Shown here: piece after piece, positions 1-64,000 of the stretch
Position numbering within the stretch: the stretch's first letter is position 1
Layout: each line of letters begins with the position of its first letter
The notes under the pieces: model-generated
Databases searched by the model: none
The model's input: only the letters and a program-made list of their open reading frames with translations
Told to the model about the DNA's origin: nothing
Position numbers and translations under genes: made by a program
Assembly: GCA_025998755.1 (NCBI GenBank)
Contig: AP024674.1
Location: forward strand, 1,020,004 to 1,084,003
Direction: 5' to 3'
DNA from: Armatimonadota bacterium
Lineage (GTDB): Bacteria > Armatimonadota > UBA5829 > DSUL01
DNA length: 64,000 bases

Positions 1-317
1 CCGGAAATGAAATAGAACAGCAGCACTCCAGCCGCAGTAGGATCGGAAGAAAGACGGAGTCCCTCGGATGGAAGAAGGTAGAACCCACCCAGCGCTCCGC
101 CCGCAATCAACGCAGCGACCCCGGCCAGCGTTCCTGCCACGGAGGCAGCGGCCGCACATCCGGAAAGCAACAGCAAAAATGGCCCTTCCGGGCCAAGCCA
201 GGGTTGCAGATAGGTGCGCAAGATGAGAGCAGCGGCGAAGCACACAGCCGCGATTGCCGCTCCTGCAAAAAGACGCAACCGGGCGTCGCTTCGAACGAAG
301 TCAGTTATTCTGGCCAC
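1..317 (-). CDS. Sensor protein with DUF4118 membrane domain (partial, runs off the window start)
   Basis: Only the first ~105 residues are in the window. They form several hydrophobic segments containing PWLGPEGPFLLLL and GGFYLLPSEGLRL. This matches the DUF4118 four-helix membrane domain found at the N-terminus of KdpD-like and PAS-containing sensor histidine kinases. The kinase part would lie beyond base 1 and is not seen. The start shown is a GTG at 317; in-frame GTGs further upstream (332 and about 359) are possible, and none has a convincing ribosome binding site. A strong terminator separates it from the glycosidase gene upstream, so it is probably transcribed on its own. Confidence 0.6.
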   Translation of the reverse strand, partial: MARITDFVRSDARLRLFAGAAIAAVCFAAALILRTYLQPWLGPEGPFLLLLSGCAAAASVAGTLAGVAALIAGGALGGFYLLPSEGLRLSSDPTAAGVLLFYFIS

Positions 318-477
318 CGGATGTGCTGACACGGCTTCGCAAAGGGCTACGGCAGACCCCACGGAGCCAGGTTAGCCGATCGCCCGCCAGATCTGCCCCC
401 CCCGGGGTTCATCGGGGAGTCACAGTTGTTTACCCCGCGCAGACACACTCCAAAACGGGTTCTTACATCCTTCCGCA

Positions 478-522
478 AAAACCGGCAAAAACACCGGGCC
501 TTTTCCTGCGGAAGAGGCCCGG
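478..522 (-). terminator. Rho-independent terminator after the DUF2961 gene
   Basis: A 7-bp perfect GC stem (494-500 with 516-522) has a loop that can extend the pairing. On the minus strand it is followed by a T-rich tract (bases 478-493 read as T-runs). It lies 35 bases downstream of the DUF2961 stop codon. Confidence 0.75.
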
Positions 523-556
523 CCGATCGTCAGTCCAGTATAGTCTTAGGGATGGC

Positions 557-1639
557 CTAAGGATACTGTGGCTCGTTGGGCCTTGGCAGGCGCTCCTCCA
601 TGGGGGGCAGATCCGGCCCCCCCTTCTTCGGCTCCGTTAGATAGTAATAGGCCGTACTGGAGTAATCATTGCTGAGCTTGTTCGCATGCCCGTGTTCGAT
701 GGACACCAGGATGCTCTTCCTGAAGCGCAACGGATCCTCGATGTGGTACCGGTACACCGTCTGCTTCCCCTTCCAGCGCCATTCCTTTGTGCCGCTGTAG
801 AGGATGATGCCGTGGTAAGGAGCGTTGTACTCCTCGGTGGGACAGTATGCGCAATGATACCAATCTTCCGTGCCGGTGCCATGGAGCTGTGGCGGCCACT
901 CCTCCCCATCTATAAAGATCATATCGTCGCCCTCGCCATACCAGTCGTTGGGGTTGCGCTGGAAGCAGTCTATGTCGAGATGCGCGCCGCAGTAGATGCC
1001 GTCTCCCTCCACCTGGCAGATGATGTAGTTGTCCCGCGCGCTGGCATTCAAAATCCGGGGATCTCTGCTGATCTCGTCGCCTGGCCGTTTTTTCTCCTCG
1101 AACGCCCAACCCCGCGTATCCGCCTCGCGCCGCCACTGCACGTGGAAGTAGGCCAGATCCTTCACAGCCTCCAGTGAAGGGTATCTCTCGTAATCGATGT
1201 AAAAGTAGTGGTTGTAATCCTGCTCGCCCTGATTCTCAATCTCAATCACCGCTTTTCTGCGGAACGGCATCGGCCACCAACAGTTGAAGCCCTTTCCGCT
1301 CTGCGGGCTCATCTGCATCGGCAGAGTAACAAAGTTCTTCCGCATTCCGTGGCCCAGTCCGAAGAAATCCCCAACGGGACACTCGACGCTGGGATCCGGG
1401 CAGTCGTCCCAAGACATCCGGATGACGATCCTGCGGCAGTAGTCCTCCCTGGGAATCCCCAAGGTCATCCAAATATGCTTGATACATCCCGGTCCTTCGA
1501 TCTCGGCGAGAATGCGCCTCTCGCCCGCTTTTATGTTCCAGAAGTCCGCGTTGCCTCCGCGCGTGTCCCAGCTTGAGACGCGGTGACTGGTATAGTCGCG
1601 CAGCCGCGGAAGCGAAGCAAGGGTGGTGCAACCGATCAT
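557..1639 (-). CDS. DUF2961 protein, GH172-like glycoside hydrolase
   Basis: A 360-residue protein of the DUF2961 family, which is now the basis of glycoside hydrolase family GH172 (alpha-fructofuranosidase/arabinofuranosidase-type enzymes). The family landmarks are visible: DIDCFQRNPNDWYGEGDD with Glu236 near residues 223-240, and HGTGTEDWYH with Glu258. These two glutamates correspond in position to the family's catalytic pair. There is no signal peptide, so it may act inside the cell. The ATG at 1639 was chosen because AGGGAG precedes it; an ATG 45 codons earlier (1774) is open but gives an arginine-rich, unconserved extension and runs through a terminator-like region. Its neighbour two genes upstream is another carbohydrate-active enzyme. 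The sugar substrate cannot be read from sequence. Confidence 0.85.
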   Translation of the reverse strand: MIGCTTLASLPRLRDYTSHRVSSWDTRGGNADFWNIKAGERRILAEIEGPGCIKHIWMTLGIPREDYCRRIVIRMSWDDCPDPSVECPVGDFFGLGHGMRKNFVTLPMQMSPQSGKGFNCWWPMPFRRKAVIEIENQGEQDYNHYFYIDYERYPSLEAVKDLAYFHVQWRREADTRGWAFEEKKRPGDEISRDPRILNASARDNYIICQVEGDGIYCGAHLDIDCFQRNPNDWYGEGDDMIFIDGEEWPPQLHGTGTEDWYHCAYCPTEEYNAPYHGIILYSGTKEWRWKGKQTVYRYHIEDPLRFRKSILVSIEHGHANKLSNDYSSTAYYYLTEPKKGGPDLPPMEERLPRPNEPQYP

Positions 1640-1779
1640 GCTGCCAATCTCCCTGAAAGTAGTGTCTGGGCACCTGTTAGACCGGCGGCCGGTTCTCTCC
1701 TGCCCGGCTACCTTCCAGCGGAGCCACCCAGCACCCCGGCGCCGCGTAAGTGGACAGGCGCTCAGAAAGTGCATTCTGG

Positions 1780-1814
1780 AAAAAGAGGCCCCGCCCTCCC
1801 CGGACGGAGCCTCT
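1780..1814 (-). terminator. Rho-independent terminator after the CBS gene
   Basis: The stem AGAGGC (1784-1789) pairs with GCCTCT (1809-1814). On the minus strand it ends in a run of T residues (1780-1784). It lies about 45 bases downstream of the CBS-domain gene stop. Confidence 0.6.
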
Positions 1815-1857
1815 CTTCAAGGAAACAACCAGTATAGCAGTCCGGCACGCGCCGGTT

Positions 1858-2325
1858 TCAGTCCTCCGACGAGCGCAGCATCCCCAGCAGAAGATCCGAG
1901 CGCGTGATGATGCCCACCGGCTTGCCGTCGCGCACCACCGGAATGCGGTTCACCCGGTTGGTGATCATAAGGTCGCATACTTCATCTGCGGGGGTGTCCT
2001 CGTCCGCGGTGATGACGTCCCGGGTCATCAGGTCCCACGCTTTGAGCGACATTCCACCCTTATAAGCCCGCATCAGCTTCTCTTCAGATACCGGAACCGC
2101 GCCGTACAGCGCGGTGCGCGGAAGGGCCTCCCTCCGCTTCTCCTCATTCAACAGGTCCGATTCGCTGATGATGCCGACCAGGCGTCCGTCGGCGTCCACC
2201 ACCGGTGCTCCGCTGATGCCTGCCTGTGTCAGGATCTCTGCCACCTCCCGGAGCGTGGCATCCGCACTCACAGTGATGACCTCCCGCGTCATCACATCAG
2301 CAGCCGTCAGGCCTTTCATCACCAT
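1858..2325 (-). CDS. Two-CBS-domain protein
   Basis: A 155-residue soluble protein made almost only of two CBS motifs: residues about 8-60 (VMTREVITVSADATLREVAE then GRLVGIISESDLL) and about 98-150 (LMTRDVITADEDTPADEVCD then GKPVGIITRSDLL). Paired CBS motifs form a Bateman module that binds adenine nucleotides (AMP, ATP, SAM) and normally regulates a partner enzyme or channel. Here the module stands alone, so the partner is unknown. AAGGAG lies 8 bases before the ATG. It follows the GH127-like gene after 36 bases and is probably co-transcribed with it. Confidence 0.9.
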   Translation of the reverse strand: MVMKGLTAADVMTREVITVSADATLREVAEILTQAGISGAPVVDADGRLVGIISESDLLNEEKRREALPRTALYGAVPVSEEKLMRAYKGGMSLKAWDLMTRDVITADEDTPADEVCDLMITNRVNRIPVVRDGKPVGIITRSDLLLGMLRSSED

Positions 2326-2361
2326 CGCGCCGTCTCCTTCATTCGTCCCATCACCAGCATT

Positions 2362-4239
2362 TTACCCTTCCAACAGGGGGAACTCGGTGATGCGAAGCTT
2401 GGCACAGCCGTATGGGATCAGCGTCAACTCCTCCACCGGCTCTGACGACTTGACCGGGCTCACCGGAAGCGGACCGGCCTGCTCGTCCACCAGCTGCCAC
2501 TCCGGGATTCGGCGGCCCTTCACGCGCAGCTCCACAGGAGCGGTGTCCGGCGAGTAGATCACGTCACCAACGCTCTTTACGACCACCTCGGCTTCCGGAT
2601 TCTCGGGGTCTATCAGGAGACCGTAGTTCCAGGGTGTGGTGGGATAGACGGCGTAGTCCGGGCAGGAGTCAATCCCGCGAATCCGCTCCCACCGCTCGCC
2701 GATCTTGAGGCTGTACACCAGGGGGCCGCGTTTCAACGTCACGGCCCCGTTGAAGCGCCGCTCGGCGCGCACCTTCATCGGCAAGGTGACCTCCAGAATG
2801 TCGCCGTCGCTCCACTCGCGTTCGGCCGTCTGGAAGGTGCCGGGAGTCAGTTCGCAGGAGCATTCGCCCCCGTTGAGCTTTGCGCACGCGCCTTCCGCCC
2901 AGCCGGGAACGCGGTAGCGCAGGGGGAATGTGACAGGCTTCGGTGTGCGGACGATGAACTTCACCGTCTCCCCGAACGGATAGTCGGTCTCGACGTCTAT
3001 AGTGACCTCCACCCCTCCGCGCACTTTCGCCTTCACCTGGCACGGCGCGAACGCAACCATTGCCAGACCTTCGTCCGGCGTGGCCATCCAGAGATTGGCG
3101 GCCAGTTTCGGCCACCCCTGATGGAAATTGGCCGTGCAGCAGCCGAACTGAGGCTCCAAACCGAATATGTTGGAGTCCGGGGCGTTGTTAGTCCAGTGAC
3201 GCGGCGCGATGGTGCACAGCACCTGATTGGCCTGCTGGTCATACTGATGCGCCATCATATCCGCCGAGAACGTTCCCGGAAGGGCGTTGTAGGCGATCAT
3301 CTCCAGCCGGTCACCGTAAGCCGGGCTACCCAGGATCTGAATCATGTTCTCAAGCGAGAACATATACTCCACCACCGCGCAGAGCTCAGTCCCCTGGGTG
3401 GGATCCTTGCCGGCAAGATGCTCGTCACCCGTGAAGATGCCCGTGGCGCAGCCGTGGAACTCGTCCAGCATCGCCAGCGTGGTGTCAGAGCCGGCCCTGT
3501 GCTCCGGCCATCCCGTGAGGACGTACTGCACCGCCGCCCCCTTGACCCCCATGGCGTTATTCACCACATGGCTGATCATCCGGAAACGCTTCGTCTGCTT
3601 GGCGGTCAGGGCGAACTCCCGGAAATGCCAGCTCCAGTCGTAGCCCTGATCCCGGACCATCTGTGCAAGCTCAAGAAGCTCCGGATCCCCTGTGCGGTTG
3701 TAGAGCCAGATGATGCACAGCGCCAGCTCCGTCCAGCGCATCACCGCCCACGTGTGCATATGGTTGACCGGAAGCTGATTCTTCATGTAGCGGAAGAAGC
3801 GCTCCATAAAAGGGATGACCCTTTCGTCTCCGGTCACCTCGTGATACTGCGTCAGCACCTTCAGCATCACAGACAGAGGCCACCAGTCCACATTCCCCCG
3901 CATCGGGCCGAAAAGTCCGTAGGCGTCCTGGCTCTTCAGGGTCCATTCGATCCATTCCTGAGCCTTTGCTTTCAGGTCCTCATCCTCAAGCAGATGCGCC
4001 AGGGGAACGAAGCCGTCCAGGTAATATGGCCCGCGCTCCCAGCTCTCGCCGGTGCCGCCGCGCCACCCGCTATTCGATCCCAGGGATTCCCAGAACTCAG
4101 GGAGCTTGCCGGATTGCCCTTCCGCCTGAATGCGAAGCTGCCTCTTCAGCCAACCACGGGGCTTTACAGCGCCGAGCGGCAGGAAACAGAAGGCTCCAGG
4201 GACAAGCGGTGGACGGTTATTCACGTAGAAGCTGTTCAT
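2362..4239 (-). CDS. DUF1680 / GH127-like beta-L-arabinofuranosidase family protein
   Basis: A 625-residue protein without a signal peptide, close to the usual length of GH127 enzymes (about 650). Its N-terminal two thirds should be the (alpha/alpha)6 barrel. The zinc-thiolate site of characterised GH127 enzymes (Glu-x-Cys plus a Cys-Cys pair that carries the nucleophile) is visible as TELC (Glu285, Cys287) and FGCCTANFHQGW (Cys367-Cys368). The C-terminal part, with stretches such as FPLRYRVPGWAEG and GPLVYSLK, fits the family's beta domains. GH127 members remove beta-L-arabinofuranose from plant glycans, but DUF1680 is diverse and the substrate is not certain. A good Shine-Dalgarno (GAGGAG) precedes the ATG. 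It is divergent from the secreted protein at 4435. Confidence 0.85.
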   Translation of the reverse strand: MNSFYVNNRPPLVPGAFCFLPLGAVKPRGWLKRQLRIQAEGQSGKLPEFWESLGSNSGWRGGTGESWERGPYYLDGFVPLAHLLEDEDLKAKAQEWIEWTLKSQDAYGLFGPMRGNVDWWPLSVMLKVLTQYHEVTGDERVIPFMERFFRYMKNQLPVNHMHTWAVMRWTELALCIIWLYNRTGDPELLELAQMVRDQGYDWSWHFREFALTAKQTKRFRMISHVVNNAMGVKGAAVQYVLTGWPEHRAGSDTTLAMLDEFHGCATGIFTGDEHLAGKDPTQGTELCAVVEYMFSLENMIQILGSPAYGDRLEMIAYNALPGTFSADMMAHQYDQQANQVLCTIAPRHWTNNAPDSNIFGLEPQFGCCTANFHQGWPKLAANLWMATPDEGLAMVAFAPCQVKAKVRGGVEVTIDVETDYPFGETVKFIVRTPKPVTFPLRYRVPGWAEGACAKLNGGECSCELTPGTFQTAEREWSDGDILEVTLPMKVRAERRFNGAVTLKRGPLVYSLKIGERWERIRGIDSCPDYAVYPTTPWNYGLLIDPENPEAEVVVKSVGDVIYSPDTAPVELRVKGRRIPEWQLVDEQAGPLPVSPVKSSEPVEELTLIPYGCAKLRITEFPLLEG

Positions 4240-4434
4240 GCTCTCTCCTCACGGATGTGCAGGGCGGAACCGGCGCCTCTTGAGGCCTGCGGCCCGCCGG
4301 CCAGAGAAGCATAAGACACGGGGAGTGTTTTCTCCTCCCCCGTTTCCGGCAGGCAAGAGAGCCGGAACTAGAGAAAGAAAAGGCACCTGGAGGGGAACAA
4401 GGGTCTCCCCGCGCTTCGCTGGATGGAGCGGCCT

Positions 4435-7131
4435 ATGAACAAGACAGGGATTATCCGGATGCTACTGCCGACGGCGATGATGCTGATGAGCGCGCTTCCT
4501 GTCCGTGCGGACGTGCCGGGCCTCCCCGTTGTGGACTTCACGTCACCGGACGCGGTACGGCAGTGGGTCGCTGCGAACCACGTGGCATCTTTGAAGCACA
4601 CGCCCGAAGGGATAGAAGTCACCATCAGCGGCGGAGATCCCTATATCATCGGCCCGCCCCTGGACCTGCCGGAAACCCAGACTCTGTGGTTGGACCTGAA
4701 ACTGCGCTCGGAAGAAGGCGGATCGGGACAGGTGTTCTATTTCCAGACCCATCCCACGGAGGAGCAGAGTGTGCGCTTTTCGGCGCCGCCCGGCGAATGG
4801 ATCGAAGCGCGCCTTCCCCTCCCTGCTCTCGGGGCGGGCTACCGCTTCCGGATAGACCCTCCGGGCGGCAGTGGAAAGGCGGTCATCGCACGCATGAGCT
4901 TCCGTCCCCGCATCCTGCTCAAAGCTCCGCAGTGGCCGAAGCCCGAGCCGTGCCGCGGCACGGGCGACGTGCTGGTGCACTCCGGCCCCATCAACGTGCG
5001 GGAGGGAACGCGAGGATGCCTTGCCCTGGAGGTGGCGGGATACCGGTTCGGGATGTTCCACACAGGCGGCATGCTGGGATACTTGATCGGGAATGAGCTG
5101 CGATGGCTGGACTTCTCCAACGCTCCCAGAGCTTCCGCCACCACGGGACATGCCTACGTTGACACCGTCACCGCCACCGATCAGGACGGCGCAACGTGGA
5201 CCATCCGACGCTCGCTGACCCCCGGCAAGTCCTCGGAGGACCGGGGCTCACTTGATCTCACCGTGACCATCAGCGTCAACAGGGACCGCAAAGTGGCCTA
5301 TCTCCCGGTCACGCTTCTGTTCGCCGGTTCCGGTTCCTTCGGAGAGAGGAAAGGGCAGGCGCTGTTCGCCGGGCTGGAATACCTTGAAGATGAGCCCTCC
5401 AGCAGCGAGGCCGATATCATCGGACCCGCATCGCGCCGCCAGGTGCCGGATACTCTGAAGATCACGTTCCCCCTGATGGTTCTCCAGGTGGACGGTGTGT
5501 ATGGGGGCCTGATCTGGGAGCCGCAGCTCGATGTCAGCGCGCTCTTCGACTCTCCGGATCGGATCTTCTCATCCGGCGGACACGTGATGGGCCTGCTTTT
5601 CCCCGGCTCGGACGGCCAGAACCGGGTGGAAGGAGACCTTCTTCCCTATGAGGGCGTCACTCTTGCCGCGGGCACGCCGCTTCAGGTGAAAGCGACCATC
5701 ATCGGCGGCAAGGGCGACACAGTCATTCCGGCGGTGCAGCAGTATGTGGAGCTTCGCGGGCTGCCTCCCCTGCCGGACACGGGACGCAACCTGCAATCCT
5801 ACGCCTCGCTTGCAGCCCGTGGGTGGCTGGACTCGGATATCCGCGATGGCAAGCTGTTCCGCCATGCTGTCTGGCCCGGCTTCGGGGCTGTGCCTGCCGC
5901 GGACGCTCCGGCGTTTATGCTGTGGCTGGCGGGGATTGTTCAGGACGATGGCATCCGCCAGCGCCTGGAGCAGACGGCCGGCGAGGCGTTGTCCGAGGTG
6001 GATCCGTCGCATTACGACTTCGCGGCTGTGAGCCACATCCCGTACTTCCGGCCCTCCTTGTTGTTCGGGAGCGTCCTTGAGAGTGCAGACAAAGCAGCTC
6101 AGGAGGCCCGCGGGCACCTCGCCCGCTTCGACGCGCAGAATCTTATTCGCTACACCCCGCAGGAAGGACGTCCCGACTATGGTCGCACCCACTACGCGGA
6201 CCACGCCAGCGGGCTGACCGGAGGGGTGGTGTGGCGTATGCTTCAGCAGGCGACTTTCTCAGGAGCCCCGGACATTGTTGAAGCTGCTCTGCAGAAGCTC
6301 CGATCGCTCAGTCAGTATGACAGGGGCGTTCCACGGGGTGCGCAGACCTGGGAAGTACCGCTTCATACCCCGGACATCCTGGCATCGGCCCACTTGGTCA
6401 ACGCATTTGTCACGGGCTACCAGATCACAGGGGAGCAGTCTTTTCTGGAAAGAGCGCGCTACTGGGCATGGACCGGGGTTCCATTCATCTATCTGGTGAA
6501 TCCCACCGGGAAGCCGGTCGGCCCCTACAGCACCATTGCTGTCTACGGCGCCACGGACTGGCGTGCCCCTGTCTGGTTCGGACTGCCGGTTCAATGGTGC
6601 GGTCTGGTTTACGCCGACGCCCTCTACCACCTGGCCAGACACGACGCCGATGGGCCCTGGAAGAAGCTCGCGGATGGCATCACAGCCGCCGGCATTCAGC
6701 ATAGCTGGAAGGAAGATGATGCAAACCGCGTCGGTCTCCTGCCCGACTTCTACCACCTCCGCGAGCAGCGCTCCGATGGTCCGGCCATCAATCCGGGAAC
6801 CGTACAGGCCAACGCTATCCGCTTCTTCGGGCAGCCCTGCGCCCACGACTTTCAGGTGGCGCGCCAGTCTCGCCTGTTCATCCACGCCCCGGGCGAGATA
6901 AGCGGTCTGGAGGAGGACGGCGACAGTGTATCGTTCTGGGTCCGGGGATGGCGATCCGCCCCATACCACGTGTTGGTCACCGGACTGAAGAAACAGCCGT
7001 CCGTGCGGATCAACGGCAGCAACGTCCCCTTGGAGTCTCCGCACGCGTATGCGGACGGCAGGCTGGTCCTTCAAGTGGAGGACAGCCCGCACATCGAGAT
7101 CGCTCTCGCGGAAGGCGTCGCGGGCCGTTAG
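4435..7131 (+). CDS. Large secreted protein of unknown family, possibly glycoside-hydrolase-like
   Basis: An 898-residue protein with a clear signal peptide (MNKTGIIRMLLPTAMMLM then a cleavage site after PVRA). I do not recognise a named family. Residues ~25-170 look like a beta-rich carbohydrate-binding region. From about residue 470 the sequence is helical with aromatic-rich stretches (ARYWAWTGVPFIYLVNP, VWFGLPVQWCGLVYADALYHL), as in alpha/alpha-toroid glycosidases and lyases. The C-terminal ~90 residues return to beta-sandwich-like sequence. The start is the ATG at 4435, because GGATGGAG sits 6-7 bases upstream; the ATG at 4423 overlaps that site. Its neighbours (GH127-like, GH172-like) support a role in glycan breakdown outside the cytoplasm, but this is inference. 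Confidence 0.75.
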   Translation: MNKTGIIRMLLPTAMMLMSALPVRADVPGLPVVDFTSPDAVRQWVAANHVASLKHTPEGIEVTISGGDPYIIGPPLDLPETQTLWLDLKLRSEEGGSGQVFYFQTHPTEEQSVRFSAPPGEWIEARLPLPALGAGYRFRIDPPGGSGKAVIARMSFRPRILLKAPQWPKPEPCRGTGDVLVHSGPINVREGTRGCLALEVAGYRFGMFHTGGMLGYLIGNELRWLDFSNAPRASATTGHAYVDTVTATDQDGATWTIRRSLTPGKSSEDRGSLDLTVTISVNRDRKVAYLPVTLLFAGSGSFGERKGQALFAGLEYLEDEPSSSEADIIGPASRRQVPDTLKITFPLMVLQVDGVYGGLIWEPQLDVSALFDSPDRIFSSGGHVMGLLFPGSDGQNRVEGDLLPYEGVTLAAGTPLQVKATIIGGKGDTVIPAVQQYVELRGLPPLPDTGRNLQSYASLAARGWLDSDIRDGKLFRHAVWPGFGAVPAADAPAFMLWLAGIVQDDGIRQRLEQTAGEALSEVDPSHYDFAAVSHIPYFRPSLLFGSVLESADKAAQEARGHLARFDAQNLIRYTPQEGRPDYGRTHYADHASGLTGGVVWRMLQQATFSGAPDIVEAALQKLRSLSQYDRGVPRGAQTWEVPLHTPDILASAHLVNAFVTGYQITGEQSFLERARYWAWTGVPFIYLVNPTGKPVGPYSTIAVYGATDWRAPVWFGLPVQWCGLVYADALYHLARHDADGPWKKLADGITAAGIQHSWKEDDANRVGLLPDFYHLREQRSDGPAINPGTVQANAIRFFGQPCAHDFQVARQSRLFIHAPGEISGLEEDGDSVSFWVRGWRSAPYHVLVTGLKKQPSVRINGSNVPLESPHAYADGRLVLQVEDSPHIEIALAEGVAGR

Positions 7132-7135
7132 CCGT

Positions 7136-7915
7136 TCAGGGCAGGATGTCCAAGGGGCTGGCCGCCAACTTGCGGATGGTGCGCGCGTCCAGCCGCTCTA
7201 CGCCGGGATTGCCCGCCGCCCGGTCGCAGTAGTCCGAGCGGTTGAACCGCAGGATGATCTCCAGAGGAGGCTCAACGTGGAACGGACGGGCGACTCCAAT
7301 CAACCCGACAGCCCTCCGCGCCGCTTCTCGGATGCACCTGCGCGCCTCATCCAGCGGCACCAGCCGCGCAGAGTTCCGTCCCTCACCTTCTTTGACGACC
7401 GCCGTCTCCACCGGCTGGAGGAACTGCTCCGCCTCTGCACAGGCGGCCGCGTCCCCGCTGACCATCACCAGCGGCAAACCGAAGTGACCCGCAATAATCG
7501 CCCACTGCGCCAGCTCTCCCATCCGCCTGCCGTTGACGCTGTAATCATGCCAGCTCACCGAGGACTGCGTATGGTCGAGAAACGCATTCAGGGTGCCCGC
7601 CATCGCGTGCGCGCCGATAACGAAGGTGGCATCGAAGGAAGAATCCATCTGACCCCACCACCGAGCAGTAGGTCGGGGATCCTCTTCGGCACGCGGATCC
7701 AAAAGCTCGAGGATGAAATTCGGACCTCCGCCGTGTCCGTCCCGAACCATCACACGGGTCGCCCCGCCTTCGAATGCCCCCTCGACAGCCGCATTCAGAT
7801 CTCCCATCAGGAGCTCGCAGCACTCCTGGAACCTGGGATGTTCCCTCTCGATCATTTCGGCGGAGTCTATTCCGCTGATGCCTTCCAGGTCGGTCATGAT
7901 GTAAATGCTGGGCAC
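7136..7915 (-). CDS. M55 family D-aminopeptidase (DppA-like)
   Basis: A 259-residue protein matching peptidase family M55, the zinc D-aminopeptidases typified by Bacillus DppA, which release N-terminal D-amino acids such as D-Ala from peptides. All expected positions are present: Asp9 and Glu11 (MTDLEGISG), His61 (VRDGHGGG), His103 (GAHAMAG), Thr116 next to His115 (the family nucleophile), and Glu134 (RRMGEL). The GTG at 7915 is preferred because AAGGAG lies about 11 bases upstream; the longer frame to 7981 has no such site. It is convergent with the secreted protein gene at 4435 (4 bases between them). A role in recycling peptidoglycan peptides is likely but not shown. Confidence 0.9.
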   Translation of the reverse strand: MPSIYIMTDLEGISGIDSAEMIEREHPRFQECCELLMGDLNAAVEGAFEGGATRVMVRDGHGGGPNFILELLDPRAEEDPRPTARWWGQMDSSFDATFVIGAHAMAGTLNAFLDHTQSSVSWHDYSVNGRRMGELAQWAIIAGHFGLPLVMVSGDAAACAEAEQFLQPVETAVVKEGEGRNSARLVPLDEARRCIREAARRAVGLIGVARPFHVEPPLEIILRFNRSDYCDRAAGNPGVERLDARTIRKLAASPLDILP

Positions 7916-7994
7916 TCGCTCACTTCTCCTTCCACGCGCGTAACAATGACCTTCGTGGCCTGTGCTCAATCCACCCTGCAACCCTTACTCGACA

Positions 7995-8045
7995 TCTGGC
8001 GAAATGCCTCTGAGCGCAACGAAAACGGTCTCCTCAGACGCCAGA
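7995..8045. other. Imperfect two-part inverted repeat between divergent genes
   Basis: TCTGGCG (7995-8001) pairs with CGCCAGA (8039-8045). Inside it CTGAG (8010-8014) pairs with CTCAG (8033-8037), leaving an asymmetric internal loop (8 bases versus 1) and an 18-base apical loop. It lies upstream of both the M55 gene (minus) and the LTD gene (plus), and a TATACT box follows at 8052-8057. It could be a leader RNA structure of the M55 gene or an operator. Confidence 0.3.
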
Positions 8046-8153
8046 ATCTGCTATACTTCGTTTCTGGAAACACAACTCGCGGCGCCAGCAACGTGACTGA
8101 CCGTTCATCATCGGAAGGCCACGGCGCCCGGCGACAGAAAGGAGAGAAGACCC

Positions 8154-8864
8154 ATGGCGAAAAGTATCGGCGTCGTCCTCTTGGGCTGCGCCCTGGTCCT
8201 CGCAATGTGCCCGCCCTCTCAGGGCACCGTAATGATCAGCGAGATCATGTACAACCCTAACAGCACGGAGGCTATTCCTGTCCAGACCGAGTGGATTGAG
8301 ATCTACAACTACGGGACAGCATCCGTGGACATTTCTGGATGGTATATTTCCGACGAGGATGGCGCATCATCCGTTACCATCCCTGCGGGAACATTCATCA
8401 GTCCCGGTGAGGCCATTGTGCTGTTTCCCTCGGTGATCACGGTGGCGGATTTCCAAGCTGCGTGGGGAACAGGCTTCACGGCCTTCCCGATGGATTTCGA
8501 ATCACTGTTCGGCCTCTCGAACAGTCCCAGTCCAACCAACGAGATCCTGGTGCTCCGGGACGCATTGGGAAACGCCGTGGATACCGTCAACTACGATGAC
8601 GCCGCGCCTTGGCCACTGGATACCCCGGATGGACCTAGCATCCACGTATTGCCCGGGTTCCTCAATCCGATCGCCAATGACAACGGCGCCAACTGGGCCC
8701 GCTCCCAGGTAGGAGTGAACGGCGCCTTCGCCGTGAGCCAGACATTGATCTTCAACGGCAATGACGCTGGATCGCCGGGAGTCGTGGTGCCCGAACCAGG
8801 GACACTCGTTGCGCTGGGTATCGGTCTGGCCAGCCTGATGGGAGGACTCCGCCGCAAGGCGTAA
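8154..8864 (+). CDS. Secreted lamin-tail-domain protein with PEP-CTERM anchor
   Basis: A 236-residue protein with a signal peptide (MAKSIGVVLLGCALVLAMC..). A lamin tail domain (LTD) starts at the typical VMISEIMYNPNS and continues through EWIEIYNYGTASVDISGWYI and ISPGEAIVLF. The C-terminus is a PEP-CTERM sorting signal (VPEPGTLVALGIGLASL then GGLRRKA), which exosortase normally cleaves to anchor or release proteins at the cell surface. No exosortase gene is in this window. A strong GAAAGGAGAG precedes the ATG. LTDs occur in bacterial secreted nucleases such as ExeM and YhcR, and the next three genes carry OB-fold, nuclease-like and nucleotidase modules, so a shared extracellular role is possible. 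Confidence 0.9.
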   Translation: MAKSIGVVLLGCALVLAMCPPSQGTVMISEIMYNPNSTEAIPVQTEWIEIYNYGTASVDISGWYISDEDGASSVTIPAGTFISPGEAIVLFPSVITVADFQAAWGTGFTAFPMDFESLFGLSNSPSPTNEILVLRDALGNAVDTVNYDDAAPWPLDTPDGPSIHVLPGFLNPIANDNGANWARSQVGVNGAFAVSQTLIFNGNDAGSPGVVVPEPGTLVALGIGLASLMGGLRRKA

Positions 8865-8892
8865 AACACCATCCCTGGCAGAGAGGTGAAAA

Positions 8893-8932
8893 GTGAACGG
8901 CCGTCCGGCGATCCTGCCGGGCGGCCGTTCAC
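8893..8932 (-). terminator. Long GC hairpin between convergent genes
   Basis: An 11-bp perfect stem, GTGAACGGCCG (8893-8903) with CGGCCGTTCAC (8922-8932), with further pairing inside the loop. On the minus strand it is followed by TTTT, so it best serves the phospholipase-D-fold gene. It may also stop plus-strand transcripts of the LTD gene. Confidence 0.7.
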
Positions 8933-8951
8933 GATTATAATGTCCTCTCCC

Positions 8952-10922
8952 TTATGGAGACACAAGCACCCGGATGTCTGTCTGAAGGGACGGACGCAGC
9001 ACACGCACGTTCTGGCCGTTCACGTACTCCATCGTGCTTATGCCGTCCACCGTTACGAACGATCCCACTGGTGGACGCGTGAGGAATCCGGAACTGACCT
9101 TTACGCCCGGGAAGCCGGAGTATCCATCCGAGTAACCGCTGCCGTCATCCAACCAGAAAGACAGAGAGCCCCACCCCGTCACCTTCCCGGCGCAACGCAC
9201 CCTCAGGCCCGTGTTGTAAAGCCCCTGCCCGCCTGCGACGCTCCGCGTATACCCGTCCGGTGGACTGGCTCCTCCCAACCAGACCGCCCGCAGCGTCAGA
9301 GGCGCAGGGACGACACCCGGATCCGGCTGCACCGCCACGGCCTGCGCCTCGACATACCGCTCGCCCGTGCCGCCGTTGAGGGCTTTCAGTATTCCGCGCA
9401 CCGCCACCCTTTGCCCCCGGGCCGGTACCGCCCCGGAGGTCTCCACACGGATCCCCGCACTGCGATCATCCTGCTGAATGTAGAACGCTTGCCCGAAAAC
9501 GGCGGTCACAGTGCAGGGAGCCAGGCTGACAGGCGAGCCGGGCGGTTTGAGCAGCGACTCGCCGATGCGGTCGTCTCCCGTCACTATTCCAAGGGTCTCG
9601 CCGATCCAACGGGCGTCCGCAGCGTCAATGCGGCCGTCCCCGAAAATGTGGCCGCCCACTCCCGGATACGGTTCCACATCCCCCACGATCAGCTGATACG
9701 GTGAGGCGGGATTACCGGTAGAAGCCAGCGCCAGTGCGATCGCGTAGTCCGCCTGGGTCAGAGCTCCGTCCCCGTCCAGGTCTCCGTAGCGCCGCACCGG
9801 CTGAGTGCCGTTCGCATTCGCGGAGCGCTCCACGTAGAGTCTTCGGAAATAGTCGTAATAATGGTTGCTCCACCACTCCGAAGAGAGGATCGCCACGTTC
9901 TCGTCGTTCGTCAGGTCCGCAGCGTTGGACCAGTTGTTCGATCCCACGAACACCTTCGCCTGCGGCGTCCCCGCATCCACAATCATGAGCTTGTTGTGCA
10001 TCGCGTTCAGGCCGCCGATGTAGTCGCCCAGGCTGATTCCCGGAACATTCACCAGATTGTCCCACTGCGCCGAAGACTGGTTGTCCTCGTCGAAGACACC
10101 GCGAACATCAATGCCCTGCGCCGCAGCCCATTTCAGCGCCTCCGCGATCTCATAAGCCCGTGTGCCGTCCGAAAAAACGTTGACCAGGAAATAAACGCTG
10201 CGGTTAGCTGAATAGATGGCGGTCGTGATGCGGCCGGTGAGGTCATCATCAGGCCCGAAGCGCACCTCCACCGGCACGCCGTCGTTCGTGAAAAAACTGT
10301 TCGGGAAGGTGGGCTGCCCGCGGTTGCTATAGATGCCGTTCCACATCTCCTCGAACTCGGCTGTATAGGCCGCGGCAATGCCCTGCCCCTCCAGAATGAG
10401 GACATTGTTCTCCTGAGACAGACACCCTGCTGATGTGAAATTCGTGGATCCCGTCAGCACACGCCAGCCGTCGGCCACCATGAACTTGTTGTGCATGATG
10501 CCGCCGGGATTACCGGAACGGACTACGCCCCGGTTGATGACGCCGTTGGCCACTCCATCCGAGAGGATGTCCAGAATAGTGAACTGAGTGCCCGTCTCCT
10601 CGTTCACATCCGTGACCAGACGCAGCGCAACCCCTCGCGAGCGCGCCGCCTGCAGGGCTCCGGCGATATCCGTGAGCCGCCCTCCACTGATCCCGTACGT
10701 CAGGGTGTAGATGGCGACATCCAGGGTATTCTGCGCCGAGTTGATGAACTCCACGATGGCGTCCCGTACCGCGGTGCTGGAGTTCGGAGGATCGGTAAAT
10801 ACCACCCGGGTCTGTGCCGAGGCAGAAGCCGCAAAGAGGACGGCGGCCAGAATGATGGCCACAGAGCCCGGCCACCCGCGTAAACCGCTGCGCAACCCCC
10901 GGCTTTTCGGGAACGCTCTCAC
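8952..10922 (-). CDS. Secreted phospholipase D-superfamily protein with dockerin-like and twin OB-fold domains
   Basis: A 656-residue protein. A signal peptide ends near residue 37 (FAASASAQ). Two HKD motifs mark a complete PLD-superfamily catalytic pair: MHNKFMVADG (His144, Lys146, Asp151) and MHNKLMIVDAG (His309, Lys311, Asp316). Residues ~380-450 hold a type I dockerin-like pair of calcium loops (GDLDGDGALTQADYAIAL and FGDGRIDAADARWIGETL). Residues ~465-656 are two OB-fold-like units (FYIQQDDRSAGIRV; FWLDDGSG), nearly the same as in the protein at 38175. PLD-fold secreted enzymes include the Nuc-type endonucleases as well as lipases, so a nuclease role is plausible but unproven. The GTG start overlaps the upstream nucleotidase stop (GTGA), which suggests translational coupling. 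Confidence 0.85.
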   Translation of the reverse strand: MRAFPKSRGLRSGLRGWPGSVAIILAAVLFAASASAQTRVVFTDPPNSSTAVRDAIVEFINSAQNTLDVAIYTLTYGISGGRLTDIAGALQAARSRGVALRLVTDVNEETGTQFTILDILSDGVANGVINRGVVRSGNPGGIMHNKFMVADGWRVLTGSTNFTSAGCLSQENNVLILEGQGIAAAYTAEFEEMWNGIYSNRGQPTFPNSFFTNDGVPVEVRFGPDDDLTGRITTAIYSANRSVYFLVNVFSDGTRAYEIAEALKWAAAQGIDVRGVFDEDNQSSAQWDNLVNVPGISLGDYIGGLNAMHNKLMIVDAGTPQAKVFVGSNNWSNAADLTNDENVAILSSEWWSNHYYDYFRRLYVERSANANGTQPVRRYGDLDGDGALTQADYAIALALASTGNPASPYQLIVGDVEPYPGVGGHIFGDGRIDAADARWIGETLGIVTGDDRIGESLLKPPGSPVSLAPCTVTAVFGQAFYIQQDDRSAGIRVETSGAVPARGQRVAVRGILKALNGGTGERYVEAQAVAVQPDPGVVPAPLTLRAVWLGGASPPDGYTRSVAGGQGLYNTGLRVRCAGKVTGWGSLSFWLDDGSGYSDGYSGFPGVKVSSGFLTRPPVGSFVTVDGISTMEYVNGQNVRVLRPSLQTDIRVLVSP

Positions 10923-12499
10923 CGGGCCGACCCGGCCGGGCGGGCGGCGCCGGCTCCTTCCACCGTGAACCAGCCGCGCACCGCGGGGCGGACCGTGCCC
11001 TGTGCCCGGATGTAGTCCGCGATGACGTCACGGATCCAACGTCCCGTTTCCCTCACACCCGAAGCCTGCCGGTACAGGCTGTTCTCAACGCCGCGGACCG
11101 CATTGTAATGGTTGATGGCCACCGTGAGCACGGCATCATCCGCCAGCGGCCGGCCGTTATACTCCACCCGTACAAGCCTTTCTCCTCTGGGCCGGGAGAC
11201 ATCGAAAACATAGTTGATTCCGGCCGCGGTCAGGAACCGCCAGGTGCCGTATCCCCCGATGCCGTCCTCCAGATAGTCCTTGAGTTGCCGACCGGTCAGC
11301 GTGAGCACCCACAGGGCGTTGTCGTACTCGTACATCTCCGCCACATCCTGGTTCGTGACAGGGCCGGCGGGAATAACCGTGCTGTTGTTGAATACCACGT
11401 GGAGTGTGACATCGGCTCCTGTGGCCCATTTCATGGCATCGTGGATCAGGTTGACTGCGGCGTTCTCCTCTTGCTGGGCGCGCCGGAAATCAAGCGGCAC
11501 GGCGGTCTCTCCAATCACTTCCTCCGCCCATTTCTTCCAGCGCTGTTCGAACGGCGCAACAACCTTTTCCAGAACAGCATCCTGAGGCACGTCCGCTGTC
11601 ACGGGGATCAACTGCGCCTTCCGGGACACAACCCGTACCCCGTCCGGTGACTTCTCGACCTCCAGCGTCACCTTCCCCAGATGGCTGCCCCATTTGCCGG
11701 CGGCAGTCAACACGGCTCCGCCCGCCTCCAGCGATTCCACCGGAACGTGCCGATGCCCGCAGATGATTACGTCCACCCCCGGGCACTCACGCGCGATGTC
11801 CGCCCCGGCTGCTGCGGCGCTCGGATACCTCTCATTCTCGCGGCGCTCCGCTCCGGTATGCGCCAGCAGCACCAGCACGTCACAGAGCGGCCTGACACGC
11901 GGCACCCATTCGCGTGCCGCCGCGATGATGTCCACGAACCGCAGACCTTCGATGTAGGACGGCTGCTCCCAGTTCGGGACGTCCGAGACCGTCAGCCCCA
12001 GCACCCCCACCCTGACGCCCTTGCGCTCCAGGATGACGAACGGCTCGAAAACAGGCTCTCCGCTGCTTGCCCGGACAACATTGGCTGACAGCCAGGGGAA
12101 CCGGGACGCTTGCCGCATCCGCTCGATGACCCGCGGCCCGAAGTTGAACTCGTGGTTCCCGGCCGTCATGGCGTCGTAGTTCAGCGCGTTCATGCCTTCG
12201 ATGATGTGCCGCCCCTTGAACATAAACGCCATCGAGTTGCCCTGGATGGTATCCCCGTTGTCCAGCAAAATCGCTTCCGGATCAGTTCTCCGCTCCCGCC
12301 GGATCAGTGTGCCGATGCGGTCCAGCCCTCCCATCTCCTGCCCGTCGTCAGCACGGTGGGAACGCAAATAGCCGTGCAGGTCCGTCGTGTGAAGAATGGT
12401 GAGGGTGACAGTCTCTGCTGCCCCCGCAGGAGGCCAGAATAAAGAGAGGGTGGCGATAACAGCGGCAGCGAGAAGAGCCAGTCCGAGCGGTATCCTCAT
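10919..12499 (-). CDS. Secreted 5'-nucleotidase / UshA-type metallophosphoesterase
   Basis: A 526-residue protein with a signal peptide (MRIPLGLALLAAAVIATLSL..PAGA). The calcineurin-like phosphoesterase domain shows TTDLHGY (Asp40, His42), LLDNGDTIQGN (Asp83), TAGNHEFNFGP (Asn115-His116-Glu117) and ICGHRHVP. A 5'-nucleotidase C-terminal domain follows, with NNSTVIPAG and LKDYLEDGIGGYG. Family members hydrolyse extracellular or periplasmic nucleotides to nucleosides plus phosphate. AGAGG lies 7 bases before the ATG. The stop overlaps the start of the PLD-fold gene by four bases, so the two are almost certainly expressed together. This supports the idea that products of nucleic-acid cleavage are dephosphorylated here. 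Confidence 0.93.
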   Translation of the reverse strand: MRIPLGLALLAAAVIATLSLFWPPAGAAETVTLTILHTTDLHGYLRSHRADDGQEMGGLDRIGTLIRRERRTDPEAILLDNGDTIQGNSMAFMFKGRHIIEGMNALNYDAMTAGNHEFNFGPRVIERMRQASRFPWLSANVVRASSGEPVFEPFVILERKGVRVGVLGLTVSDVPNWEQPSYIEGLRFVDIIAAAREWVPRVRPLCDVLVLLAHTGAERRENERYPSAAAAGADIARECPGVDVIICGHRHVPVESLEAGGAVLTAAGKWGSHLGKVTLEVEKSPDGVRVVSRKAQLIPVTADVPQDAVLEKVVAPFEQRWKKWAEEVIGETAVPLDFRRAQQEENAAVNLIHDAMKWATGADVTLHVVFNNSTVIPAGPVTNQDVAEMYEYDNALWVLTLTGRQLKDYLEDGIGGYGTWRFLTAAGINYVFDVSRPRGERLVRVEYNGRPLADDAVLTVAINHYNAVRGVENSLYRQASGVRETGRWIRDVIADYIRAQGTVRPAVRGWFTVEGAGAARPAGSAR

Positions 12500-12534
12500 G
12501 TGCGAACCTCTTTACCTATACGATGGTTCCTGGA

Positions 12535-12563
12535 GCAAGAAGGGGGCCCGCTCCCGGGCCCCC
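12535..12563 (-). terminator. GC hairpin terminator between the OB-fold gene and the nucleotidase gene
   Basis: A 9-bp perfect stem (12542-12550 with 12555-12563) with a 4-base loop. It is followed on the minus strand only by a short pyrimidine tract (TTCTTGC). It lies between the stop of the OB-fold gene and the start of ushA-like, and may be an attenuating or partial terminator. Confidence 0.5.
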
Positions 12564-12606
12564 TCCCGCAGATTATCACAAGCCCGATGGATCGGTCCGT
12601 CGCATG

Positions 12607-14553
12607 TCAGTCCACGACGGTCAGATCAGCCTCATTCCTGGGGAAAATGTCCACCGTATACCGGTCCCACCCTGTCTCCGGGTCCGAGGTAAGGAAACCA
12701 TCCAGCAGACCTGTCACGGTCACGGTCTTCCCTACCGCCGGGTACCAGCTTGTCGGCGGGAACGGCTGCCGCCACTGGATCTTCACCGTCGCTCTGGAAC
12801 CGGTCGCATCCTGAATGATGAACTGGCGGTTACCCGGATTGCTTGACGTCACTTTACCCGTCACCCGGACCAGCGCTCCGATCGGGTTCGGCCGCGCTTC
12901 CGGCTGCGCCAGGTCCAGGCGCATGTTCATGGGACGAGGCGTGGTGAGGGGCTCGCCGGTCTTGATGGAATACGTTGCCGTTCCGCCCGGATAGATGACC
13001 TCTCTCTTGGCGAAGTAGGTGGTCAGCTGCCCGAAGACCAGCACGCGCTCGCCGATGTCATAACGGATCCATGTGTTCGGATCCGCCTGTGCGCCCGCCG
13101 GCCATCCGAAGCCGAGGATCCCGGCCGTGCCGTCCGGGTCGCCGACAAACAGCCACTGCCGGAAGCCCCCCGTGAATCCGGGCGGCACGCTGCCGGTAAA
13201 GCCGAGCGCTCCCGAAGTCACGACGCGCGGCGTGTTGACATACACCCACATGTCATCCGGCAGCGCGCGGGTCTGGCCGATGGTGTCCACACGCGCCGCC
13301 ACAGAGACAAGCACGTTCGCGTGCTGGTTCTGGTAACGGATCGGCACGATATACTGACCCGGAGCCTGACCCGATGGGATGACAAGGGTATAGGTGTAGG
13401 GATCGGCCTGAGTGGCTCCCGGCGCAAGAACCTGAGAAGAAGAAAGGCCGAAGGCGCTCAGGTCCGCAGTCACCGTCTGATTGGGCGCCGAAACCCAGGC
13501 CTGGATGATCACGCTGGTGCCAGGCAGGCGGGTGCGGTTTGGAGTGGTATTGTCCACGAACGCCTGCGTGCGGGTGATGCAGGGATAGTTGGCCGGCTGA
13601 GTCTCCTGCACGTCGGCGGTCTCGCGAAGCACAAGCTGCGCCACCGAGTATGCTTTCTGCCCCACCAGCACCTGCCGGGTCTCCAGCATCCCGATGACGG
13701 GCTCTGTGCTGCCGTTGGAGGCCGCATTGGGATCCACATTCGCCGTGGAGGGCACGCGGACCCGAAGCACCCGGCCCGGGGAGGCGTCTTCGCTCAGGAA
13801 GAAGTCTCCCAGACGCTGCGCGCCGCTGGTGTCGGTAACTGTAAAGACTCCCCACTTGCGCGCGTCCACCACGCGCACAAGCATCCCCTGATACGGGTTG
13901 TCCACGAAGTGCCGTTCGGACTGAGGATCGGTGGACGGCTCCGGATACCAGGTGTGCCCCATGATCCGGTGCCGGGTGACCAGATTCTCTCCGCCTCCGA
14001 TCCCGCCCGCGAACGGGAGGTCCGAGATCCGCACATCGAGCGGGGGCGGAGGGCTGCCCGACCCGAGCTTCACCACGGACCCGGCGAACGCCCCGGTGGA
14101 GAACGAGGCGTCTATCTCCACCTCCATCCCCAGGGTGGTGGAGCCACCGTGGTAGATCTTCGCCAGACCGGTGACCTCAACATAGTCGCCGCGCTGCAGC
14201 TGAGACGCCACCACATTCGAGTTCCCGCTGAAGAAGACCTTGATGGCGTTCGAGTAGCGCCGTCCGCTCCCCGGCGGAAGCTCTGTGCCGGCAGTAGCCG
14301 AATCCTGCACCCAGAAATAGGCAGAACTGATACGGTCCGGGCCGCTGGGCTGTGCGGTGATGATGCCCGCCACCCGGACATAAGGAGCCGCCGGAGCCTG
14401 CGAGTTCCAGGCATCAATGGCCAATTTGCGGGCTTCGGCGATGCTGCTGACGGGAATCTGAGCAAAGGCCGCCGCCGGATAGACGAAGGCGGCGCCTGCA
14501 ATCAGTGACGCCAGGAGCATCCGGCCAATGCGCCCGTGTCCTTTCGTGAACAT
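12607..14553 (-). CDS. Secreted multi-OB-fold protein of unknown function
   Basis: A 648-residue protein with a signal peptide (LLASLIAGAAFVYPAAAFAQ). It contains at least three OB-fold-like segments. One is at ~55-150 (YVRVAGIITAQ, YFWVQDSATAG, GDYVEVTGLAKIY). One is at ~450-520 (FVGDPDGTAGILGFGW, GERVLVFGQLTTYF). The last is at ~555-648 (LVRVTGKVTSSN, FIIQDATGS, GKTVTVTGLLDGF). The middle (~330-430) looks like beta-sandwich repeats (GTSVIIQAWVSAPNQTVTAD). OB folds of this YhcR-like kind accompany secreted nucleases and can bind nucleic acid or sugars. There is no catalytic domain. AAAGGAGAG lies about 10 bases before the ATG. It precedes the nucleotidase and PLD-fold genes on the same strand, though a hairpin sits between them. 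Confidence 0.75.
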   Translation of the reverse strand: MFTKGHGRIGRMLLASLIAGAAFVYPAAAFAQIPVSSIAEARKLAIDAWNSQAPAAPYVRVAGIITAQPSGPDRISSAYFWVQDSATAGTELPPGSGRRYSNAIKVFFSGNSNVVASQLQRGDYVEVTGLAKIYHGGSTTLGMEVEIDASFSTGAFAGSVVKLGSGSPPPPLDVRISDLPFAGGIGGGENLVTRHRIMGHTWYPEPSTDPQSERHFVDNPYQGMLVRVVDARKWGVFTVTDTSGAQRLGDFFLSEDASPGRVLRVRVPSTANVDPNAASNGSTEPVIGMLETRQVLVGQKAYSVAQLVLRETADVQETQPANYPCITRTQAFVDNTTPNRTRLPGTSVIIQAWVSAPNQTVTADLSAFGLSSSQVLAPGATQADPYTYTLVIPSGQAPGQYIVPIRYQNQHANVLVSVAARVDTIGQTRALPDDMWVYVNTPRVVTSGALGFTGSVPPGFTGGFRQWLFVGDPDGTAGILGFGWPAGAQADPNTWIRYDIGERVLVFGQLTTYFAKREVIYPGGTATYSIKTGEPLTTPRPMNMRLDLAQPEARPNPIGALVRVTGKVTSSNPGNRQFIIQDATGSRATVKIQWRQPFPPTSWYPAVGKTVTVTGLLDGFLTSDPETGWDRYTVDIFPRNEADLTVVD

Positions 14554-14654
14554 TGCTGTTTTCTCTCCTTTCTGCGGAACGCCAGACCGCCTCGCAGCAG
14601 TCCGGCCGCCCTACTCGCCGCCGGCTTCAGGCGAAACGAGCGCAGGACTGGAAA

Positions 14655-15443
14655 TCACTGAGACGGGTAGTTCTGATAGGGCCAGAAAGGCACCCACATA
14701 TCCGGCATCTCGCCGGTATAGTTGCCACGCACGTAAGTGGGGCGCGTGGAACCTGGCTTAGGCAGATAACTGCCAAAATAGGCATTGGACCAAGTGTCCG
14801 GCGGGAACACCGCAGCTGCGTGTCCGTCCCCGAAAACCACGTTCATCTTCCCGTTGTGCATACAGATGGGAAGGCCACCCGGCCCACCGAAATGCGGCGA
14901 ACCATTGCGGAAGGCATATGCCTCCGGAGTGGCATCCTGGAAGGTCTCGAAGATCAGGATTGTGCGTGCCGGATTCTGGAACAGAGAGGCCTTCATGCCC
15001 GTGGTGGGCCAGTTGCCTCTGCCCCGGTTGAAGGGCCGCACATAGTCGTTGAAGCAGTAGCTACGGCCCATGCTGGCGCCGCGCCCGGTGGTGGCCGTCA
15101 CGGTAGGCCTCTTGCCCAGCGGGCACCGCCAGACCGTATCGCCGGCCGACTTGTTCGTCATATATTTGTCCAGGCCGCCATTGACATCCTCATCCCAGGC
15201 CGGTGCGCGGGTGTCGCCGCCGGGGTACGGGAGAACCCCGTGCCAGTCGTCGGCATACATCAGACACGCCAGCCCCAGCTGCTTCAGATTGCTGAGACAG
15301 CGGGCCTGCTGCGCGCGGCCGCGCGCCTGGCTGAAAACGGGAAAAAGGATGCTGGCAAGGATCGCGATGACCGCGATCACGACGAGAAGCTCAATGAGCG
15401 TGAATCCGCGGGACGGTTTTCGCACTTTTCCTCTGCCCCTCAT
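14655..15443 (-). CDS. Type II secretion/pilin-like pseudopilin (DUF1559 type)
   Basis: A 262-residue protein with a prepilin N-terminal methylation signal ([18 protein letters not shown]) that runs into [16 protein letters not shown], then [20 protein letters not shown]. This is the arrangement of the large DUF1559-like pseudopilin families of Armatimonadota and Planctomycetota. The C-terminal [16 protein letters not shown] carries the family's DGHAA motif. A prepilin peptidase would cleave after the Gly before FTLIEL. The annotated ATG has no clear ribosome site; a GTG 18 bases downstream follows AGAGGAAAA and would give a start just before the signal, so the true start may be 15425. It lies upstream of the OB-fold gene and may belong to the same secretion-related block. 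Confidence 0.88.
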
Positions 15444-16271
<828 letters not shown>

Positions 16272-16353
16272 GCGCGAGGACTATATCAACAGCCCCGCCC
16301 CACCCTCGCGCCGCGTGCGCAGCGGGCGAGCGGCACAATCAGAGGATGGAAAG

Positions 16354-16426
16354 CGCCCTCGGAGGGAATCGAACCCCCGACGCCCTCCTTAGGACGGAGG
16401 CGCTCTGTCCACTGAGCTACGAGGGC
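16354..16426 (-). tRNA. tRNA-Arg(CCT)
   Basis: A 73-base cloverleaf with acceptor GCCCTCG/CGAGGGC, D-arm GCTCAGTGGACAGAGC, anticodon stem CCTCC with loop GTCCTAA giving anticodon CCT, and T-arm GGGGGTTCGATTCCCTC. The CCA end is not encoded. Confidence 0.95.
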
Positions 16427-16503
16427 AGATGGCCGGGCCTTGCCCGGTGCACGGCTCCGGCAGGTTCCCCGGCGCCCGGGAACCCGCCGCCGGTAAAAAC
16501 AAG

Positions 16504-16576
16504 CGCGCCCGGAGGGATTTGAACCCCCGACTTCAAGGTCCGCAACCTTGCGCTCTATCCCCTGAGCTACGGGCGC
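16504..16576 (-). tRNA. tRNA-Arg(GCG)
   Basis: A 73-base cloverleaf with acceptor GCGCCCG/CGGGCGC, D-arm GCTCAGGGGATAGAGC, anticodon stem CAAGG/CCTTG with loop TTGCGGA, and T-arm GGGGGTTCAAATCCCTC. The anticodon reads GCG, which is rare: most bacteria decode CGU/CGC/CGA with an ACG anticodon edited to inosine. No CCA is encoded. Confidence 0.92.
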
Positions 16577-16638
16577 ACCACAGATGCGGCCGCCATCGGG
16601 CCGCCGCTACGTGAGTATACCACCGCAGGCAGGCATCG

Positions 16639-18243
16639 TCAATCGCCCGGACCCGGAACGCGCCCGTGCACCCGGGATTCCCGCTCCACCAGGTTGGAAA
16701 GACGCCACCGGCGCCGCTGATCGCGCGTCCACGACCGGCGGTCTCCATCGCAGGTCACTCGGATGGCCGCCACCGGCCCACCGGCGGGGCAGTTGTTCTC
16801 GCAGATGCCGCACCCAACGCAGCGGACCTCGTCCACATGCGGACGACGGATACCCCCCGCCTCCTGCCAGTAGATCGCCTGATAAGAGCACACCTCATCA
16901 CACACCAGGCAGTCCTTGCCGGACTCCCAAACCACACAGACGCTGCGATCTATTACGGCCCTGCCGATGTAGAGATGATCTTTCTCCTGCACGGTGAACG
17001 GACAGATCGCTTCGGTGGGGCACACCTCTCCGCACAGATTGCAATTCTGGACGCATTCTCCCACCCGAGGCATCAGCACCGGGGTCCATACTCCACCGAT
17101 CCCCCCTTCGAGCAGCGCGGGCTGCAACCCGTTCGTGGGACACACTTTCATGCACGCGCCGCACCGGATGCAGCGCTCGCGGAACAGCTCTTCCGCAACG
17201 GAGCCCGGCGGACGGATGAGACCCTGCCGGACAATGCGCGATGCTCCGTCCCGCGTGGGCCGCGCGGCCAGCTCCGTGCGCGCGGCAAAAGCCCAGAGAG
17301 CTCCCAGCCCCGCAGCGGCAAGCAATCTTCTGCGGTCCAGGTCCAGCGGCACACTTTCCGTGCGCACTGAAGGAGCCACGCACACCGCATCGCGCGGGCA
17401 TCCGCTGACGCAGGAATAGCAGTAGATGCACTCAGATGGATCGTTCACCTGCCCCCCGCCGGAGACGGAATCCATCCGGCAGTCCAGCCGGCAGAGGGTG
17501 CACTCCCGGCACGCCGCCGAGACCTTTCTGCGAAACACGCTGATGCGGGCGATGACTCCTAATAGTGCCCCCAGCGGACACAGCGAGCGGCACCAGAATC
17601 TGCGCGAGAGGACCCCTCCCGCCAGGATCGCCGTGAGGATGATCAGCGCGGCCAGGTTCGAGCGGAAGTGAGCCTGCCCCTCCGGCAGCACCGAGCGAAA
17701 GGCGCCTGCGACAGGCGGACCGGCCACGGGCAAACGCTCCAGTTGCCCGCAAGCCCATTGCAGCGGCGCGAACACCCCGAGCGTCAGGCTGCGCATCAGG
17801 AGCGGCAGAGGATCCAGGAACCAGACCACCTGCGCTCCCATCAAAGCCGTGAGTGCCACTCCAGCCAGCACGTAGTATTTGAGCCGAGGCCATGAATGTT
17901 CCGAGGTGGTCCGTCTTTCGCGACGCTTCCGGGTCAGTCGGTCGCAGGCGTCGATACACGTCCCGAGGGGACACACCCATCCGCAGAACGCCCGACCGAA
18001 CAGCAGCGCCAGAACAAGCACCGGAATCGCCCATAGAAAGACGGGAAACAGGAACGACCGGGCCGCCAGCATCGTGGACAGCGCCGCAAGGGGATCCAGG
18101 CGAAGGAAAAGGTCCACGGGAACGCCGCCCCGCAATCGGAGCGCCCCACCCCCTGCCCAGTCCACGCTGCCGAGTGTCAGCAGGAACAGAGCAATGAATG
18201 CGGCCAGAAAAAAGAGTTGTGAGGCGCGGCGCGCAAGTCTCAT
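16639..18243 (-). CDS. NapH-like membrane polyferredoxin fused to a NapG/MauM-like ferredoxin
   Basis: A 534-residue protein. The N-terminal ~230 residues have about four to five membrane helices and the NapH/MauN-type motifs FCGWVCPLGTCIDACDR and FWCRSLCPLGALLG. Then come Cys-rich iron-sulfur motifs CTLCRLDCRMD and CIYCYSCVSGCP. A second half follows a twin-arginine-like or hydrophobic segment (DRRRLLAAAGLGALWAFAAR) and carries CIRCGACMKVCP, CNLCGEVCP, CLVCDEVCS and CVGCGICENNCP, as in NapG/MauM. It should pass electrons between membrane quinol and a partner. GAGGG lies 8 bases before the ATG. It is the last gene of an operon behind two DUF362 genes, so those are its likely partners. No nitrate reductase or methylamine dehydrogenase is nearby. 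Confidence 0.88.
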   Translation of the reverse strand: MRLARRASQLFFLAAFIALFLLTLGSVDWAGGGALRLRGGVPVDLFLRLDPLAALSTMLAARSFLFPVFLWAIPVLVLALLFGRAFCGWVCPLGTCIDACDRLTRKRRERRTTSEHSWPRLKYYVLAGVALTALMGAQVVWFLDPLPLLMRSLTLGVFAPLQWACGQLERLPVAGPPVAGAFRSVLPEGQAHFRSNLAALIILTAILAGGVLSRRFWCRSLCPLGALLGVIARISVFRRKVSAACRECTLCRLDCRMDSVSGGGQVNDPSECIYCYSCVSGCPRDAVCVAPSVRTESVPLDLDRRRLLAAAGLGALWAFAARTELAARPTRDGASRIVRQGLIRPPGSVAEELFRERCIRCGACMKVCPTNGLQPALLEGGIGGVWTPVLMPRVGECVQNCNLCGEVCPTEAICPFTVQEKDHLYIGRAVIDRSVCVVWESGKDCLVCDEVCSYQAIYWQEAGGIRRPHVDEVRCVGCGICENNCPAGGPVAAIRVTCDGDRRSWTRDQRRRWRLSNLVERESRVHGRVPGPGD

Positions 18244-18271
18244 CCGCGCGCCCTCAGTGCGTGATGACCCA

Positions 18272-19210
18272 TCAGACGCGAGTCACCGCGATCCGCGCAA
18301 GATCCCCCACCCCCAACCCAAGATCCTGCGCCCGGCCGATATAGGCGACATCCGCGGGCTTGAGGCCGAAGAGCGTGCTTGCATACGCGTCTGCCGCCAC
18401 TGGATCCCGCGAGACGATGACCTCCCGCGGATCGGCGGTCTCACCCGGCCCCTTGGGACCATTCGTCAACAGGATACGCGTGGCATCCACCACGGTCAGA
18501 TGAATAGGCACCGCGGTGGCGTAATCGGCGATGTACTGGTGCAGATCCGGACCTGTGTGCCATGCCTGCCGGTTCCAGTTCACGCCCATCAGGTTCTTCA
18601 GGCCCAGAGTGAGCTCCGTGGCAGAATGCTGCTTGGCCTTGGGCATGTTGATCAGAACATCCGCGTCTCGTACAATACGCGCCACCGTGTCCCGCTTCAT
18701 CAGCCGTCCCAAAGGGACATCCAGGGGAACGTAATCGGACTGGCTTGAGCCCACGATCACCTCTGCTCCCGCCTCGGCGGCCGCCCGTCCTATGCCTGTC
18801 ATGGCGAGCACCTGCGCCGCGGGCCGGTCTATGGTGTGCTCGAACACGATTACCCGTCCCGCACCGTGCTTCAGGCACAGACGTGTCATCGCCGCCACCA
18901 GAGCGGGATCCGTGGTGGCCGCCTGGGGCGGGGTTCGGGCCCACGCGGCGTTCGGCTTCAGGACCACCGTGGCCCCCTCAGGGATAAAGCCCAGTCCTCC
19001 GGCAGCCTCGATGGCCGCTTCCAGGGAGATGGCCGCATCGTCACCACGTCCGACGAAGACCTTTCCCCGCACGTCTTCAGGAAGGAGCATCGCCGGAGCG
19101 GATGCGGTTCCGGCGTTTCCGGCCGGAGTGTCACTTACGCGCCCGCAACCGTGCAGCGCCAGCCCGCCGCAGGCCAGCCCCGTCAACTCCAGAAATCGCC
19201 GTCTGTCCAT
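18272..19210 (-). CDS. DUF362 domain protein with Tat-type signal
   Basis: A 312-residue protein starting MDRRRFLELTGLACGG, a twin-arginine signal with a lipobox-like end (LALHGC). The body is DUF362, with VFVGRGDDAAISLEAAIEAAGG, VVLKPNAAW, VLINMPKAKQHSATELTLGL and NLMGVNW, and ends ..VSRDPVAADAYASTLFGL. DUF362 proteins are widespread and mostly uncharacterised; many occur with iron-sulfur proteins. The start at 19210 was chosen because GGAGG lies 6 bases upstream, rather than the ATG at 19240 that abuts the upstream stop. It is the third gene of a four-gene operon and a divergent paralogue of the DUF362 protein at 19747. Export in folded form suggests that it carries a cofactor. Confidence 0.87.
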   Translation of the reverse strand: MDRRRFLELTGLACGGLALHGCGRVSDTPAGNAGTASAPAMLLPEDVRGKVFVGRGDDAAISLEAAIEAAGGLGFIPEGATVVLKPNAAWARTPPQAATTDPALVAAMTRLCLKHGAGRVIVFEHTIDRPAAQVLAMTGIGRAAAEAGAEVIVGSSQSDYVPLDVPLGRLMKRDTVARIVRDADVLINMPKAKQHSATELTLGLKNLMGVNWNRQAWHTGPDLHQYIADYATAVPIHLTVVDATRILLTNGPKGPGETADPREVIVSRDPVAADAYASTLFGLKPADVAYIGRAQDLGLGVGDLARIAVTRV

Positions 19211-19240
19211 CCTCGACCTCCGCAGCCGCCGCACCTCCAT

Positions 19241-19750
19241 TCAGCGGACTCTGGACGCGTTCTGCTCCAGCACCTTCACGAAACCCAGCGCCTGATTCCG
19301 CGCGGCCGCCGAATCCTCATAGACCACAACGGTCAGGAAATATCGCCCCTCGATGGCATAGGCCGTGGTGGTCCCGGAGCCGGATGCCGCGAACCTCTTC
19401 AGCTCGCCACGCGGAGACGCGGTATTTATCTCCACCCGGTAGCGGTCCATCAGGAACGCCCTCGCGGCCCGGCTGGAGGTCATCGTATGTGCCGTGACCT
19501 CCACAAACCGCTCCCCCTGCGCGTACATCCGTCGCAGAGCCTCGGTCACCCCGGCGCGGGTGTAAAGCTCGTAGCCGCCGTTGTAAATATCCACGATCCC
19601 GTCGCCCCGAGCATATACCGTGGCGTCCGGAACCGCGCGCCACGAGTTGATGCGGTCCGGAGCGATCTTCAGAAGATCCTCTCTGGCCGCCAGGCAGGCT
19701 CCCGCAGCCGTCAGCAACGCCACTGCAAACAGCAGACGCCTGGCCATCAC
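19241..19750 (-). CDS. Secreted DUF6599-like protein
   Basis: A 169-residue protein with a signal peptide (MARRLLFAVALLTAAGACLA). The core IVDIYNGGYELYTRAGV, the following VEVTAHTMTSSRAARAF and the late ALEGRYFLTVVVY-like segment (here AIEGRYFLTVVVYED) resemble DUF6599, whose hallmark is a YINGGAELY stretch. Function unknown. Its start overlaps the upstream DUF362 stop by four bases, and its stop abuts the downstream DUF362 frame, so it is translated as part of the operon. Confidence 0.7.
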   Translation of the reverse strand: MMARRLLFAVALLTAAGACLAAREDLLKIAPDRINSWRAVPDATVYARGDGIVDIYNGGYELYTRAGVTEALRRMYAQGERFVEVTAHTMTSSRAARAFLMDRYRVEINTASPRGELKRFAASGSGTTTAYAIEGRYFLTVVVYEDSAAARNQALGFVKVLEQNASRVR

Positions 19751-20754
19751 CCAATCCTCACAATGTCCATCCGGGCCGGATCATCCGTGCCCAGGCCGTA
19801 GCGGGCCGCGGTGGCGATCCACTTCGGCTCCCTCCCGGACTCGGCCAGGGACTTCAGACCGGTCTCGGCCCGCCGCTCGTCTATGGTCTTCCAGGCGAAA
19901 TAGTCCACAGCCACGGGATCGCGTGAGAGAACCAGAGTGTAAAAATCCCACAAGGCGTCTCTGCGCAGTCCCGGTCCGCCGTCGGCCATCGGCCTGAGGG
20001 CATCCAGCACCACCAGCCGGGTCTTGTCGCGGATAGCGGGAATGGCATTCACATCAGCCAGATAGGGGTCACAGTGATTGCCGTGATGCCTGCCCGGATT
20101 GTCGAAGGAGCCGTAATGGTTCTTCAGCGCCGCCGTCACGCCGGCGATGCTGTGGTCCTTCATAACGGGCACGTTGACCAGCGCCGTGATTTGCTCCGTT
20201 ATGATCTTCGTCAGGCGTCCCTCAAACTGGCCCTGGCGGGTGGGTTGCTCCTCCCAGACTCCGTCATTTGCCAGCACCCGCACCCCGTCGCCGTCACGGT
20301 TGAGCTTGTAGCCGCTCTTCAGCAGGTCACCGGTCGCGCGGTCCCAGATAATGACATTCGAGGGCTTGACCCCCGCGCGCACCACCGCGTCCGCCACCGC
20401 GTGAGCCACCTCCGGGTGCGTGCAAGCCCCCACCCCGAACAAACAGTTCACCTTGATGCCGACCACGTCATCCGGCTTGAAAAGTGACTTCCACGCGGCG
20501 CCGGAATCTGAAATGCCGGTCAGCTTGGCGATGGCGTGGTCCAGCATCTGCGCAACCACCGCCTTATTTACCTGGCCGCCGGGGGACTCGGATCTGGAGA
20601 TGGAAGACCGGTTGCGCACCACCACCAGCCGGGATCGGGAGGCAGGCTGCGCCGCAGCAGTCGCCTCCTGGCCCAGCACTCCGGCAGCCGCTACGCCTGC
20701 GCCGGCCGCAGCCGCGTGCCTGAGGAACTCTCTGCGGGTGCTCCTGAGAGCCAT
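19747..20754 (-). CDS. DUF362 domain protein with Tat signal
   Basis: A 335-residue protein. Its N-terminus RSTRREFLRHAAAAGAG is a twin-arginine signal followed by an Ala-rich hydrophobic core. The DUF362 body contains VGIKVNCLFGVGACTHPEV, VIIWDRATGDL, VNVPVMKDHSIAGVTAALK and LVLSRDPVAVDYFAW. AAAGGA lies about 10 bases before the ATG. It is the first gene of the operon DUF362 - DUF6599-like - DUF362 - polyferredoxin, which suggests that exported DUF362 proteins receive electrons from, or give them to, the membrane polyferredoxin. The chemistry is not known. Confidence 0.9.
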   Translation of the reverse strand: MALRSTRREFLRHAAAAGAGVAAAGVLGQEATAAAQPASRSRLVVVRNRSSISRSESPGGQVNKAVVAQMLDHAIAKLTGISDSGAAWKSLFKPDDVVGIKVNCLFGVGACTHPEVAHAVADAVVRAGVKPSNVIIWDRATGDLLKSGYKLNRDGDGVRVLANDGVWEEQPTRQGQFEGRLTKIITEQITALVNVPVMKDHSIAGVTAALKNHYGSFDNPGRHHGNHCDPYLADVNAIPAIRDKTRLVVLDALRPMADGGPGLRRDALWDFYTLVLSRDPVAVDYFAWKTIDERRAETGLKSLAESGREPKWIATAARYGLGTDDPARMDIVRIG

Positions 20755-20924
20755 CGTGTCACCGTCCTTTCCAGGTCCGGTCGAAAAGACATCCCGGCAC
20801 GGCTCCTTGCCGACCGAGCATTAAGGAGCCAGCCGAAGCAAGGCTTTCCTAGAGGTTAGGACACTTGGCGCGGCGGGTCAACAGTACTGCGGTACTCGAC
20901 GGAGCGGCACGGTCCATTCGTGGG

Positions 20925-20969
20925 AAAAGACAAAGGCGCGCGGGGCAGGTTGCCTGCTGCCCGCGCGCC
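20925..20969 (-). terminator. Strong Rho-independent terminator after the TRAM gene
   Basis: A stem of 13 bp with one bulge (20935-20948 with 20957-20969), followed on the minus strand by TTTGTCTTTT (20925-20934). It ends the short TRAM-domain transcript and insulates it from the DUF362 operon. Confidence 0.8.
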
Positions 20970-20999
20970 GGTCAACAGCCGGAAGCGGTGGGGCGCCTC

Positions 21000-21209
21000 C
21001 TACGCCTTGAGATCGGCGAGCAGGGATTCGCCCAGAGAGGTCTGGATATCGCTGGTGATCACGATATCCACCTCCTCGCCCACACGCGAGCCGCCCCCCA
21101 GCACAATGACCATCGTGTCATCAGGCAGATGGGCGATGCCCTCGTCGGGCTCAAGTCCGCTGCGCTCCACCCTGACTCGCATCTCGTCACCGCGATGATA
21201 CTTCTTCAT
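21000..21209 (-). CDS. Stand-alone TRAM-domain small protein
   Basis: A 69-residue protein consisting of a single TRAM-like beta domain: DEGIAHLPDDTMVIVLGG, VGEEVDIVITSDIQTSLGE. The pattern (EGIxxLxDxTMVxV .. Gxxvxxxxts.lQTs.G) is that of the C-terminal TRAM domain of YacL-type PIN/TRAM proteins, but the PIN nuclease part is absent. TRAM domains bind RNA, so a small RNA-binding protein is likely. GGAGG lies 10 bases before the ATG. It is monocistronic, with its own terminator. Confidence 0.8.
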   Translation of the reverse strand: MKKYHRGDEMRVRVERSGLEPDEGIAHLPDDTMVIVLGGGSRVGEEVDIVITSDIQTSLGESLLADLKA

Positions 21210-21597
21210 TCGATTGGAACCTCCGGTTCAGATCCGCTCCCACGACGGCGACTCTCCTGGCCTGCCGTAAGGTCGGGAGCGAGCACGAAATTTCGATGCA
21301 CTGACATCCGTTGAGCCTGCCCGGCATGCGCGCTCGCCGTGGCGAGGATCGCAACGAAATCGGATTCACGTGGAACCGGACAGGCTGGACAGACAGGGGA
21401 GAAACGAGGGAGGCAGAAATCCGGGGACTCACAGAAATGCGCGCGCTAAAGCGCGCTTCTCCATACGTGAGCAAAGGAACCTCTGGACGATGCGCAATCA
21501 AATCAGCACTCGCCTCCCCGGGGACTCGACTTCACTGTCCCCGGCCTCATGTGTATTTTACCATTGTCCGCAGTCCTGCAGTTCCCCTTCTCAAAAT
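21210..21597. other. 388-base gene-free region upstream of the TRAM gene
   Basis: No convincing gene is seen. GCGCGCT (21441-21447) and AGCGCGC (21450-21456) form a compact hairpin followed on the minus strand by ATTTCTG, so it may end the transcript of the nucleotidyltransferase-like gene whose stop is at 21598. The rest is probably the promoter and leader of the TRAM gene. Confidence 0.4.
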
Positions 21598-22749
21598 TCA
21601 AATATCTTTCTGTTGCCCCGGCTTTGCAGCGCGCTCACTGTTGCCACCGTCCCACAGCTTCTGTTCCAGCGGCGATGGAAACAGCACCTTTATCAATGCG
21701 CCCAGCACTCGAATCGCCCCGGGCCCTCCGCGCCCACGACGCGCCAGCAGCGATTCGACGAGTGCATCCCGGGTTGCGCCGTCGGATGCCGTGAGCAGAC
21801 GATGCACTGCCTGCTCGGCCTCGCCGCCGTACAGCGCCCGGATGGCCGCGCGGGAGCGAAGGGAGCCCCTTGCAACTGTCAGCTCTTCTCCGCCGGCCGC
21901 CAGCCGAACCCCCTGCCGCAGATGCGCGATTCTCAACGTGATGCCAACCTCCGGCAACACCCCGGCCCGCCCCGCGATGGTCTGGATCTCTCCCCGCGCG
22001 CGCCTGTCCAGCGAGGACAGCGCCTGCGCAAGGTCTAGAAGACAGGCTGCCGGACGGCAATGATGATCAAAGAACGCACTAAGCGCGGAAATTACGGCCA
22101 TCTGCGCGCCTCCCGGAGTCTTCACGCGGTAGCGGCCGAGATCCAGCTCTGCGGCACGCTCCCAAACCCATTCCATATCCTGCAGAAAGAGATCGCCCAC
22201 CGGGCTGCTACTGAGCCGGAGCCGTCGGGACTCACGTTCCAGGATCCCGACATCATCCGGACTCCAGCCGGCGCCTTCCAGTGCGGACAGCGCGTCCCCC
22301 AGATCCTGCTGACGGATCAGAAGGTTCGCGCGTCCCGCTGTCTCACGGCGCCCGGGGAGAAGGTCCACGCTGCCTGGCAAGCCGAGCAGCATCCATTCCA
22401 ACCGTGCCGCATCCAGCACGCGCCCGGCGGCAGCCGCAGCCTCGCGAACTTCCTGCTTCAGGCGGGAGTGAGCAATGGCTTCCGATTCCAGCACCGCGGC
22501 CACATCCGGCGGAAAGATCTGCTGCACGCCTGCCTGGCAGGCAGCCTGCCAAATGGCCGCAGCGAGCCCGTGGGCTCTGGCCTGGTCACCCCACTCTGTC
22601 CAGTCGCTCACGCCGGACGCCAGGAGTGCAAGCGAGGCATCTGCCGCCCGACGCTCCGCGACGGCCCGGGCCCATTCGTCCCAGATGGTTATTTCGTGCA
22701 CGGTAGACCCGCCACTGCTAAGCCGCTGGCTTTTGATCTCGACATCCAT
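21598..22749 (-). CDS. Degenerate nucleotidyltransferase-family protein (NTP_transf_5-like)
   Basis: A protein of about 383 residues. It resembles the uncharacterised nucleotidyltransferase family (PF14907) in layout: an alpha-helical N-terminus, a core (WMLLGLPGSVDLLPGRRETAGRANLLIRQQ, seen in two adjacent blocks) and a following DALSALEGAGW. The usual catalytic pattern of this family, a Lys-Gly and an Arg..Asp-x-Asp-Leu-Leu-Val, is not conserved: the acidic pair is replaced by RANLLI. The protein may therefore be an inactive or binding version. The start is uncertain; ATG 22749 is taken because longer frames overlap the upstream transporter gene. Such genes often occur near surface-polysaccharide loci, which fits the flippase-like neighbour. 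Confidence 0.6.
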   Translation of the reverse strand: MDVEIKSQRLSSGGSTVHEITIWDEWARAVAERRAADASLALLASGVSDWTEWGDQARAHGLAAAIWQAACQAGVQQIFPPDVAAVLESEAIAHSRLKQEVREAAAAAGRVLDAARLEWMLLGLPGSVDLLPGRRETAGRANLLIRQQDLGDALSALEGAGWSPDDVGILERESRRLRLSSSPVGDLFLQDMEWVWERAAELDLGRYRVKTPGGAQMAVISALSAFFDHHCRPAACLLDLAQALSSLDRRARGEIQTIAGRAGVLPEVGITLRIAHLRQGVRLAAGGEELTVARGSLRSRAAIRALYGGEAEQAVHRLLTASDGATRDALVESLLARRGRGGPGAIRVLGALIKVLFPSPLEQKLWDGGNSERAAKPGQQKDI

Positions 22750-22789
22750 CACGCCAACTAAAACGGAAGCCCTGAGGTGACGCCTCCCA

Positions 22790-23176
22790 TCACCCACCCG
22801 TTTTGGCAAGCAGAGACACACCCACAACTATGAACGTCAGCGCGATCCAGGTGTAGATCGTCGGTCGATCGTGAAAGACCACAATGGAGCCAAGCACCAC
22901 GAAAACGTATCCCATCGCCACCATCGGGTAGATCAGGCTCAGGCGGTAGCGCGACGCCAGTGTCAGCCAGATCAGCGAACTGAAGGCATAGGCCGTGAAG
23001 CCGCCCAGGATCCAAGGGCTCAGCAGAACGCGCACCGGATTCTGCAGAATAAGCGGGATGCTGAGATTTTCCCCGAAAGCGTCCTTCAGATGCATCACGC
23101 CGGCCTTGATGGAGATCTGCCCGAGAGCGCCAAGAAACACCGCTCCCATCAGAGTGAGGAAACCTTCTTTGCTCAT
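22790..23176 (-). CDS. Small EmrE/EamA-type membrane transporter
   Basis: A 128-residue, four-helix membrane protein (FLTLMGAVFLGALGQISIKAG; PWILGGFTAYAFSSLIW; LSLIYPMVAMGYVFVVLGS; IYTWIALTFIVVGVSLLAK). The size and topology are those of small multidrug resistance proteins and of the ArnE/ArnF-type undecaprenyl-aminoarabinose flippase subunits. The conserved SIYPMV-like stretch favours the latter group. The start at 23176 is a family-typical position; a longer frame to 23248 adds a charged non-membrane extension. It is followed by the degenerate nucleotidyltransferase gene. Confidence 0.8.
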   Translation of the reverse strand: MSKEGFLTLMGAVFLGALGQISIKAGVMHLKDAFGENLSIPLILQNPVRVLLSPWILGGFTAYAFSSLIWLTLASRYRLSLIYPMVAMGYVFVVLGSIVVFHDRPTIYTWIALTFIVVGVSLLAKTGG

Positions 23177-23282
23177 GCTGCGCTTCCGTAGGGGAGAAAA
23201 CGTTCGGCGGCCGGAGGGTTTCCGCATCCGGGGGTGCGGACAAGACACGTCCGCCGCGCCGTGAGGGGTACAAAAAGAAACA

Positions 23283-23355
23283 CTGCCGAACTAGGGCTCG
23301 AACCTAGGACCTCCTGATCCAGAGTCAGGCGCTCTCCCAACTGAGCTATTCGGCA
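23283..23355 (-). tRNA. tRNA-Gln(CTG)
   Basis: A 73-base cloverleaf with acceptor TGCCGAA/TTCGGCA, D-arm GCTCAGTTGGGAGAGC, anticodon stem CCTGA/TCAGG with loop CTCTGGA giving CTG, and T-arm CTAGGTTCGAGCCCTAG. No CCA is encoded. It lies 76 bases downstream of the glnS stop on the same strand. Confidence 0.95.
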
Positions 23356-23431
23356 GCAACCACCATATAGATACCTTCTTCGGTGGTGATTTGTCAACAC
23401 TTTCCCGCGATGCAAACCGCGGCCCAGAGGT

Positions 23432-25186
23432 TCACCTTGCCGCTTTCGCGCTGGCTGTCTCCTGTGCCAGGATCTTCTTTTCGATCTTGGCCCAGGTGTC
23501 CCTCAGCGTGACGGTGCGGTTGAAAACCAGCCGCTCCGGCGTTGAATCCGGGTCAACGCAGAAGTAGCCCAGCCGCTCGAACTGATACTTGGTGCCAGGC
23601 GCGGCTCCGGCGACGCTCGGCTCCACGAAGCAGGTCTTCACCACAAGCGACTGGGGGTTGAGGTTCGCGGTGAAATCCTGTCCTTCCTCGACATCGTCGG
23701 GGTCGGGCTTCAGGAAGAGATGGTCATAGAGGCGCGCCTCGGCCTCCAGGGCATGCCGCGCCGACACCCAGTGCAGGGTGGCCTTCACCTTTCTGCCGTC
23801 CGGGGCGTCTCCGCCGCGTGTCGCCGGGTCGTACGTGCAGTTCAGCTGTACCACATTGCCCTCGGCGTCCTTCGCAACGTCCACGCAGCGGATGAAATAA
23901 CCGTTGCGCAGCCGCACCTCTCTGCCAGGCGCCAGCCGATAATATTTGGGCGGTGGATCCTCCCGGAAGTCATCCCGCTCGATATACAGCTCCCGGCAGA
24001 AGGGCACCTTCCGCGTCCCGGCGGAGGGGTCTTCCGGATTGTTGATGACATCCAGTTCCTCCACCTGGTCCTCCGGATAGTTCACCAGAACCACCTTCAG
24101 GGGATCCAGGACCGCCATCACCCGGTTGGCGCGGCGGTTCAAATCCTCCCGGATGCAGTCCTCCAGCACCGCAACGTCCACCACGCTGTCCGTTTTGGCG
24201 ATCCCGATGCGCCGGCAGAACTCGCGGATGGCTTCCGGCGTGTAGCCGCGCCGCCTCAGGCCGGCCAGGGTGGGCAGGCGAGGATCGTCATAGCCCCGCA
24301 CATGCCCGCCCTCCACCAGCTCGATGAAGCGGCGCTTGCTCATGACCGTGTAGGTCATATTCAGGCGGGCGAACTCGATCTGCCGCGGATGGTAGATGCC
24401 CAGCCGGTCCAGGAACCAGTCGTACAGCGGGCGGTGGTTCTCGTACTCCAGCGAGCACAGTGAATGAGTGATCCCCTCGATGGAGTCCTCCAGCCCGTGG
24501 GCCCAGTCGTACATCGGGTAGATGCACCACTTGTTGCCCTGCCTGTGGTGTTCGGCGTGGCGGATGCGATACATCACCGGGTCCCGCATGTTCATATTGG
24601 GCGAGCTCATGTCTATCTTGGCGCGCAGGGTGCGGGAGCCGTCGGGGAACTCTCCGGCGCGCATCCGCTGGAAAAGGTCCAGGTTCTCCTCCACGCTGCG
24701 GTTGCGGTACGGGCTGGGGATGCCCGGCTCTGTAGGGGTGCCGCGTGTGGCTGCCACCTCTTCCGGGCTCAGGTCGCAGACATAGGCGTCACCCTTGCGG
24801 ATGAGATCCAGCGCCCACTCGTACATCTGCTCGAAATAGTCCGAAGCAAAATAGAGGCGGTCCTCCCAGTCCACTCCCAGCCAGCGGACGTCCTCGATGA
24901 TCGCCTCCACGAACTCCTGCTCCTCCTTGAGAGGGTTCGTGTCATCGAACCGCAGATTGAACGTTCCGCCGAAGTCCTGGGCGATGCCGTAGTCTATCCA
25001 AAGCGCTTTGGCATGACCGATGTGGAGATAGGCATTGGGCTCCGGAGGGAACCGGGTGGCGACCCGGTCGAAGCGTCCTTCTCTCAGGTCCTGGATGATG
25101 GCCTCTCGGATAAAATCCACAGGCCCCTGGCTCAAGAGCTTTTCGATGCGTTCTTCCAGCTCCTGTTTCGACGGCGGCTCACGCAT
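23432..25186 (-). CDS. glnS: Glutaminyl-tRNA synthetase
   Basis: A 584-residue class I aminoacyl-tRNA synthetase. The catalytic core shows [17 protein letters not shown] (HIGH motif) and [14 protein letters not shown]. The KMSKS-type loop appears as TVMSKRRF after ARLNMTYT, the order specific to GlnRS. The C-terminal anticodon-binding beta-barrels include [12 protein letters not shown] and [14 protein letters not shown]. The start is the ATG at 25186 behind AAGGAT; the longer frame has a low-complexity Arg/Ser tail. A true GlnRS means that the organism charges Gln-tRNA directly, at least in part, rather than only through GatCAB. The gene for tRNA-Gln(CTG) follows directly. Confidence 0.97.
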
Positions 25187-25460
25187 AGGGAGGTATCCTT
25201 CCAAAACGCGAAGAGGGTTCCGGGAGGACGCCGAACCGCGCCGCAGCGCGCCCTCCCGCCGGAAACGCATTTTGGCCGATTGCCTGCCCCATGGTCAACC
25301 CCGCACCCGATACGGTCGCGCAGGAATGGCTGCTTCGCGAGCCACAGGAAGGATGCGGACGCCACTGCGGCGAAAGGGTCGCTGGTTGGCCACCGAAAGC
25401 GGCCCGGAACAACGGATGGAACGCCCGGCGCCCGACTCGCGCCGGGGATAGATTGCCCGA

Positions 25461-26909
25461 GTGACTGATCAGCCGGACCACAGAAGTATTTCAGAGACGC
25501 CCGACGCCCACTCTTCCGCCCACCGGCAGCGGAGCATAGATGCGCTGCTGGTGCTGGCCGTCACCATCCTGATCTACCTGCCAGCCCTGAACAACGGGTT
25601 CGTGGACTTCGACGACCCGGCCTACATCACCGAGAACCCGCGCATCCAGCAGATCAGTTGGACAAACTTGAAAGCAATCTGGGGCAATCTGCAGAGTCGT
25701 CCGTATTATCCGATGGTCTTCACGGCCTATATGGTGCAATACGCTCTCTGGGGCGAGAATCCGACGGGCTTTCACGCATTCAGCCTGGCGCTGCATGCCC
25801 TGAATGCTGTGCTGGCCTATCTGCTGGTCTGGAGACTGTTCCGGAACCGTATGGCGGCGCTGATCAGCGGGCTGCTGATGGGCACACATCCACTTCACGT
25901 GGATGCGGTGGCCTGGGTATCGGACCTCAAGGATGTCCTGAGCGGCACATTCGTCTTCCTCTGCCTGCACGCCTATGTCCATTACATCCAGAAAGACTGC
26001 CGGGTGTGCTATGCCGGGGCGATTGTGCTCTATGCGATGGCGCTCTTTTCCAAACCGATGGCCGCCCTGTTGCCGTTCATGCTGCTCATCGTGGACTACC
26101 AGCAGCGCAGACATGACCGCAGGTTGGAGCTTCTCGAGAAGGTCCCGTTCTTCGCCATAGCAGCGGCGCTCGGGTATCTTGCCCTCCGGGCGCAGGCCGG
26201 AGTGGCTCCGGAGCCGGCCGCCGATGAGATGTCGTTCTACTCCCGCGCAAACGCCTGGACCGCCATCGGCTTCTATCTGCTGAAGCTGACGGTCCCGATC
26301 AATCTCTCCGTGCTCTACGCATCCAGCCATCCCGGGTGGTGGATGGTGGTGGCCACCTCGCTTTCCATCGCCTTCATCACCGCCACCGTCTGGATGCTGA
26401 TGCTCTCCCGGGACTACGGGTTCGGGCTGGCCTGGTTCGTGCTGCTGGCCACGCCCATCCTGGGGTTCATCCCATTCGGCTACGTGGTAAGATTCGCCCC
26501 GTATGCCAATCACTTCATGTATATGGCGGACTTCGGGCTGTTCGTCGTGGCGGGGCTGATCTGCCACGACATCCTCAAGCGCCTGCACGTCCCCGCCGAC
26601 CGCGCGACGTTTTACGCCATCGTCACCATCACATTTCTGCTGTTCGGCTTGAAGACGGCGCTACGCTGCAATGTCTGGCGCGACTCAGTCTCCCTCTGGC
26701 GGGATTCCGTGCGCTACAACCGCGCCGTTAACTCCACCGTGGGACACCAGCGCCTGGCCGAAGCCCTCCTGGCCTCAGGCGACCGGGAAAATGCGGCCCT
26801 GCACGCTCGCAAGGCGCTGGAACGGCATCCGGGCAACAAGCGCGCGCAGGAGCTTCTGAAAGAGATCAGCGAAACGCCGTCTTCCCCAAGGGCCCCCACC
26901 GCGCCCTGA
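25461..26909 (+). CDS. TMTC-like multi-helix glycosyltransferase (GT-C type) with TPR tail
   Basis: A 482-residue membrane protein with about ten helices. The first external loop holds NGFVDFDDPAYITENPRIQ, the paired acidic residues typical of GT-C mannosyltransferases. Further on are FHAFSLALHALNAVLAYLL, HPLHVDAVAWVSDLKDVLSG and LFSKPMAALLPFMLLIVDY, a pattern shared with TMTC/DUF1736-type protein O-mannosyltransferases. The last ~70 residues form a short TPR-like tail (HQRLAEALLASGDRENAALH). Such proteins transfer sugars from polyprenyl phosphate to proteins outside the cytoplasm, so it may glycosylate the many secreted proteins encoded nearby. The GTG start has a weak GGGGAT upstream. Confidence 0.75.
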   Translation: MTDQPDHRSISETPDAHSSAHRQRSIDALLVLAVTILIYLPALNNGFVDFDDPAYITENPRIQQISWTNLKAIWGNLQSRPYYPMVFTAYMVQYALWGENPTGFHAFSLALHALNAVLAYLLVWRLFRNRMAALISGLLMGTHPLHVDAVAWVSDLKDVLSGTFVFLCLHAYVHYIQKDCRVCYAGAIVLYAMALFSKPMAALLPFMLLIVDYQQRRHDRRLELLEKVPFFAIAAALGYLALRAQAGVAPEPAADEMSFYSRANAWTAIGFYLLKLTVPINLSVLYASSHPGWWMVVATSLSIAFITATVWMLMLSRDYGFGLAWFVLLATPILGFIPFGYVVRFAPYANHFMYMADFGLFVVAGLICHDILKRLHVPADRATFYAIVTITFLLFGLKTALRCNVWRDSVSLWRDSVRYNRAVNSTVGHQRLAEALLASGDRENAALHARKALERHPGNKRAQELLKEISETPSSPRAPTAP

Positions 26910-26978
26910 TACAGAAACGGCCCCGGCAGGGAGGCATCCCCACCAGGGCCACCAAAAACTCGATTCCGCTTCAGCTCC

Positions 26979-27689
26979 TCACCGGGGGGCGGCAGACCTG
27001 GGCATGTTTTTCATCATGCTGGACATGTCCTGAACCTTGACGTCAGGGGGGAGCTCGAAGTAGCTGTCGGGGACTGCGTTGATGCGCTCGTAGGCGATCT
27101 TCTGAATCTGATCCCCCTGTTTTACCTGGCGCAGCAATCCGTACTGCTTGTCCAGCCAGGCGGAGCCGGCGTCCGGCGAATCCACCCGCCAGCAGGCCAC
27201 TCCGTCCACCTTGTCGTCACTGACCTTCGGCTTGCTGACCTTCAGCTCCTCGACGCTCGGCAACTGATCACCTGTTGCCGACTCCGCCTCCTTGGCGGAC
27301 ATCGGCATCTTCATCACCATTCCGGCGCGAGGGTCGAAGACATAGTTCACCTTTTTATCGAACTGCGCCAGCATCCAGCCTTCCGGCCCCATATCCACTC
27401 GCATCCGCACGATGCGGTCCCCGTCCATTTTCAGGGCGTGCCGGGACTTTTTGCCCTCGTGCGTCAGAACCATCTCATACGACTTCACCTGTTTGCGCCG
27501 GACAGCCAGGTCTTTCCAGGTGGCCTCGAAGTCCCCGGCTTTAGCCACCGGAGGAGGCGGCGCCTCTACAGCCGGCGGCGCGCCGGTCCCGGCGTCCGTC
27601 CCTGACTGCTGCTTCTTACCGCATCCCGTAAAACAGACAGCCACGGCCAGCGCCGCTGCTATCGCGATTCCCGTCCTGAGTCCTGTCAA
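26979..27689 (-). CDS. Lipoprotein with outer-membrane-lipoprotein-sorting-like (LolA/DUF4412-type) domain
   Basis: A 236-residue lipoprotein. The signal peptide ends in the lipobox-like VCFTGCGKK, followed by a Gly/Pro/Ala linker to ~residue 50. The mature domain starts DLAVRRKQVKSYEMVLTHEG and continues with alternating strands (DGDRIVRMRVDMG, AQFDKKVNYVFDPRAGMVMK, GVACWRVDSPDAGSAWLDKQYGLL). This is the half-barrel pattern of LolA/LppX-like and DUF4412 proteins. The ligand is unknown. TTG is the start codon, with GGAGG 6 bases upstream. It is convergent with the glycosyltransferase gene. Confidence 0.75.
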   Translation of the reverse strand: MTGLRTGIAIAAALAVAVCFTGCGKKQQSGTDAGTGAPPAVEAPPPPVAKAGDFEATWKDLAVRRKQVKSYEMVLTHEGKKSRHALKMDGDRIVRMRVDMGPEGWMLAQFDKKVNYVFDPRAGMVMKMPMSAKEAESATGDQLPSVEELKVSKPKVSDDKVDGVACWRVDSPDAGSAWLDKQYGLLRQVKQGDQIQKIAYERINAVPDSYFELPPDVKVQDMSSMMKNMPRSAAPR

Positions 27690-27969
27690 TGGTATCCTCC
27701 TGCAGAGCCGATCGTGACCGCGGCCTGCGGCTGGGCGGCGGCCGGGAGTCCGGTCGCGGCCAAGAACCCTGTTCCTCCCTTTTCTCTCCTTCTACCTGAG
27801 ACTCCTCTCCCGGGTTCCGGAAGAAATGTGAAGGATTATCCCATCAATTTTGCTTTAAGCCCTTGACAGTAATGGCCGATATGCCCACACATGGGAGTGA
27901 GATCGCGGCTTCTCCGTTGCCGGGAGTATCCGGAGCGCGTCTGCTCTTCGGCGGATGGAGGGAACCAAA

Positions 27970-28719
27970 ATGAAGGAAAAACGGCGCGGTTTCACGTTGA
28001 TCGAGCTATTGGTGGTGATAGCAATCATCGCCATCCTCGCGGCAATCCTCTTTCCAGTCTTCGCGAGAGCCAGAGACCGGGCACGCCTCTCCGCCTGTCT
28101 CTCCCACGGCCGGCAATTCGGGCTGGCCACCATGATGTATGTTGACGACTACAACGGCCGCTGTCCCACCGAGGTGCCCCCATCCGAACGTGGCAAGGTC
28201 GCCGGGCGATACAACCAGTATATCAACGGTCCGGTGGTGGATTTTCCTGTTGCATCGTGGGCCTACCGTTTCCATCCGGGCTTCAAGACATACGTTAGGG
28301 ACGAGAAGATCTGGATCTGTCCGAATGCCCAGAGCGGCTATTAGGGGAGGCGCTACAAATACGGCTACGGGTGCACGTGGATCCCGGCGCGCGGGCGTCC
28401 GAACGGCAACAACCTGGCGCCCCTAGTCTGGCTGATGACCGACAGCAGCGGGAATTATGTCCGGGATCCCGCGACCGGTGAGGTCATCCCTCACAAGATC
28501 ACAGAACTGGAGCCCAAGGAGCGCAGGCCGCTTCAGGAGATCATCGGCTGGTATTGCTACGCAGTAAACGTCCCCAACAGCTACTGGCAGTACAACTTCG
28601 GCACCCCCTATCTACCCCACGGCGAAGGAACGGTGTACAACTATATGGACGGCTACGCTGCGTGGCAGAAGACCGCCTATTACGGCCAGGGGGACTTCTC
28701 GTTGCCGGAAGGCCACTAG
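27970..28719 (+). pseudogene. DUF1559-type pseudopilin interrupted by one in-frame TAG
   Basis: The frame from the ATG at 27970 (GGAGGG 7 bases upstream) reads [16 protein letters not shown].., a prepilin signal, then [18 protein letters not shown]. It stops at TAG 28342-28344 after [12 protein letters not shown]. In the same frame and without any shift it continues GRRYKYGYGCTWIPARGR.. to MDGYAAWQKTAYYGQG and a final TAG at 28717-28719. That reconstitutes a full-length pseudopilin of 249 codons with the family's C-terminal region. One base change (for example CAG to TAG) explains the break. Other genes here also end in TAG, so codon reassignment is unlikely. It may be a recent nonsense mutation, a sequencing error, or readthrough. 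Confidence 0.85.
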
Positions 28720-28979
28720 ATAACGCTCCGCAAGAAGGCTGGTAGCCACTTCATCTCCTCCTGACGGGCGATCGCAGTCCCGAGGGTGCCGTCCTTGAGC
28801 CCCATCCGGCCATCGAGGGGGCGCTCATCATTTACACGGGAGCGTCCTGTTGCGAACAGTCCGCATATTCCCGTACTACTGACAGTTACCCGGAAACCCT
28901 CCCTCTGAGATACTGGAAATGTGACCGCACGGGCATCCGTCCCAGCGGCGCCAGTCATTCGAATGCGAGGGTCAATACA

Positions 28980-29645
28980 TTGAAAAAACTCACGGCCATT
29001 CTGATCGCCTGTGCTTCTGCTCTTTCCCTAATCGCCGGGAGCCAGGCGTTCGCAGATAACATTCAGGTTGGCGATTACGTCCGCTTCTTCGACCGCGAGG
29101 GCACCACAGACGGTGGAGAGTTCGGCCTGGCGCTGCTCCCGAACAGCAGTGTGGAGATTCTGCGCACGTTCTGCCTGCAGCGAGATGAGTATCTGGACTT
29201 CAACGCTCAGGGCTTCCTGGTCACAGGAATCAGCACCATGGTCATGGGGCAGGGAGATCCGCTGGATCCGAGGACGGCCTATCTGTATACGCAGTTCCGC
29301 AATGGCACTCTCTCCAACTACGACTACACGCCGAACAGCCCGGGCCGTACGGCTTCGGCCAACGCGCTGCAGCAGGCCATCTGGCATCTGGAGGGCGAGC
29401 CTGGATATGCGACGGTGACCGGCCAGGCCTTGCTTTGGGTGCAGGAGGCCACCGCCGCCGGATGGACCAACGTGGGAAACGTCCGTGTTCTGAACCTGCA
29501 GTGGACTCGCAACGGTCGTGCCGGTCAGGGCGCTCAGGACGTGCTCATCCTGAACCCCGTCCCCGAACCCATGTCCATGGCTCTGGCCGGTCTGGGTCTG
29601 GGAGCGGTGGCGGCCCTGCGCCGCAGGGGTCTGCAGGCCGCCTGA
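28980..29645 (+). CDS. Secreted PEP-CTERM protein
   Basis: A 221-residue protein with a signal peptide (KKLTAILIACASALSLIAGSQAFA) and a C-terminal PEP-CTERM signal (NPVPEPMSMALAGLGLGAV then RRRG). The middle is beta-rich, with FCLQRDEYLDFNAQGF and NALQQAIWHLEGEPGYATVTG, as in surface proteins of this class whose function is unknown. The start is TTG (28980) after GAGGG about 10 bases upstream; no ATG gives an intact signal peptide. A terminator follows at 29679. No exosortase is present in the window. Confidence 0.85.
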   Translation: MKKLTAILIACASALSLIAGSQAFADNIQVGDYVRFFDREGTTDGGEFGLALLPNSSVEILRTFCLQRDEYLDFNAQGFLVTGISTMVMGQGDPLDPRTAYLYTQFRNGTLSNYDYTPNSPGRTASANALQQAIWHLEGEPGYATVTGQALLWVQEATAAGWTNVGNVRVLNLQWTRNGRAGQGAQDVLILNPVPEPMSMALAGLGLGAVAALRRRGLQAA

Positions 29646-29678
29646 CATCCAAAGTTCCAACGGCATTAACAACGTGGA

Positions 29679-29706
29679 AGCCCCGCCGATGAGCGGGGCT
29701 TTCTTA
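29679..29706 (+). terminator. Terminator after the PEP-CTERM gene
   Basis: AGCCCCGC (29679-29686) pairs with GCGGGGCT (29693-29700) and is followed by TTTCTTATTT. The convergent beta-helix gene stops at 29704, so the stem may work in both directions. Confidence 0.8.
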
Positions 29707-31779
29707 TTTGATGCCTTTTCCCCGCGGACCGATCCTTTCCACGGGGATCGGGCGAAATCCCGTTTTCCACACGGGCGCGTCCTGCCGCAACCGGAAATGC
29801 TGCGGTCCGGGGTTGTCCGGCACAGGCGCAACAAAACCCGGTTCCCCTTCCATCCAGTTGTCCCGCATCCTCACTACCTTCTGCAGCACTCCGTGCTTCA
29901 GCTCGATGCAGGCGCCAGCGTAGCAGATGTTGCGCTCCAGGCGATTGCCCTTCGGAACCGCCGGATCGTCATTCAGGATATTACGCAGCGCAGGATACCG
30001 GGTGCTGTATGGTGGCCGGTCGTGCCCGACGGCCGCCAGTCGCTTCATCAGAGTATCATCGTGCCCGTCGAACCAGAAACTTGCCCAACCCAGCCCCCGC
30101 GCATCCACCAGCATGCCTGGACGGCACTGCACGAAGATGTTGTTCTCCACCACGTTGTCCCGCCCTCCCCCGATGAACACCGAGGCTCCAGCGCGGTAGA
30201 ACAGGTTGCCGCGGACGATGGTCCCGCTGGCGCAGTCATCCAGGTAAACCGCGTGGACCTGCTCTGCTTCCCCAAGATCGTGGAAATAGTTGCACAGGAC
30301 CCGGTTCCCGCGCTGCGAGAAGTCCCGCCCGATATAGAAGGCTCCCGCGTCGTTTGTCTCCAGACAGACCCTCCCAATATCATTGTAAGCCACCAGATGC
30401 TCGTTCCCGTGGGCGATGACGGCGCTGTGGGGACCGTCGTGTATGCAATTATGCAGAACGCGGTTGCCTACTCCATCGAGACCGATGGCCGGTCGGTAGG
30501 TGCGCCCCCAGCGGCTGAAATGGTGAATGTGGCAATCCTCCACGAAGTTGCCCGCCGGTCTCAGGGTCTTACGGTCGCCTCCCCCCAGCAGCACTGCATT
30601 GTCGCCCGCGTTGTAGATGTGGCACCTGCGGACACCGTTTCCGCTACCGCCCCGACGTTCCAGAGTGGTATCCGCGTAAAGGGCTGCCTGATAGTCCTCT
30701 CGATTCTGGCCGATGACAACCGCCACATTTCCCACGTTGCGAATGGTGCAATCCTGCACCAGATTGTTCCACCCGTCTGTAATGACCACAGCCGTGCCGC
30801 GCGTGCATTCAAGAGTAAGGCCGGAGAGCACCACTCCAGTGGCGCCGGTGATCGTGAACATCGGGTCTTCCAGGACGGACACCTGCACCCGGCGGCCGCG
30901 AGGGGGCTGCGGAGGCCAGAAGTAGATGATGCCCTTGTCTCGATCCACGTAATACTCATTCGGGCTGTCCAGCTCCTCCAGGACGTTCAGGAAGCGGAAA
31001 CGCGCCCCCGCCTTGTAGCCATATACTCCGTGGGGCGCGGCCGTGCGGACCTGCCGGGCAGCGGGATCCAGAGCTTCCACACGCTCGTAGGAATCCGCCC
31101 AGTCCCACGTCCAGTATCCGTGAACCCACACGTCGCGAGCATCCTTCCAACGCGACGGGCGGTCGCCTTCATAGCGGAACACTCCGGCATGGGGACCGCC
31201 AGGCACATCTGCTATCCTCGCCCACCCCTCGTTGGGCCACCCTGCGAGGCGAGCAGGCTGTCCTTCGAAGAACAGTTCCAGATGCGCACGCTTCAGCGGA
31301 CGGCCGAACCCGCGATTGGTGAGCGATCCCAAATCACGCACACCTGCCTCGCGTAGGTCTGCCTGCATAACGTGCCGAGCCGCATCGCCGAGCCTAGCCC
31401 GAACATCCGGATCGCGGACCGGCTCCCACCGGAGGATTTCCCGTCCTCCCGTCAGCACGGCAGTATGTCCGCGTTCCGGTCGGATGGTCAAAAAACTGTC
31501 CTGCGGGCCGAGTTCGATGGTTGCCGTGATGGGGTACTCACCCGGGGCAAGGACGATCTCCGCCGCCGACGGCATCGAGGTGCCACCTCTGATTTGACGC
31601 AGCCGCTCAAGTGCCTGGTTGATAGTTCCCAACGGTCGCGCTGATGACCCGTCACCGTCCGGCCGAGCGTAAGGCGAGACGTGGAGGGACACAGAAGGTG
31701 CTTTGCCGGCAGCGCAAGGCTCACAACACGCCAGCAGAGAGAGCGCAAGCAAGCTTACGAGCGTGAAGACGTCGCGCAT
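29704..31779 (-). CDS. Secreted right-handed parallel beta-helix protein, glycan-active enzyme candidate
   Basis: A 691-residue protein with a signal peptide or lipoprotein-like start (LLALSLLACCEPCAAG). The N-terminal block HVSPYARPDGDGSSARPLGT and AEIVLAPGEYPITATIELG is typical of beta-helix polysaccharide lyases and of GH141-like glycosidases. From residue ~330 regular coils recur (GVVLSGLTLECTRGTAVVIT, NLVQDCTIRNVGNVAVVIG, NRVLHNCIHDGPHSAVIAHG, NVVENNIFVQCRPGML). I cannot identify the catalytic residues, so the assignment to a GH or PL family is open. GGAGAAAGGGG precedes the ATG. It may degrade plant or microbial polysaccharide outside the cell, like the enzymes at 0.5-7 kb. Confidence 0.78.
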   Translation of the reverse strand: MRDVFTLVSLLALSLLACCEPCAAGKAPSVSLHVSPYARPDGDGSSARPLGTINQALERLRQIRGGTSMPSAAEIVLAPGEYPITATIELGPQDSFLTIRPERGHTAVLTGGREILRWEPVRDPDVRARLGDAARHVMQADLREAGVRDLGSLTNRGFGRPLKRAHLELFFEGQPARLAGWPNEGWARIADVPGGPHAGVFRYEGDRPSRWKDARDVWVHGYWTWDWADSYERVEALDPAARQVRTAAPHGVYGYKAGARFRFLNVLEELDSPNEYYVDRDKGIIYFWPPQPPRGRRVQVSVLEDPMFTITGATGVVLSGLTLECTRGTAVVITDGWNNLVQDCTIRNVGNVAVVIGQNREDYQAALYADTTLERRGGSGNGVRRCHIYNAGDNAVLLGGGDRKTLRPAGNFVEDCHIHHFSRWGRTYRPAIGLDGVGNRVLHNCIHDGPHSAVIAHGNEHLVAYNDIGRVCLETNDAGAFYIGRDFSQRGNRVLCNYFHDLGEAEQVHAVYLDDCASGTIVRGNLFYRAGASVFIGGGRDNVVENNIFVQCRPGMLVDARGLGWASFWFDGHDDTLMKRLAAVGHDRPPYSTRYPALRNILNDDPAVPKGNRLERNICYAGACIELKHGVLQKVVRMRDNWMEGEPGFVAPVPDNPGPQHFRLRQDAPVWKTGFRPIPVERIGPRGKGIK

Positions 31780-31903
31780 CGGACCCCTTTCTCCGTGGAA
31801 GAACCAGATTGGGGCGATTGTAGCGGATGATCCGGCTGGCTGTCCAGCAGACTGGGTTCATCTGTCCGCCGACCAGAAGCCGGGGTAACGGAAGACGCGA
31901 AGG

Positions 31904-32749
31904 ATGAAAAAGAATCGTACGCGGGCGAGAATGGAGCAAGCGGGAGGCCGTCTGGACAAAAACTTCTACCAGCAAGAACTCAGCCGGTTGCACTTCGAGC
32001 TCGTCAAAATGCAGTACTGGGTGAAGCACACCGGCGCGCGGGTGGTCCTGCTGTTCGAGGGGCGTGACGCAGCTGGCAAGGGGGGTGTCATCAAACGGAT
32101 AATGGAACCTCTAAACCCGCGCGGAGTGCGTTTGGTGGCGCTAGGCAAACCGTCGGACACTGAGCGGACGCAGTGGTACTTCCAGCGATATGTAGCGCAC
32201 CTTCCCTCGGCGGGTGAGATCGTCATCTTCGACCGCAGCTGGTACAACCGCGCCGTTGTGGAGCGTGTGATGGGATTCTGCACGGAGGAGGAGTACTGGG
32301 AATTCCTGGTCAGCTGCCCGGACTTCGAGCGAATGCTGGTGCGTTCGGGGATCCTGCTGCTGAAATACTGGATCTCCGTCTCGGACGCGGAGCAGGAGCG
32401 CCGCTTTCAGGAACGCGCATCGAACCCCATGAAACTGTGGAAGTTGAGCGAGGTGGACATCCAGGCTCGCGAGAAGTGGGTGGAGTTCTCAAAGGCCAAG
32501 GATGTCATGATGGAGCATACGGACATCCCCGAAGCCCGATGGCACCAGGTGGATGGCGACGATAAGCTTCGCGCCAGGCTCAACTGCATCCGGCACATCC
32601 TGGAACAGGTACCCTATGAGGATGTGCTGCCCGAGCCGGTCCGGCTGGCTCCCCGCCCGAAGCCGGACGTTCACTACCTTCGGCCGCCGCGACACGCGCA
32701 CCTGATCGTTCCGGATTACTACGCCGATACCGCGTCCCAGGCGGCGTGA
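31904..32749 (+). CDS. ppk2: Polyphosphate kinase 2
   Basis: A 281-residue protein of the PPK2 family, which phosphorylates nucleoside mono- or diphosphates with polyphosphate. The Walker A motif is GRDAAGKGG (residues 53-61), Walker B is IFDRSWYNRAVVE (~108-120), and the lid region is WKLSEVDIQAREKW after RASNPMKL. The single-domain length and a conserved FELVKMQYWVKHTG N-terminus fit class I (ADP/GDP-phosphorylating) or class III; I do not separate them. GGAAG lies about 9 bases before the ATG. It is a single-gene unit, convergent with the VanW gene. Confidence 0.93.
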   Translation: MKKNRTRARMEQAGGRLDKNFYQQELSRLHFELVKMQYWVKHTGARVVLLFEGRDAAGKGGVIKRIMEPLNPRGVRLVALGKPSDTERTQWYFQRYVAHLPSAGEIVIFDRSWYNRAVVERVMGFCTEEEYWEFLVSCPDFERMLVRSGILLLKYWISVSDAEQERRFQERASNPMKLWKLSEVDIQAREKWVEFSKAKDVMMEHTDIPEARWHQVDGDDKLRARLNCIRHILEQVPYEDVLPEPVRLAPRPKPDVHYLRPPRHAHLIVPDYYADTASQAA

Positions 32750-32762
32750 CGGCCGGCAGGTC

Positions 32763-34205
32763 TTATTCCTCCGCGGGGGATACCCCCGACGCTGAGGCGG
32801 CGGGTCTTGTGGCGGCAGGCGGCCCCACCGCAATTACAACAGGATGCGGGCGGTAGCGGTCCCGGGAGATCGTCTCCACTCGCCGGTGGCCATTCTCCTC
32901 GATGACCCGCCGTACCACCACTGCGTATCCGTTGACGCCCTTGTCCACCACCTTCCGGGTTCCCGGAGGGAGGGAGGGATTCACAATGGTCTTTGTGCCG
33001 TAGGGGACGGGCTTGCTTACCGTGCGCTCGATGCGGATTTTTTTGCGGTCTGAGGAGGCTCCGTAGATGGTGGCCCTGGCTCTGCCCCCCTCCGCCTCAA
33101 CCTTGATATACACGGCATTCTTCAAGGGATTGACGAACTTCAGATCCAGCACCCCGTAGGAGACCGTAGCGTCCAGTCCCGGCGGAGCATAACGGACTGC
33201 CATGGAATGGTGACTGCGCTGGCGGATCTGCATTCCCGCCAACAGCGCGGCCTGGTAAAGCGTGGACGAGATCTGACAGATACCTCCGCCTGTGCCCGGC
33301 TCTATCTGTCCGTTGACGAAGATGGGTGCGTCTCGGAAACCCAGGCTCTTGGCGCGCGGCCCGACGGTTCTGTTGTAGCTGAACTCCGCTCCCGGCTTCA
33401 AAATGACGCCGTCAACGGCCCGCGCCGCCAGCTTCAGATTATGCGTTCGGTCCCGCTCGTAGCTGTTATAGACTGTCGTCTGTGTGGCCAGGATAGTATC
33501 TATCGGCTCCAGGTCCGCCAAGGTAACGGACGGAAGATCCCGGCGCAGCACGATGGGAAGCTCCAGAACATCGGCGGGCCGCTCCAAAAGGACACCGGTA
33601 GCTTTCTTGAGCGAAGCGGCAACGTCCACAGCCGTCCCCACCCTTTCCGGAGTTTTGATGAGCTGACCGGCCTTCACAGAGATGCCAGCGTCCACGGCAG
33701 GAGACGCGAAACGTCTGGCGGCGCTGTTCTCCAAGACCCATTTCAGCGCGGCCGGCTCTGCGGACAGGCGGATGGGTATGTCCACGCCCTCCCGATGCGC
33801 CTGCCACCGCTGCAGGAGCCTCTCGCCAACCCATCCCTCCCTGCCGACGCGCAGCGCATCCCGCACGGCCCGAGCGGCCTCCACGGCCAACCGCACATCG
33901 CGCGACGGGATATTCAGAGGCGCTTTCTGCGCCCCCTGCGCCATCAGCCGGACCACCGAGGGAGCAGCGCAGGTTTTCTCCAGGAGCGCCAGGGCGTCCT
34001 TCTTCCTCAATCCGCCCAGCGGGATCCCGGCCACTCTGACGCCAGGCATCACAACATCGGATCGCTGAACGAAGAGGTCGGCACCCGTGACCAGGCCCGC
34101 CACGACAGCCAGCGAACAGGCCACGACGGCAAGCGCCGCGCGATGCGACGCGCCGTTACGCTCAGAGGATATAGTTTCAGGTCCGCCGTCGCCAGACGGT
34201 CTCAC
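32763..34205 (-). CDS. VanW family protein with peptidoglycan-binding-type repeats
   Basis: A protein of about 480 residues. One N-terminal membrane anchor (AALAVVACSLAVVAGLVTG) comes first, then two beta-rich repeats of the PG_binding_4 kind (residues ~55-250, each beginning with a VAGIPLGGLRKKDALALLEK-like unit). Next is the VanW core (NSYERDRTHNLKLAARAVDG, FSYNRTVGPR, GGGICQISSTLYQAALLAGM, RSHHSMAVRYAPPGLDAT). The C-terminus adds a G5-like segment. VanW proteins are envelope proteins linked to cell-wall binding or vancomycin clusters; the activity is unknown. The GTG at 34205 is used; an ATG at 34259 would overlap the upstream cysS by 83 bases. Some overlap with cysS remains in either case. 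Confidence 0.85.
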   Translation of the reverse strand: MRPSGDGGPETISSERNGASHRAALAVVACSLAVVAGLVTGADLFVQRSDVVMPGVRVAGIPLGGLRKKDALALLEKTCAAPSVVRLMAQGAQKAPLNIPSRDVRLAVEAARAVRDALRVGREGWVGERLLQRWQAHREGVDIPIRLSAEPAALKWVLENSAARRFASPAVDAGISVKAGQLIKTPERVGTAVDVAASLKKATGVLLERPADVLELPIVLRRDLPSVTLADLEPIDTILATQTTVYNSYERDRTHNLKLAARAVDGVILKPGAEFSYNRTVGPRAKSLGFRDAPIFVNGQIEPGTGGGICQISSTLYQAALLAGMQIRQRSHHSMAVRYAPPGLDATVSYGVLDLKFVNPLKNAVYIKVEAEGGRARATIYGASSDRKKIRIERTVSKPVPYGTKTIVNPSLPPGTRKVVDKGVNGYAVVVRRVIEENGHRRVETISRDRYRPHPVVIAVGPPAATRPAASASGVSPAEE

Positions 34206-35622
34206 CGGGACGATCCTCCAGCTCGATTCCGGCGGCCGCAAGCCTGTCGCGGATCTCATCCGCCAGAGCGAAATCCCTCCGGGCGCGCAGGGTGGAGCGC
34301 AGTGAAATGAGAATTTCCATCAGGTCACGGGTCAGTTCCTGATCCGCCTCCGCAGTGCCCTCCCGCACCAGACCCAGCACATCGCCCGCCAGGGTCCGGA
34401 GTGTGGCCACCGCTGCTTTCAAGTCTTCCAGACGCACCCCGGTTCCCGAAGCCAGCCCAGAGTTCACGTCGCGTGCGAGATCGAACAGTGCAGCGATGGC
34501 GGAAGCGGTGTTGAAGTCGTCGTCCATCGCCTCGTGGAACCGCTGTCTGGCCTCTGCCACGGCGTCTCCGAGGCCCGCCTGCCCGTCCCTCCCGGCCGCA
34601 ACGGCTTCTTCCGCCAGGCGCAGGGCCGTGTTCAACCGACGCACACCCGCTTCGGCCGCCGCCAGGGCATCGTCTGTCACGTCCAGCACGCTGCGGTAAT
34701 GGGTGGAAAGAATGAAGAAACGAATTCCTTCAGGGGTCCAGCGCTTCAGAGCATCCTTGATATAGATGGCATTCCCGAGGGATTTCCCCATCTTCTGCCC
34801 GCCCACCGTTAGGGAGTTCACGTGGATCCAGTAGCGAGCGAAGGGGCATCCGTTGGCCGCCTCGCTCTGCGCTACCTCATCCTCGTTATGCGGGAAAATG
34901 TTCTCAAGCCCCCCTCCGTGGATGTCGAAAGTCTCGCCCAGATAGCGGCGCGCCATCGCGGAGCACTCCAGATGCCATCCGGGATAGCCCCATCCCCAGG
35001 GAGATGGCCAGCGCAGGATGTGCCCGGGAGCCGCAGGGCGCCATAGAAGAAAATCGCCCGGGTTTCGTTTATTGGGATCCACATCCACCCTCGCACCGGC
35101 CTCCAGATCCTCCAGCCGCCGGCCCGACAGCTTTCCGTATTCCGGCGCGCGGGTGACATCGAAGTAGACCGCCCCGTCCACCTCATATGCGAAACCCTTT
35201 TCCAGGAGTTGGCGGACCATCTCGATCTGCTCCGGGATATGGGCGCTGGCGCGAGGTGCGATGTTGGGACGCTGGACCTTCAGGGCATCCATGTCCTCGA
35301 AAAAGCTGCGGGTGTAGGTCTCCACCAGTTCCATGGGATCCACCCGCTCTGCGGCAGCGCGCCGGGCGACCTTGTCCTCACCGCTGTCGGCGTCATCCGT
35401 CAGGTGCCCCACATCCGTGATGTTCATCACGTAACGAACGCGGTAGCCCGTGTGGCGCAGATAGCGCACCACCATATCCATGGCCACATAGAGCTTGGCG
35501 TGGCCGATATGGGCATGATCATATACGGTGGGGCCGCAACAGTACATCCCGACGTAGCCAGGCGTCAGCGGGAAGAATTCCTCTTTGGTGCGGGTGAGGG
35601 TGTTGAAAACCCTGAGAGACAA
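34177..35622 (-). CDS. cysS: Cysteinyl-tRNA synthetase
   Basis: A 481-residue class I synthetase. CysRS landmarks: [16 protein letters not shown] (zinc Cys plus HIGH), [50 protein letters not shown], and a KMSKS-type loop in the variant form KMGKSLGN. The start chosen is the TTG at 35622: GGAG lies 6 bases upstream and it gives the family-typical N-terminus [15 protein letters not shown]. An ATG at 35667 is possible but sits directly on its GGGGAG. The 3' end overlaps the VanW gene. The KMGKS loop is a mild deviation from the consensus. Confidence 0.96.
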
Positions 35623-35727
35623 GGCGAACTCCGAATCCGGATGAATTGGGCGCGCCGCGCGGCGCATCTCCCCGATGCGGGATTATAGCATGCCCACCGG
35701 AACGCGCCTCGAGAGCGGGGCGCTCCC

Positions 35728-36198
35728 CTACTCCAGGCTTTTGCGGAAGAACACCTCTCCGCTACCGTCCGGATGCATCCCTGACAGGAATCCGCATTCC
35801 TGGAATCCGAGCCTGCGCAGCCACCCCTCGAAGTCTGGGGATCCCTCGCGGGCGGCAAACATCACGGCATTGTACCCCAGGTCGCGCAGGTATTCCTCCA
35901 GAAACTCAATGAGGTGCCGGCCGATCCCCTCCCCCTGAAGGTCTGGACGCACGGCCAGAAGCGAGATGAGCGGTGAACGCGCCCCAAGGAACTCAAAGCG
36001 CAGGCAAGCCACCACCTCGCCGTCCAGCTCCGCGACGATGACCTCGCGCTGCTCGATACGGCGCGTCAGAAAGTATGGAGGGATCTGCGGGTCCAACAGT
36101 GCACAGGATCCCTCGTCTTCCTCTTCGGCAAAACGGATCAGCAGCTCTTCCACACCGGCTCTCCGGACAGTCTCCCTGCGGCGCGCAAGCACATTCAT
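35728..36198 (-). CDS. GNAT family N-acetyltransferase
   Basis: A 156-residue GNAT-fold protein. Motif A, the acetyl-CoA pyrophosphate loop, is RPDLQGEGIGRHL at ~88-100, preceded by the strand PLISLLAVRP and followed by the helix LIEFLEEYLRDLGYNAV and the motif B region GWLRRLGFQECGF. The substrate is unknown. The start is uncertain: the ATG at 36198 has no ribosome site, and an internal GTG (residue 16) follows GGAGAG closely. Confidence 0.85.
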   Translation of the reverse strand: MNVLARRRETVRRAGVEELLIRFAEEEDEGSCALLDPQIPPYFLTRRIEQREVIVAELDGEVVACLRFEFLGARSPLISLLAVRPDLQGEGIGRHLIEFLEEYLRDLGYNAVMFAAREGSPDFEGWLRRLGFQECGFLSGMHPDGSGEVFFRKSLE

Positions 36199-36286
36199 CC
36201 CATGATGGGATATCCCGGAGGAAAGGCGCGCGCCCGCGTTGAAATCCGCATCAGACTATACCCGTTCCACCCGGAGGTATGCTGTC

Positions 36287-37789
36287 ATGCCTTGCCAGGA
36301 TCTGCTCCTCACGGCATCTCTCATGCTGCTGCTCACCGCGTCCGCACTCCGGGCGGCACCGCCGCCAAGAGGACAGGTGAAGGTAGAGTACGACCGGACC
36401 CTGGCAGGAGAGCCGCCTTTCCGACGGCTTTTCCTGGATGCGATGGTCACGGAGGAATCCTGCAATCTGCGGCGCGTGTTCCACCCGGCCCGCAAGCACC
36501 CGGACAACCCAATCTTCGAAGGCGAGATGCCATGGGAGGGATGGGGACCGAACCTGGGAGGCACGGTCATCCGGGAGGGCGGGAAGTTCCGGATGTACTA
36601 CTATTGCATCGCGGACAAAGAACCCACCAAGGTATGCCTGGCCGAATCCGAGGATGGCCTGCACTGGAAGCGGCCCGAGCTGGGACTGGTGGAGTGGCAG
36701 GGATCAAACAAAAACAACATTGTCCACTTCCCCACCCAGGTCTTCAAGGCTGCCGGCAAAGGGATGGACCCTGCCCGCCGCTGGATCGCGTTCAGCTTCA
36801 GGGACGGAAAGGCGATGCTGGGCTTCTCCCGTGACGGCCTCAACATCGAATGGGACGTAAAAGGCCGGGAGCTGTTCACATCGTCCGACGTCATCAACTG
36901 GTTCTTCGACCCTTACCGCGACCGTATGTGCGCCACTTGGAAGACGCCCAGCAGGCGGCATCGGTCGGTGGGAGTGGTCTTCTCTGAGGATCTGTTCCAT
37001 TGGACCAAACCCTTGGACGGACCTGTCTTCGTGCCCGACGACCTGGACCCGGATGCGACGCAGATCTACGGAATGCCGGTCTTCGCGTATCAGGGGATGT
37101 TCATCGGACTGCCGCTCATCTACCATGCCAGGTGGATCAAATACGGACGTTACACGTCGCCGGAGGTGATGTTCGAGGCACAGGAAGGCAGCCCCCGAAC
37201 AGGAGATATCCAGCTTGCCTGGAGCTGGGATCTCATCAACTGGACTCGCACCGCGGAACGGAAGCCATTCATCCCGAACAGCCCTGTCAAAGCCTTCGAC
37301 TGCGGGTTCATCGGAGTGGCCCGGGAGCCCATCGTGATGGGGGATGAGCTCTGGTTCTATTACTCCGGATGGGACCAGGTGCACGAAGACTACAAGGGCC
37401 TGCGCGCCGCCGTGGGTCTGGCGACACTCCGGCTGGACGGATTCTGCTCCACGCAGGCCGGCGAGCAAGAGGGCTGGCTTATCTCCAGAAGAGAGGTCTT
37501 CAACACGCCGAAGGTGATCATCAACGCCAGGTGCGCTCCCGGCGGATACGTAGCGGCCGAGATCCTGGACCGCAACAACAACGTAATTCGGGGCTTCGAG
37601 AAGAACTATTGCATCCCGTTTACCGGCGACTCGGTCCGAGCGGAGCTGACCTGGAAGACGCCTCAGTTCCCCGACGAACTCAGGGACCGCGACAAAAAAA
37701 TCAAATTCTACCTGAAGGACGCTGATCTCTACTCATACGTGCCTGTGGACATCAATCAGGAGATAGACGACGGATGGCCAGACTACTGA
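36287..37789 (+). CDS. Secreted five-bladed beta-propeller protein, GH43/GH32-like
   Basis: A 500-residue protein with a signal peptide (LLLTASLMLLLTASALRA). The sequence shows repeated propeller-blade features: GGTVIREGGKFRMYYYCIA, CLAESEDGLHWKRPELGL, GVVFSEDLFHWTKPLDGP and LAWSWDLINWTRTAERKPF. The 'SEDG..W.RP' and 'S.D...W' strands are those of GH43/GH32/GH68-clan and related sialidase-like propellers. The C-terminal ~100 residues are a jelly-roll-like accessory domain. I cannot assign catalytic acids, so the enzyme activity is inferred. The start at 36287 has GGAGG 9 bases upstream; a longer frame begins at 36239. Confidence 0.8.
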   Translation: MPCQDLLLTASLMLLLTASALRAAPPPRGQVKVEYDRTLAGEPPFRRLFLDAMVTEESCNLRRVFHPARKHPDNPIFEGEMPWEGWGPNLGGTVIREGGKFRMYYYCIADKEPTKVCLAESEDGLHWKRPELGLVEWQGSNKNNIVHFPTQVFKAAGKGMDPARRWIAFSFRDGKAMLGFSRDGLNIEWDVKGRELFTSSDVINWFFDPYRDRMCATWKTPSRRHRSVGVVFSEDLFHWTKPLDGPVFVPDDLDPDATQIYGMPVFAYQGMFIGLPLIYHARWIKYGRYTSPEVMFEAQEGSPRTGDIQLAWSWDLINWTRTAERKPFIPNSPVKAFDCGFIGVAREPIVMGDELWFYYSGWDQVHEDYKGLRAAVGLATLRLDGFCSTQAGEQEGWLISRREVFNTPKVIINARCAPGGYVAAEILDRNNNVIRGFEKNYCIPFTGDSVRAELTWKTPQFPDELRDRDKKIKFYLKDADLYSYVPVDINQEIDDGWPDY

Positions 37790-37857
37790 GCCTTCAAACG
37801 GGGCTCCACTGCCGGCTGCGCAGGGACACTCTGGCATCGAACCTGGACCGCAGGGTC

Positions 37858-37887
37858 TTGACGGAAACGCAACACTTGAGGTAATAA
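37858..37887 (+). promoter_or_regulatory. Sigma-70-type promoter of tRNA-Leu
   Basis: TTGACG (37858-37863), an 18-base spacer and TAATAA (37882-37887). The predicted transcript start is about 35 bases upstream of the tRNA gene. Confidence 0.6.
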
Positions 37888-37928
37888 CATGGTTGCCGGG
37901 CGGCTGAAAGGCGGCCTGGCTCTTCCCT

Positions 37929-38011
37929 GCCGAAGTGGCGGAATGGCAGACGCGCGTGGTTCAGGACCACGTGCCCGCAAGGGCGTGGAGGTTCAAATCC
38001 TCTCTTCGGCA
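37929..38011 (+). tRNA. tRNA-Leu(CAG)
   Basis: An 83-base cloverleaf with acceptor GCCGAAG/CTTCGGC plus A73, a class II variable arm (TGCCCGCAAGGGCGT), anticodon stem CGTGG/CCACG with loop TTCAGGA giving CAG, and T-loop GGTTCAAATCC. No CCA is encoded. Confidence 0.95.
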
Positions 38012-38041
38012 TTGACTTTATTTTTGTGTTCATTGTCGTGT

Positions 38042-38072
38042 GGAGCGGCCTTCCAAGAAGGCCGCTCCTTTT
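38042..38072 (+). terminator. Perfect terminator after tRNA-Leu
   Basis: A 12-bp stem (38042-38053 with 38057-38068), a three-base loop and TTTT. It ends the tRNA-Leu transcript. Confidence 0.9.
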
Positions 38073-38080
38073 GTGTCCGC

Positions 38081-38120
38081 CTTAAAGAGAAAACCGGCCC
38101 GGAACGCATTCCGGGCCGGT
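38081..38120 (-). terminator. Perfect terminator after the carbohydrate-binding protein gene
   Basis: A 12-bp stem (38093-38104 with 38109-38120) with loop CGCA. On the minus strand it is followed by TTTCTCTTT. It lies about 55 bases past the stop at 38175. Confidence 0.9.
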
Positions 38121-38174
38121 AGAGCTGAAAGGGAGAAGAAACCGCACAATGCGGCTGCCTCCCCCTGGTTCTGA

Positions 38175-40340
38175 CTACGGCGCGAGTGGCGTGTAGTCCG
38201 CGGGGACCTGCTGCTCCCTGCCGCGCAGGACGCGGATTGTCTTGCCGTTGCGCACTTCGGACGTGATGACACCGACGATACTGAGGTAATCGCCGGGCAT
38301 CGGATACACCTCAGAGCGGATGACCTTCACGCCCGTGGCATCGTCCTGGGCATCCACGCCGGAGCCGTCATCGAGCAGGAAGTAGCCCTCCAGCCAGTCC
38401 ATCTTCGTGACCTTGCCGTATACCCGGACCAGCAGGCCTTCATTTTCGATGCCCACGTTGGTGGGCTGACCATCGGGACCAACGAACCGCGGGCCGCCCA
38501 CGCTGCGGCTGCCGATGTTGCGGATCTTGGTGGTGCCGGTGCCTATCTTGGTTACGGTGGTGTCGCGCAGCACGCGCTCGCCCGTATCGAGCGTGCGCAG
38601 GATGCCCTTCACCTGGACCTTGTCACCGATGCTGACGCTTGCTCCCGACTCCACACGGATACCCGCGGTCCCGTCCTCGTCCTGGACATAGAAGAACCCG
38701 GACTCGGAGAGCGGCACCAGGGTCACGATGGCGCCGTTGGTCGTCTCAACCATCGTATAGTCCGGCTGAGCCTTGGCCTGTCCGATGGACGCCACCGGAA
38801 TGGTCTCCGCCGGAGGGCCGGTCACTCGGACGTTGTCAACAGCCGTGATGTTCCACTGAAGCTGCCACTTCTGCTGGAACCGCACGAATACCGTGATTGC
38901 GTTGCTCTCCGCGACAGCCTCCACGCTCACAGGCACCCACTTGATCGGCAGGGTGTTGTCCCCGTGAGCGGGGTCGGTAGACCAGACAATCCAAGAAGGC
39001 TTCGGATTCGGGTCATTCGGATCCGGTGCGGGGCCGGGATCCACGCCGCCCTTCGGGTCAATGCCAACCCAGACCTGGCAGTCCCAAGGGGCTCCACCGT
39101 TTGCGAACGTCGCGATATACGCGTCCACACGATAAGTCATCCCCGGAACCGCCTTGAAGCGCTGATAGAAGCCGCCCTGCTTGCGATCATAGTTGCCGCC
39201 CGCGCCCGCGAAGTACTGGCCGTGCTGCGTGTTCACCACACCGAGCCAGCGCGGAACACCGCTCGTGGGATACGGGCCGATGTAGCCGCTGGCGTCGCCG
39301 CCGTTACCTCCGCCCACCACGGGGAATGATCGCCACCCCACAGCCGTCCGGCTGGAACCGGAGCCCTGGATCTGCTCGAAGCTGCCGTTGGTGAAGGTCG
39401 GCAGAGCCTCAGGGGGAGTGCGGAAGGTCTTGTCCAGCGAGTAGACCGTCTTGTAGCCCGTGGCCGCGCTCCGGACGCGGTAGTGATACTCCGTATCCGG
39501 CGAGAGACCGGTCAGCAGGACTCTGTGCACCTGCACATTGCCCGGAGCCTGGGCCGTCATGGGATAGACCGCTCCATCATCGCCGTTCGGGGACGCAGGA
39601 CCATACTCCACCACAGAGCTGGACGGGACATCAGTGGTCCACTCAATCTCGAAGGTGGTGTCCGACACCTGGGTTGCCTTAGGGCCGTCTGTAATGTTGA
39701 TCCTCAGCGTGCTCCCGGCCGGCTGCACAGAGACGTTGTCCACATCAACCATCAGCCAGGCAGTGGCCTCTGGCATAATGCCACGCACCCAGATACTGGT
39801 TGGGCCGTTCGCATTGAAGCGCACGGAATATCGGCTCCAGGCGTCACTTTCCTGGAAATCGATCCAGTTAATGGAGTTAGCCAGTGGGTTGGTGGTCTGT
39901 CCCGTAAGGTCGTAGCCCACCGACCCCGTCGGGATGACTGACTGGTTGGCGATGTTGAGCCGGAACATCCGGGCATCGATGTCCAGGTCATACGCCTGGC
40001 CCGCCACCGTGTTCACCACCTGCAGGATCCCGCCGCGGAAGCTGCTGCTGCGGATGGAACCACCGATGATGCGCTGGTAGTTGTTGGCGTTAGGGTCCGG
40101 GACACCCGTGTTTCCTGGCATGCTCCACATGGCCGGATCGCCAGGCTGGGACGTCGGCGTAGCCGGCAGACGGGCGCTCCAAGCCGTCCATCCCGCCCCA
40201 ACCCAATCGCCCAGTCCAGGGGGGGCCGGAGTCCACGTTCCTTCGAAGTCGCCGTTGGTGACCAGGTTCTGAGCGCTCACGCCGGCTCCCACGGTCAGAA
40301 GGAACGCAAGCATAATCAAATTGCAGCGCCACAATCGCAT
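38175..40340 (-). CDS. Secreted protein with two carbohydrate-binding-like domains, Fn3-like domain and twin OB folds
   Basis: A 721-residue protein with a signal peptide (WRCNLIMLAFLLTVGAGVSAQ). In order: a jelly-roll module starting NLVTNGDFEGTWTP (~25-210); an Fn3/phosphatase-N-like domain with TTFEIEWTTDVPSSSVVEYG and LTGLSPDTEYHYRVRS (~215-305); a second jelly-roll module starting FTNGSFEQIQGSG (~315-530); and two OB-fold-like units (FFYVQDEDGTAGIRVES and GYFLLDDGSGVDAQ) to the end. The OB pair closely resembles that of the PLD-fold protein at 8952. The second jelly roll resembles the PEP-CTERM protein at 40604. No catalytic motif is seen. AGGA lies 10 bases before the ATG; a longer frame reaches 40412. 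It probably binds glycan or nucleic acid outside the cell. Confidence 0.82.
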   Translation of the reverse strand: MRLWRCNLIMLAFLLTVGAGVSAQNLVTNGDFEGTWTPAPPGLGDWVGAGWTAWSARLPATPTSQPGDPAMWSMPGNTGVPDPNANNYQRIIGGSIRSSSFRGGILQVVNTVAGQAYDLDIDARMFRLNIANQSVIPTGSVGYDLTGQTTNPLANSINWIDFQESDAWSRYSVRFNANGPTSIWVRGIMPEATAWLMVDVDNVSVQPAGSTLRINITDGPKATQVSDTTFEIEWTTDVPSSSVVEYGPASPNGDDGAVYPMTAQAPGNVQVHRVLLTGLSPDTEYHYRVRSAATGYKTVYSLDKTFRTPPEALPTFTNGSFEQIQGSGSSRTAVGWRSFPVVGGGNGGDASGYIGPYPTSGVPRWLGVVNTQHGQYFAGAGGNYDRKQGGFYQRFKAVPGMTYRVDAYIATFANGGAPWDCQVWVGIDPKGGVDPGPAPDPNDPNPKPSWIVWSTDPAHGDNTLPIKWVPVSVEAVAESNAITVFVRFQQKWQLQWNITAVDNVRVTGPPAETIPVASIGQAKAQPDYTMVETTNGAIVTLVPLSESGFFYVQDEDGTAGIRVESGASVSIGDKVQVKGILRTLDTGERVLRDTTVTKIGTGTTKIRNIGSRSVGGPRFVGPDGQPTNVGIENEGLLVRVYGKVTKMDWLEGYFLLDDGSGVDAQDDATGVKVIRSEVYPMPGDYLSIVGVITSEVRNGKTIRVLRGREQQVPADYTPLAP

Positions 40341-40507
40341 AATCACTCTGTCCTTTCGCACGAGACCGACAGCGTTCCCCACTTCCGGCGCGGCACCCTC
40401 ACGCGCCGACATGCAACCACCTTGAGAACGCTCATTCAGAAGTTATTATGCCCTACCGGAGGGCAGAAGTCATGGCATGAAGGGACGGATCACAGGTCCC
40501 ACACGCA

Positions 40508-40551
40508 CTGGCAGCCGGGCTCCCCTCCTCTTCAGGCGACCCGGCTGCCAG
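40508..40551. terminator. 12-bp inverted repeat after the PEP-CTERM gene
   Basis: CTGGCAGCCGGG (40508-40519) pairs perfectly with CCCGGCTGCCAG (40540-40551) around a 20-base loop. There is no T-tract, so it could act as a transcript 3' stabiliser or a weak terminator between the two related genes. Confidence 0.45.
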
Positions 40552-40603
40552 CATCATTGGAATGCGATGCAGACCACCAAGAAGGGCCCGCTCGCAAGCG
40601 AAC

Positions 40604-41230
40604 TCAGCGCCTCCGAAGGACCACGCCGGCCATACCGGCCAGTCCGGCGGCCATCGCCATCAGGCTGCCCGGCTCCGGGACCACCTGGACGTCATCCGCC
40701 ACGGACACGTTCCACTCGATCCCCCACTTGTGGATGCTCTTGATGAACACCGTGGCCGTTCCGGCCGGGGCGTTCGGCACCACGATGGTGCGCTGCTCCC
40801 ACTGCATGGTTGCCCAAACCGGATCCGCCCAGATGATATTGCTCGACAGGCTGTCATTTCCGCCGAGCGGATCGAAGCCCAGCTGCACGCCAACATCGTA
40901 AATGCTGGTCGGATTATCGAGGAACTTGGCCATGGCCCATCCCCAGAAGCTCACCTCGGTGTAGCCGCCGGGGTTGTTGAACTGCTGGTAGATGTAGGCC
41001 TCATTGCGGGTGGTGTCCCAGCTGCTGATGCCGCCGGCCATGCCGGATCCCTCAATAGGGCTCACCGGGAGGCCATACGGCGTTGCATTGAACGGCTGCC
41101 AGTTGCCGCCGAAGAAGGTCACAGGGGTCCAGTTGTTCAGACCATTCTCGAACCCGCCGTTCACGAGCAGGTTGGCATGCGCGCCGGTCGCGATGGCCAG
41201 CAGAGCCGCCACAAGCATCAACCTCTTCAT
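40604..41230 (-). CDS. Secreted jelly-roll PEP-CTERM protein
   Basis: A 208-residue protein with a signal peptide (MKRLMLVAALLAIATGAHA), then a single jelly-roll carbohydrate-binding-like module beginning NLLVNGGFENGLNNWTPV and ending HKWGIEWNVSVADDVQV, followed by the PEP-CTERM signal VPEPGSLMAMAAGLAGM..RRR. The module is homologous to the second jelly roll of the next gene (38175): GFDPLGG/GIDPKGG and EWNVSVADDVQV/QWNITAVDNVRV line up. AAGGAG precedes the ATG. It is transcribed from a promoter ~170 bases upstream. Likely a surface-anchored binding protein. Confidence 0.88.
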   Translation of the reverse strand: MKRLMLVAALLAIATGAHANLLVNGGFENGLNNWTPVTFFGGNWQPFNATPYGLPVSPIEGSGMAGGISSWDTTRNEAYIYQQFNNPGGYTEVSFWGWAMAKFLDNPTSIYDVGVQLGFDPLGGNDSLSSNIIWADPVWATMQWEQRTIVVPNAPAGTATVFIKSIHKWGIEWNVSVADDVQVVPEPGSLMAMAAGLAGMAGVVLRRR

Positions 41231-41401
41231 TGCTTTTCTCCTTACCTTTGTTCGCTGTCCCAGCCCTGCAGAGGAGCGCGGGCTGCAACCTTTAATCTTA
41301 CCGTCACGCGCGCGAAATATTACGCACGCACAAGAGGAACACGTGAGGACGCCTGCGCCCGTATCTGAGTGCGGAGGAGCGTCTCACGCAGACCTGTTCT
41401 A

Positions 41402-41430
41402 AGCATAGCATCCAGCATTACGCGGGTCAA
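41402..41430 (-). promoter_or_regulatory. Sigma-70-type promoter upstream of the PEP-CTERM gene
   Basis: On the minus strand, TTGACC (41425-41430), a 17-base spacer and TATGCT (41402-41407). The implied transcript starts near 41395 and has a leader of about 165 bases before the ATG at 41230. The leader contains short complementary segments but no riboswitch that I recognise. Confidence 0.6.
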
Positions 41431-41508
41431 TCGGGAATCTGCGTGCTGGAGCCCCAGAAGGTCAAAAACCGGTAATTATACTGGCCTTACACCCCGCCTG
41501 CCTACGCC

Positions 41509-43479
41509 TTAGCACGGGAAGCAGCGATACATCTGGATGCCCAGAATAGATCCTGCAAGCGCCCAGCAGCCGGACGCCATATAGTCACCCAGCACCAGCC
41601 CCAGAAAGAATGGCAATGCGGCGCGGTATCCCTTGATGCCGGCATACCGGGTGATCAGCACCTTGCACGCCCAGGCCACAAGGAACGGACACCAGAGCCA
41701 CTGGAGCGTCTCCGTGTGCGCCAGAACGTAGCCCACCGGGTGGAACGGGAACGAGACGAAGTTGGTCCGCAGCCAGCCAAGCGTCATTGTCACCACTGCG
41801 CCAAAGACCATCGCGATGACGCCTGCCACATCAGGTCCCTTCGGATCCGCCAAATAGTTGCTGACGCGGTCGAAAGGCAATCGCCCCATCCAGGTGCGCC
41901 AGGGCTCCACCTTGGCTGTCGCCGCTCCGAACTGATACCAGACCGCCAGACACGCCCAGAACCCCACGGCTATTCCGGCGACGATGGCGATCAGCATGGC
42001 CACCGTCAACGACCTCTGGCGGATGCGCGCAACCTGAGCGATCTTCATCCCTTCGATGTGCGTTGGCATCGGATTGCAGCGCATCTCAATGGAGAACCAG
42101 TTGAAGTACGCCAGCGCCACCAGGTTACCCTTGCTGAAGAGCGAGCTGCCGACAGGCTGGATGACCGTGTCCATGGCGTTGACATACGGCCCGAAGGTCC
42201 ACGGGGGACCAGCGACGGCTCGCAGGCGGGTGATGGTTGTGGAGAAAAGGAAATAGACCGCCAGGTATGCCGCCGCAACCACCGGGGATACGCCAGCAGC
42301 GACGCAGAAGATCACAAGAAGCGCGAAGCCGCCAGCCAGCCCGAATACGGCCGTCCGGTAACTGAGCGATTCATTGGAGTCGTCCACCGCCGGGGCGCGT
42401 CCGATGGCGTGCAGAAAGACCTCCTTCAGATGCCTGCGCGCCAGCCAGAACACGGAAATCCCGATACCGATGAATGCGCCGGTCCCCTGCTGGGCCACAT
42501 AGGGCGGCGCGCTGACCGCCCCGCCAGGCGCCTCCCATCCCACCCAGGCCACAAAGACGTGCTCCAGCTTCATGAAGAGATAGAAGAACCAGCACGAGAA
42601 GCTCACGTCCGCGGCCACAATGAACGCCAGTCCGATTGCCAGCGGATAGAACGTCGTCGGGAAGTAGCCGATGGCGTTCCACGGCGGGACCGCGAAGCTC
42701 TGGCCAAGATCATTCGCCCGGATCTGGATGTAGGGCATCGTGGGATAGAGATGGTTCAGGCTGTTGATGGTCTCAACCCCGGCCGCCACCAGGAATCCCA
42801 GCCACATGGCCTTGTTCCGGAAGAATGACCCTTTCGGATCCGTCATCTCCAGCGGCAGCATCACGATGGGAAAGGTCAGGCGTTCCCGGTCCATCCACTG
42901 CCTGCGCACCAGCGTGTTGATGCACAGCATGCAGAAGAGCATCACGAAAAGGAAACCGCTCCAGAGGATGACCGGCCGCAGCCATGCATCCCAGGGAACG
43001 GGCTGTCCTCCCTGATAGAACCCCTGGATGGCCGATAGCTTCGGCATCAGGTGGCGAGGGGCGAACTGCAGGTACTCTCCCCAGTTGTTCTCCGGGGTCT
43101 TGTAGTACGGCACTGCCCCCAGGGTGGTGCACAGGAACTGAATCATGCCCATCCCGGAGAGGATGACCGCCACCGTCAGCATGACGTATATGGTCATCAA
43201 CTCGCTCTGAGTCAACTCACGGGACGGCCAGAAACGACGCACCAACGCGTTGCCCATAAGCAGCGCCATCAGAATGAGCACGGGGGGCATCATGAGCGAT
43301 GTGGAGGTCAGGTCCGTCTGAGAGACCACGTCTCCGTAAACGCCCCAGAACACCCCGGGGATTATGGCTACGAATCCGATCAGCACGGACCGGAGCGTGA
43401 TACCCCGATCCGGCGACGCCGCCTCCGGCAGAGCGGAAGGCTCTTCAGGATCTATTCTTTCGCGCAGTTGGACCGACAA
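41509..43479 (-). CDS. DUF6785-like multi-spanning membrane protein
   Basis: A 656-residue protein with about 14 hydrophobic segments, starting after a soluble, acidic N-terminus (ITLRSVLIGFVAIIPGVFWG). Conserved-looking features are SRELTQSELMTIYVMLTVA, ALRACVNxLxxRQW-like text (here CINTLVRRQWMDRERLTFP), the stretch NWFSIEMRCNPMPTHIEG, and the C-terminal LPFFLGLVLGDYMASGCWAL. This is the DUF6785/DUF6784 family as I know it from Armatimonadota and Planctomycetota, with distant similarity to oligopeptide/solute transporters. The substrate is unknown. TTG is the start codon with GGAG 7 bases upstream. It lies 86 bases behind the amidohydrolase gene and is probably its transport partner. Confidence 0.75.
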   Translation of the reverse strand: MSVQLRERIDPEEPSALPEAASPDRGITLRSVLIGFVAIIPGVFWGVYGDVVSQTDLTSTSLMMPPVLILMALLMGNALVRRFWPSRELTQSELMTIYVMLTVAVILSGMGMIQFLCTTLGAVPYYKTPENNWGEYLQFAPRHLMPKLSAIQGFYQGGQPVPWDAWLRPVILWSGFLFVMLFCMLCINTLVRRQWMDRERLTFPIVMLPLEMTDPKGSFFRNKAMWLGFLVAAGVETINSLNHLYPTMPYIQIRANDLGQSFAVPPWNAIGYFPTTFYPLAIGLAFIVAADVSFSCWFFYLFMKLEHVFVAWVGWEAPGGAVSAPPYVAQQGTGAFIGIGISVFWLARRHLKEVFLHAIGRAPAVDDSNESLSYRTAVFGLAGGFALLVIFCVAAGVSPVVAAAYLAVYFLFSTTITRLRAVAGPPWTFGPYVNAMDTVIQPVGSSLFSKGNLVALAYFNWFSIEMRCNPMPTHIEGMKIAQVARIRQRSLTVAMLIAIVAGIAVGFWACLAVWYQFGAATAKVEPWRTWMGRLPFDRVSNYLADPKGPDVAGVIAMVFGAVVTMTLGWLRTNFVSFPFHPVGYVLAHTETLQWLWCPFLVAWACKVLITRYAGIKGYRAALPFFLGLVLGDYMASGCWALAGSILGIQMYRCFPC

Positions 43480-43565
43480 TGACTGGCTCCGTGGCGGAAG
43501 CCCCCGGCTCGGCCTCCGCCCGAATGAACTCTGCCAATACCCCTCCGCCGGGACAGGACTCTGAA

Positions 43566-44876
43566 TCAGGCTGCAGAAGCAGCCGCGCCAAGGCGAGACT
43601 CCAGCCCGAAGTTTCGGGCGGCATTGCGGTGCATCAGCTCGGGCACCAGCGCAAGGGACTGATTAAGGGTCAGCCACCCATCCTCGACAAGGTGGGTTAG
43701 GGCCATTGCGATGCCCTTGCGTGCCACCACAGCGTGGCCAACCACGTTCTCCACTGGGAAAAAGTCGCCGCCGAATACGTGCAACTTGTGCCAAGGCACA
43801 GCCATCAGGAAGTCCTGCAAAAACCGCACGCACGTATTCGGATTGATGATCCACGCCCAGCACATGTCAATGCATGCATTCGTGAAGTGCTTGGCAACCG
43901 CGATCATCTCTTCGTGGTAAGGATAACCGATATGGAAGATGTCGAATGTGGTACGCGGAAAATCCCGGAGCAGCGTGCACATATCGGCCGGATTGGCCCC
44001 GACCCTGTCCAGCGCCATATAGTTGGCACCGGCGTAGTAGCCGGTGTGAAGTTTCACCACCAGGCCGTACTCCGTGGCCACACTGACGCAACGGCGGAAG
44101 AGATGGTCCTGCAACGCCTTCATCTCCGGCCACGCAAGCTCCTCCCCGCGCACATGCCGCTCGAATAGAGGGGCGGCCACATCCTTCGGAACGTCTTCAT
44201 AGTTCAGCGGCCGGCCGTAGGCCGCCTGGCTCTTGACGGCCACCGCGCGGGGCCCGTATTTCTCGAAGACCCGTTCAATGACCTCGTACCACTCATCCAG
44301 CGTGCCTGCCTCAACACCCGTTTCAGCGGCCATCCCTTTTACATCGGGAGGAGTGGAAAGCGGCATAATGCTCAGATCCTGCCGGAGCAACTCGGGGTAG
44401 GAGGTCTCACAGAACACCCTCTGCAGCGAGTTGACCTGGCAGTGCTCAATGTTTGCGACGTCCTGCAGGATCTCGCGGTAGAATCCCGGACGCACCCGTT
44501 CCTGGAACCGCGCGTTCAGAATATCCAGGTTGGCGACCGCAAGGTCGTCCTCTCCGTAAAGCTCCCGTAGTGTGATGCGCAGGGCCAGCCCGTATCCCGT
44601 CTGCTTTACACGCATCCAGTAAGGCTCCAGCATCTCCCATCGACTGTGGAGGTCAAGCTCCGGCGAGAGGATCTGCTGCACCTGCTGCTCCGTCATTCCA
44701 GCGGAAACCAGGTCGTTAGCCACATAGTGCGCAAGCAGGTACAAGATGTCGTTACAGGGGAACAGGAAACTCCTGCCGGCCGGACCCAGACGGTCGGCCT
44801 CCTCGATGATGTGCTCGTGCGTGTCAGCCAGCGGAGTGGAGGCGATGAGTTCGCCCAGCTCCGGAATGATGTTCAT
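43566..44876 (-). CDS. Amidohydrolase-related TIM-barrel protein
   Basis: A 436-residue protein. Metal-site motifs of the amidohydrolase superfamily appear in order: ADTHEHIIEE near residue 18 (HxH-type), VVKLHTGYYAG, FDIFHIGYPYHEE, and late GGDFFP, with the C-terminal MHRNAARNFGL as in amidohydrolase-2 (PF04909) and uronate-isomerase-like proteins. The substrate is not clear; the pairing with a DUF6785-type transporter suggests a small imported compound, perhaps a sugar acid. GAGGA lies 9 bases before the ATG. It heads a two-gene unit. Confidence 0.8.
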   Translation of the reverse strand: MNIIPELGELIASTPLADTHEHIIEEADRLGPAGRSFLFPCNDILYLLAHYVANDLVSAGMTEQQVQQILSPELDLHSRWEMLEPYWMRVKQTGYGLALRITLRELYGEDDLAVANLDILNARFQERVRPGFYREILQDVANIEHCQVNSLQRVFCETSYPELLRQDLSIMPLSTPPDVKGMAAETGVEAGTLDEWYEVIERVFEKYGPRAVAVKSQAAYGRPLNYEDVPKDVAAPLFERHVRGEELAWPEMKALQDHLFRRCVSVATEYGLVVKLHTGYYAGANYMALDRVGANPADMCTLLRDFPRTTFDIFHIGYPYHEEMIAVAKHFTNACIDMCWAWIINPNTCVRFLQDFLMAVPWHKLHVFGGDFFPVENVVGHAVVARKGIAMALTHLVEDGWLTLNQSLALVPELMHRNAARNFGLESRLGAAASAA

Positions 44877-45031
44877 CAGAAACAGTCCTCGCAGGCGTGG
44901 TCCGGCGCCAGTCAGGGAGTCCGGCCGAAGCGCAGTTTACCATGACGGCATGTCTGCCGTCCCTGTCGAAAGGGCGCCGCGGGCATCGCGCAGGCAACTG
45001 CGCGTATAATGCCGCAAAGGAGGCAGGCAGA

Positions 45032-45358
45032 GTGATCGAGACAGCACGCATCGCACTGATCATATACGGGGCGCTGGTCATCGCCGGTGGCGTGATGGGC
45101 TACGCGAAAGCTGGAAGCACGGCATCGCTCATCTCCGGGCTGATCTTCGGGGTCGTCGCGCTTGCGGCGGGCATCTCGGCATTCCGTGCGCCCGGACCAG
45201 GGCTGACCGCCGGGCTCGCGGCTTCCCTGTTCGTGGGGGTGTTCTTCCTCTTCCGCTTTCTTCACACGCGCGCCCTCATGCCGGCCGGCATGACGCTGGC
45301 ACTCAGCGTGTTGGTGGCTGTGCTGACCTTCCTGGCGCTCCGGTCGATTCGCGCCTGA
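45032..45358 (+). CDS. TMEM14 family small membrane protein
   Basis: A 108-residue protein with four hydrophobic segments rich in Gly/Ala (IALIIYGALVIAGGVMGYAK, ISGLIFGVVALAAGISAF, and so on) and a YGALVIAGGVMGYAKAGSTASL start that matches the TMEM14 family. TMEM14-like proteins in bacteria are uncharacterised. The GTG at 45032 has AAAGGAGG 8 bases upstream; longer frames lack a site. A TATAAT at 45005-45010 is a likely -10 box, which leaves a very short leader. Confidence 0.85.
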   Translation: MIETARIALIIYGALVIAGGVMGYAKAGSTASLISGLIFGVVALAAGISAFRAPGPGLTAGLAASLFVGVFFLFRFLHTRALMPAGMTLALSVLVAVLTFLALRSIRA

Positions 45359-45364
45359 GCAGGA

Positions 45365-46699
45365 CTACTCCCGGGGAACGACAAGCACCATCGCGGAGCG
45401 CCGGAAAAGCTCCGCCGCGCGCTCCCGGACCTCGGTGAGAGTCACGGACTGCACCAGTCCGGGAAAAGCCTGGTCGAATTCCCAGCCCAATCCGAGCGCC
45501 TCGAACCAGGCCAGATGCTTGGAGCGCTCCTGAAGCCTCTGGTGCCTCAACGCGAAGGTGCCAACCAGATAGTTCTTCGCACGCGTCAGCTCCGCCTCCG
45601 TAATGGGTGACTGCGACAGAGAGTCCACGCTTGCCTTGAGCGCCGCGCGCACCTGCTCAAATGACGGGTCCACATCGCGAGGCCCGGCAGGCACATATGC
45701 CGGAGAAAGCGCATAGGCCACCACGTGAGACTGATAGAGAAGAGGGGGATAGAGCGTCCCCAGCTCGTAGACCAGTCCCTGTTCCTCCCGGATCTGCTGG
45801 AACATCCGGGAGGCTTTTCCGCCGCCAAGAACGGCCGCGACGACGGAATCCGTGGCGTAACGACGCGAATTCAGGCCGCTTGCGGGGGCTCCCGCCAGCA
45901 CGTAGGTTACACCTGAATCCATTTCCAGAATGACAGGGCCGGACGAGGGTGGCGGGGATGCGGCGGGAGGCTCACGCAGAGGAGCCGCGGCCGGCTGCAA
46001 CCGCCCGAACCAAACCCGGGCCGCATCACGGACCTGCTCCACGCGCACATCTCCTACCACAGCAAGTACCATGTTCGATGGCACAAACCAGTCCTTCACG
46101 AAACGGCGCACCTGCTCAGGAGTGATCTGCTCCACACGCTCCGGCTCCGCCAGCAGAGGCCGGCCGTAAGGTCTGCCGGGATGCAACAAGGCGACAAGGC
46201 GGTCATAGCCGGCTCGGAAGGGATTGCGGGCGGCCTCCCGGGCGTCTTCGACCACCTTACTCCTTGCTTCCAAAATGCGCTGAGCATCGAGTTTCGGTTC
46301 GATGAGCGTCTCTGCCAGGAGCTCCAGAGCAGGCTTAAGCTGCGCCGCGGTGGTGGAGACATAGATCTCCATGTAGTCGGGATCCCAGGTCACGGAGAAG
46401 CTCCCGCCCACTTCATCCACAAGCCGAGCAAGCTTCCTCTCGGAGAGATTCCTGGCCCCTGTAAGGAGCACTCGTGCCAGGATCTGACCCACGCCGGGAG
46501 TCTCGCCCTCCTCCAGCGCTCCTGCGCGAACGACCACCGTCAGCGCCACCAGCCCCCGACCCGGCTCCGGCTTCACCAGAAGCCGCAGACCGTTCGGGAA
46601 GGTCAGGCGGGTCACCTGAGAGCTTGCTGCCGGAGTCTGAGCGGCGCACGCTCCCACCCACGCAAGAGTCATCAGAACGGATAGCACCCGGGTGATCAC
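45365..46699 (-). CDS. M16 peptidase-like subunit lacking the zinc motif
   Basis: A 444-residue exported protein (signal RVLSVLMTLAWVGACAAQ) with the two M16 half-domains. The position of the HxxEH zinc motif is occupied by VGQILARVLLTG, so it cannot bind the metal. The C-terminal half keeps the substrate-binding Arg/Tyr-type stretch FQQIREEQGLVYELG. In two-subunit M16B peptidases one partner is active and the other has this R/Y role, and this gene fits the latter. Its GTG start overlaps the stop of the active partner (GTGA). Confidence 0.88.
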   Translation of the reverse strand: MITRVLSVLMTLAWVGACAAQTPAASSQVTRLTFPNGLRLLVKPEPGRGLVALTVVVRAGALEEGETPGVGQILARVLLTGARNLSERKLARLVDEVGGSFSVTWDPDYMEIYVSTTAAQLKPALELLAETLIEPKLDAQRILEARSKVVEDAREAARNPFRAGYDRLVALLHPGRPYGRPLLAEPERVEQITPEQVRRFVKDWFVPSNMVLAVVGDVRVEQVRDAARVWFGRLQPAAAPLREPPAASPPPSSGPVILEMDSGVTYVLAGAPASGLNSRRYATDSVVAAVLGGGKASRMFQQIREEQGLVYELGTLYPPLLYQSHVVAYALSPAYVPAGPRDVDPSFEQVRAALKASVDSLSQSPITEAELTRAKNYLVGTFALRHQRLQERSKHLAWFEALGLGWEFDQAFPGLVQSVTLTEVRERAAELFRRSAMVLVVPRE

Positions 46700-48057
46700 T
46701 GCGACATCCTCACAGTTACGCTCCTGTCCGGTCTGAGATACTTCGCAGCCACGCGCCGGACGTCTTCCCGGGTGACCGCAGAGATGTGCGACGCATAATC
46801 CAGACTGTCCCGAATGCTGCTGAGCACGGCGTAGAACCCCAGGCTGCCTGCCTGCCCGGCCGCCGTCTCCACTTCAAAGGCATAGGTCCCCAGCAGATAC
46901 CGCTTGGCCGCTTCCAACTCGGCCTCCGTTACGCCCTCGCGTCCAACGACGTCCAGCTGCCTCAATATCTCCGCCCGGTTCTCCTCCGTCTTGCCCGGCT
47001 CGGACACCAGCGTGAATGTCACCCGCGCCGGCAGCTTCTGAGTCAGGAAACTGACATCAATGGCCTTGGCCGTTTTGTTCTGCGTCACCAGCGCATCGTG
47101 GAGCCTTCCGGCAGACTGGCGCACCAGAACGCTGATGAGCACATCCATGGCCCACACGTCTGCAGGCGCATCTATCCCCGGCCCCAGGAACCCTACGCTC
47201 ATCCACTCGCTTCCGTCGGGAGCCCGCGGCAAATCCACCACTACTGGCTTCTCCGGCGGGGAAGGCTTCTCCGGCCATTCGGGCGCTGCGCCCTCAGGCA
47301 CGGAGGCGAACGCGCGCTCCAGCGCAGAAAGCGTCTGCTGCGGCTGCACTCCACCCACCACGATGACTGTGATCGCAGCGCCCACGTAATTTCTGTTATG
47401 GAAGGCCCGCAGGGCCGGCGGTCCGATCCGCGAGACCGCTTCGGCGGATGCGTAAACGGGGCGGCCGTACGGATGCGAACCGTATAACCGGGGGCCGATC
47501 TCATCGTCCAGAAACTGGGTGGGATCCGAGCGCCGCCCGGCGATCTCGCTAAGAATGACCCGCCGCTCCCGCTCCATCTCCTCTTCTTCGAACAGCGGAT
47601 TCTGCAGAGCGTCCGCCAGCAGGTCAATGGCCACTCTCAGGTGCTGCGGAGCGACCGTCGTATGGAAGTGCGCCCAGTCGCGCGAGGTAGACGCATTCAG
47701 GGTGGCTCCCAGATTCTCGATGCGCTCGTCCAGACGTCCGCGCGGGTTGGCGGGAGTGCCCTTGAAAAGCATGTGTTCCAGAAAGTGCGCCGCTCCCTCT
47801 TCGCCGGGTTTCTCAAAGACCGATCCTGCCCGCACCCACACGTCGACGCAGGCAAGCGGCAGAGACGGATCGGCATAAACCACCAAATGAACACCATTGG
47901 GAAGGCGCTTCTCGAAGCACCCGGGGCCATCCGCCGCCGATGAGGGCGCGACGATGGCGGCGATGATGGCTAGAATGATTGCGCCAAGGGGACGCGCGCC
48001 CCCGCCAGGAGTGCGGCGCAACGTGCGGATGGACGGTTTTCTTTCAGTGGCTGTCAA
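46696..48057 (-). CDS. M16 zinc peptidase, catalytic subunit
   Basis: A protein of about 453 residues with an exported N-terminus (LGAIILAIIAAIVAPSSAADG). The inverted zinc motif is complete: AAHFLEHMLFKGTP (HxxEH), with the distal Glu in RRVILSEIAG. The C-terminal domain is VRQSAGRLHDALVTQNKTA. It forms a pair with the inactive subunit downstream, as in bacterial M16B peptidases, probably in the periplasm. The start is uncertain: TTG 48057 (GGAG 9 bases upstream), TTG 48021 or ATG 48087 are all possible, and the first and third overlap the divergent rodA start. Confidence 0.88.
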   Translation of the reverse strand: MTATERKPSIRTLRRTPGGGARPLGAIILAIIAAIVAPSSAADGPGCFEKRLPNGVHLVVYADPSLPLACVDVWVRAGSVFEKPGEEGAAHFLEHMLFKGTPANPRGRLDERIENLGATLNASTSRDWAHFHTTVAPQHLRVAIDLLADALQNPLFEEEEMERERRVILSEIAGRRSDPTQFLDDEIGPRLYGSHPYGRPVYASAEAVSRIGPPALRAFHNRNYVGAAITVIVVGGVQPQQTLSALERAFASVPEGAAPEWPEKPSPPEKPVVVDLPRAPDGSEWMSVGFLGPGIDAPADVWAMDVLISVLVRQSAGRLHDALVTQNKTAKAIDVSFLTQKLPARVTFTLVSEPGKTEENRAEILRQLDVVGREGVTEAELEAAKRYLLGTYAFEVETAAGQAGSLGFYAVLSSIRDSLDYASHISAVTREDVRRVAAKYLRPDRSVTVRMSQ

Positions 48058-49162
48058 CGCAATACGCTCCAGAAGATTCGAGAACATAGACTGGGTGCTC
48101 CTGCTCACCGTGCTGGCGATCGGCATTTTCGGCATCCTGATGCTCGCCTCTGCCGCCGGAGGCGGACAGCGCAGTCTCCGTCTGGCCGAAGACCAGCTTG
48201 CCGCGGCTCTGTTCGGCTTCCTCCTTATGAGCGCCGTTGCCGCCCTGGATGACAACATACTCCCCCGCATCAGCCGGTGGCTATACTGGGGGACTGTGGT
48301 GATGTTGCTTGTAGTGGACGTGGTCGGCACCGGATCTCACGGAGCGCAGCGCTGGCTTACCGTGGGACCCATCCGGTTCCAGCCGTCCGAGCCCGCCAAG
48401 GTGGCGCTGATCATCACGCTCGCTGTGCTGTATCTCCGGCATTATGACGAAATCCATGAGTTCCGCACCGTGCTGCGGTCCCTGCTCCATCTGGCCCTGC
48501 CGATGGCGCTCATCTTCAAGCAACCAGATCTCGGAACAATGCTGGTGCTGTGCGCGGTGTGGCTGGGCGTATCGCTGGCGGCGGGAGTGCGCTGGAAGCA
48601 CATTCTGGTGCTCGGAATAACCGGACTGGCACTGTTCGGCCTCGCCTGGCAGACGGGACTGCTGCGCGACTATCAGAAGCAACGGATCCTGTCACTTTTC
48701 GCCCCGGAAGCCGACCCGCAAGGGTCAGGCTATCATATTCGCCAGTCACGCATCGCCATCGGGTCCGGGAAGTTGCTGGGAAAAGGGTATATGCAGGGCA
48801 CTCAGAGCCAGCTGAACTTCATTCCAGAGCAGCATACCGACTTTATCTTCACGGTGGTGGGTGAGGAGCTGGGCTTCGCCGGTTCCGCAGCGCTTGTCGG
48901 GCTGTACTGGATCCTGGTGGCCCGCATTGTAGCCACAATGCACGCCACCGAAGAGAGGCTGGGCCGGATGCTCGCAGGGGGGGTGGCGGCGATGTTTCTG
49001 TTCCATATCTTCGTCAACATCGGGATGACCATGGGCATCATGCCCGTGACAGGAGTGCCTCTGCCGCTGGTGAGCTACGGACGCAGCAACCTGCTCTCAT
49101 CCCTTGCCGCCATCGGGCTGGTGCTGGGCGTGTATGCCCGCCGGCACCGCATTACGTTCTGA
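48029..49162 (+). CDS. rodA: Rod-shape SEDS protein RodA
   Basis: A 377-residue SEDS-family membrane protein (RodA/FtsW/SpoVE), a peptidoglycan glycosyltransferase of the elongasome. Typical features are ASAAGG, HGAQRWLTVGPIRFQPSEPAK, FKQPDLGTMLVL, QSRIAIGSGKLLGKGYMQG, FIPEQHTDFIFTVVGEELGF and the ending GVPLPLVSYGRSNLL. The HTDFIF and GVRWKH context favours RodA over FtsW. The start is uncertain; ATG 48029 gives a short cytoplasmic N-terminus before the first helix (FENIDWVLLLTVLAIGIFG), and the longer frame to 47897 would run deep into the divergent peptidase gene. Confidence 0.93.
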   Translation: MDGFLSVAVNAIRSRRFENIDWVLLLTVLAIGIFGILMLASAAGGGQRSLRLAEDQLAAALFGFLLMSAVAALDDNILPRISRWLYWGTVVMLLVVDVVGTGSHGAQRWLTVGPIRFQPSEPAKVALIITLAVLYLRHYDEIHEFRTVLRSLLHLALPMALIFKQPDLGTMLVLCAVWLGVSLAAGVRWKHILVLGITGLALFGLAWQTGLLRDYQKQRILSLFAPEADPQGSGYHIRQSRIAIGSGKLLGKGYMQGTQSQLNFIPEQHTDFIFTVVGEELGFAGSAALVGLYWILVARIVATMHATEERLGRMLAGGVAAMFLFHIFVNIGMTMGIMPVTGVPLPLVSYGRSNLLSSLAAIGLVLGVYARRHRITF

Positions 49163-49168
49163 GCCCGT

Positions 49169-50245
49169 TCAGGGCTCGATAATCCTCAGGTCTTTCGGAG
49201 AGTGTGTCAGGATCTCGCAGCCGTCTGCCGTGACCACCACGTCATCCTCTATTCGCACTCCCCCGAGCCCCTCGATGTAGATCCCCGGTTCCACCGTTAC
49301 GACCATCCCTTCCTGAAGGATAACCGCGCTCCGAGGACTGAGCGCGGGGCCGTCGTGAACGTCGAGCCCCAGCATATGCCCCAAGCCGTGCCCGAAGCAA
49401 TCGCCGTAACCCGCCTCGCTGATGATCCGACGCGCCACGCCATCCACCTCGACACCGCTCTTTCCCGGACGGATGGCCGCCAGCGCCGCCTCCTGGGCGA
49501 TTAAAACAACTTGGTAAATTTCTGCCAGGCGGGAGGCTGGTCTTCCGAGAAACAACGTCCGCGTAATGTCCGCAGCATATCCGTCCACCGCCGCGCCGAA
49601 ATCCAGCAGAACAGGATCCCCTTCGCTGAGAGGGCGATCCGTCGGCCGGGCGTGCGGGAGGGCCGCGCGCGGCCCGGATGCAACAATCGCCGGGAAAGAC
49701 TCTCGCTCCGCCCCTGCCTTACCCAGGGCATATGTCAGCTCGAGGGCCACATCCCGTTCCGAGACACCCGGGCGGATGTGCGCCAGGATCTGGCGGAACG
49801 CCTCATCCGTGACTGCGGCCGCTCGACGGATGCGCTCCACCTCCTGCGCATCCTTGACTGCACGCATCTCCGAGACAAGCCCCTTGCGGCCATCCAGCGT
49901 GACCTCCGGAGCCGCTTTTGAAACCAGATCAAGCTGCTCGCAGGTCATTACGTCGGACTCAAAGCCGACCCGCATCGCCCCCCGCCCGGCAAGGAAACCT
50001 CCGATCTGCGCCGCGAGGGGCTCGTTGGAGATACGCAACTCCCATCCGGGACACTCCTCCGCCGCCTGGATGCGGTAGCGTCCATCGGTGAAGAGAACCT
50101 CTGCCCCTGCAGTCACCACGCAAGCCCCGCTCGAGCCAGTGAAACCGCTCAGCCAGCGGACGTTCAGGAGGTCCAGCACGACAAAAGCTTCCAGCTCCTC
50201 TGCCGCCATTTTCTGCCGCAGGCGGCCCAATCTGTCCTGTCTCAT
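49169..50245 (-). CDS. Xaa-Pro aminopeptidase/dipeptidase (M24B)
   Basis: A 358-residue creatinase-type peptidase that cleaves peptides next to proline. It has an N-terminal creatinase domain (LNVRWLSGFTGSSG) and a catalytic pita-bread domain with five metal ligands: Asp215 and Asp226 (LLDFGAAVDGYAADITRT), His290 (FGHGLGHMLG), Glu319 (VTVEPGIYI) and Glu333 (VRIEDD). The length fits PepQ/YpdF-like enzymes. Its ATG overlaps the stop of the aroQ fusion gene by four bases. In many bacteria this peptidase gene lies beside aroQ and efp; the first half of that pattern is seen here. Confidence 0.93.
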   Translation of the reverse strand: MRQDRLGRLRQKMAAEELEAFVVLDLLNVRWLSGFTGSSGACVVTAGAEVLFTDGRYRIQAAEECPGWELRISNEPLAAQIGGFLAGRGAMRVGFESDVMTCEQLDLVSKAAPEVTLDGRKGLVSEMRAVKDAQEVERIRRAAAVTDEAFRQILAHIRPGVSERDVALELTYALGKAGAERESFPAIVASGPRAALPHARPTDRPLSEGDPVLLDFGAAVDGYAADITRTLFLGRPASRLAEIYQVVLIAQEAALAAIRPGKSGVEVDGVARRIISEAGYGDCFGHGLGHMLGLDVHDGPALSPRSAVILQEGMVVTVEPGIYIEGLGGVRIEDDVVVTADGCEILTHSPKDLRIIEP

Positions 50246-50904
50246 GCTCTCTTCCTGGCCAGCGAAACCGCCGCTCGCAGCCCCAGAACGTAGCTTTCAG
50301 CGCCGAATCCACTGACGATGCCGTCCACCGCGGCGCCGGTGATGGACACACGCCGGAACTCCTCGCGAGCGTGGATGTTCGACAGGTGCACCTCCACCTT
50401 GGGACAGTCCAGCGCCGAAAGCGCGTCCCGTATCGCGACGCTGGTATGAGTGTAAGCTGCAGGATTGATTACCAGCGCCGAATACCCGTCCCTTACAGAT
50501 TGCACCAGCGAAACAATCTCGCCCTCGTGATTTGACTGAACGCACCGCAGCACGCATCCCAGCGCCAGCGCCTCCGCTTGGAGCATGCGGTCAATATCCT
50601 CTAGCGTGGTGGTGCCGTAAATCTCCGGCTCACGTGTTCCGAGGAGATTCAGGTTCGGTCCGTGGATGACCAGCACACTGAGATCCCGCTGGGGCAGAGA
50701 CGCAAACTGCTCTTCTGTGTCGGGCGACTGCTCCAGCCGCTCCTCACTCGGACCGGCTTCCGCAAGCAGGGAAGGAATTCCGTCCGTCACCGGATAGCGC
50801 GTGCCACACTCACGGCAAACCATCGCCTCACCATCCGCGTAAAGCTCCGGCCGATCCTCACAGGCCGGACAACTTACGATGCGCAGATACTGATCCAGAC
50901 TCAA
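50242..50904 (-). CDS. aroQ: Trm112-like zinc ribbon fused to type II 3-dehydroquinate dehydratase
   Basis: A 220-residue fusion. Residues 1-50 are a Trm112/UPF0434-like zinc ribbon: Cys12-x2-Cys15 (SCPACEDRP), Cys30-x2-Cys33 (VCRECGTRYPVTDGIPSLL). After a ~25-residue acidic linker, residues ~77-220 are a complete type II dehydroquinase (AroQ): HGPNLNLLGTREPEIYG, SNHEGEIV, INPAAYTHTSVAIRDAL and VHLSNIHAREEFR, with the catalytic Tyr, Arg and His present. It dehydrates 3-dehydroquinate in the shikimate pathway. The TTG at 50904 is preceded by GGGAGG; a longer frame to 50949 has none. It lies between the Wzt and the peptidase genes. The ribbon's role is unknown. Confidence 0.9.
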   Translation of the reverse strand: MSLDQYLRIVSCPACEDRPELYADGEAMVCRECGTRYPVTDGIPSLLAEAGPSEERLEQSPDTEEQFASLPQRDLSVLVIHGPNLNLLGTREPEIYGTTTLEDIDRMLQAEALALGCVLRCVQSNHEGEIVSLVQSVRDGYSALVINPAAYTHTSVAIRDALSALDCPKVEVHLSNIHAREEFRRVSITGAAVDGIVSGFGAESYVLGLRAAVSLARKRA

Positions 50905-50949
50905 CTCGACCCTCCCAGGGGGAAACAGAGCGACGACGCACCGGCCCAT

Positions 50950-51687
50950 TCAGGTGCCCATCGCCTGCAGATACTGCTCAAGGACGTGCTCCACCGGGCC
51001 GTCGGCGTTCACAAGCCCTTCGTGCAGCCATACACACCGCGTGGCGACCCTGCGGACGCTCTCCAGATCGTGCGAGACGAAGATAATAGTCTTCTCCTCA
51101 TTCTGAAACTCTCGGATCTTGCGGAGGCATTTCTGCTGGAAAGCCTCGTCCCCCACCGCCAGAACCTCATCCACCAACAGCACATCCGGGCGGGTGTGGA
51201 CAGCCACGGAGAAGCCCAGCCGCATCACCATGCCCGCCGAGTAAGAGCGAAGCGGTGCATCCCGGAACCGCTCCAGCTCAGCAAACTCGATGATGCTGTC
51301 CAGGGATTGTCTCACATCCCTCTCACGCATGCCAAGGATGACACCGTTTAGCAGAACATTCTGCTCACCAGTCAGATCGGGATGAAAGCCGGCACCGAGT
51401 TCCAGCAGGGCGGCCACTCGGCCATGCACCTCCACCACTCCGGACGTGGGCAGATACACCCGGCCGAGCAGCCCCAGCAAGGTGCTCTTGCCTGATCCGT
51501 TCCGGCCCACCACAGCCACCGTTTCGCCTTTCGCAACGGTCAGGGTGACGCCCTTCAGCGCCCACAGGTCCTCGTAGCGCCTGCGCAGAAACCCGGCCAG
51601 CGCACCCTTTAGAGTATTGACCGGATGATGCGCCAGACGGAAGCGCTTCCGCACGTCCATCAGTCTGACCGCCGCATCCATCGCCAT
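50950..51687 (-). CDS. ABC transporter ATPase, polysaccharide export (Wzt/TagH-like)
   Basis: A 245-residue ATPase. Walker A is GRNGSGKSTLL, the signature region RSYSAGMVMRLGFSVAVHTRPD, Walker B VLLVDEVLAVGDEAF, and the switch His FVSHDLESV. The signature YSxGM and the 'VLAVGDxxFQxKC' stretch are typical of O-antigen and teichoic-acid exporters (Wzt/TagH/KpsT). The ATG at 51687 overlaps the permease stop by one base and has GGAG 8 bases upstream. It lacks the extra C-terminal sugar-binding domain of large Wzt proteins. The exported glycan is unknown. Confidence 0.9.
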   Translation of the reverse strand: MAMDAAVRLMDVRKRFRLAHHPVNTLKGALAGFLRRRYEDLWALKGVTLTVAKGETVAVVGRNGSGKSTLLGLLGRVYLPTSGVVEVHGRVAALLELGAGFHPDLTGEQNVLLNGVILGMRERDVRQSLDSIIEFAELERFRDAPLRSYSAGMVMRLGFSVAVHTRPDVLLVDEVLAVGDEAFQQKCLRKIREFQNEEKTIIFVSHDLESVRRVATRCVWLHEGLVNADGPVEHVLEQYLQAMGT

Positions 51688-52517
51688 CAGGGGCGCTCCG
51701 CGAACAGCCACTTCCGGTTGTTGAAGAAGGCGTATCCGGCCGCCAGAGTCACTATCGAGATCGTGGCCGCGATGGCCAGATGATGCATCGCCAGGGGAAC
51801 GTCTTCGATGCCTTTACCGACAAAGCGGGGAAGCAGAAGCTGGCGATACCATTCCAGATAGGTTGCCATCGGATTCCAGTGATACACCTCCCAGATCCGG
51901 GCCCTGAGCGCCTCAGGGATTTTCTCTGACACCAGGATCTGCTCGCTGAGGTAAATTACCGGACAGAAGTAGAAGAACAGGTTCGTGGACACCCCCACGA
52001 GATAGCGGATGTCCTCGTAGAACACCGAAAGCGCGGACACGAAAAACGCAAGACCAAGGATCAAGGCCAGCTGCAGCGCTACAGCCACCGGCAAAAGCAG
52101 CCAGCCGGGCTCCACCGCCACCCCGAGAACCAACAGGTACACGAAGAACACACCCAGAGCCAGCAGCAGATGGACCAGATTCGCAAGCGCCACCGAGATC
52201 GGCAGCGCCTCCCGGGGAAAATACACCTTCTTCAGCAGATCCAGGTGCCGCAGCACGCTCTCACCCGCGTCGGACAGGGTCATCTGGAAGAACATCCAGG
52301 GCAGAAAGGCGCAAAGCACATACGCCGAGTAATTCGGGATGCCGATGTTCAGGACATACTTGAAGACGATGGTGATGGTGGCAACCTGCACCAGAGGATT
52401 GGCCAGCGACCAGAAGAACCCCAGGACGCTGTTCTTGTAGCGCACCGCCAGGTCGCGAAGCACCAGCGACCGCACCAGGTCCCGGTAGCGCCAGAGCTCT
52501 TTCAGATCCTCGATCAC
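51687..52517 (-). CDS. ABC-2 permease, polysaccharide export (Wzm/TagG-like)
   Basis: A 276-residue membrane protein with six helices. The N-terminus RDLVRSLVLRDLAVRYKNSVLGFFWSLANPL is the O-antigen/teichoic-acid permease signature (seen here in two adjacent parts), followed by PLVQVATITIVF and the late YHWNPMATYLEWYRQLLL. It forms the export channel with the ATPase encoded directly downstream. The GTG start has GGAGG 8 bases upstream. The gene for the glycan's synthesis is not nearby. Confidence 0.9.
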   Translation of the reverse strand: MIEDLKELWRYRDLVRSLVLRDLAVRYKNSVLGFFWSLANPLVQVATITIVFKYVLNIGIPNYSAYVLCAFLPWMFFQMTLSDAGESVLRHLDLLKKVYFPREALPISVALANLVHLLLALGVFFVYLLVLGVAVEPGWLLLPVAVALQLALILGLAFFVSALSVFYEDIRYLVGVSTNLFFYFCPVIYLSEQILVSEKIPEALRARIWEVYHWNPMATYLEWYRQLLLPRFVGKGIEDVPLAMHHLAIAATISIVTLAAGYAFFNNRKWLFAERP

Positions 52518-52566
52518 CGCCGCATCCTCCTGCCGGATGCAACGGAGGGCCCTGGCACCGCGGCCC

Positions 52567-54102
52567 TCACTGCCCGCCGGTCGCGAGGTGCATGATCTTC
52601 TCCTGCGTCGCTTCCTCGCGCGAAAGCTCTCCGGCCAACCGGCCCTCGTGCATCACGATGATGCGGTCGCTCATCCCCAGCACCTCAGGAAGCTCCGAGG
52701 AGATCATCAAGATGGCTTTCCCCTCCGCAGCCAGCCGGTTCATGAGCTGGTAGATCTCCACCTTGGAGCCCACGTCTATCCCCCGAGTCGGCTCATCGAA
52801 GATGAGCACCTTGGAATCCGTGAACAGCCACTTCGCCAGGACGACCTTCTGCTGATTGCCGCCCGACAGGTTCTGGGCCCTTTGCTCCACTCCGGGAGTG
52901 CGGATGCGCAGATCGTCCACAAACCTCGCCGCCACCGCCCGCTCAACTCCCTGACGGATAAAGAACAACCGGCAGACAGCGTCCAGATTCGCAAGCGTAA
53001 TGTTCTCCCGGATGCTCATTCCGAGGATCAGCCCCTGCGCCTTGCGGTCCTCGGTGACCAGTCCGATACCGGCGTCAATAGCGTCGCGCGGGCCGCGCAC
53101 CTTCAGCGGCTTTCCCTCCAGCAGCACCTCGCCGGAGTCCATTTCATCCGCCCCGAAAATGACACGCGCCACCTCTGTCCGTCCGGCTCCCACCAAACCG
53201 GCGAGGCCCACCACCTCGCCCGCGCGCACCTGGAACGAGATGTCCTCAAGAGCCCCTCTCCGGGTAACGCCCCGCAGTTCCAGCATCACCGGTCCGGGTT
53301 GAACAGCGACCTTGGGAATCTGATCGCGGATCTCCCGGCCCACCATCATCCGGATGACCGACTCCCGGTCCAGCTCCTGCACAGGCCGCGTCCCGACCAC
53401 CTGACCGTCCCGCAGCACCGTTACCCGGTCCGCGATAGAGAAGATCTCCTCCAGCCGATGCGATATGTAGATGATGGCGACTCCTTGCTCCTTCAGACGC
53501 CGGATCAGATCGAAAAGGTGGGCCAGTTCGTGCTCGGTAAGAGTGGCTGAGGGCTCATCCATGGCGATGACGCGGGCTTTGCGCGACGTCGCCTTGGCCA
53601 CCTCCACCATCTGCTGCTGTGCAACGGAAAGACGGTTGACGGGCAGCCGGATATCCAGACGCACGCCAAGGTCGTCGATCAGTCTTTGCGCCTCGGCGTG
53701 CATGGTGCGGAAGTCCACAAATCCCGGAATGCGCGCGCGGGGCTCACGGCCCAGGAAGATATTCTCCGCGGCGCTCAGGTAGGGTACCAGGTTGAACTCC
53801 TGATAGATGATACTGATGCCCAGATCCATCGCCCGCTGGGGGGAGTCAATCTCCACACGCTCGCGCTGAAGAAGGATCTCCCCGGTGTCTTTCGTCTCGG
53901 CCCCGGCCAGGATCTTCATCAGCGTCGACTTTCCGGCGCCGTTCTCCCCCACCAAGGCGTGCACCTCTCCCCGGCGCACATCGAAGGATACGCCTCTCAA
54001 GGCCTGAACGCCGGGATAGCTTTTGCTGATCCCGCGCATCTCCAACACGGTATCCACGACCGGTTCCACTGTCGATGTACTGCTTTGCGGAGGTTCCTGC
54101 AT
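52567..54102 (-). CDS. Sugar ABC transporter ATPase (RbsA/MglA type), two nucleotide-binding domains
   Basis: A 511-residue protein with two ATPase domains. NBD1 has VGENGAGKSTLMKIL, LSVAQQQMVEVAKA and VIAMDEPSATLTEHE. NBD2 has GLAGLVGAGRTEVARVIFG, the degenerate P-loop of this class, LSGGNQQKVVLAKWL and VLIFDEPTRGIDVG. This layout is that of RbsA, XylG and MglA, the ATPases of ribose, xylose and galactose importers. No permease or binding-protein gene of that system is in the window, so the partners must be elsewhere. The ATG at 54102 has GGGGAA 8 bases upstream; the longer frame into the TPR gene is a shadow. Confidence 0.92.
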   Translation of the reverse strand: MQEPPQSSTSTVEPVVDTVLEMRGISKSYPGVQALRGVSFDVRRGEVHALVGENGAGKSTLMKILAGAETKDTGEILLQRERVEIDSPQRAMDLGISIIYQEFNLVPYLSAAENIFLGREPRARIPGFVDFRTMHAEAQRLIDDLGVRLDIRLPVNRLSVAQQQMVEVAKATSRKARVIAMDEPSATLTEHELAHLFDLIRRLKEQGVAIIYISHRLEEIFSIADRVTVLRDGQVVGTRPVQELDRESVIRMMVGREIRDQIPKVAVQPGPVMLELRGVTRRGALEDISFQVRAGEVVGLAGLVGAGRTEVARVIFGADEMDSGEVLLEGKPLKVRGPRDAIDAGIGLVTEDRKAQGLILGMSIRENITLANLDAVCRLFFIRQGVERAVAARFVDDLRIRTPGVEQRAQNLSGGNQQKVVLAKWLFTDSKVLIFDEPTRGIDVGSKVEIYQLMNRLAAEGKAILMISSELPEVLGMSDRIIVMHEGRLAGELSREEATQEKIMHLATGGQ

Positions 54103-54124
54103 CTTCACGTTCCCCAGCCGCCAC

Positions 54125-56887
54125 TCACGGGGCGGAGGTCTCGGGCTGAGGCTGCTCCCCGGCGGGATCCGCCGGGGCACTCTGCTTTGCCGGAGGCTGG
54201 TTCGATGGAGCAGCATGCTCTTCCTGCCCCTGCTCCGCCGGAAGCGGGAGCGCATCCACCGGCGCGGGCAGCGGTTCCGCCGGCGCTGAGTGCTCGCCCG
54301 GCAACGCGTACGGCGGGCCGGGAGCGAGTCCTTCCTGCGGGGCAGGCTGGGGAGCAGACCCTCCTTGAGAAGGCTGCCCGGTCTCTGTGCCGGTTGCCGC
54401 AGGAGGCTGCAGGCGATCCAGGGCCGCCCGGGCTTCCGCATTATCCGGGTCGAACTGCAGGGCGCGCCGGTAGTGCTCCAGTGCCTGGTCTTTCTGGCCT
54501 TCCTCCTCAAAGAGCTTGCCCAGGGCGACCTGTGTTTCCGCGTCGAACGGCATCATCCCGGATGCCCGGTTCAGATGAGCCCTCGCCCGCTCTTTGTTGC
54601 CCACCGCGGCGTAAGCCAGCCCCAGTTCCCTGTTGACGTAGGGGTCGTTCATATTGCGGTTGAAAAGCTGGCTGAGGAACCGCACCGCCTCGACATTATT
54701 CCCGGACAGCCTGAGAGCGCGTCCCTCAAGCTGCTCCAACTGAGCAGAGTCGTCGGTCTTGCGGAACTCGCGGATATGCTTAAGCGCTTCCTCGGCCTTC
54801 CCGGCCTCCACATAAGCCTCAAGCAGGGCGAAATAGGGCCGGGGTCCGACCTGCGGCTGGCTCTGGCAGAGCTCCAGGACCAGCGCGCGGTATTCGTCGG
54901 CCTTGCCCTCGGCGGAGTAGATATCCTTCAGCTTCATCAGCGCTTCGGAAGCGGCCGGAGCCACTCTCGCCAGGCGTAGGTAAGTCTCTCGCGCCTCCTC
55001 CGGCTTGCCCATTTTCATCCGGGTTTCTGCAGCCCTGGCCAGAGCGGAAGTCATTCGAGAGTCCCGGCGGTATGCCTCCTCGTAAGCGGCCACAGCCTCT
55101 TCGTTGCGCCCCTCGCGCGCGAGGAGGTCACCCAGGCTCATCTCAACAGAGGCGTCCTGCGGAAACTTCTCTGCCAGGCGGCGGTATTCTGCGATGGCCT
55201 CATCGGTGCGTTTGGCGCGGTCCAGCAGTTGAGCGGCCCCGCTCAGGACACGCACATCGTCAACCCCGGCTTCCTCGGCCCGCCGGTATTCCTGAACGGC
55301 CTCGTCAATCTTCTGCTGTTTCTCCAGGATAGCCGCTCGTCCGGTGAAAACCTGCGGGTTCTTTGCGTCTATCTCCGCCGCGGCATCATACTGCGCAAGG
55401 GCTTTCTCGTAGTCCTCGGCGTCGGAATACAGGCTGGCCATTGTGAAGAACGGCTGCAGGCTCTTGGGATCTGCTTCCTTTGCCCGTTTTGCCGCCTCTT
55501 CCGCCCTGTCCAGTTTCTTCGCGCTCCCCCAGGCCCGCGCCGCCAGTAGCCAGTCCGAAGTGGAATCCTTCTGGAGGGCCGCCGCTTTCTCGTATGCCTG
55601 GGCGGCCTCCTCGTGCCGCCCGCGCGCGGCTTCCATCCGGGCGATCTCACGCCAGGGAGCCGCAGTGTTGATCTCGCTGGCGCGCTCCTTCCAGAGACGG
55701 ACGGCATCATCGGTCTTTCCGTCGCGCTCATACAGGCGCGCCAGACGCTCCAGCGTCTCGCCCTTCATCCCGGCCCGCCGACGGCCGTCCTCAAGCGCTT
55801 TCGCGGCCTCGGCGATCTTGCCCTGCTGCTCGCAGGCAAAAGACAGACCCTCGTATATAGCCGGGTTGGACGGATCTTCGGCGGCCGCCTTCCTGTAGAG
55901 CCGCTCCGCCTCTTCCACCTTGCCCAGATACAGGCGCGCCAGAGCCAGGTTCACCAGAGCGGCGGTACTCTTTGGATCCACCTTCCGGGCCTGGGCGAAA
56001 GCCTTTTCCGCTCCGTCGAAATCGTTCTGCGCAAAACGCATACGCCCCAGATTGAACCACGCCGCAAAGTTCCGGGGGGCCAACGAGGCAGCCTTCTCAT
56101 ACTGCGCCGCCGCCTCCTTGAAGCGCTTCTGCTGGTCCAAAACTGTGCCATACGTCAGACGGACCTGAGCATCACCCGGAGCCACCTTCACCGCCGATTC
56201 CAACAGGCGCGCTGCCTCGGAAAGGTTGCCGGCCTCGCGGTGCGCTTCGGCTGCCATCAGACGGAACTGCAGATTCCCCGGTTCGGACTGCACGGCTCGC
56301 TCCAAGGCGGCTGCCGCGGGACGGAACTGTTTCTGGCGCATGCGCGCGAGTCCCAGATTCACCCAGGCGCCTGCGTTCTTCGGATCGAGCTCGGCGGCCT
56401 TTGCAAAGGCAGCCTCGGCTTCGGACGTCTTCCCGGCTCGCAGCGCCAGAATACCCGCCGCCATATGGGGTGCCGGATCGCGAGGCTTTACCGCAGACAG
56501 AGCCCTGCCGTACTGCCGCGCAGCCTCGGCATCGTTGTCGTCCACAGCGATCTGCAGGAGGGTGCGCAGGGCCGGTTCGTTCTTGGGATCCAGGCGGTGG
56601 ACGTTACGGAAAGCCCACCGGGCGCCGTCGGTATTGCCCATCTTCAGGCAAACCACGCCCATGTTGAACCAGCCTGCGACGGCGTCCGGCCGCAGCGAGG
56701 TGAGGGCCTTATACTTCTCCAGAGCTTCCCTGTATCTCTTCTGATCTGTAAGCCGCTGGGCTTCCCTGAACAGCCGATCGGCTTTGGCTACGTTGCCGCC
56801 CTGAGCGAGGGCCGGACAGGCAAATAGCGCAGCAAAGAGCATTGCAACCAGAAGCCATCTCAGGAAGAAGCCAGAAACCGTCCGCAT
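54125..56887 (-). CDS. Large exported TPR-repeat protein
   Basis: A 920-residue protein with a signal peptide (VSGFFLRWLLVAMLFAALFA) and then continuous tetratricopeptide repeats from residue ~40 to ~800 (for example KYREALEKYKALTSLRPDAV, AEAAFAKAAELDPKNAGAWV, EKAFAQARKVDPKSTAALVN). More than fifteen units are visible. The C-terminal ~75 residues are Pro/Gln/Ala-rich and likely disordered. Such proteins scaffold complexes in the periplasm or at the envelope. The ATG at 56887 has GGAGG 9 bases upstream. It precedes the sugar ATPase by 22 bases and probably shares its transcript. Confidence 0.88.
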   Translation of the reverse strand: MRTVSGFFLRWLLVAMLFAALFACPALAQGGNVAKADRLFREAQRLTDQKRYREALEKYKALTSLRPDAVAGWFNMGVVCLKMGNTDGARWAFRNVHRLDPKNEPALRTLLQIAVDDNDAEAARQYGRALSAVKPRDPAPHMAAGILALRAGKTSEAEAAFAKAAELDPKNAGAWVNLGLARMRQKQFRPAAAALERAVQSEPGNLQFRLMAAEAHREAGNLSEAARLLESAVKVAPGDAQVRLTYGTVLDQQKRFKEAAAQYEKAASLAPRNFAAWFNLGRMRFAQNDFDGAEKAFAQARKVDPKSTAALVNLALARLYLGKVEEAERLYRKAAAEDPSNPAIYEGLSFACEQQGKIAEAAKALEDGRRRAGMKGETLERLARLYERDGKTDDAVRLWKERASEINTAAPWREIARMEAARGRHEEAAQAYEKAAALQKDSTSDWLLAARAWGSAKKLDRAEEAAKRAKEADPKSLQPFFTMASLYSDAEDYEKALAQYDAAAEIDAKNPQVFTGRAAILEKQQKIDEAVQEYRRAEEAGVDDVRVLSGAAQLLDRAKRTDEAIAEYRRLAEKFPQDASVEMSLGDLLAREGRNEEAVAAYEEAYRRDSRMTSALARAAETRMKMGKPEEARETYLRLARVAPAASEALMKLKDIYSAEGKADEYRALVLELCQSQPQVGPRPYFALLEAYVEAGKAEEALKHIREFRKTDDSAQLEQLEGRALRLSGNNVEAVRFLSQLFNRNMNDPYVNRELGLAYAAVGNKERARAHLNRASGMMPFDAETQVALGKLFEEEGQKDQALEHYRRALQFDPDNAEARAALDRLQPPAATGTETGQPSQGGSAPQPAPQEGLAPGPPYALPGEHSAPAEPLPAPVDALPLPAEQGQEEHAAPSNQPPAKQSAPADPAGEQPQPETSAP

Positions 56888-56999
56888 AAATTGCATCCTC
56901 CAAGCAAATGCGCCGCGCCGGTTCCCCCGGCACACCAGCAAAGAATACGCAGGAAAAGCCCCGGCAGGTTGCCGCCGGGCGCTGGAGAACGCTCAGAGG

Positions 57000-57341
57000 C
57001 TACAGGCGATGATCGTCATCCTCGTCGAAATCTTCCTCGTCGTCCCCGCTGCCGGACGCATAACTGAACGAGGATACCTCCTCGCCCCGGAAGATGGTCA
57101 CGAAGAGATCCTCGCGGTCGAAGCTGGGAAGGTAGCTGGATGCGATATCCTCATCTATGGCGGCAAGTAGCGCCTCTTCATCGGTCCGGGAAAGGTCCAT
57201 CTCCAGCACCAGAGTCACGTGGATGGAATCCGGAAGGTAATGCAGATGAACCTGCCCGATTCGATGCTCCTCGGAGTCCCAGATCAGATACACCTCGGAA
57301 CTCTGAGTGCGGACCAAACGCGACAGCTTGAAGTCGATCAT
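57000..57341 (-). CDS. Small acidic protein of unknown function
   Basis: A 113-residue protein with no membrane segment. The N-terminal part is beta-rich (MIDFKLSRLVRTQSSEVYLI, HLHYLPDSIHVTLVLEMDL), followed by a helix (RTDEEALLAAIDEDIASS) and a strongly acidic C-terminus (DDEEDFDEDDDHRL). I do not recognise the family. The start is uncertain: ATG 57341 is the first with a family-like N-terminus, with AGGAG about 14 bases upstream. It lies between the Ada-like gene and the TPR gene on the same strand. Confidence 0.6.
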   Translation of the reverse strand: MIDFKLSRLVRTQSSEVYLIWDSEEHRIGQVHLHYLPDSIHVTLVLEMDLSRTDEEALLAAIDEDIASSYLPSFDREDLFVTIFRGEEVSSFSYASGSGDDEEDFDEDDDHRL

Positions 57342-57513
57342 CGGAGGGACAAGAGCTCCTGTTCCGCGCCGGACGCCCCGGGCCCGGCTAGCAGTATGCC
57401 TGCCGGAAAGGCTCCAGGACGGCCTTGCCGCCCCGCCGGACGCTCCGGCGGCAGAGCGCAAAGAGTATGTCACGAACGCTCCATGGCGTCAAGGAAGGTC
57501 GCCGGGCGGTCAA

Positions 57514-58428
57514 TCAAGGCTTGCAAACACGGCAGGGCACAAAGCCTGCGCGCAGCGCCTCCTCCCGCGAGGGGAAGGGCACCTGGTTATCTTCGGCGGG
57601 CAAGAAACGGCAGTCCAGGCGGTGAAACTTCTTGCTGATCTTATTGCCCACAAACAGCACGGGCAGCACGGGGGTCTGCGGTCCGGGATCGGGAAGATTA
57701 GGCGAATACTGTCCAAGAGGAGGACCGGGCCGGGGAACGCTGCCGGAGGGCTGAGTCTCAAAGGCAGGCTGCTCCAGAGACGAAGAGCCTACCCCGGCGG
57801 TCGGTGCTGCCATGGAAGAACTGGCAAGCGGTTTCTGCTTCTCCAACAGGCTCACCCACGCGCCTGCCACATTGGCGACCACCGAGCTTGCGCATTTGCG
57901 GCGAAAAACTTCAAGCGCGGCGCTGTCCCGCTCACCGGTCAGCCGCACGCACTCATCCCGGGCGTTCTGTCCCTGACGTTTGAGATCCCTGGCAAACACC
58001 GAGGGCTCGGAGGCCGAAGGGATCTGGAGGATCTGAATCTCCTCCAGTTGTGAGACGAGTGCAATATGCGAACGCAGCGCGGCCATCTCAGAACCCGAGG
58101 CGGGCAGACTCAGACCCACCACCGCCCTGGCAAGCGAAGCCAGCAACTCCGGTCCCACGTTGCCTTCAGACGCCTGCCGGAAGATCAACTCGATCTGCGC
58201 CGCCCGGTCGTCCACCGCGACGGGAGGACGCGATTGCAGCCGCTCCATAACGCTCAGCATATGGGGCGCCATCTTTGATCGCGCCGTCTCCGGGAGCTTC
58301 AGGAGAGCGAGCTGAGCGACGCGGCACGTCAGGCCGGGCTCGTCCACCTCTAGGGAAAAGGCCGTCGTGGCTGAGGCGACAACCACGAGCCCGACCGCGC
58401 AAACGAGCGACGCAAGGCTAAGCTTCAT
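57514..58428 (-). CDS. Secreted protein with C-terminal Ada-like metal-binding domain
   Basis: A 304-residue protein with a signal peptide (LASLVCAVGLVVVASATTAF). The middle (~30-190) is helical and unassigned. A Pro/Ser-rich linker (~200-260) leads to a C-terminal ~45-residue zinc-ribbon-like domain: SKKFHRLDCRFLPAEDN .. AGFVPCRVCKP. This His-x3-Cys .. Cys-x2-Cys pattern is that of the Ada_Zn_binding type domain, which is often appended to secreted nucleases or surface proteins. Its target is unknown. AAGGAG lies about 11 bases before the ATG. Its start overlaps the rsmI stop by 11 bases. Confidence 0.72.
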   Translation of the reverse strand: MKLSLASLVCAVGLVVVASATTAFSLEVDEPGLTCRVAQLALLKLPETARSKMAPHMLSVMERLQSRPPVAVDDRAAQIELIFRQASEGNVGPELLASLARAVVGLSLPASGSEMAALRSHIALVSQLEEIQILQIPSASEPSVFARDLKRQGQNARDECVRLTGERDSAALEVFRRKCASSVVANVAGAWVSLLEKQKPLASSSMAAPTAGVGSSSLEQPAFETQPSGSVPRPGPPLGQYSPNLPDPGPQTPVLPVLFVGNKISKKFHRLDCRFLPAEDNQVPFPSREEALRAGFVPCRVCKP

Positions 58429-59281
58429 CTCTCCGCTTCTCCTTCCACTGGAGCACGGCGGCATAGATCTCCCGCCTGGGGCGTCCGGACCTGCGCGTCA
58501 GCAGGGCAACCGCCGTCTTGTCGTCCATCCCCTGCGACATCAGGAGGTGATATTCCTGCTCCAGATCCAGAGAAGCGCCACCCGCCACAGGCGCGCCTTC
58601 CAGGCCGACGACGAACTCTCCTCGGGGACGCCGCTCCTCGAACATTTGCAGTACCTCCTCGACGGGACCTCGGAGGAACTCCTCGTGAAGCTTGGTGAGC
58701 TCGCGACCGATACAGACCCGGCGTCCCGGAAGCGCCTCTGCAATGGTCTCAAGGGTTGCTCTAATGCGGCCGGGGGATTCGTAGAAGATGACTGTGCGCG
58801 TCTCGGAGGCAAGATCCTGAAAGAATCTGAGGCGCTCTCCTGGCTTCCGGGGAGGAAAGCCCGCGAAGACGAACCCTGATGTGTTCAGGCCCGCAGCGCT
58901 GAGAAACGCGATCAGGGCACATGGGCCAGGTACGGGTACCACCGGCAGCCCCTCGGCAATACACCCCCGGATCAGTTCGTGGCCAGGATCGCTGATGCCC
59001 GGCGTGCCCGCCTCGCTCACCAGCGCCACGGCCCCACCGGCCCGGACTCGCTCTACCAGTTCGCGCGCCCGCGCCCCGCCGCTGTGCTGATGATAGGAGA
59101 CCAGCGGCGTACGAATTTCGAACCGCGAAAGGAGCTTCAGCGTGGTGCGGGTATCTTCCGAGGCTATGACGTCGCAGCGACTCAGGACATCGAGCGCCCG
59201 CAGCGTGATGTCCTGCAGATTGCCGATGGGCGTAGCGACAACGTAAAGCCCCCTTGCCAGGGGTGCGGCGGGGGCGGCCAA
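58418..59281 (-). CDS. rsmI: 16S rRNA (cytidine1402-2'-O)-methyltransferase
   Basis: A 287-residue protein of the SAM-dependent tetrapyrrole-methylase fold that 2'-O-methylates C1402 of 16S rRNA. RsmI motifs: YVVATPIGNLQDITLRAL, IASEDTRTTLKLL, ALVSEAGTPGISDPG, VPVPGPCALIAFLSAAG and FAGFPPRKPGER. The start is the TTG at 59281, with GGAGG about 5 bases upstream; the frame further up is a shadow inside the isomerase gene. The length is the family's usual size. It overlaps or abuts its neighbours, so it is in an operon with the isomerase gene. Confidence 0.95.
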   Translation of the reverse strand: MAAPAAPLARGLYVVATPIGNLQDITLRALDVLSRCDVIASEDTRTTLKLLSRFEIRTPLVSYHQHSGGARARELVERVRAGGAVALVSEAGTPGISDPGHELIRGCIAEGLPVVPVPGPCALIAFLSAAGLNTSGFVFAGFPPRKPGERLRFFQDLASETRTVIFYESPGRIRATLETIAEALPGRRVCIGRELTKLHEEFLRGPVEEVLQMFEERRPRGEFVVGLEGAPVAGGASLDLEQEYHLLMSQGMDDKTAVALLTRRSGRPRREIYAAVLQWKEKRRDEA

Positions 59282-59306
59282 ACCGCCTCCGCCTGATTCC
59301 TGTGTG

Positions 59307-60911
59307 TTATCTGCTGCCTTTTTTGCCCCCGGGGGCTTCGCCGCCACCCTGCTTCTCCTCCACCTGAGGGGCCCGCTGCGTCGCACGCTGCCGCTCAATC
59401 TCACGCTGCACGATCTGCCTGGACTTCTCAGCCAGGGCTTTATCCGGGAAGCGACTCTCGAACACCGGCTGCAGCTGCATATGCACCATCCAGTCCGCCG
59501 TGACCTCGGACGCCATCCGGTAGTGCTCCAGAGCCTTGTCCTTCTGGCCCAGGCTGTCATACATCCGGGCGAGATCCAGCCGGACGTACCCGTCCTCGAA
59601 GCGCTCCAGCCCTTTCTCCAGCAGCGCAGCAGCCTCCTTCGTCTTGCCCTGCCTCTGCAGAATCCGGGCGAGCTGGACATACGAGGTGTCCGCCACCGCG
59701 GAATCCGGATTGGCCTTGATGTGCCGGTCGAAGGCGGCTGCAGCCTTCTCCAGCGCCTTGCGACTGTCCACATCGGGATTGTAGGACTCCGACAGCCACC
59801 AGTAAGCCTCGAACTCCGGGTTCACGAACTCGATCTTCGCATCCTTGCGAAGGCGCTCCAGAACCTGACCCCAGGTTTCGTCTGCGATGCGCTTCTGCTG
59901 CTCCTTGCGGTAGTCTTCCTTCTTCTTGTCGAAATCCGGCGGGAGGTCCAGCTTGCTGGACTCCATTTTCAGGATCTCGAACCCCTGCGGAGTCTGGATG
60001 ATTCCGGAAATATCGCCGGGCTTCTTCAACCGCAGAGCCGCATCCCTGACTTCCTTCGAGGGCGCTCCGAAACCGCCGGCCGACGCCTGACTGCCCTGGA
60101 TAGGAGGCAGAAGCCCCCCGGTGGAGGCTGTGGCCGGGTCGTCAGAGAACTCCCGCGCCAGCTTCGCGAAGTCCTCACCCGCCTTGGCCTTCGCCAGAAC
60201 TTCCTCCGCCCGTTTCCTGGCGGAGGCTTCCGGACGCTTGGAGCTGCTGATGAGGATATGACGCACGGTGACCGTGCGATAGAGATCGCGGAGCGCGCTG
60301 TCGCTCAGTTGCACCTTGCTTTGCACGCTCTGCTGGAACTTACGCGCCATCAAATCGGCGCGCAGCGCGTCGCGGTCAATTCCGCTCTCGATCTCCCGCC
60401 GCACCTCGCGCAGGCTCTTCTGCACGCGCCGCTTCAGCTCCCGGTCCAGATCCCGGTCGGTCTTCTTGGACGCATCCTTGCCGAAAAACAGTTCGCGATA
60501 CTGGTCCAGTTGAGCATTCACGAGCTTCTCGAACTCCTGGTTCAGCTCCCGCCGGGATACCGTGACGTCCGAACGCTCCGCCTCCCGCACAACCAGCGCC
60601 CTCATCACAAGCGAGGGAATGAGCTGCGCCTTCAGTTCGGCCATCTGGGTGGCGCCGTATGGCTGACGCTGCTCCCGCAGGCTTTCGCGCGTCTGTTCCA
60701 GCCGGCGGAAATACTCTTCAGTGGATACCGGCTTGCCGTCCAGCCTGAAGGCCACATACAGTTCGGGCTGCTTTTCAGCCTGCTCCCGCTCGTGCATCCT
60801 GCTGGAGCCGAAGCCGACGAACACACTCACCAGAAACGCCACCAGAAGAAGGCCGACGATGGGCACCATCAGCCTCTTGATGGCCTGCTCGCGAATCTTG
60901 ATTATGGACAT
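59307..60911 (-). CDS. SurA/PpiD-like peptidyl-prolyl isomerase with TPR tail
   Basis: A 534-residue protein with one N-terminal membrane anchor (VPIVGLLLVAFLVSVFVGFG). A SurA-N-like helical region (~45-220) is followed by a parvulin rotamase domain (~225-335) with VTVRHILISSSKRPEASARK, FAKLAREFSDDPATASTGG and the late IIQTPQGFEILKM. The C-terminal ~170 residues contain TPR units (VQLARILQRQGKTKEAAALL, ALEHYRM). Periplasmic isomerases of this type fold exported proteins, which fits an organism with many secreted proteins. It is transcribed with rsmI and the TIM-barrel gene upstream. Confidence 0.9.
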   Translation of the reverse strand: MSIIKIREQAIKRLMVPIVGLLLVAFLVSVFVGFGSSRMHEREQAEKQPELYVAFRLDGKPVSTEEYFRRLEQTRESLREQRQPYGATQMAELKAQLIPSLVMRALVVREAERSDVTVSRRELNQEFEKLVNAQLDQYRELFFGKDASKKTDRDLDRELKRRVQKSLREVRREIESGIDRDALRADLMARKFQQSVQSKVQLSDSALRDLYRTVTVRHILISSSKRPEASARKRAEEVLAKAKAGEDFAKLAREFSDDPATASTGGLLPPIQGSQASAGGFGAPSKEVRDAALRLKKPGDISGIIQTPQGFEILKMESSKLDLPPDFDKKKEDYRKEQQKRIADETWGQVLERLRKDAKIEFVNPEFEAYWWLSESYNPDVDSRKALEKAAAAFDRHIKANPDSAVADTSYVQLARILQRQGKTKEAAALLEKGLERFEDGYVRLDLARMYDSLGQKDKALEHYRMASEVTADWMVHMQLQPVFESRFPDKALAEKSRQIVQREIERQRATQRAPQVEEKQGGGEAPGGKKGSR

Positions 60912-61760
60912 TCAGTCTCCCCTCACCATCGCCGCCAGGGCCCGTAGGCTCTCCTCGGATGCGGCGGCCTTTCCGCCCTGTTCCAGCGCGTAATGCGTTT
61001 CCAGCGACAACAGCCCGTCGTAGCCGTCACGCTTCAGTTGCCGGATGTGCTCCTGATATCCCACCTGCCCCTCGCCCACCTTACAGAACGTCACCTTCCC
61101 GTCCGCTCCCCGGATGCCATCTTTAACGTGGATATGGCGGATATAGGGACGGATGGCCGTGTAGCCGTCCGGGTACGGAATCTCACCGGCGCACAGGGCA
61201 TTGCCCGGATCCCAGACCGCGGCGATTCCCGCCCCGTCCAGCCGCTTCAGCACACGAGCAGTCTCCTCTCCTGTCCCGAGGAAACAGGCATGCTCGTTCT
61301 CCAGCAACAACTCTATGCCGCGCTCCCTGGCCCGCTGGACCGGCTCGGCGAACATCTCTACGATCTTGTCCTCTATTTCGGGAGTCAGATCCCCTTTTCT
61401 CCAAAATGAGAAGACCCGGATCCGGTTGGTGCCCAGCTTCTCCGCGATGTCGAAGCAGCGCATCAGAAAATCCATCTGCTCTGCAAGCGAACGCTCACGC
61501 GCCTGATGCGTCATGCCACGCTCGGCGCGCTGGTCCTCAAAGAGATCGCACTTATAGAACGGCGAAGCCAGCCCGCAAACCTGGATATTCTCCCGCCGCA
61601 GAAGAGAGGCCACCTCTTCAATGCCGGCATCGTCCATATCGGTGACATTGACCCCGCCGACCGCCCGGATCTCCGCCTGGTCAACCTCGCACCGCCGCAT
61701 CACTGCGATGGCCTCGCTCAGGTCCTGGGAGATCTCGTCTGTGATTACTGCAACGTCCAA
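60912..61760 (-). CDS. Sugar phosphate isomerase/epimerase (xylose-isomerase-like TIM barrel)
   Basis: A 282-residue protein of the AP endonuclease family 2 fold. Motifs: VAVITDEISQDLSEAI at the start, LGTNRIRVFSFWRKGD, GIELLLENEHACFLGTG (Glu metal ligand), GIAAVWDPGNALCAGE (Asp), IRHIHVKDGIRG (His-Lys-Asp), and the last GLLSLETHY (Glu). These are the metal-site positions of sugar isomerases and epimerases. The substrate is unknown. The TTG at 61760 has AGGAG 8 bases upstream; a GTG 9 bases earlier overlaps that site. It sits directly upstream of the isomerase gene. Confidence 0.9.
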   Translation of the reverse strand: MDVAVITDEISQDLSEAIAVMRRCEVDQAEIRAVGGVNVTDMDDAGIEEVASLLRRENIQVCGLASPFYKCDLFEDQRAERGMTHQARERSLAEQMDFLMRCFDIAEKLGTNRIRVFSFWRKGDLTPEIEDKIVEMFAEPVQRARERGIELLLENEHACFLGTGEETARVLKRLDGAGIAAVWDPGNALCAGEIPYPDGYTAIRPYIRHIHVKDGIRGADGKVTFCKVGEGQVGYQEHIRQLKRDGYDGLLSLETHYALEQGGKAAASEESLRALAAMVRGD

Positions 61761-61850
61761 GCCAGTCACTCCTCGCCCATGAATAATAAGGCACGCGGGG
61801 GCCCGCCCTGCGACCCGCCGCTGAATCTTAGAGACCGAGCCGCTCCACTG

Positions 61851-62942
61851 TCAACTGCCGCCTGTTTCCACCCATCGTGGCAGCGTAAACCAGAATTGCG
61901 CTCCTCGACCCTGCTCGCTGACAACCCAGGTTTCTCCCCCCATCGCTTCCACGAGACTCCTTACTGACGCAAGGCCCAGGCCTGTTCCGCCCCGGCGGAG
62001 GCGGGCGGAAGTCTCCTGCAGAGAGACGAAAGGATCCCAGATGCGCTCGATGAGTTCCGGCGGAATGCCCGGTCCGGAATCCGCAACGCACACCGCAACT
62101 GAGCCAGGCCGCTTCTCGCACTGCACCCGGATCATCCCACCATCCCCGCAGTGCCGGGCCGCGTTGTCCAGCAGATTGACAAGCACCCTCTTGATGGCCA
62201 CCTCGTCCCCTCGCACATCAGGCAGGCCTTCCGGCACGGCAGGCTCCACGCGGATGCGCCGTTGCGATAGGCCGGGCGAGTATGCCTCCAGTGTCTCACG
62301 GATGCAACGTGAAACATCCACCCGCTCGCAACCTGTTTCCGCGTGCCCAGAGAGGATCTCCAGCGACTCCCCGAGGCCAGTCAGCATCCGTGCCATCAGA
62401 CGGGTCTGGTCCAGGGCAAGCGACAGAAACCTGCGTCTCTCGGTCGGCGTCGTCTTCTGTTCCAGAATCGCTTCAATAAATCCCTGAATGACTGTCAGGG
62501 GCGAGCGAAGATCGTGCGCCACCCGACCGAGCAATCCCAGGCACTCCTCCTGCAGCCTTTCGTGCACGGACTCGTCGCGAAGCAGCGCCACAACCCCGCT
62601 TGAACCATCCGGAAGCGGCAATGGACAGACCCTGGCCGCAACCCGCGGGCCTTCCGGCCGCAAGGTGAGCGCGCGCCGAGCTTCCAGGCCATGCCGCAGG
62701 CATCGGCGCACCAGCTCGCGCAGCTCCGAAGTGGCAGGCCGCGAAGGATCCAGCGCACAGGATGGAGCGGCTTCAGGTGGAATATCCAGCAGCTCTCTGG
62801 CCCGCTCATCCAGGATCCACACCCTCAGGTCGGGGCCGGCGACCAAAAATCCCGGCTCCGTTCCGCAGCCTTCGTTTCCGGAACAGCAATGGTGAGGAGA
62901 TCCGCCCCGTGCAGAGGCACCGGAGGACACGCCGGAGCTCAT
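61851..62942 (-). CDS. Soluble sensor histidine kinase with PAS-like input
   Basis: A 363-residue kinase without membrane segments. Residues ~30-120 look like a PAS domain (VWILDERARELLDIPPEAA; ARVCPLPLPDGSSGVVALL). The H-box is VAHDLRSPLTVIQGF, the N-box VLVNLLDNAARH, and the G-boxes ADSGPGIPPE and GGTGLGLASVRSLV; this is a HisKA/HATPase core like PhoR/SasA. The N-terminus carries SPHHCCSGNEGCGTEPG, a Cys/His-rich stretch that could bind metal. It follows the response-regulator gene by 24 bases, so the two form a two-component system. The signal is unknown. Confidence 0.93.
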   Translation of the reverse strand: MSSGVSSGASARGGSPHHCCSGNEGCGTEPGFLVAGPDLRVWILDERARELLDIPPEAAPSCALDPSRPATSELRELVRRCLRHGLEARRALTLRPEGPRVAARVCPLPLPDGSSGVVALLRDESVHERLQEECLGLLGRVAHDLRSPLTVIQGFIEAILEQKTTPTERRRFLSLALDQTRLMARMLTGLGESLEILSGHAETGCERVDVSRCIRETLEAYSPGLSQRRIRVEPAVPEGLPDVRGDEVAIKRVLVNLLDNAARHCGDGGMIRVQCEKRPGSVAVCVADSGPGIPPELIERIWDPFVSLQETSARLRRGGTGLGLASVRSLVEAMGGETWVVSEQGRGAQFWFTLPRWVETGGS

Positions 62943-62966
62943 CTGCCGGTCCCGCGGGCAGGGAGA

Positions 62967-63677
62967 TTACACCGGAACCCCGTGGTCCCGGATCTCGAAC
63001 TTATAACCCACCCCCCAGATGGTGGTAATGCGGCAAGGGCTGCCGTCCACCTGGATCTTCCGGCGCAGCCTTTTGACGTGCTGATCCACAGTGCGCTCGT
63101 CACCGTAGAACTCCTGATAAGCCCAGACCTGTTCGAGGAGCTGCTCCCGAGTAAAGACCCGGTTGCGATGCTTCGCAAAATGCCACAGCAGGTCGAATTC
63201 CTTCGGCGTGAGGTCCACGGTGATATCGCCCATCCGCACTTCACGGCTCACCCGGCTGACCGTCATGCCGGGCAGGGTGAGAACCTGGGCCTCCTCCGAG
63301 GCAGGCGAAAGAGCCACTCGACGCAGAACCGCCCGCACGCGCGCCAGAAGCTCGCGCGGACTGAAGGGTTTGACGACATAGTCGTCGGCTCCCATCTCCA
63401 GCCCAAGGATGCGGTCCACTTCATCCCCTCGTGCGGTCAGTGCGATCACCGGGATGCTGCCCATGCGTCGGAGCTCCCGAAGAACAGTCAGCCCGTCCAT
63501 CTCCGGCAGCATAATGTCCAGCACGACCAGGTCCGGATGGAACTCCTGAACGGCAACCAGGCTGGACGATCCGTCTTCGACGCACGACACCTCGAAACCG
63601 GCGTTGGTGAAGTATTCCGAGAGCAGGCTGCGGACTCCCTCGTCGTCGTCCACAACCAGAATGCGTTGCTTGGTCAT
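62967..63677 (-). CDS. OmpR/PhoB-family response regulator
   Basis: A 236-residue regulator. The receiver domain has acidic residues ILVVDDDEGV, the phospho-Asp in VLDIMLPEMDGL, the switch Thr in IALTARGDE, and the Lys in VVKPFSPRELL. The winged-helix DNA-binding domain is typical of OmpR/PhoB (VDLTPKEFDLLWHFAKHRN, VFTREQLLEQVW, RTVDQHVKRLRRKI, IWGVGYKFE). The ATG at 63677 gives the family-typical N-terminus; an ATG 11 codons upstream is possible. It is the partner of the kinase encoded downstream. Confidence 0.95.
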   Translation of the reverse strand: MTKQRILVVDDDEGVRSLLSEYFTNAGFEVSCVEDGSSSLVAVQEFHPDLVVLDIMLPEMDGLTVLRELRRMGSIPVIALTARGDEVDRILGLEMGADDYVVKPFSPRELLARVRAVLRRVALSPASEEAQVLTLPGMTVSRVSREVRMGDITVDLTPKEFDLLWHFAKHRNRVFTREQLLEQVWAYQEFYGDERTVDQHVKRLRRKIQVDGSPCRITTIWGVGYKFEIRDHGVPV

Positions 63678-63972
63678 GCGGAGTGCGTCTACCCTCCCCT
63701 TCCGGCGCATCCCCGATACCGGGATGCGCCCACAACGGAATCCCCTGGGATTCCCCCGACATTCATATCAATCATAAAAAGTACTAGGTCAAAAGTCAAG
63801 AGGCCAAGGATTTCACACTCATGTTCGGAAGGCTGTCAGACCATTCAAACTGTTGAAGAGGCCTCGTAAGGATTACCTCAACGCAGCTGCAACCAGATTG
63901 GTTATGCGACGACGTGTGCGACGGATTTTTGACGCATCATTGTCCGTACACACCCGATTGGTGAGGAGCACG
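63678..63972. other. Promoter region of the two-component operon and of the gene leaving the window
   Basis: This is the least GC-rich stretch in the last 20 kb (around 63760-63800), as expected of a promoter region. TTTTTTGACGCATC near 63926-63940 offers a possible -35 for the rightward gene, but I see no clear -10. No gene is seen. Confidence 0.35.
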
Positions 63973-64000
63973 ATGCACAGTTCCTCCGAGGGCGAAACGA
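63973..64000 (+). CDS. Start of a rightward gene cut by the window end
   Basis: The ATG at 63973 is preceded by GAGGAG at a spacing of about 4-5 bases and opens a frame for nine codons (MHSSSEGET) to the window end. It is too short to identify. Confidence 0.35.

Follow-up and report, generated by a model that had tools for sequence, protein, structure and literature searches.

Four adjacent genes in the window, that is, the whole 64,000-nucleotide stretch of Armatimonadota DNA analyzed here, raise the question of whether a secreted nuclease machine can be divided over separate proteins. The earlier note had read them as a distributed YhcR/ExeM-like set for extracellular nucleic-acid scavenging, with a lamin-tail domain (LTD), a PLD-fold enzyme, a nucleotidase, and an OB-fold protein each encoded by its own gene. 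The host genome is a single contig of 3.29 Mb, and the ORF list contains all four frames where the earlier note had placed them. The features of the locus are the following.

8154..8864, plus strand: lamin-tail-domain protein with signal peptide and C-terminal PEP-CTERM (Pfam LTD 9.3e-21; PEP-CTERM 9.3e-5)
8893..8932, no strand: hairpin between convergent genes (RNA fold -40.4 kcal/mol, z -7.0)
8952..10922, minus strand: secreted PLD-superfamily protein with two HKD motifs, 656 aa, GTG start (PLDc_2 2.5e-35, two stretches)
8964..9584, minus strand: tandem OB-fold C-terminal module, residues 447-653 of the PLD protein (AlphaFold2, Foldseek, profile match)
9588..9791, minus strand: dockerin-like linker with a single DxDGDG loop (Dockerin_1 12.5 bits, below the cut-off of 22.9)
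9975..9998, minus strand: HKD motif 2, HNKLMIVD, residues 309-316 (motif scan)
10470..10493, minus strand: HKD motif 1, HNKFMVAD, residues 144-151 (motif scan)
10919..10922, minus strand: 4-base overlap GTGA of phosphoesterase stop and PLD start (ORF list; kept in G001)
10919..12499, minus strand: secreted phosphoesterase of the 5'-nucleotidase family (Pfam 5_nucleotid_C 1.1e-30; Metallophos 5.3e-13)
12607..14553, minus strand: secreted OB-repeat protein, 648 aa, lineage-specific (tRNA_anti-codon 1.9e-6; Rep_fac-A_3 5.2e-5)
12700..13275, minus strand: copy of the tandem-OB module, residues 427-618 of the OB-repeat protein (module HMM E 6.6e-25)
14655..15443, minus strand: pseudopilin (N_methyl 1.1e-9; SBP_bac_10/DUF1559 7.8e-7)

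The genes of the OB-repeat protein, the phosphoesterase, and the PLD protein, as well as the pseudopilin gene upstream of them, all lie on the minus strand. The GTGA overlap is as the earlier note had described it and is retained in G001, a relative of the same genus. The LTD gene, by comparison, is on the plus strand and converges with the PLD gene, 3' end towards 3' end; the hairpin between them is terminator-like for the minus-strand operon and is followed by TTTT on that strand. Because of the opposite strand and the strong hairpin, the LTD gene was ruled out as an operon member; it is probably a neighbor outside the operon, and its cotranscription with the minus-strand genes is unlikely. 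The LTD and the PEP-CTERM claimed for its product are both borne out by HMM. With this motif and three exosortases in the host genome, the protein qualifies as an exosortase substrate, and its LTD is the sole one above cut-off in that genome. The LTD gene is also adjoined by an M55 D-aminopeptidase gene (DppA family; window 7136-7981, minus strand). At the other end, the pseudopilin gene is possibly the first gene of the operon, and the OB-repeat gene is set off from its neighbors by gaps of about 100 bases. No uptake transporter adjoins the locus in the window. Further away, a polyferredoxin combines NapH/NapG-like parts in a single chain (window 16639-18243, minus strand), with a gene of unknown family beside it (18272-19240).

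The 8952-10922 protein belongs to the PLD superfamily by its fold and its two HxKx4D motifs, which are intact, as the earlier note had it, and conserved across an alignment of 48 homologs. Among solved structures, nucleases make up most of the matches of its family profile (Zucchini/mitoPLD 1e-25, Nuc 1e-22, NucT 2e-15, PLD3 1e-9), with one chain called phospholipase in addition (1e-12). A Foldseek search with the PLD model, which is of moderate quality (pLDDT 75.9), places phospholipase D (7e0m) first, ahead of PLD3/PLD4, with PLD1/2 and phosphatidylserine synthase also among the later matches. Since phospholipase D leads this search, the fold is compatible with lipid substrates. As judged from the profile, which speaks for a nuclease, and from the mixed fold search, nucleic acid is favored over lipid as the predicted substrate. 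Two other assignments were discarded: a defense role, because the PADLOC matches to DrmC and DpdK reflect generic PLD similarity, and the dockerin-like domain of the earlier note, which scores below the Pfam cut-off and whose DxDGDG loop occurs in just one of 59 proteins with the same C-terminal module.

The phosphoesterase carries both domains of the 5'-nucleotidase family together with the DLHG, DNGD, GNHE, LAHTG, and GHRH motifs. It had been called UshA-type, of which the family assignment holds and the subtype does not: NCBIfam UshA gives 168 bits against a cut-off of 600, and the catalytic domain is closer to YfkN (5.5e-36) and CpdB (9.5e-33) than to UshA (1e-24) among solved structures. 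YfkN and CpdB are herein nearest relatives only, as PRK09420 reaches 185 bits against a cut-off of 486. The protein shares GNHEFN with YfkN/CpdB, the dyad motif of the UshA type being GNHEFD (His-Asp). No NGGxR-like motif was recognized in its C-terminal domain; relatives such as those at loci L047 and L048 have NAGGIR or NAGGVR there. The closeness to YfkN/CpdB, the GNHEFN motif, and the lack of a recognizable NGGxR-like motif point to 2',3'-cyclic or 3' nucleotides as predicted substrates as much as to 5' nucleotides. The same family bears on a scheme of phospholipid or glycerophosphodiester scavenging, in which the PLD protein would hydrolyze phospholipids, the metallophosphoesterase would take the phosphorylated products, and the OB module would serve attachment. 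Lipid enzymes occur in both EEP and PLD folds, the Foldseek ranking is in line with such a scheme, and a transporter found in relatives of the host resembles UgpA/UgpB besides sugar systems. However, the PLD profile mostly matches nucleases, and the phosphoesterase comes from a family with nucleotides as substrates and has cyclic nucleotide phosphodiesterases as its closest solved relatives. Lipid scavenging is considered an unlikely alternative to nucleic-acid degradation.

An OB fold is generally taken as a sign of nucleic-acid binding, and OB folds were part of the earlier case for a shared function. Their presence in the PLD protein is supported by structure prediction and Foldseek, and they amount to one tandem-OB module, predicted by AlphaFold2 to be all-beta (pLDDT 95.6) and matching the OB-fold proteins POT1, RPA14, and AspRS. 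The first half of the module has a profile match to the OB region of the EEP-domain protein 9sf8 (E 1.6e-5) and the second half to archaeal RPA14 (2e-5). Neither Pfam nor NCBIfam names the module on the PLD protein, the YhcR_OBF-type family has no match in the four proteins, and no literature on a named tandem-OB tail in Armatimonadota was found. The OB-repeat protein is OB-rich by HMM, as had been proposed; it has no BLAST relative at 1e-8 across 30 genomes and no match in the PDB, and NCBIfam ExeM_NucH matches it weakly and in its OB part only (17 bits, cut-off 300).

The module extends far beyond this locus. A search with the PLD protein in 61 genomes gave dozens of matches that cover residues 445-655 only, the OB-tailed protein of a relative found 57 places in the host genome, and an HMM iterated from the PLD-protein module found about 59 genes there, both window proteins included, these counts being drawn from searches plus fetched stretches. 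In nearly all of the 59 proteins, the module ends at most about 31 residues from the C terminus. A hydrophobic N terminus is present in 50 of the 59, compared with 35 of 137 control ORFs, by a crude hydropathy test with uncurated start codons. The parts that precede the module are of diverse kinds, among them subtilases, fn3, amidases, cellulases, and beta-propellers. Among 151 Armatimonadota genomes, 18, all of the host's class, have at least 21 copies, against 0-3 in genomes of other classes. Hence, the tandem-OB module is a tail in general use among exported proteins, and since it is found on subtilases and cellulases, its presence alone is no marker of nuclease function or of a YhcR/ExeM set. 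Attachment, sorting, or polymer binding is its probable role. More tentatively, with the chances somewhat against it, it may be a lineage-specific sorting or surface-attachment tail, the class's counterpart of the T9SS tail or PEP-CTERM, borne by dozens of unrelated exported proteins in each genome and swapped onto enzymes with relatives in other phyla, the PLD protein being one of these. DNA binding deduced from charge was set aside, as the module, with a median net charge of -1, is close to neutral, which makes charge uninformative. The window contains a further OB-tailed protein of 745 aa with an fn3-like Pur_ac_phosph_N domain (38175-40412, minus strand; module 38214-38828).

In 291 Armatimonadota genomes, a close relative of the PLD protein occurs in three, all of one family, with one weak match elsewhere and no match at the threshold used in the remaining 287. 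The next-nearest PLD cores are those of Bacteroidota and Ignavibacteria, and of the 48 aligned members 45 carry Por_Secre_tail, 11 DUF5689, and two an LTD. In the best reading, the PLD core resembles T9SS-secreted proteins of Bacteroidota but has a local OB tail, which would hold the position of the T9SS sorting tail; acquisition of the core from a Bacteroidota/Ignavibacteria-like source with an exchanged tail is plausible.

The earlier note had named scattering of the four genes in related genomes as grounds for refuting its reading, and beyond the genus they are scattered. G001 (69% complete) has LTD, PLD, and phosphoesterase genes together, at about 90% protein identity; its contig ends beside this set, which leaves the OB-repeat gene unplaced, and no relative of that protein was found. 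These three genes adjoin in the same genus only, and the LTD gene accompanies the set in G001 alone. In G003, of the same family, the PLD ortholog (55% identity) lies next to a penicillin-binding protein gene on an 8.6-kb contig devoid of nucleotidase and LTD genes. Four other genera of the class (G003, G011, G018, and G019) share a different set, made up of an EEP-domain protein that bears an Ig domain and the OB tail, a pseudopilin, and a UshA/CpdB-family enzyme. The EEP match is slightly below the Pfam cut-off, a single-sequence query of the domain against the PDB gave no match, and the gene is interrupted in G011 and ended by the contig edge in G018. The contigs of G011 and G018 run on and carry, next in line, genes of an SBP_bac_1 protein and permeases (an ABC transporter of the sugar or glycerol-3-phosphate type), and in G003 a permease-like gene comes next. 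The loci span L045 2208-6503, L046 4108-11167, L047 1-3917, and L048 3-6700. In each, the EEP-domain protein carries Big_7 and the OB tail; L046, where its gene is interrupted, and L048, where the contig end truncates it, are the two loci with the ABC transporter. The strongest argument for the nuclease-nucleotidase idea is this pairing, arisen independently, of a nucleotidase with an OB-tailed enzyme of phosphodiesterase fold.

It also bears on whether the window genes are chance neighbors, only the nucleotidase and PLD genes being a unit and the others surface-protein genes without relation to it, in a genome where such genes abound. Fifty-nine OB-tail genes and 53 N_methyl (pseudopilin) matches in one genome speak for chance, the gaps on both sides of the OB-repeat gene fit it, and the excess of OB-tail genes near a pseudopilin is weak (eight against 3.5 expected; on the same strand, six against 1.8); for this last reason, the idea that OB-tail proteins always need a pseudopilin as partner was rejected. 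Three to four consecutive genes on one strand, and the analogous set in four other genera, argue against mere chance, which we regard as unlikely.

Very unlikely is a true split YhcR/ExeM-type machine, in which the LTD, OB, PLD, and nucleotidase proteins would act in one complex. The same domain types do lie within 6.4 kb, ExeM joins LTD, OB region, and nuclease in a single chain (PMC6085458), and some PLD homologs bear an LTD or DUF5689. Set against this, the LTD gene is convergent and behind a hairpin, the PLD gene stands alone in G003, the OB tail sits on some 59 otherwise unrelated proteins, and neither an EEP nor a YhcR-type nuclease domain is present in the four proteins. ExeM itself can do without its LTD, its activity depending on the OB region (PMC6085458).

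Most domain calls behind the proposed distributed set stand, and its conservation as a unit and the membership of the LTD gene do not. The shared nucleic-acid function is in part sustained, by the nuclease-dominated PLD profile, the sequence relation of the OB tail to 9sf8 and RPA14, and the EEP loci with a nucleotidase, and weakened by the scattering of the genes beyond the genus and the spread of the OB tail. The most likely reading, to which we give an even chance, is a genus-restricted operon that exports enzymes degrading nucleic acid on the cell surface or beyond it. Best read as recently assembled, it would comprise, in order, possibly the pseudopilin, then the OB-repeat protein, the CpdB/YfkN-like phosphoesterase, and the PLD-fold nuclease, in a putative single transcription unit. 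The PLD protein may cleave RNA or single-stranded DNA by way of a covalent phosphohistidine intermediate. The released nucleotides, possibly 2',3'-cyclic ones, would then lose their phosphates to the phosphoesterase, and the resulting nucleosides and phosphate would be taken up. The missing conservation of the set beyond the genus counts against this operon, as do the phospholipase D at the head of the fold search, the missing uptake transporter beside the locus, the sugar or glycerol-3-phosphate type of the transporter in relatives, and the below-cut-off EEP match there.

Loci joining a nuclease and a nucleotidase for extracellular nucleic acid are already known, and what the operon contributes by itself is a PLD-based variant from a phylum that has received little study. 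Of broader interest is the tail, one and the same double OB being found near the C terminus of proteins as different as subtilases, cellulases, amidases, and beta-propellers. Should the module be a sorting or attachment signal, the placement of exported proteins throughout a class would be explained, and caution would be due in deducing function from an OB tail.

Compared with known systems, the locus is most readily set beside Shewanella ExeM, with which it shares predicted secretion, an OB module profile-related to the OB region of 9sf8, and a nearby LTD gene. It differs in having a PLD instead of an EEP fold, separate chains, the LTD on the opposite strand, and a C-terminal position of the tandem OB. 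With Bacillus YhcR/YfkN it has in common the exported nuclease and nucleotidase functions predicted for its proteins and a phosphoesterase catalytic domain closest to YfkN, but the YhcR-type nuclease domain is missing and the proteins are separate; YhcR/YfkN are sortase-anchored (PMC3222306), and no counterpart was seen at the window locus. "Candidatus Izemoplasmatales" have colocalized genes that serve the use of extracellular DNA, one of them encoding a protein with both nuclease and LTD domains (PMC8289736), and differ in phylum, nuclease fold, and the transporter that the window locus lacks. The T9SS PLD-like proteins of Bacteroidota and Ignavibacteria resemble the PLD core at about 30-35% identity with both HKD motifs, some of them with DUF5689 or an LTD, whereas their Por_Secre_tail is replaced here by the class-specific tandem OB. 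NucT, Nuc, Zucchini, and PLD3 are PLD-superfamily nucleases that match the family profile; the first three have one HKD motif per chain, and all four are of another architecture and lack an OB tail.
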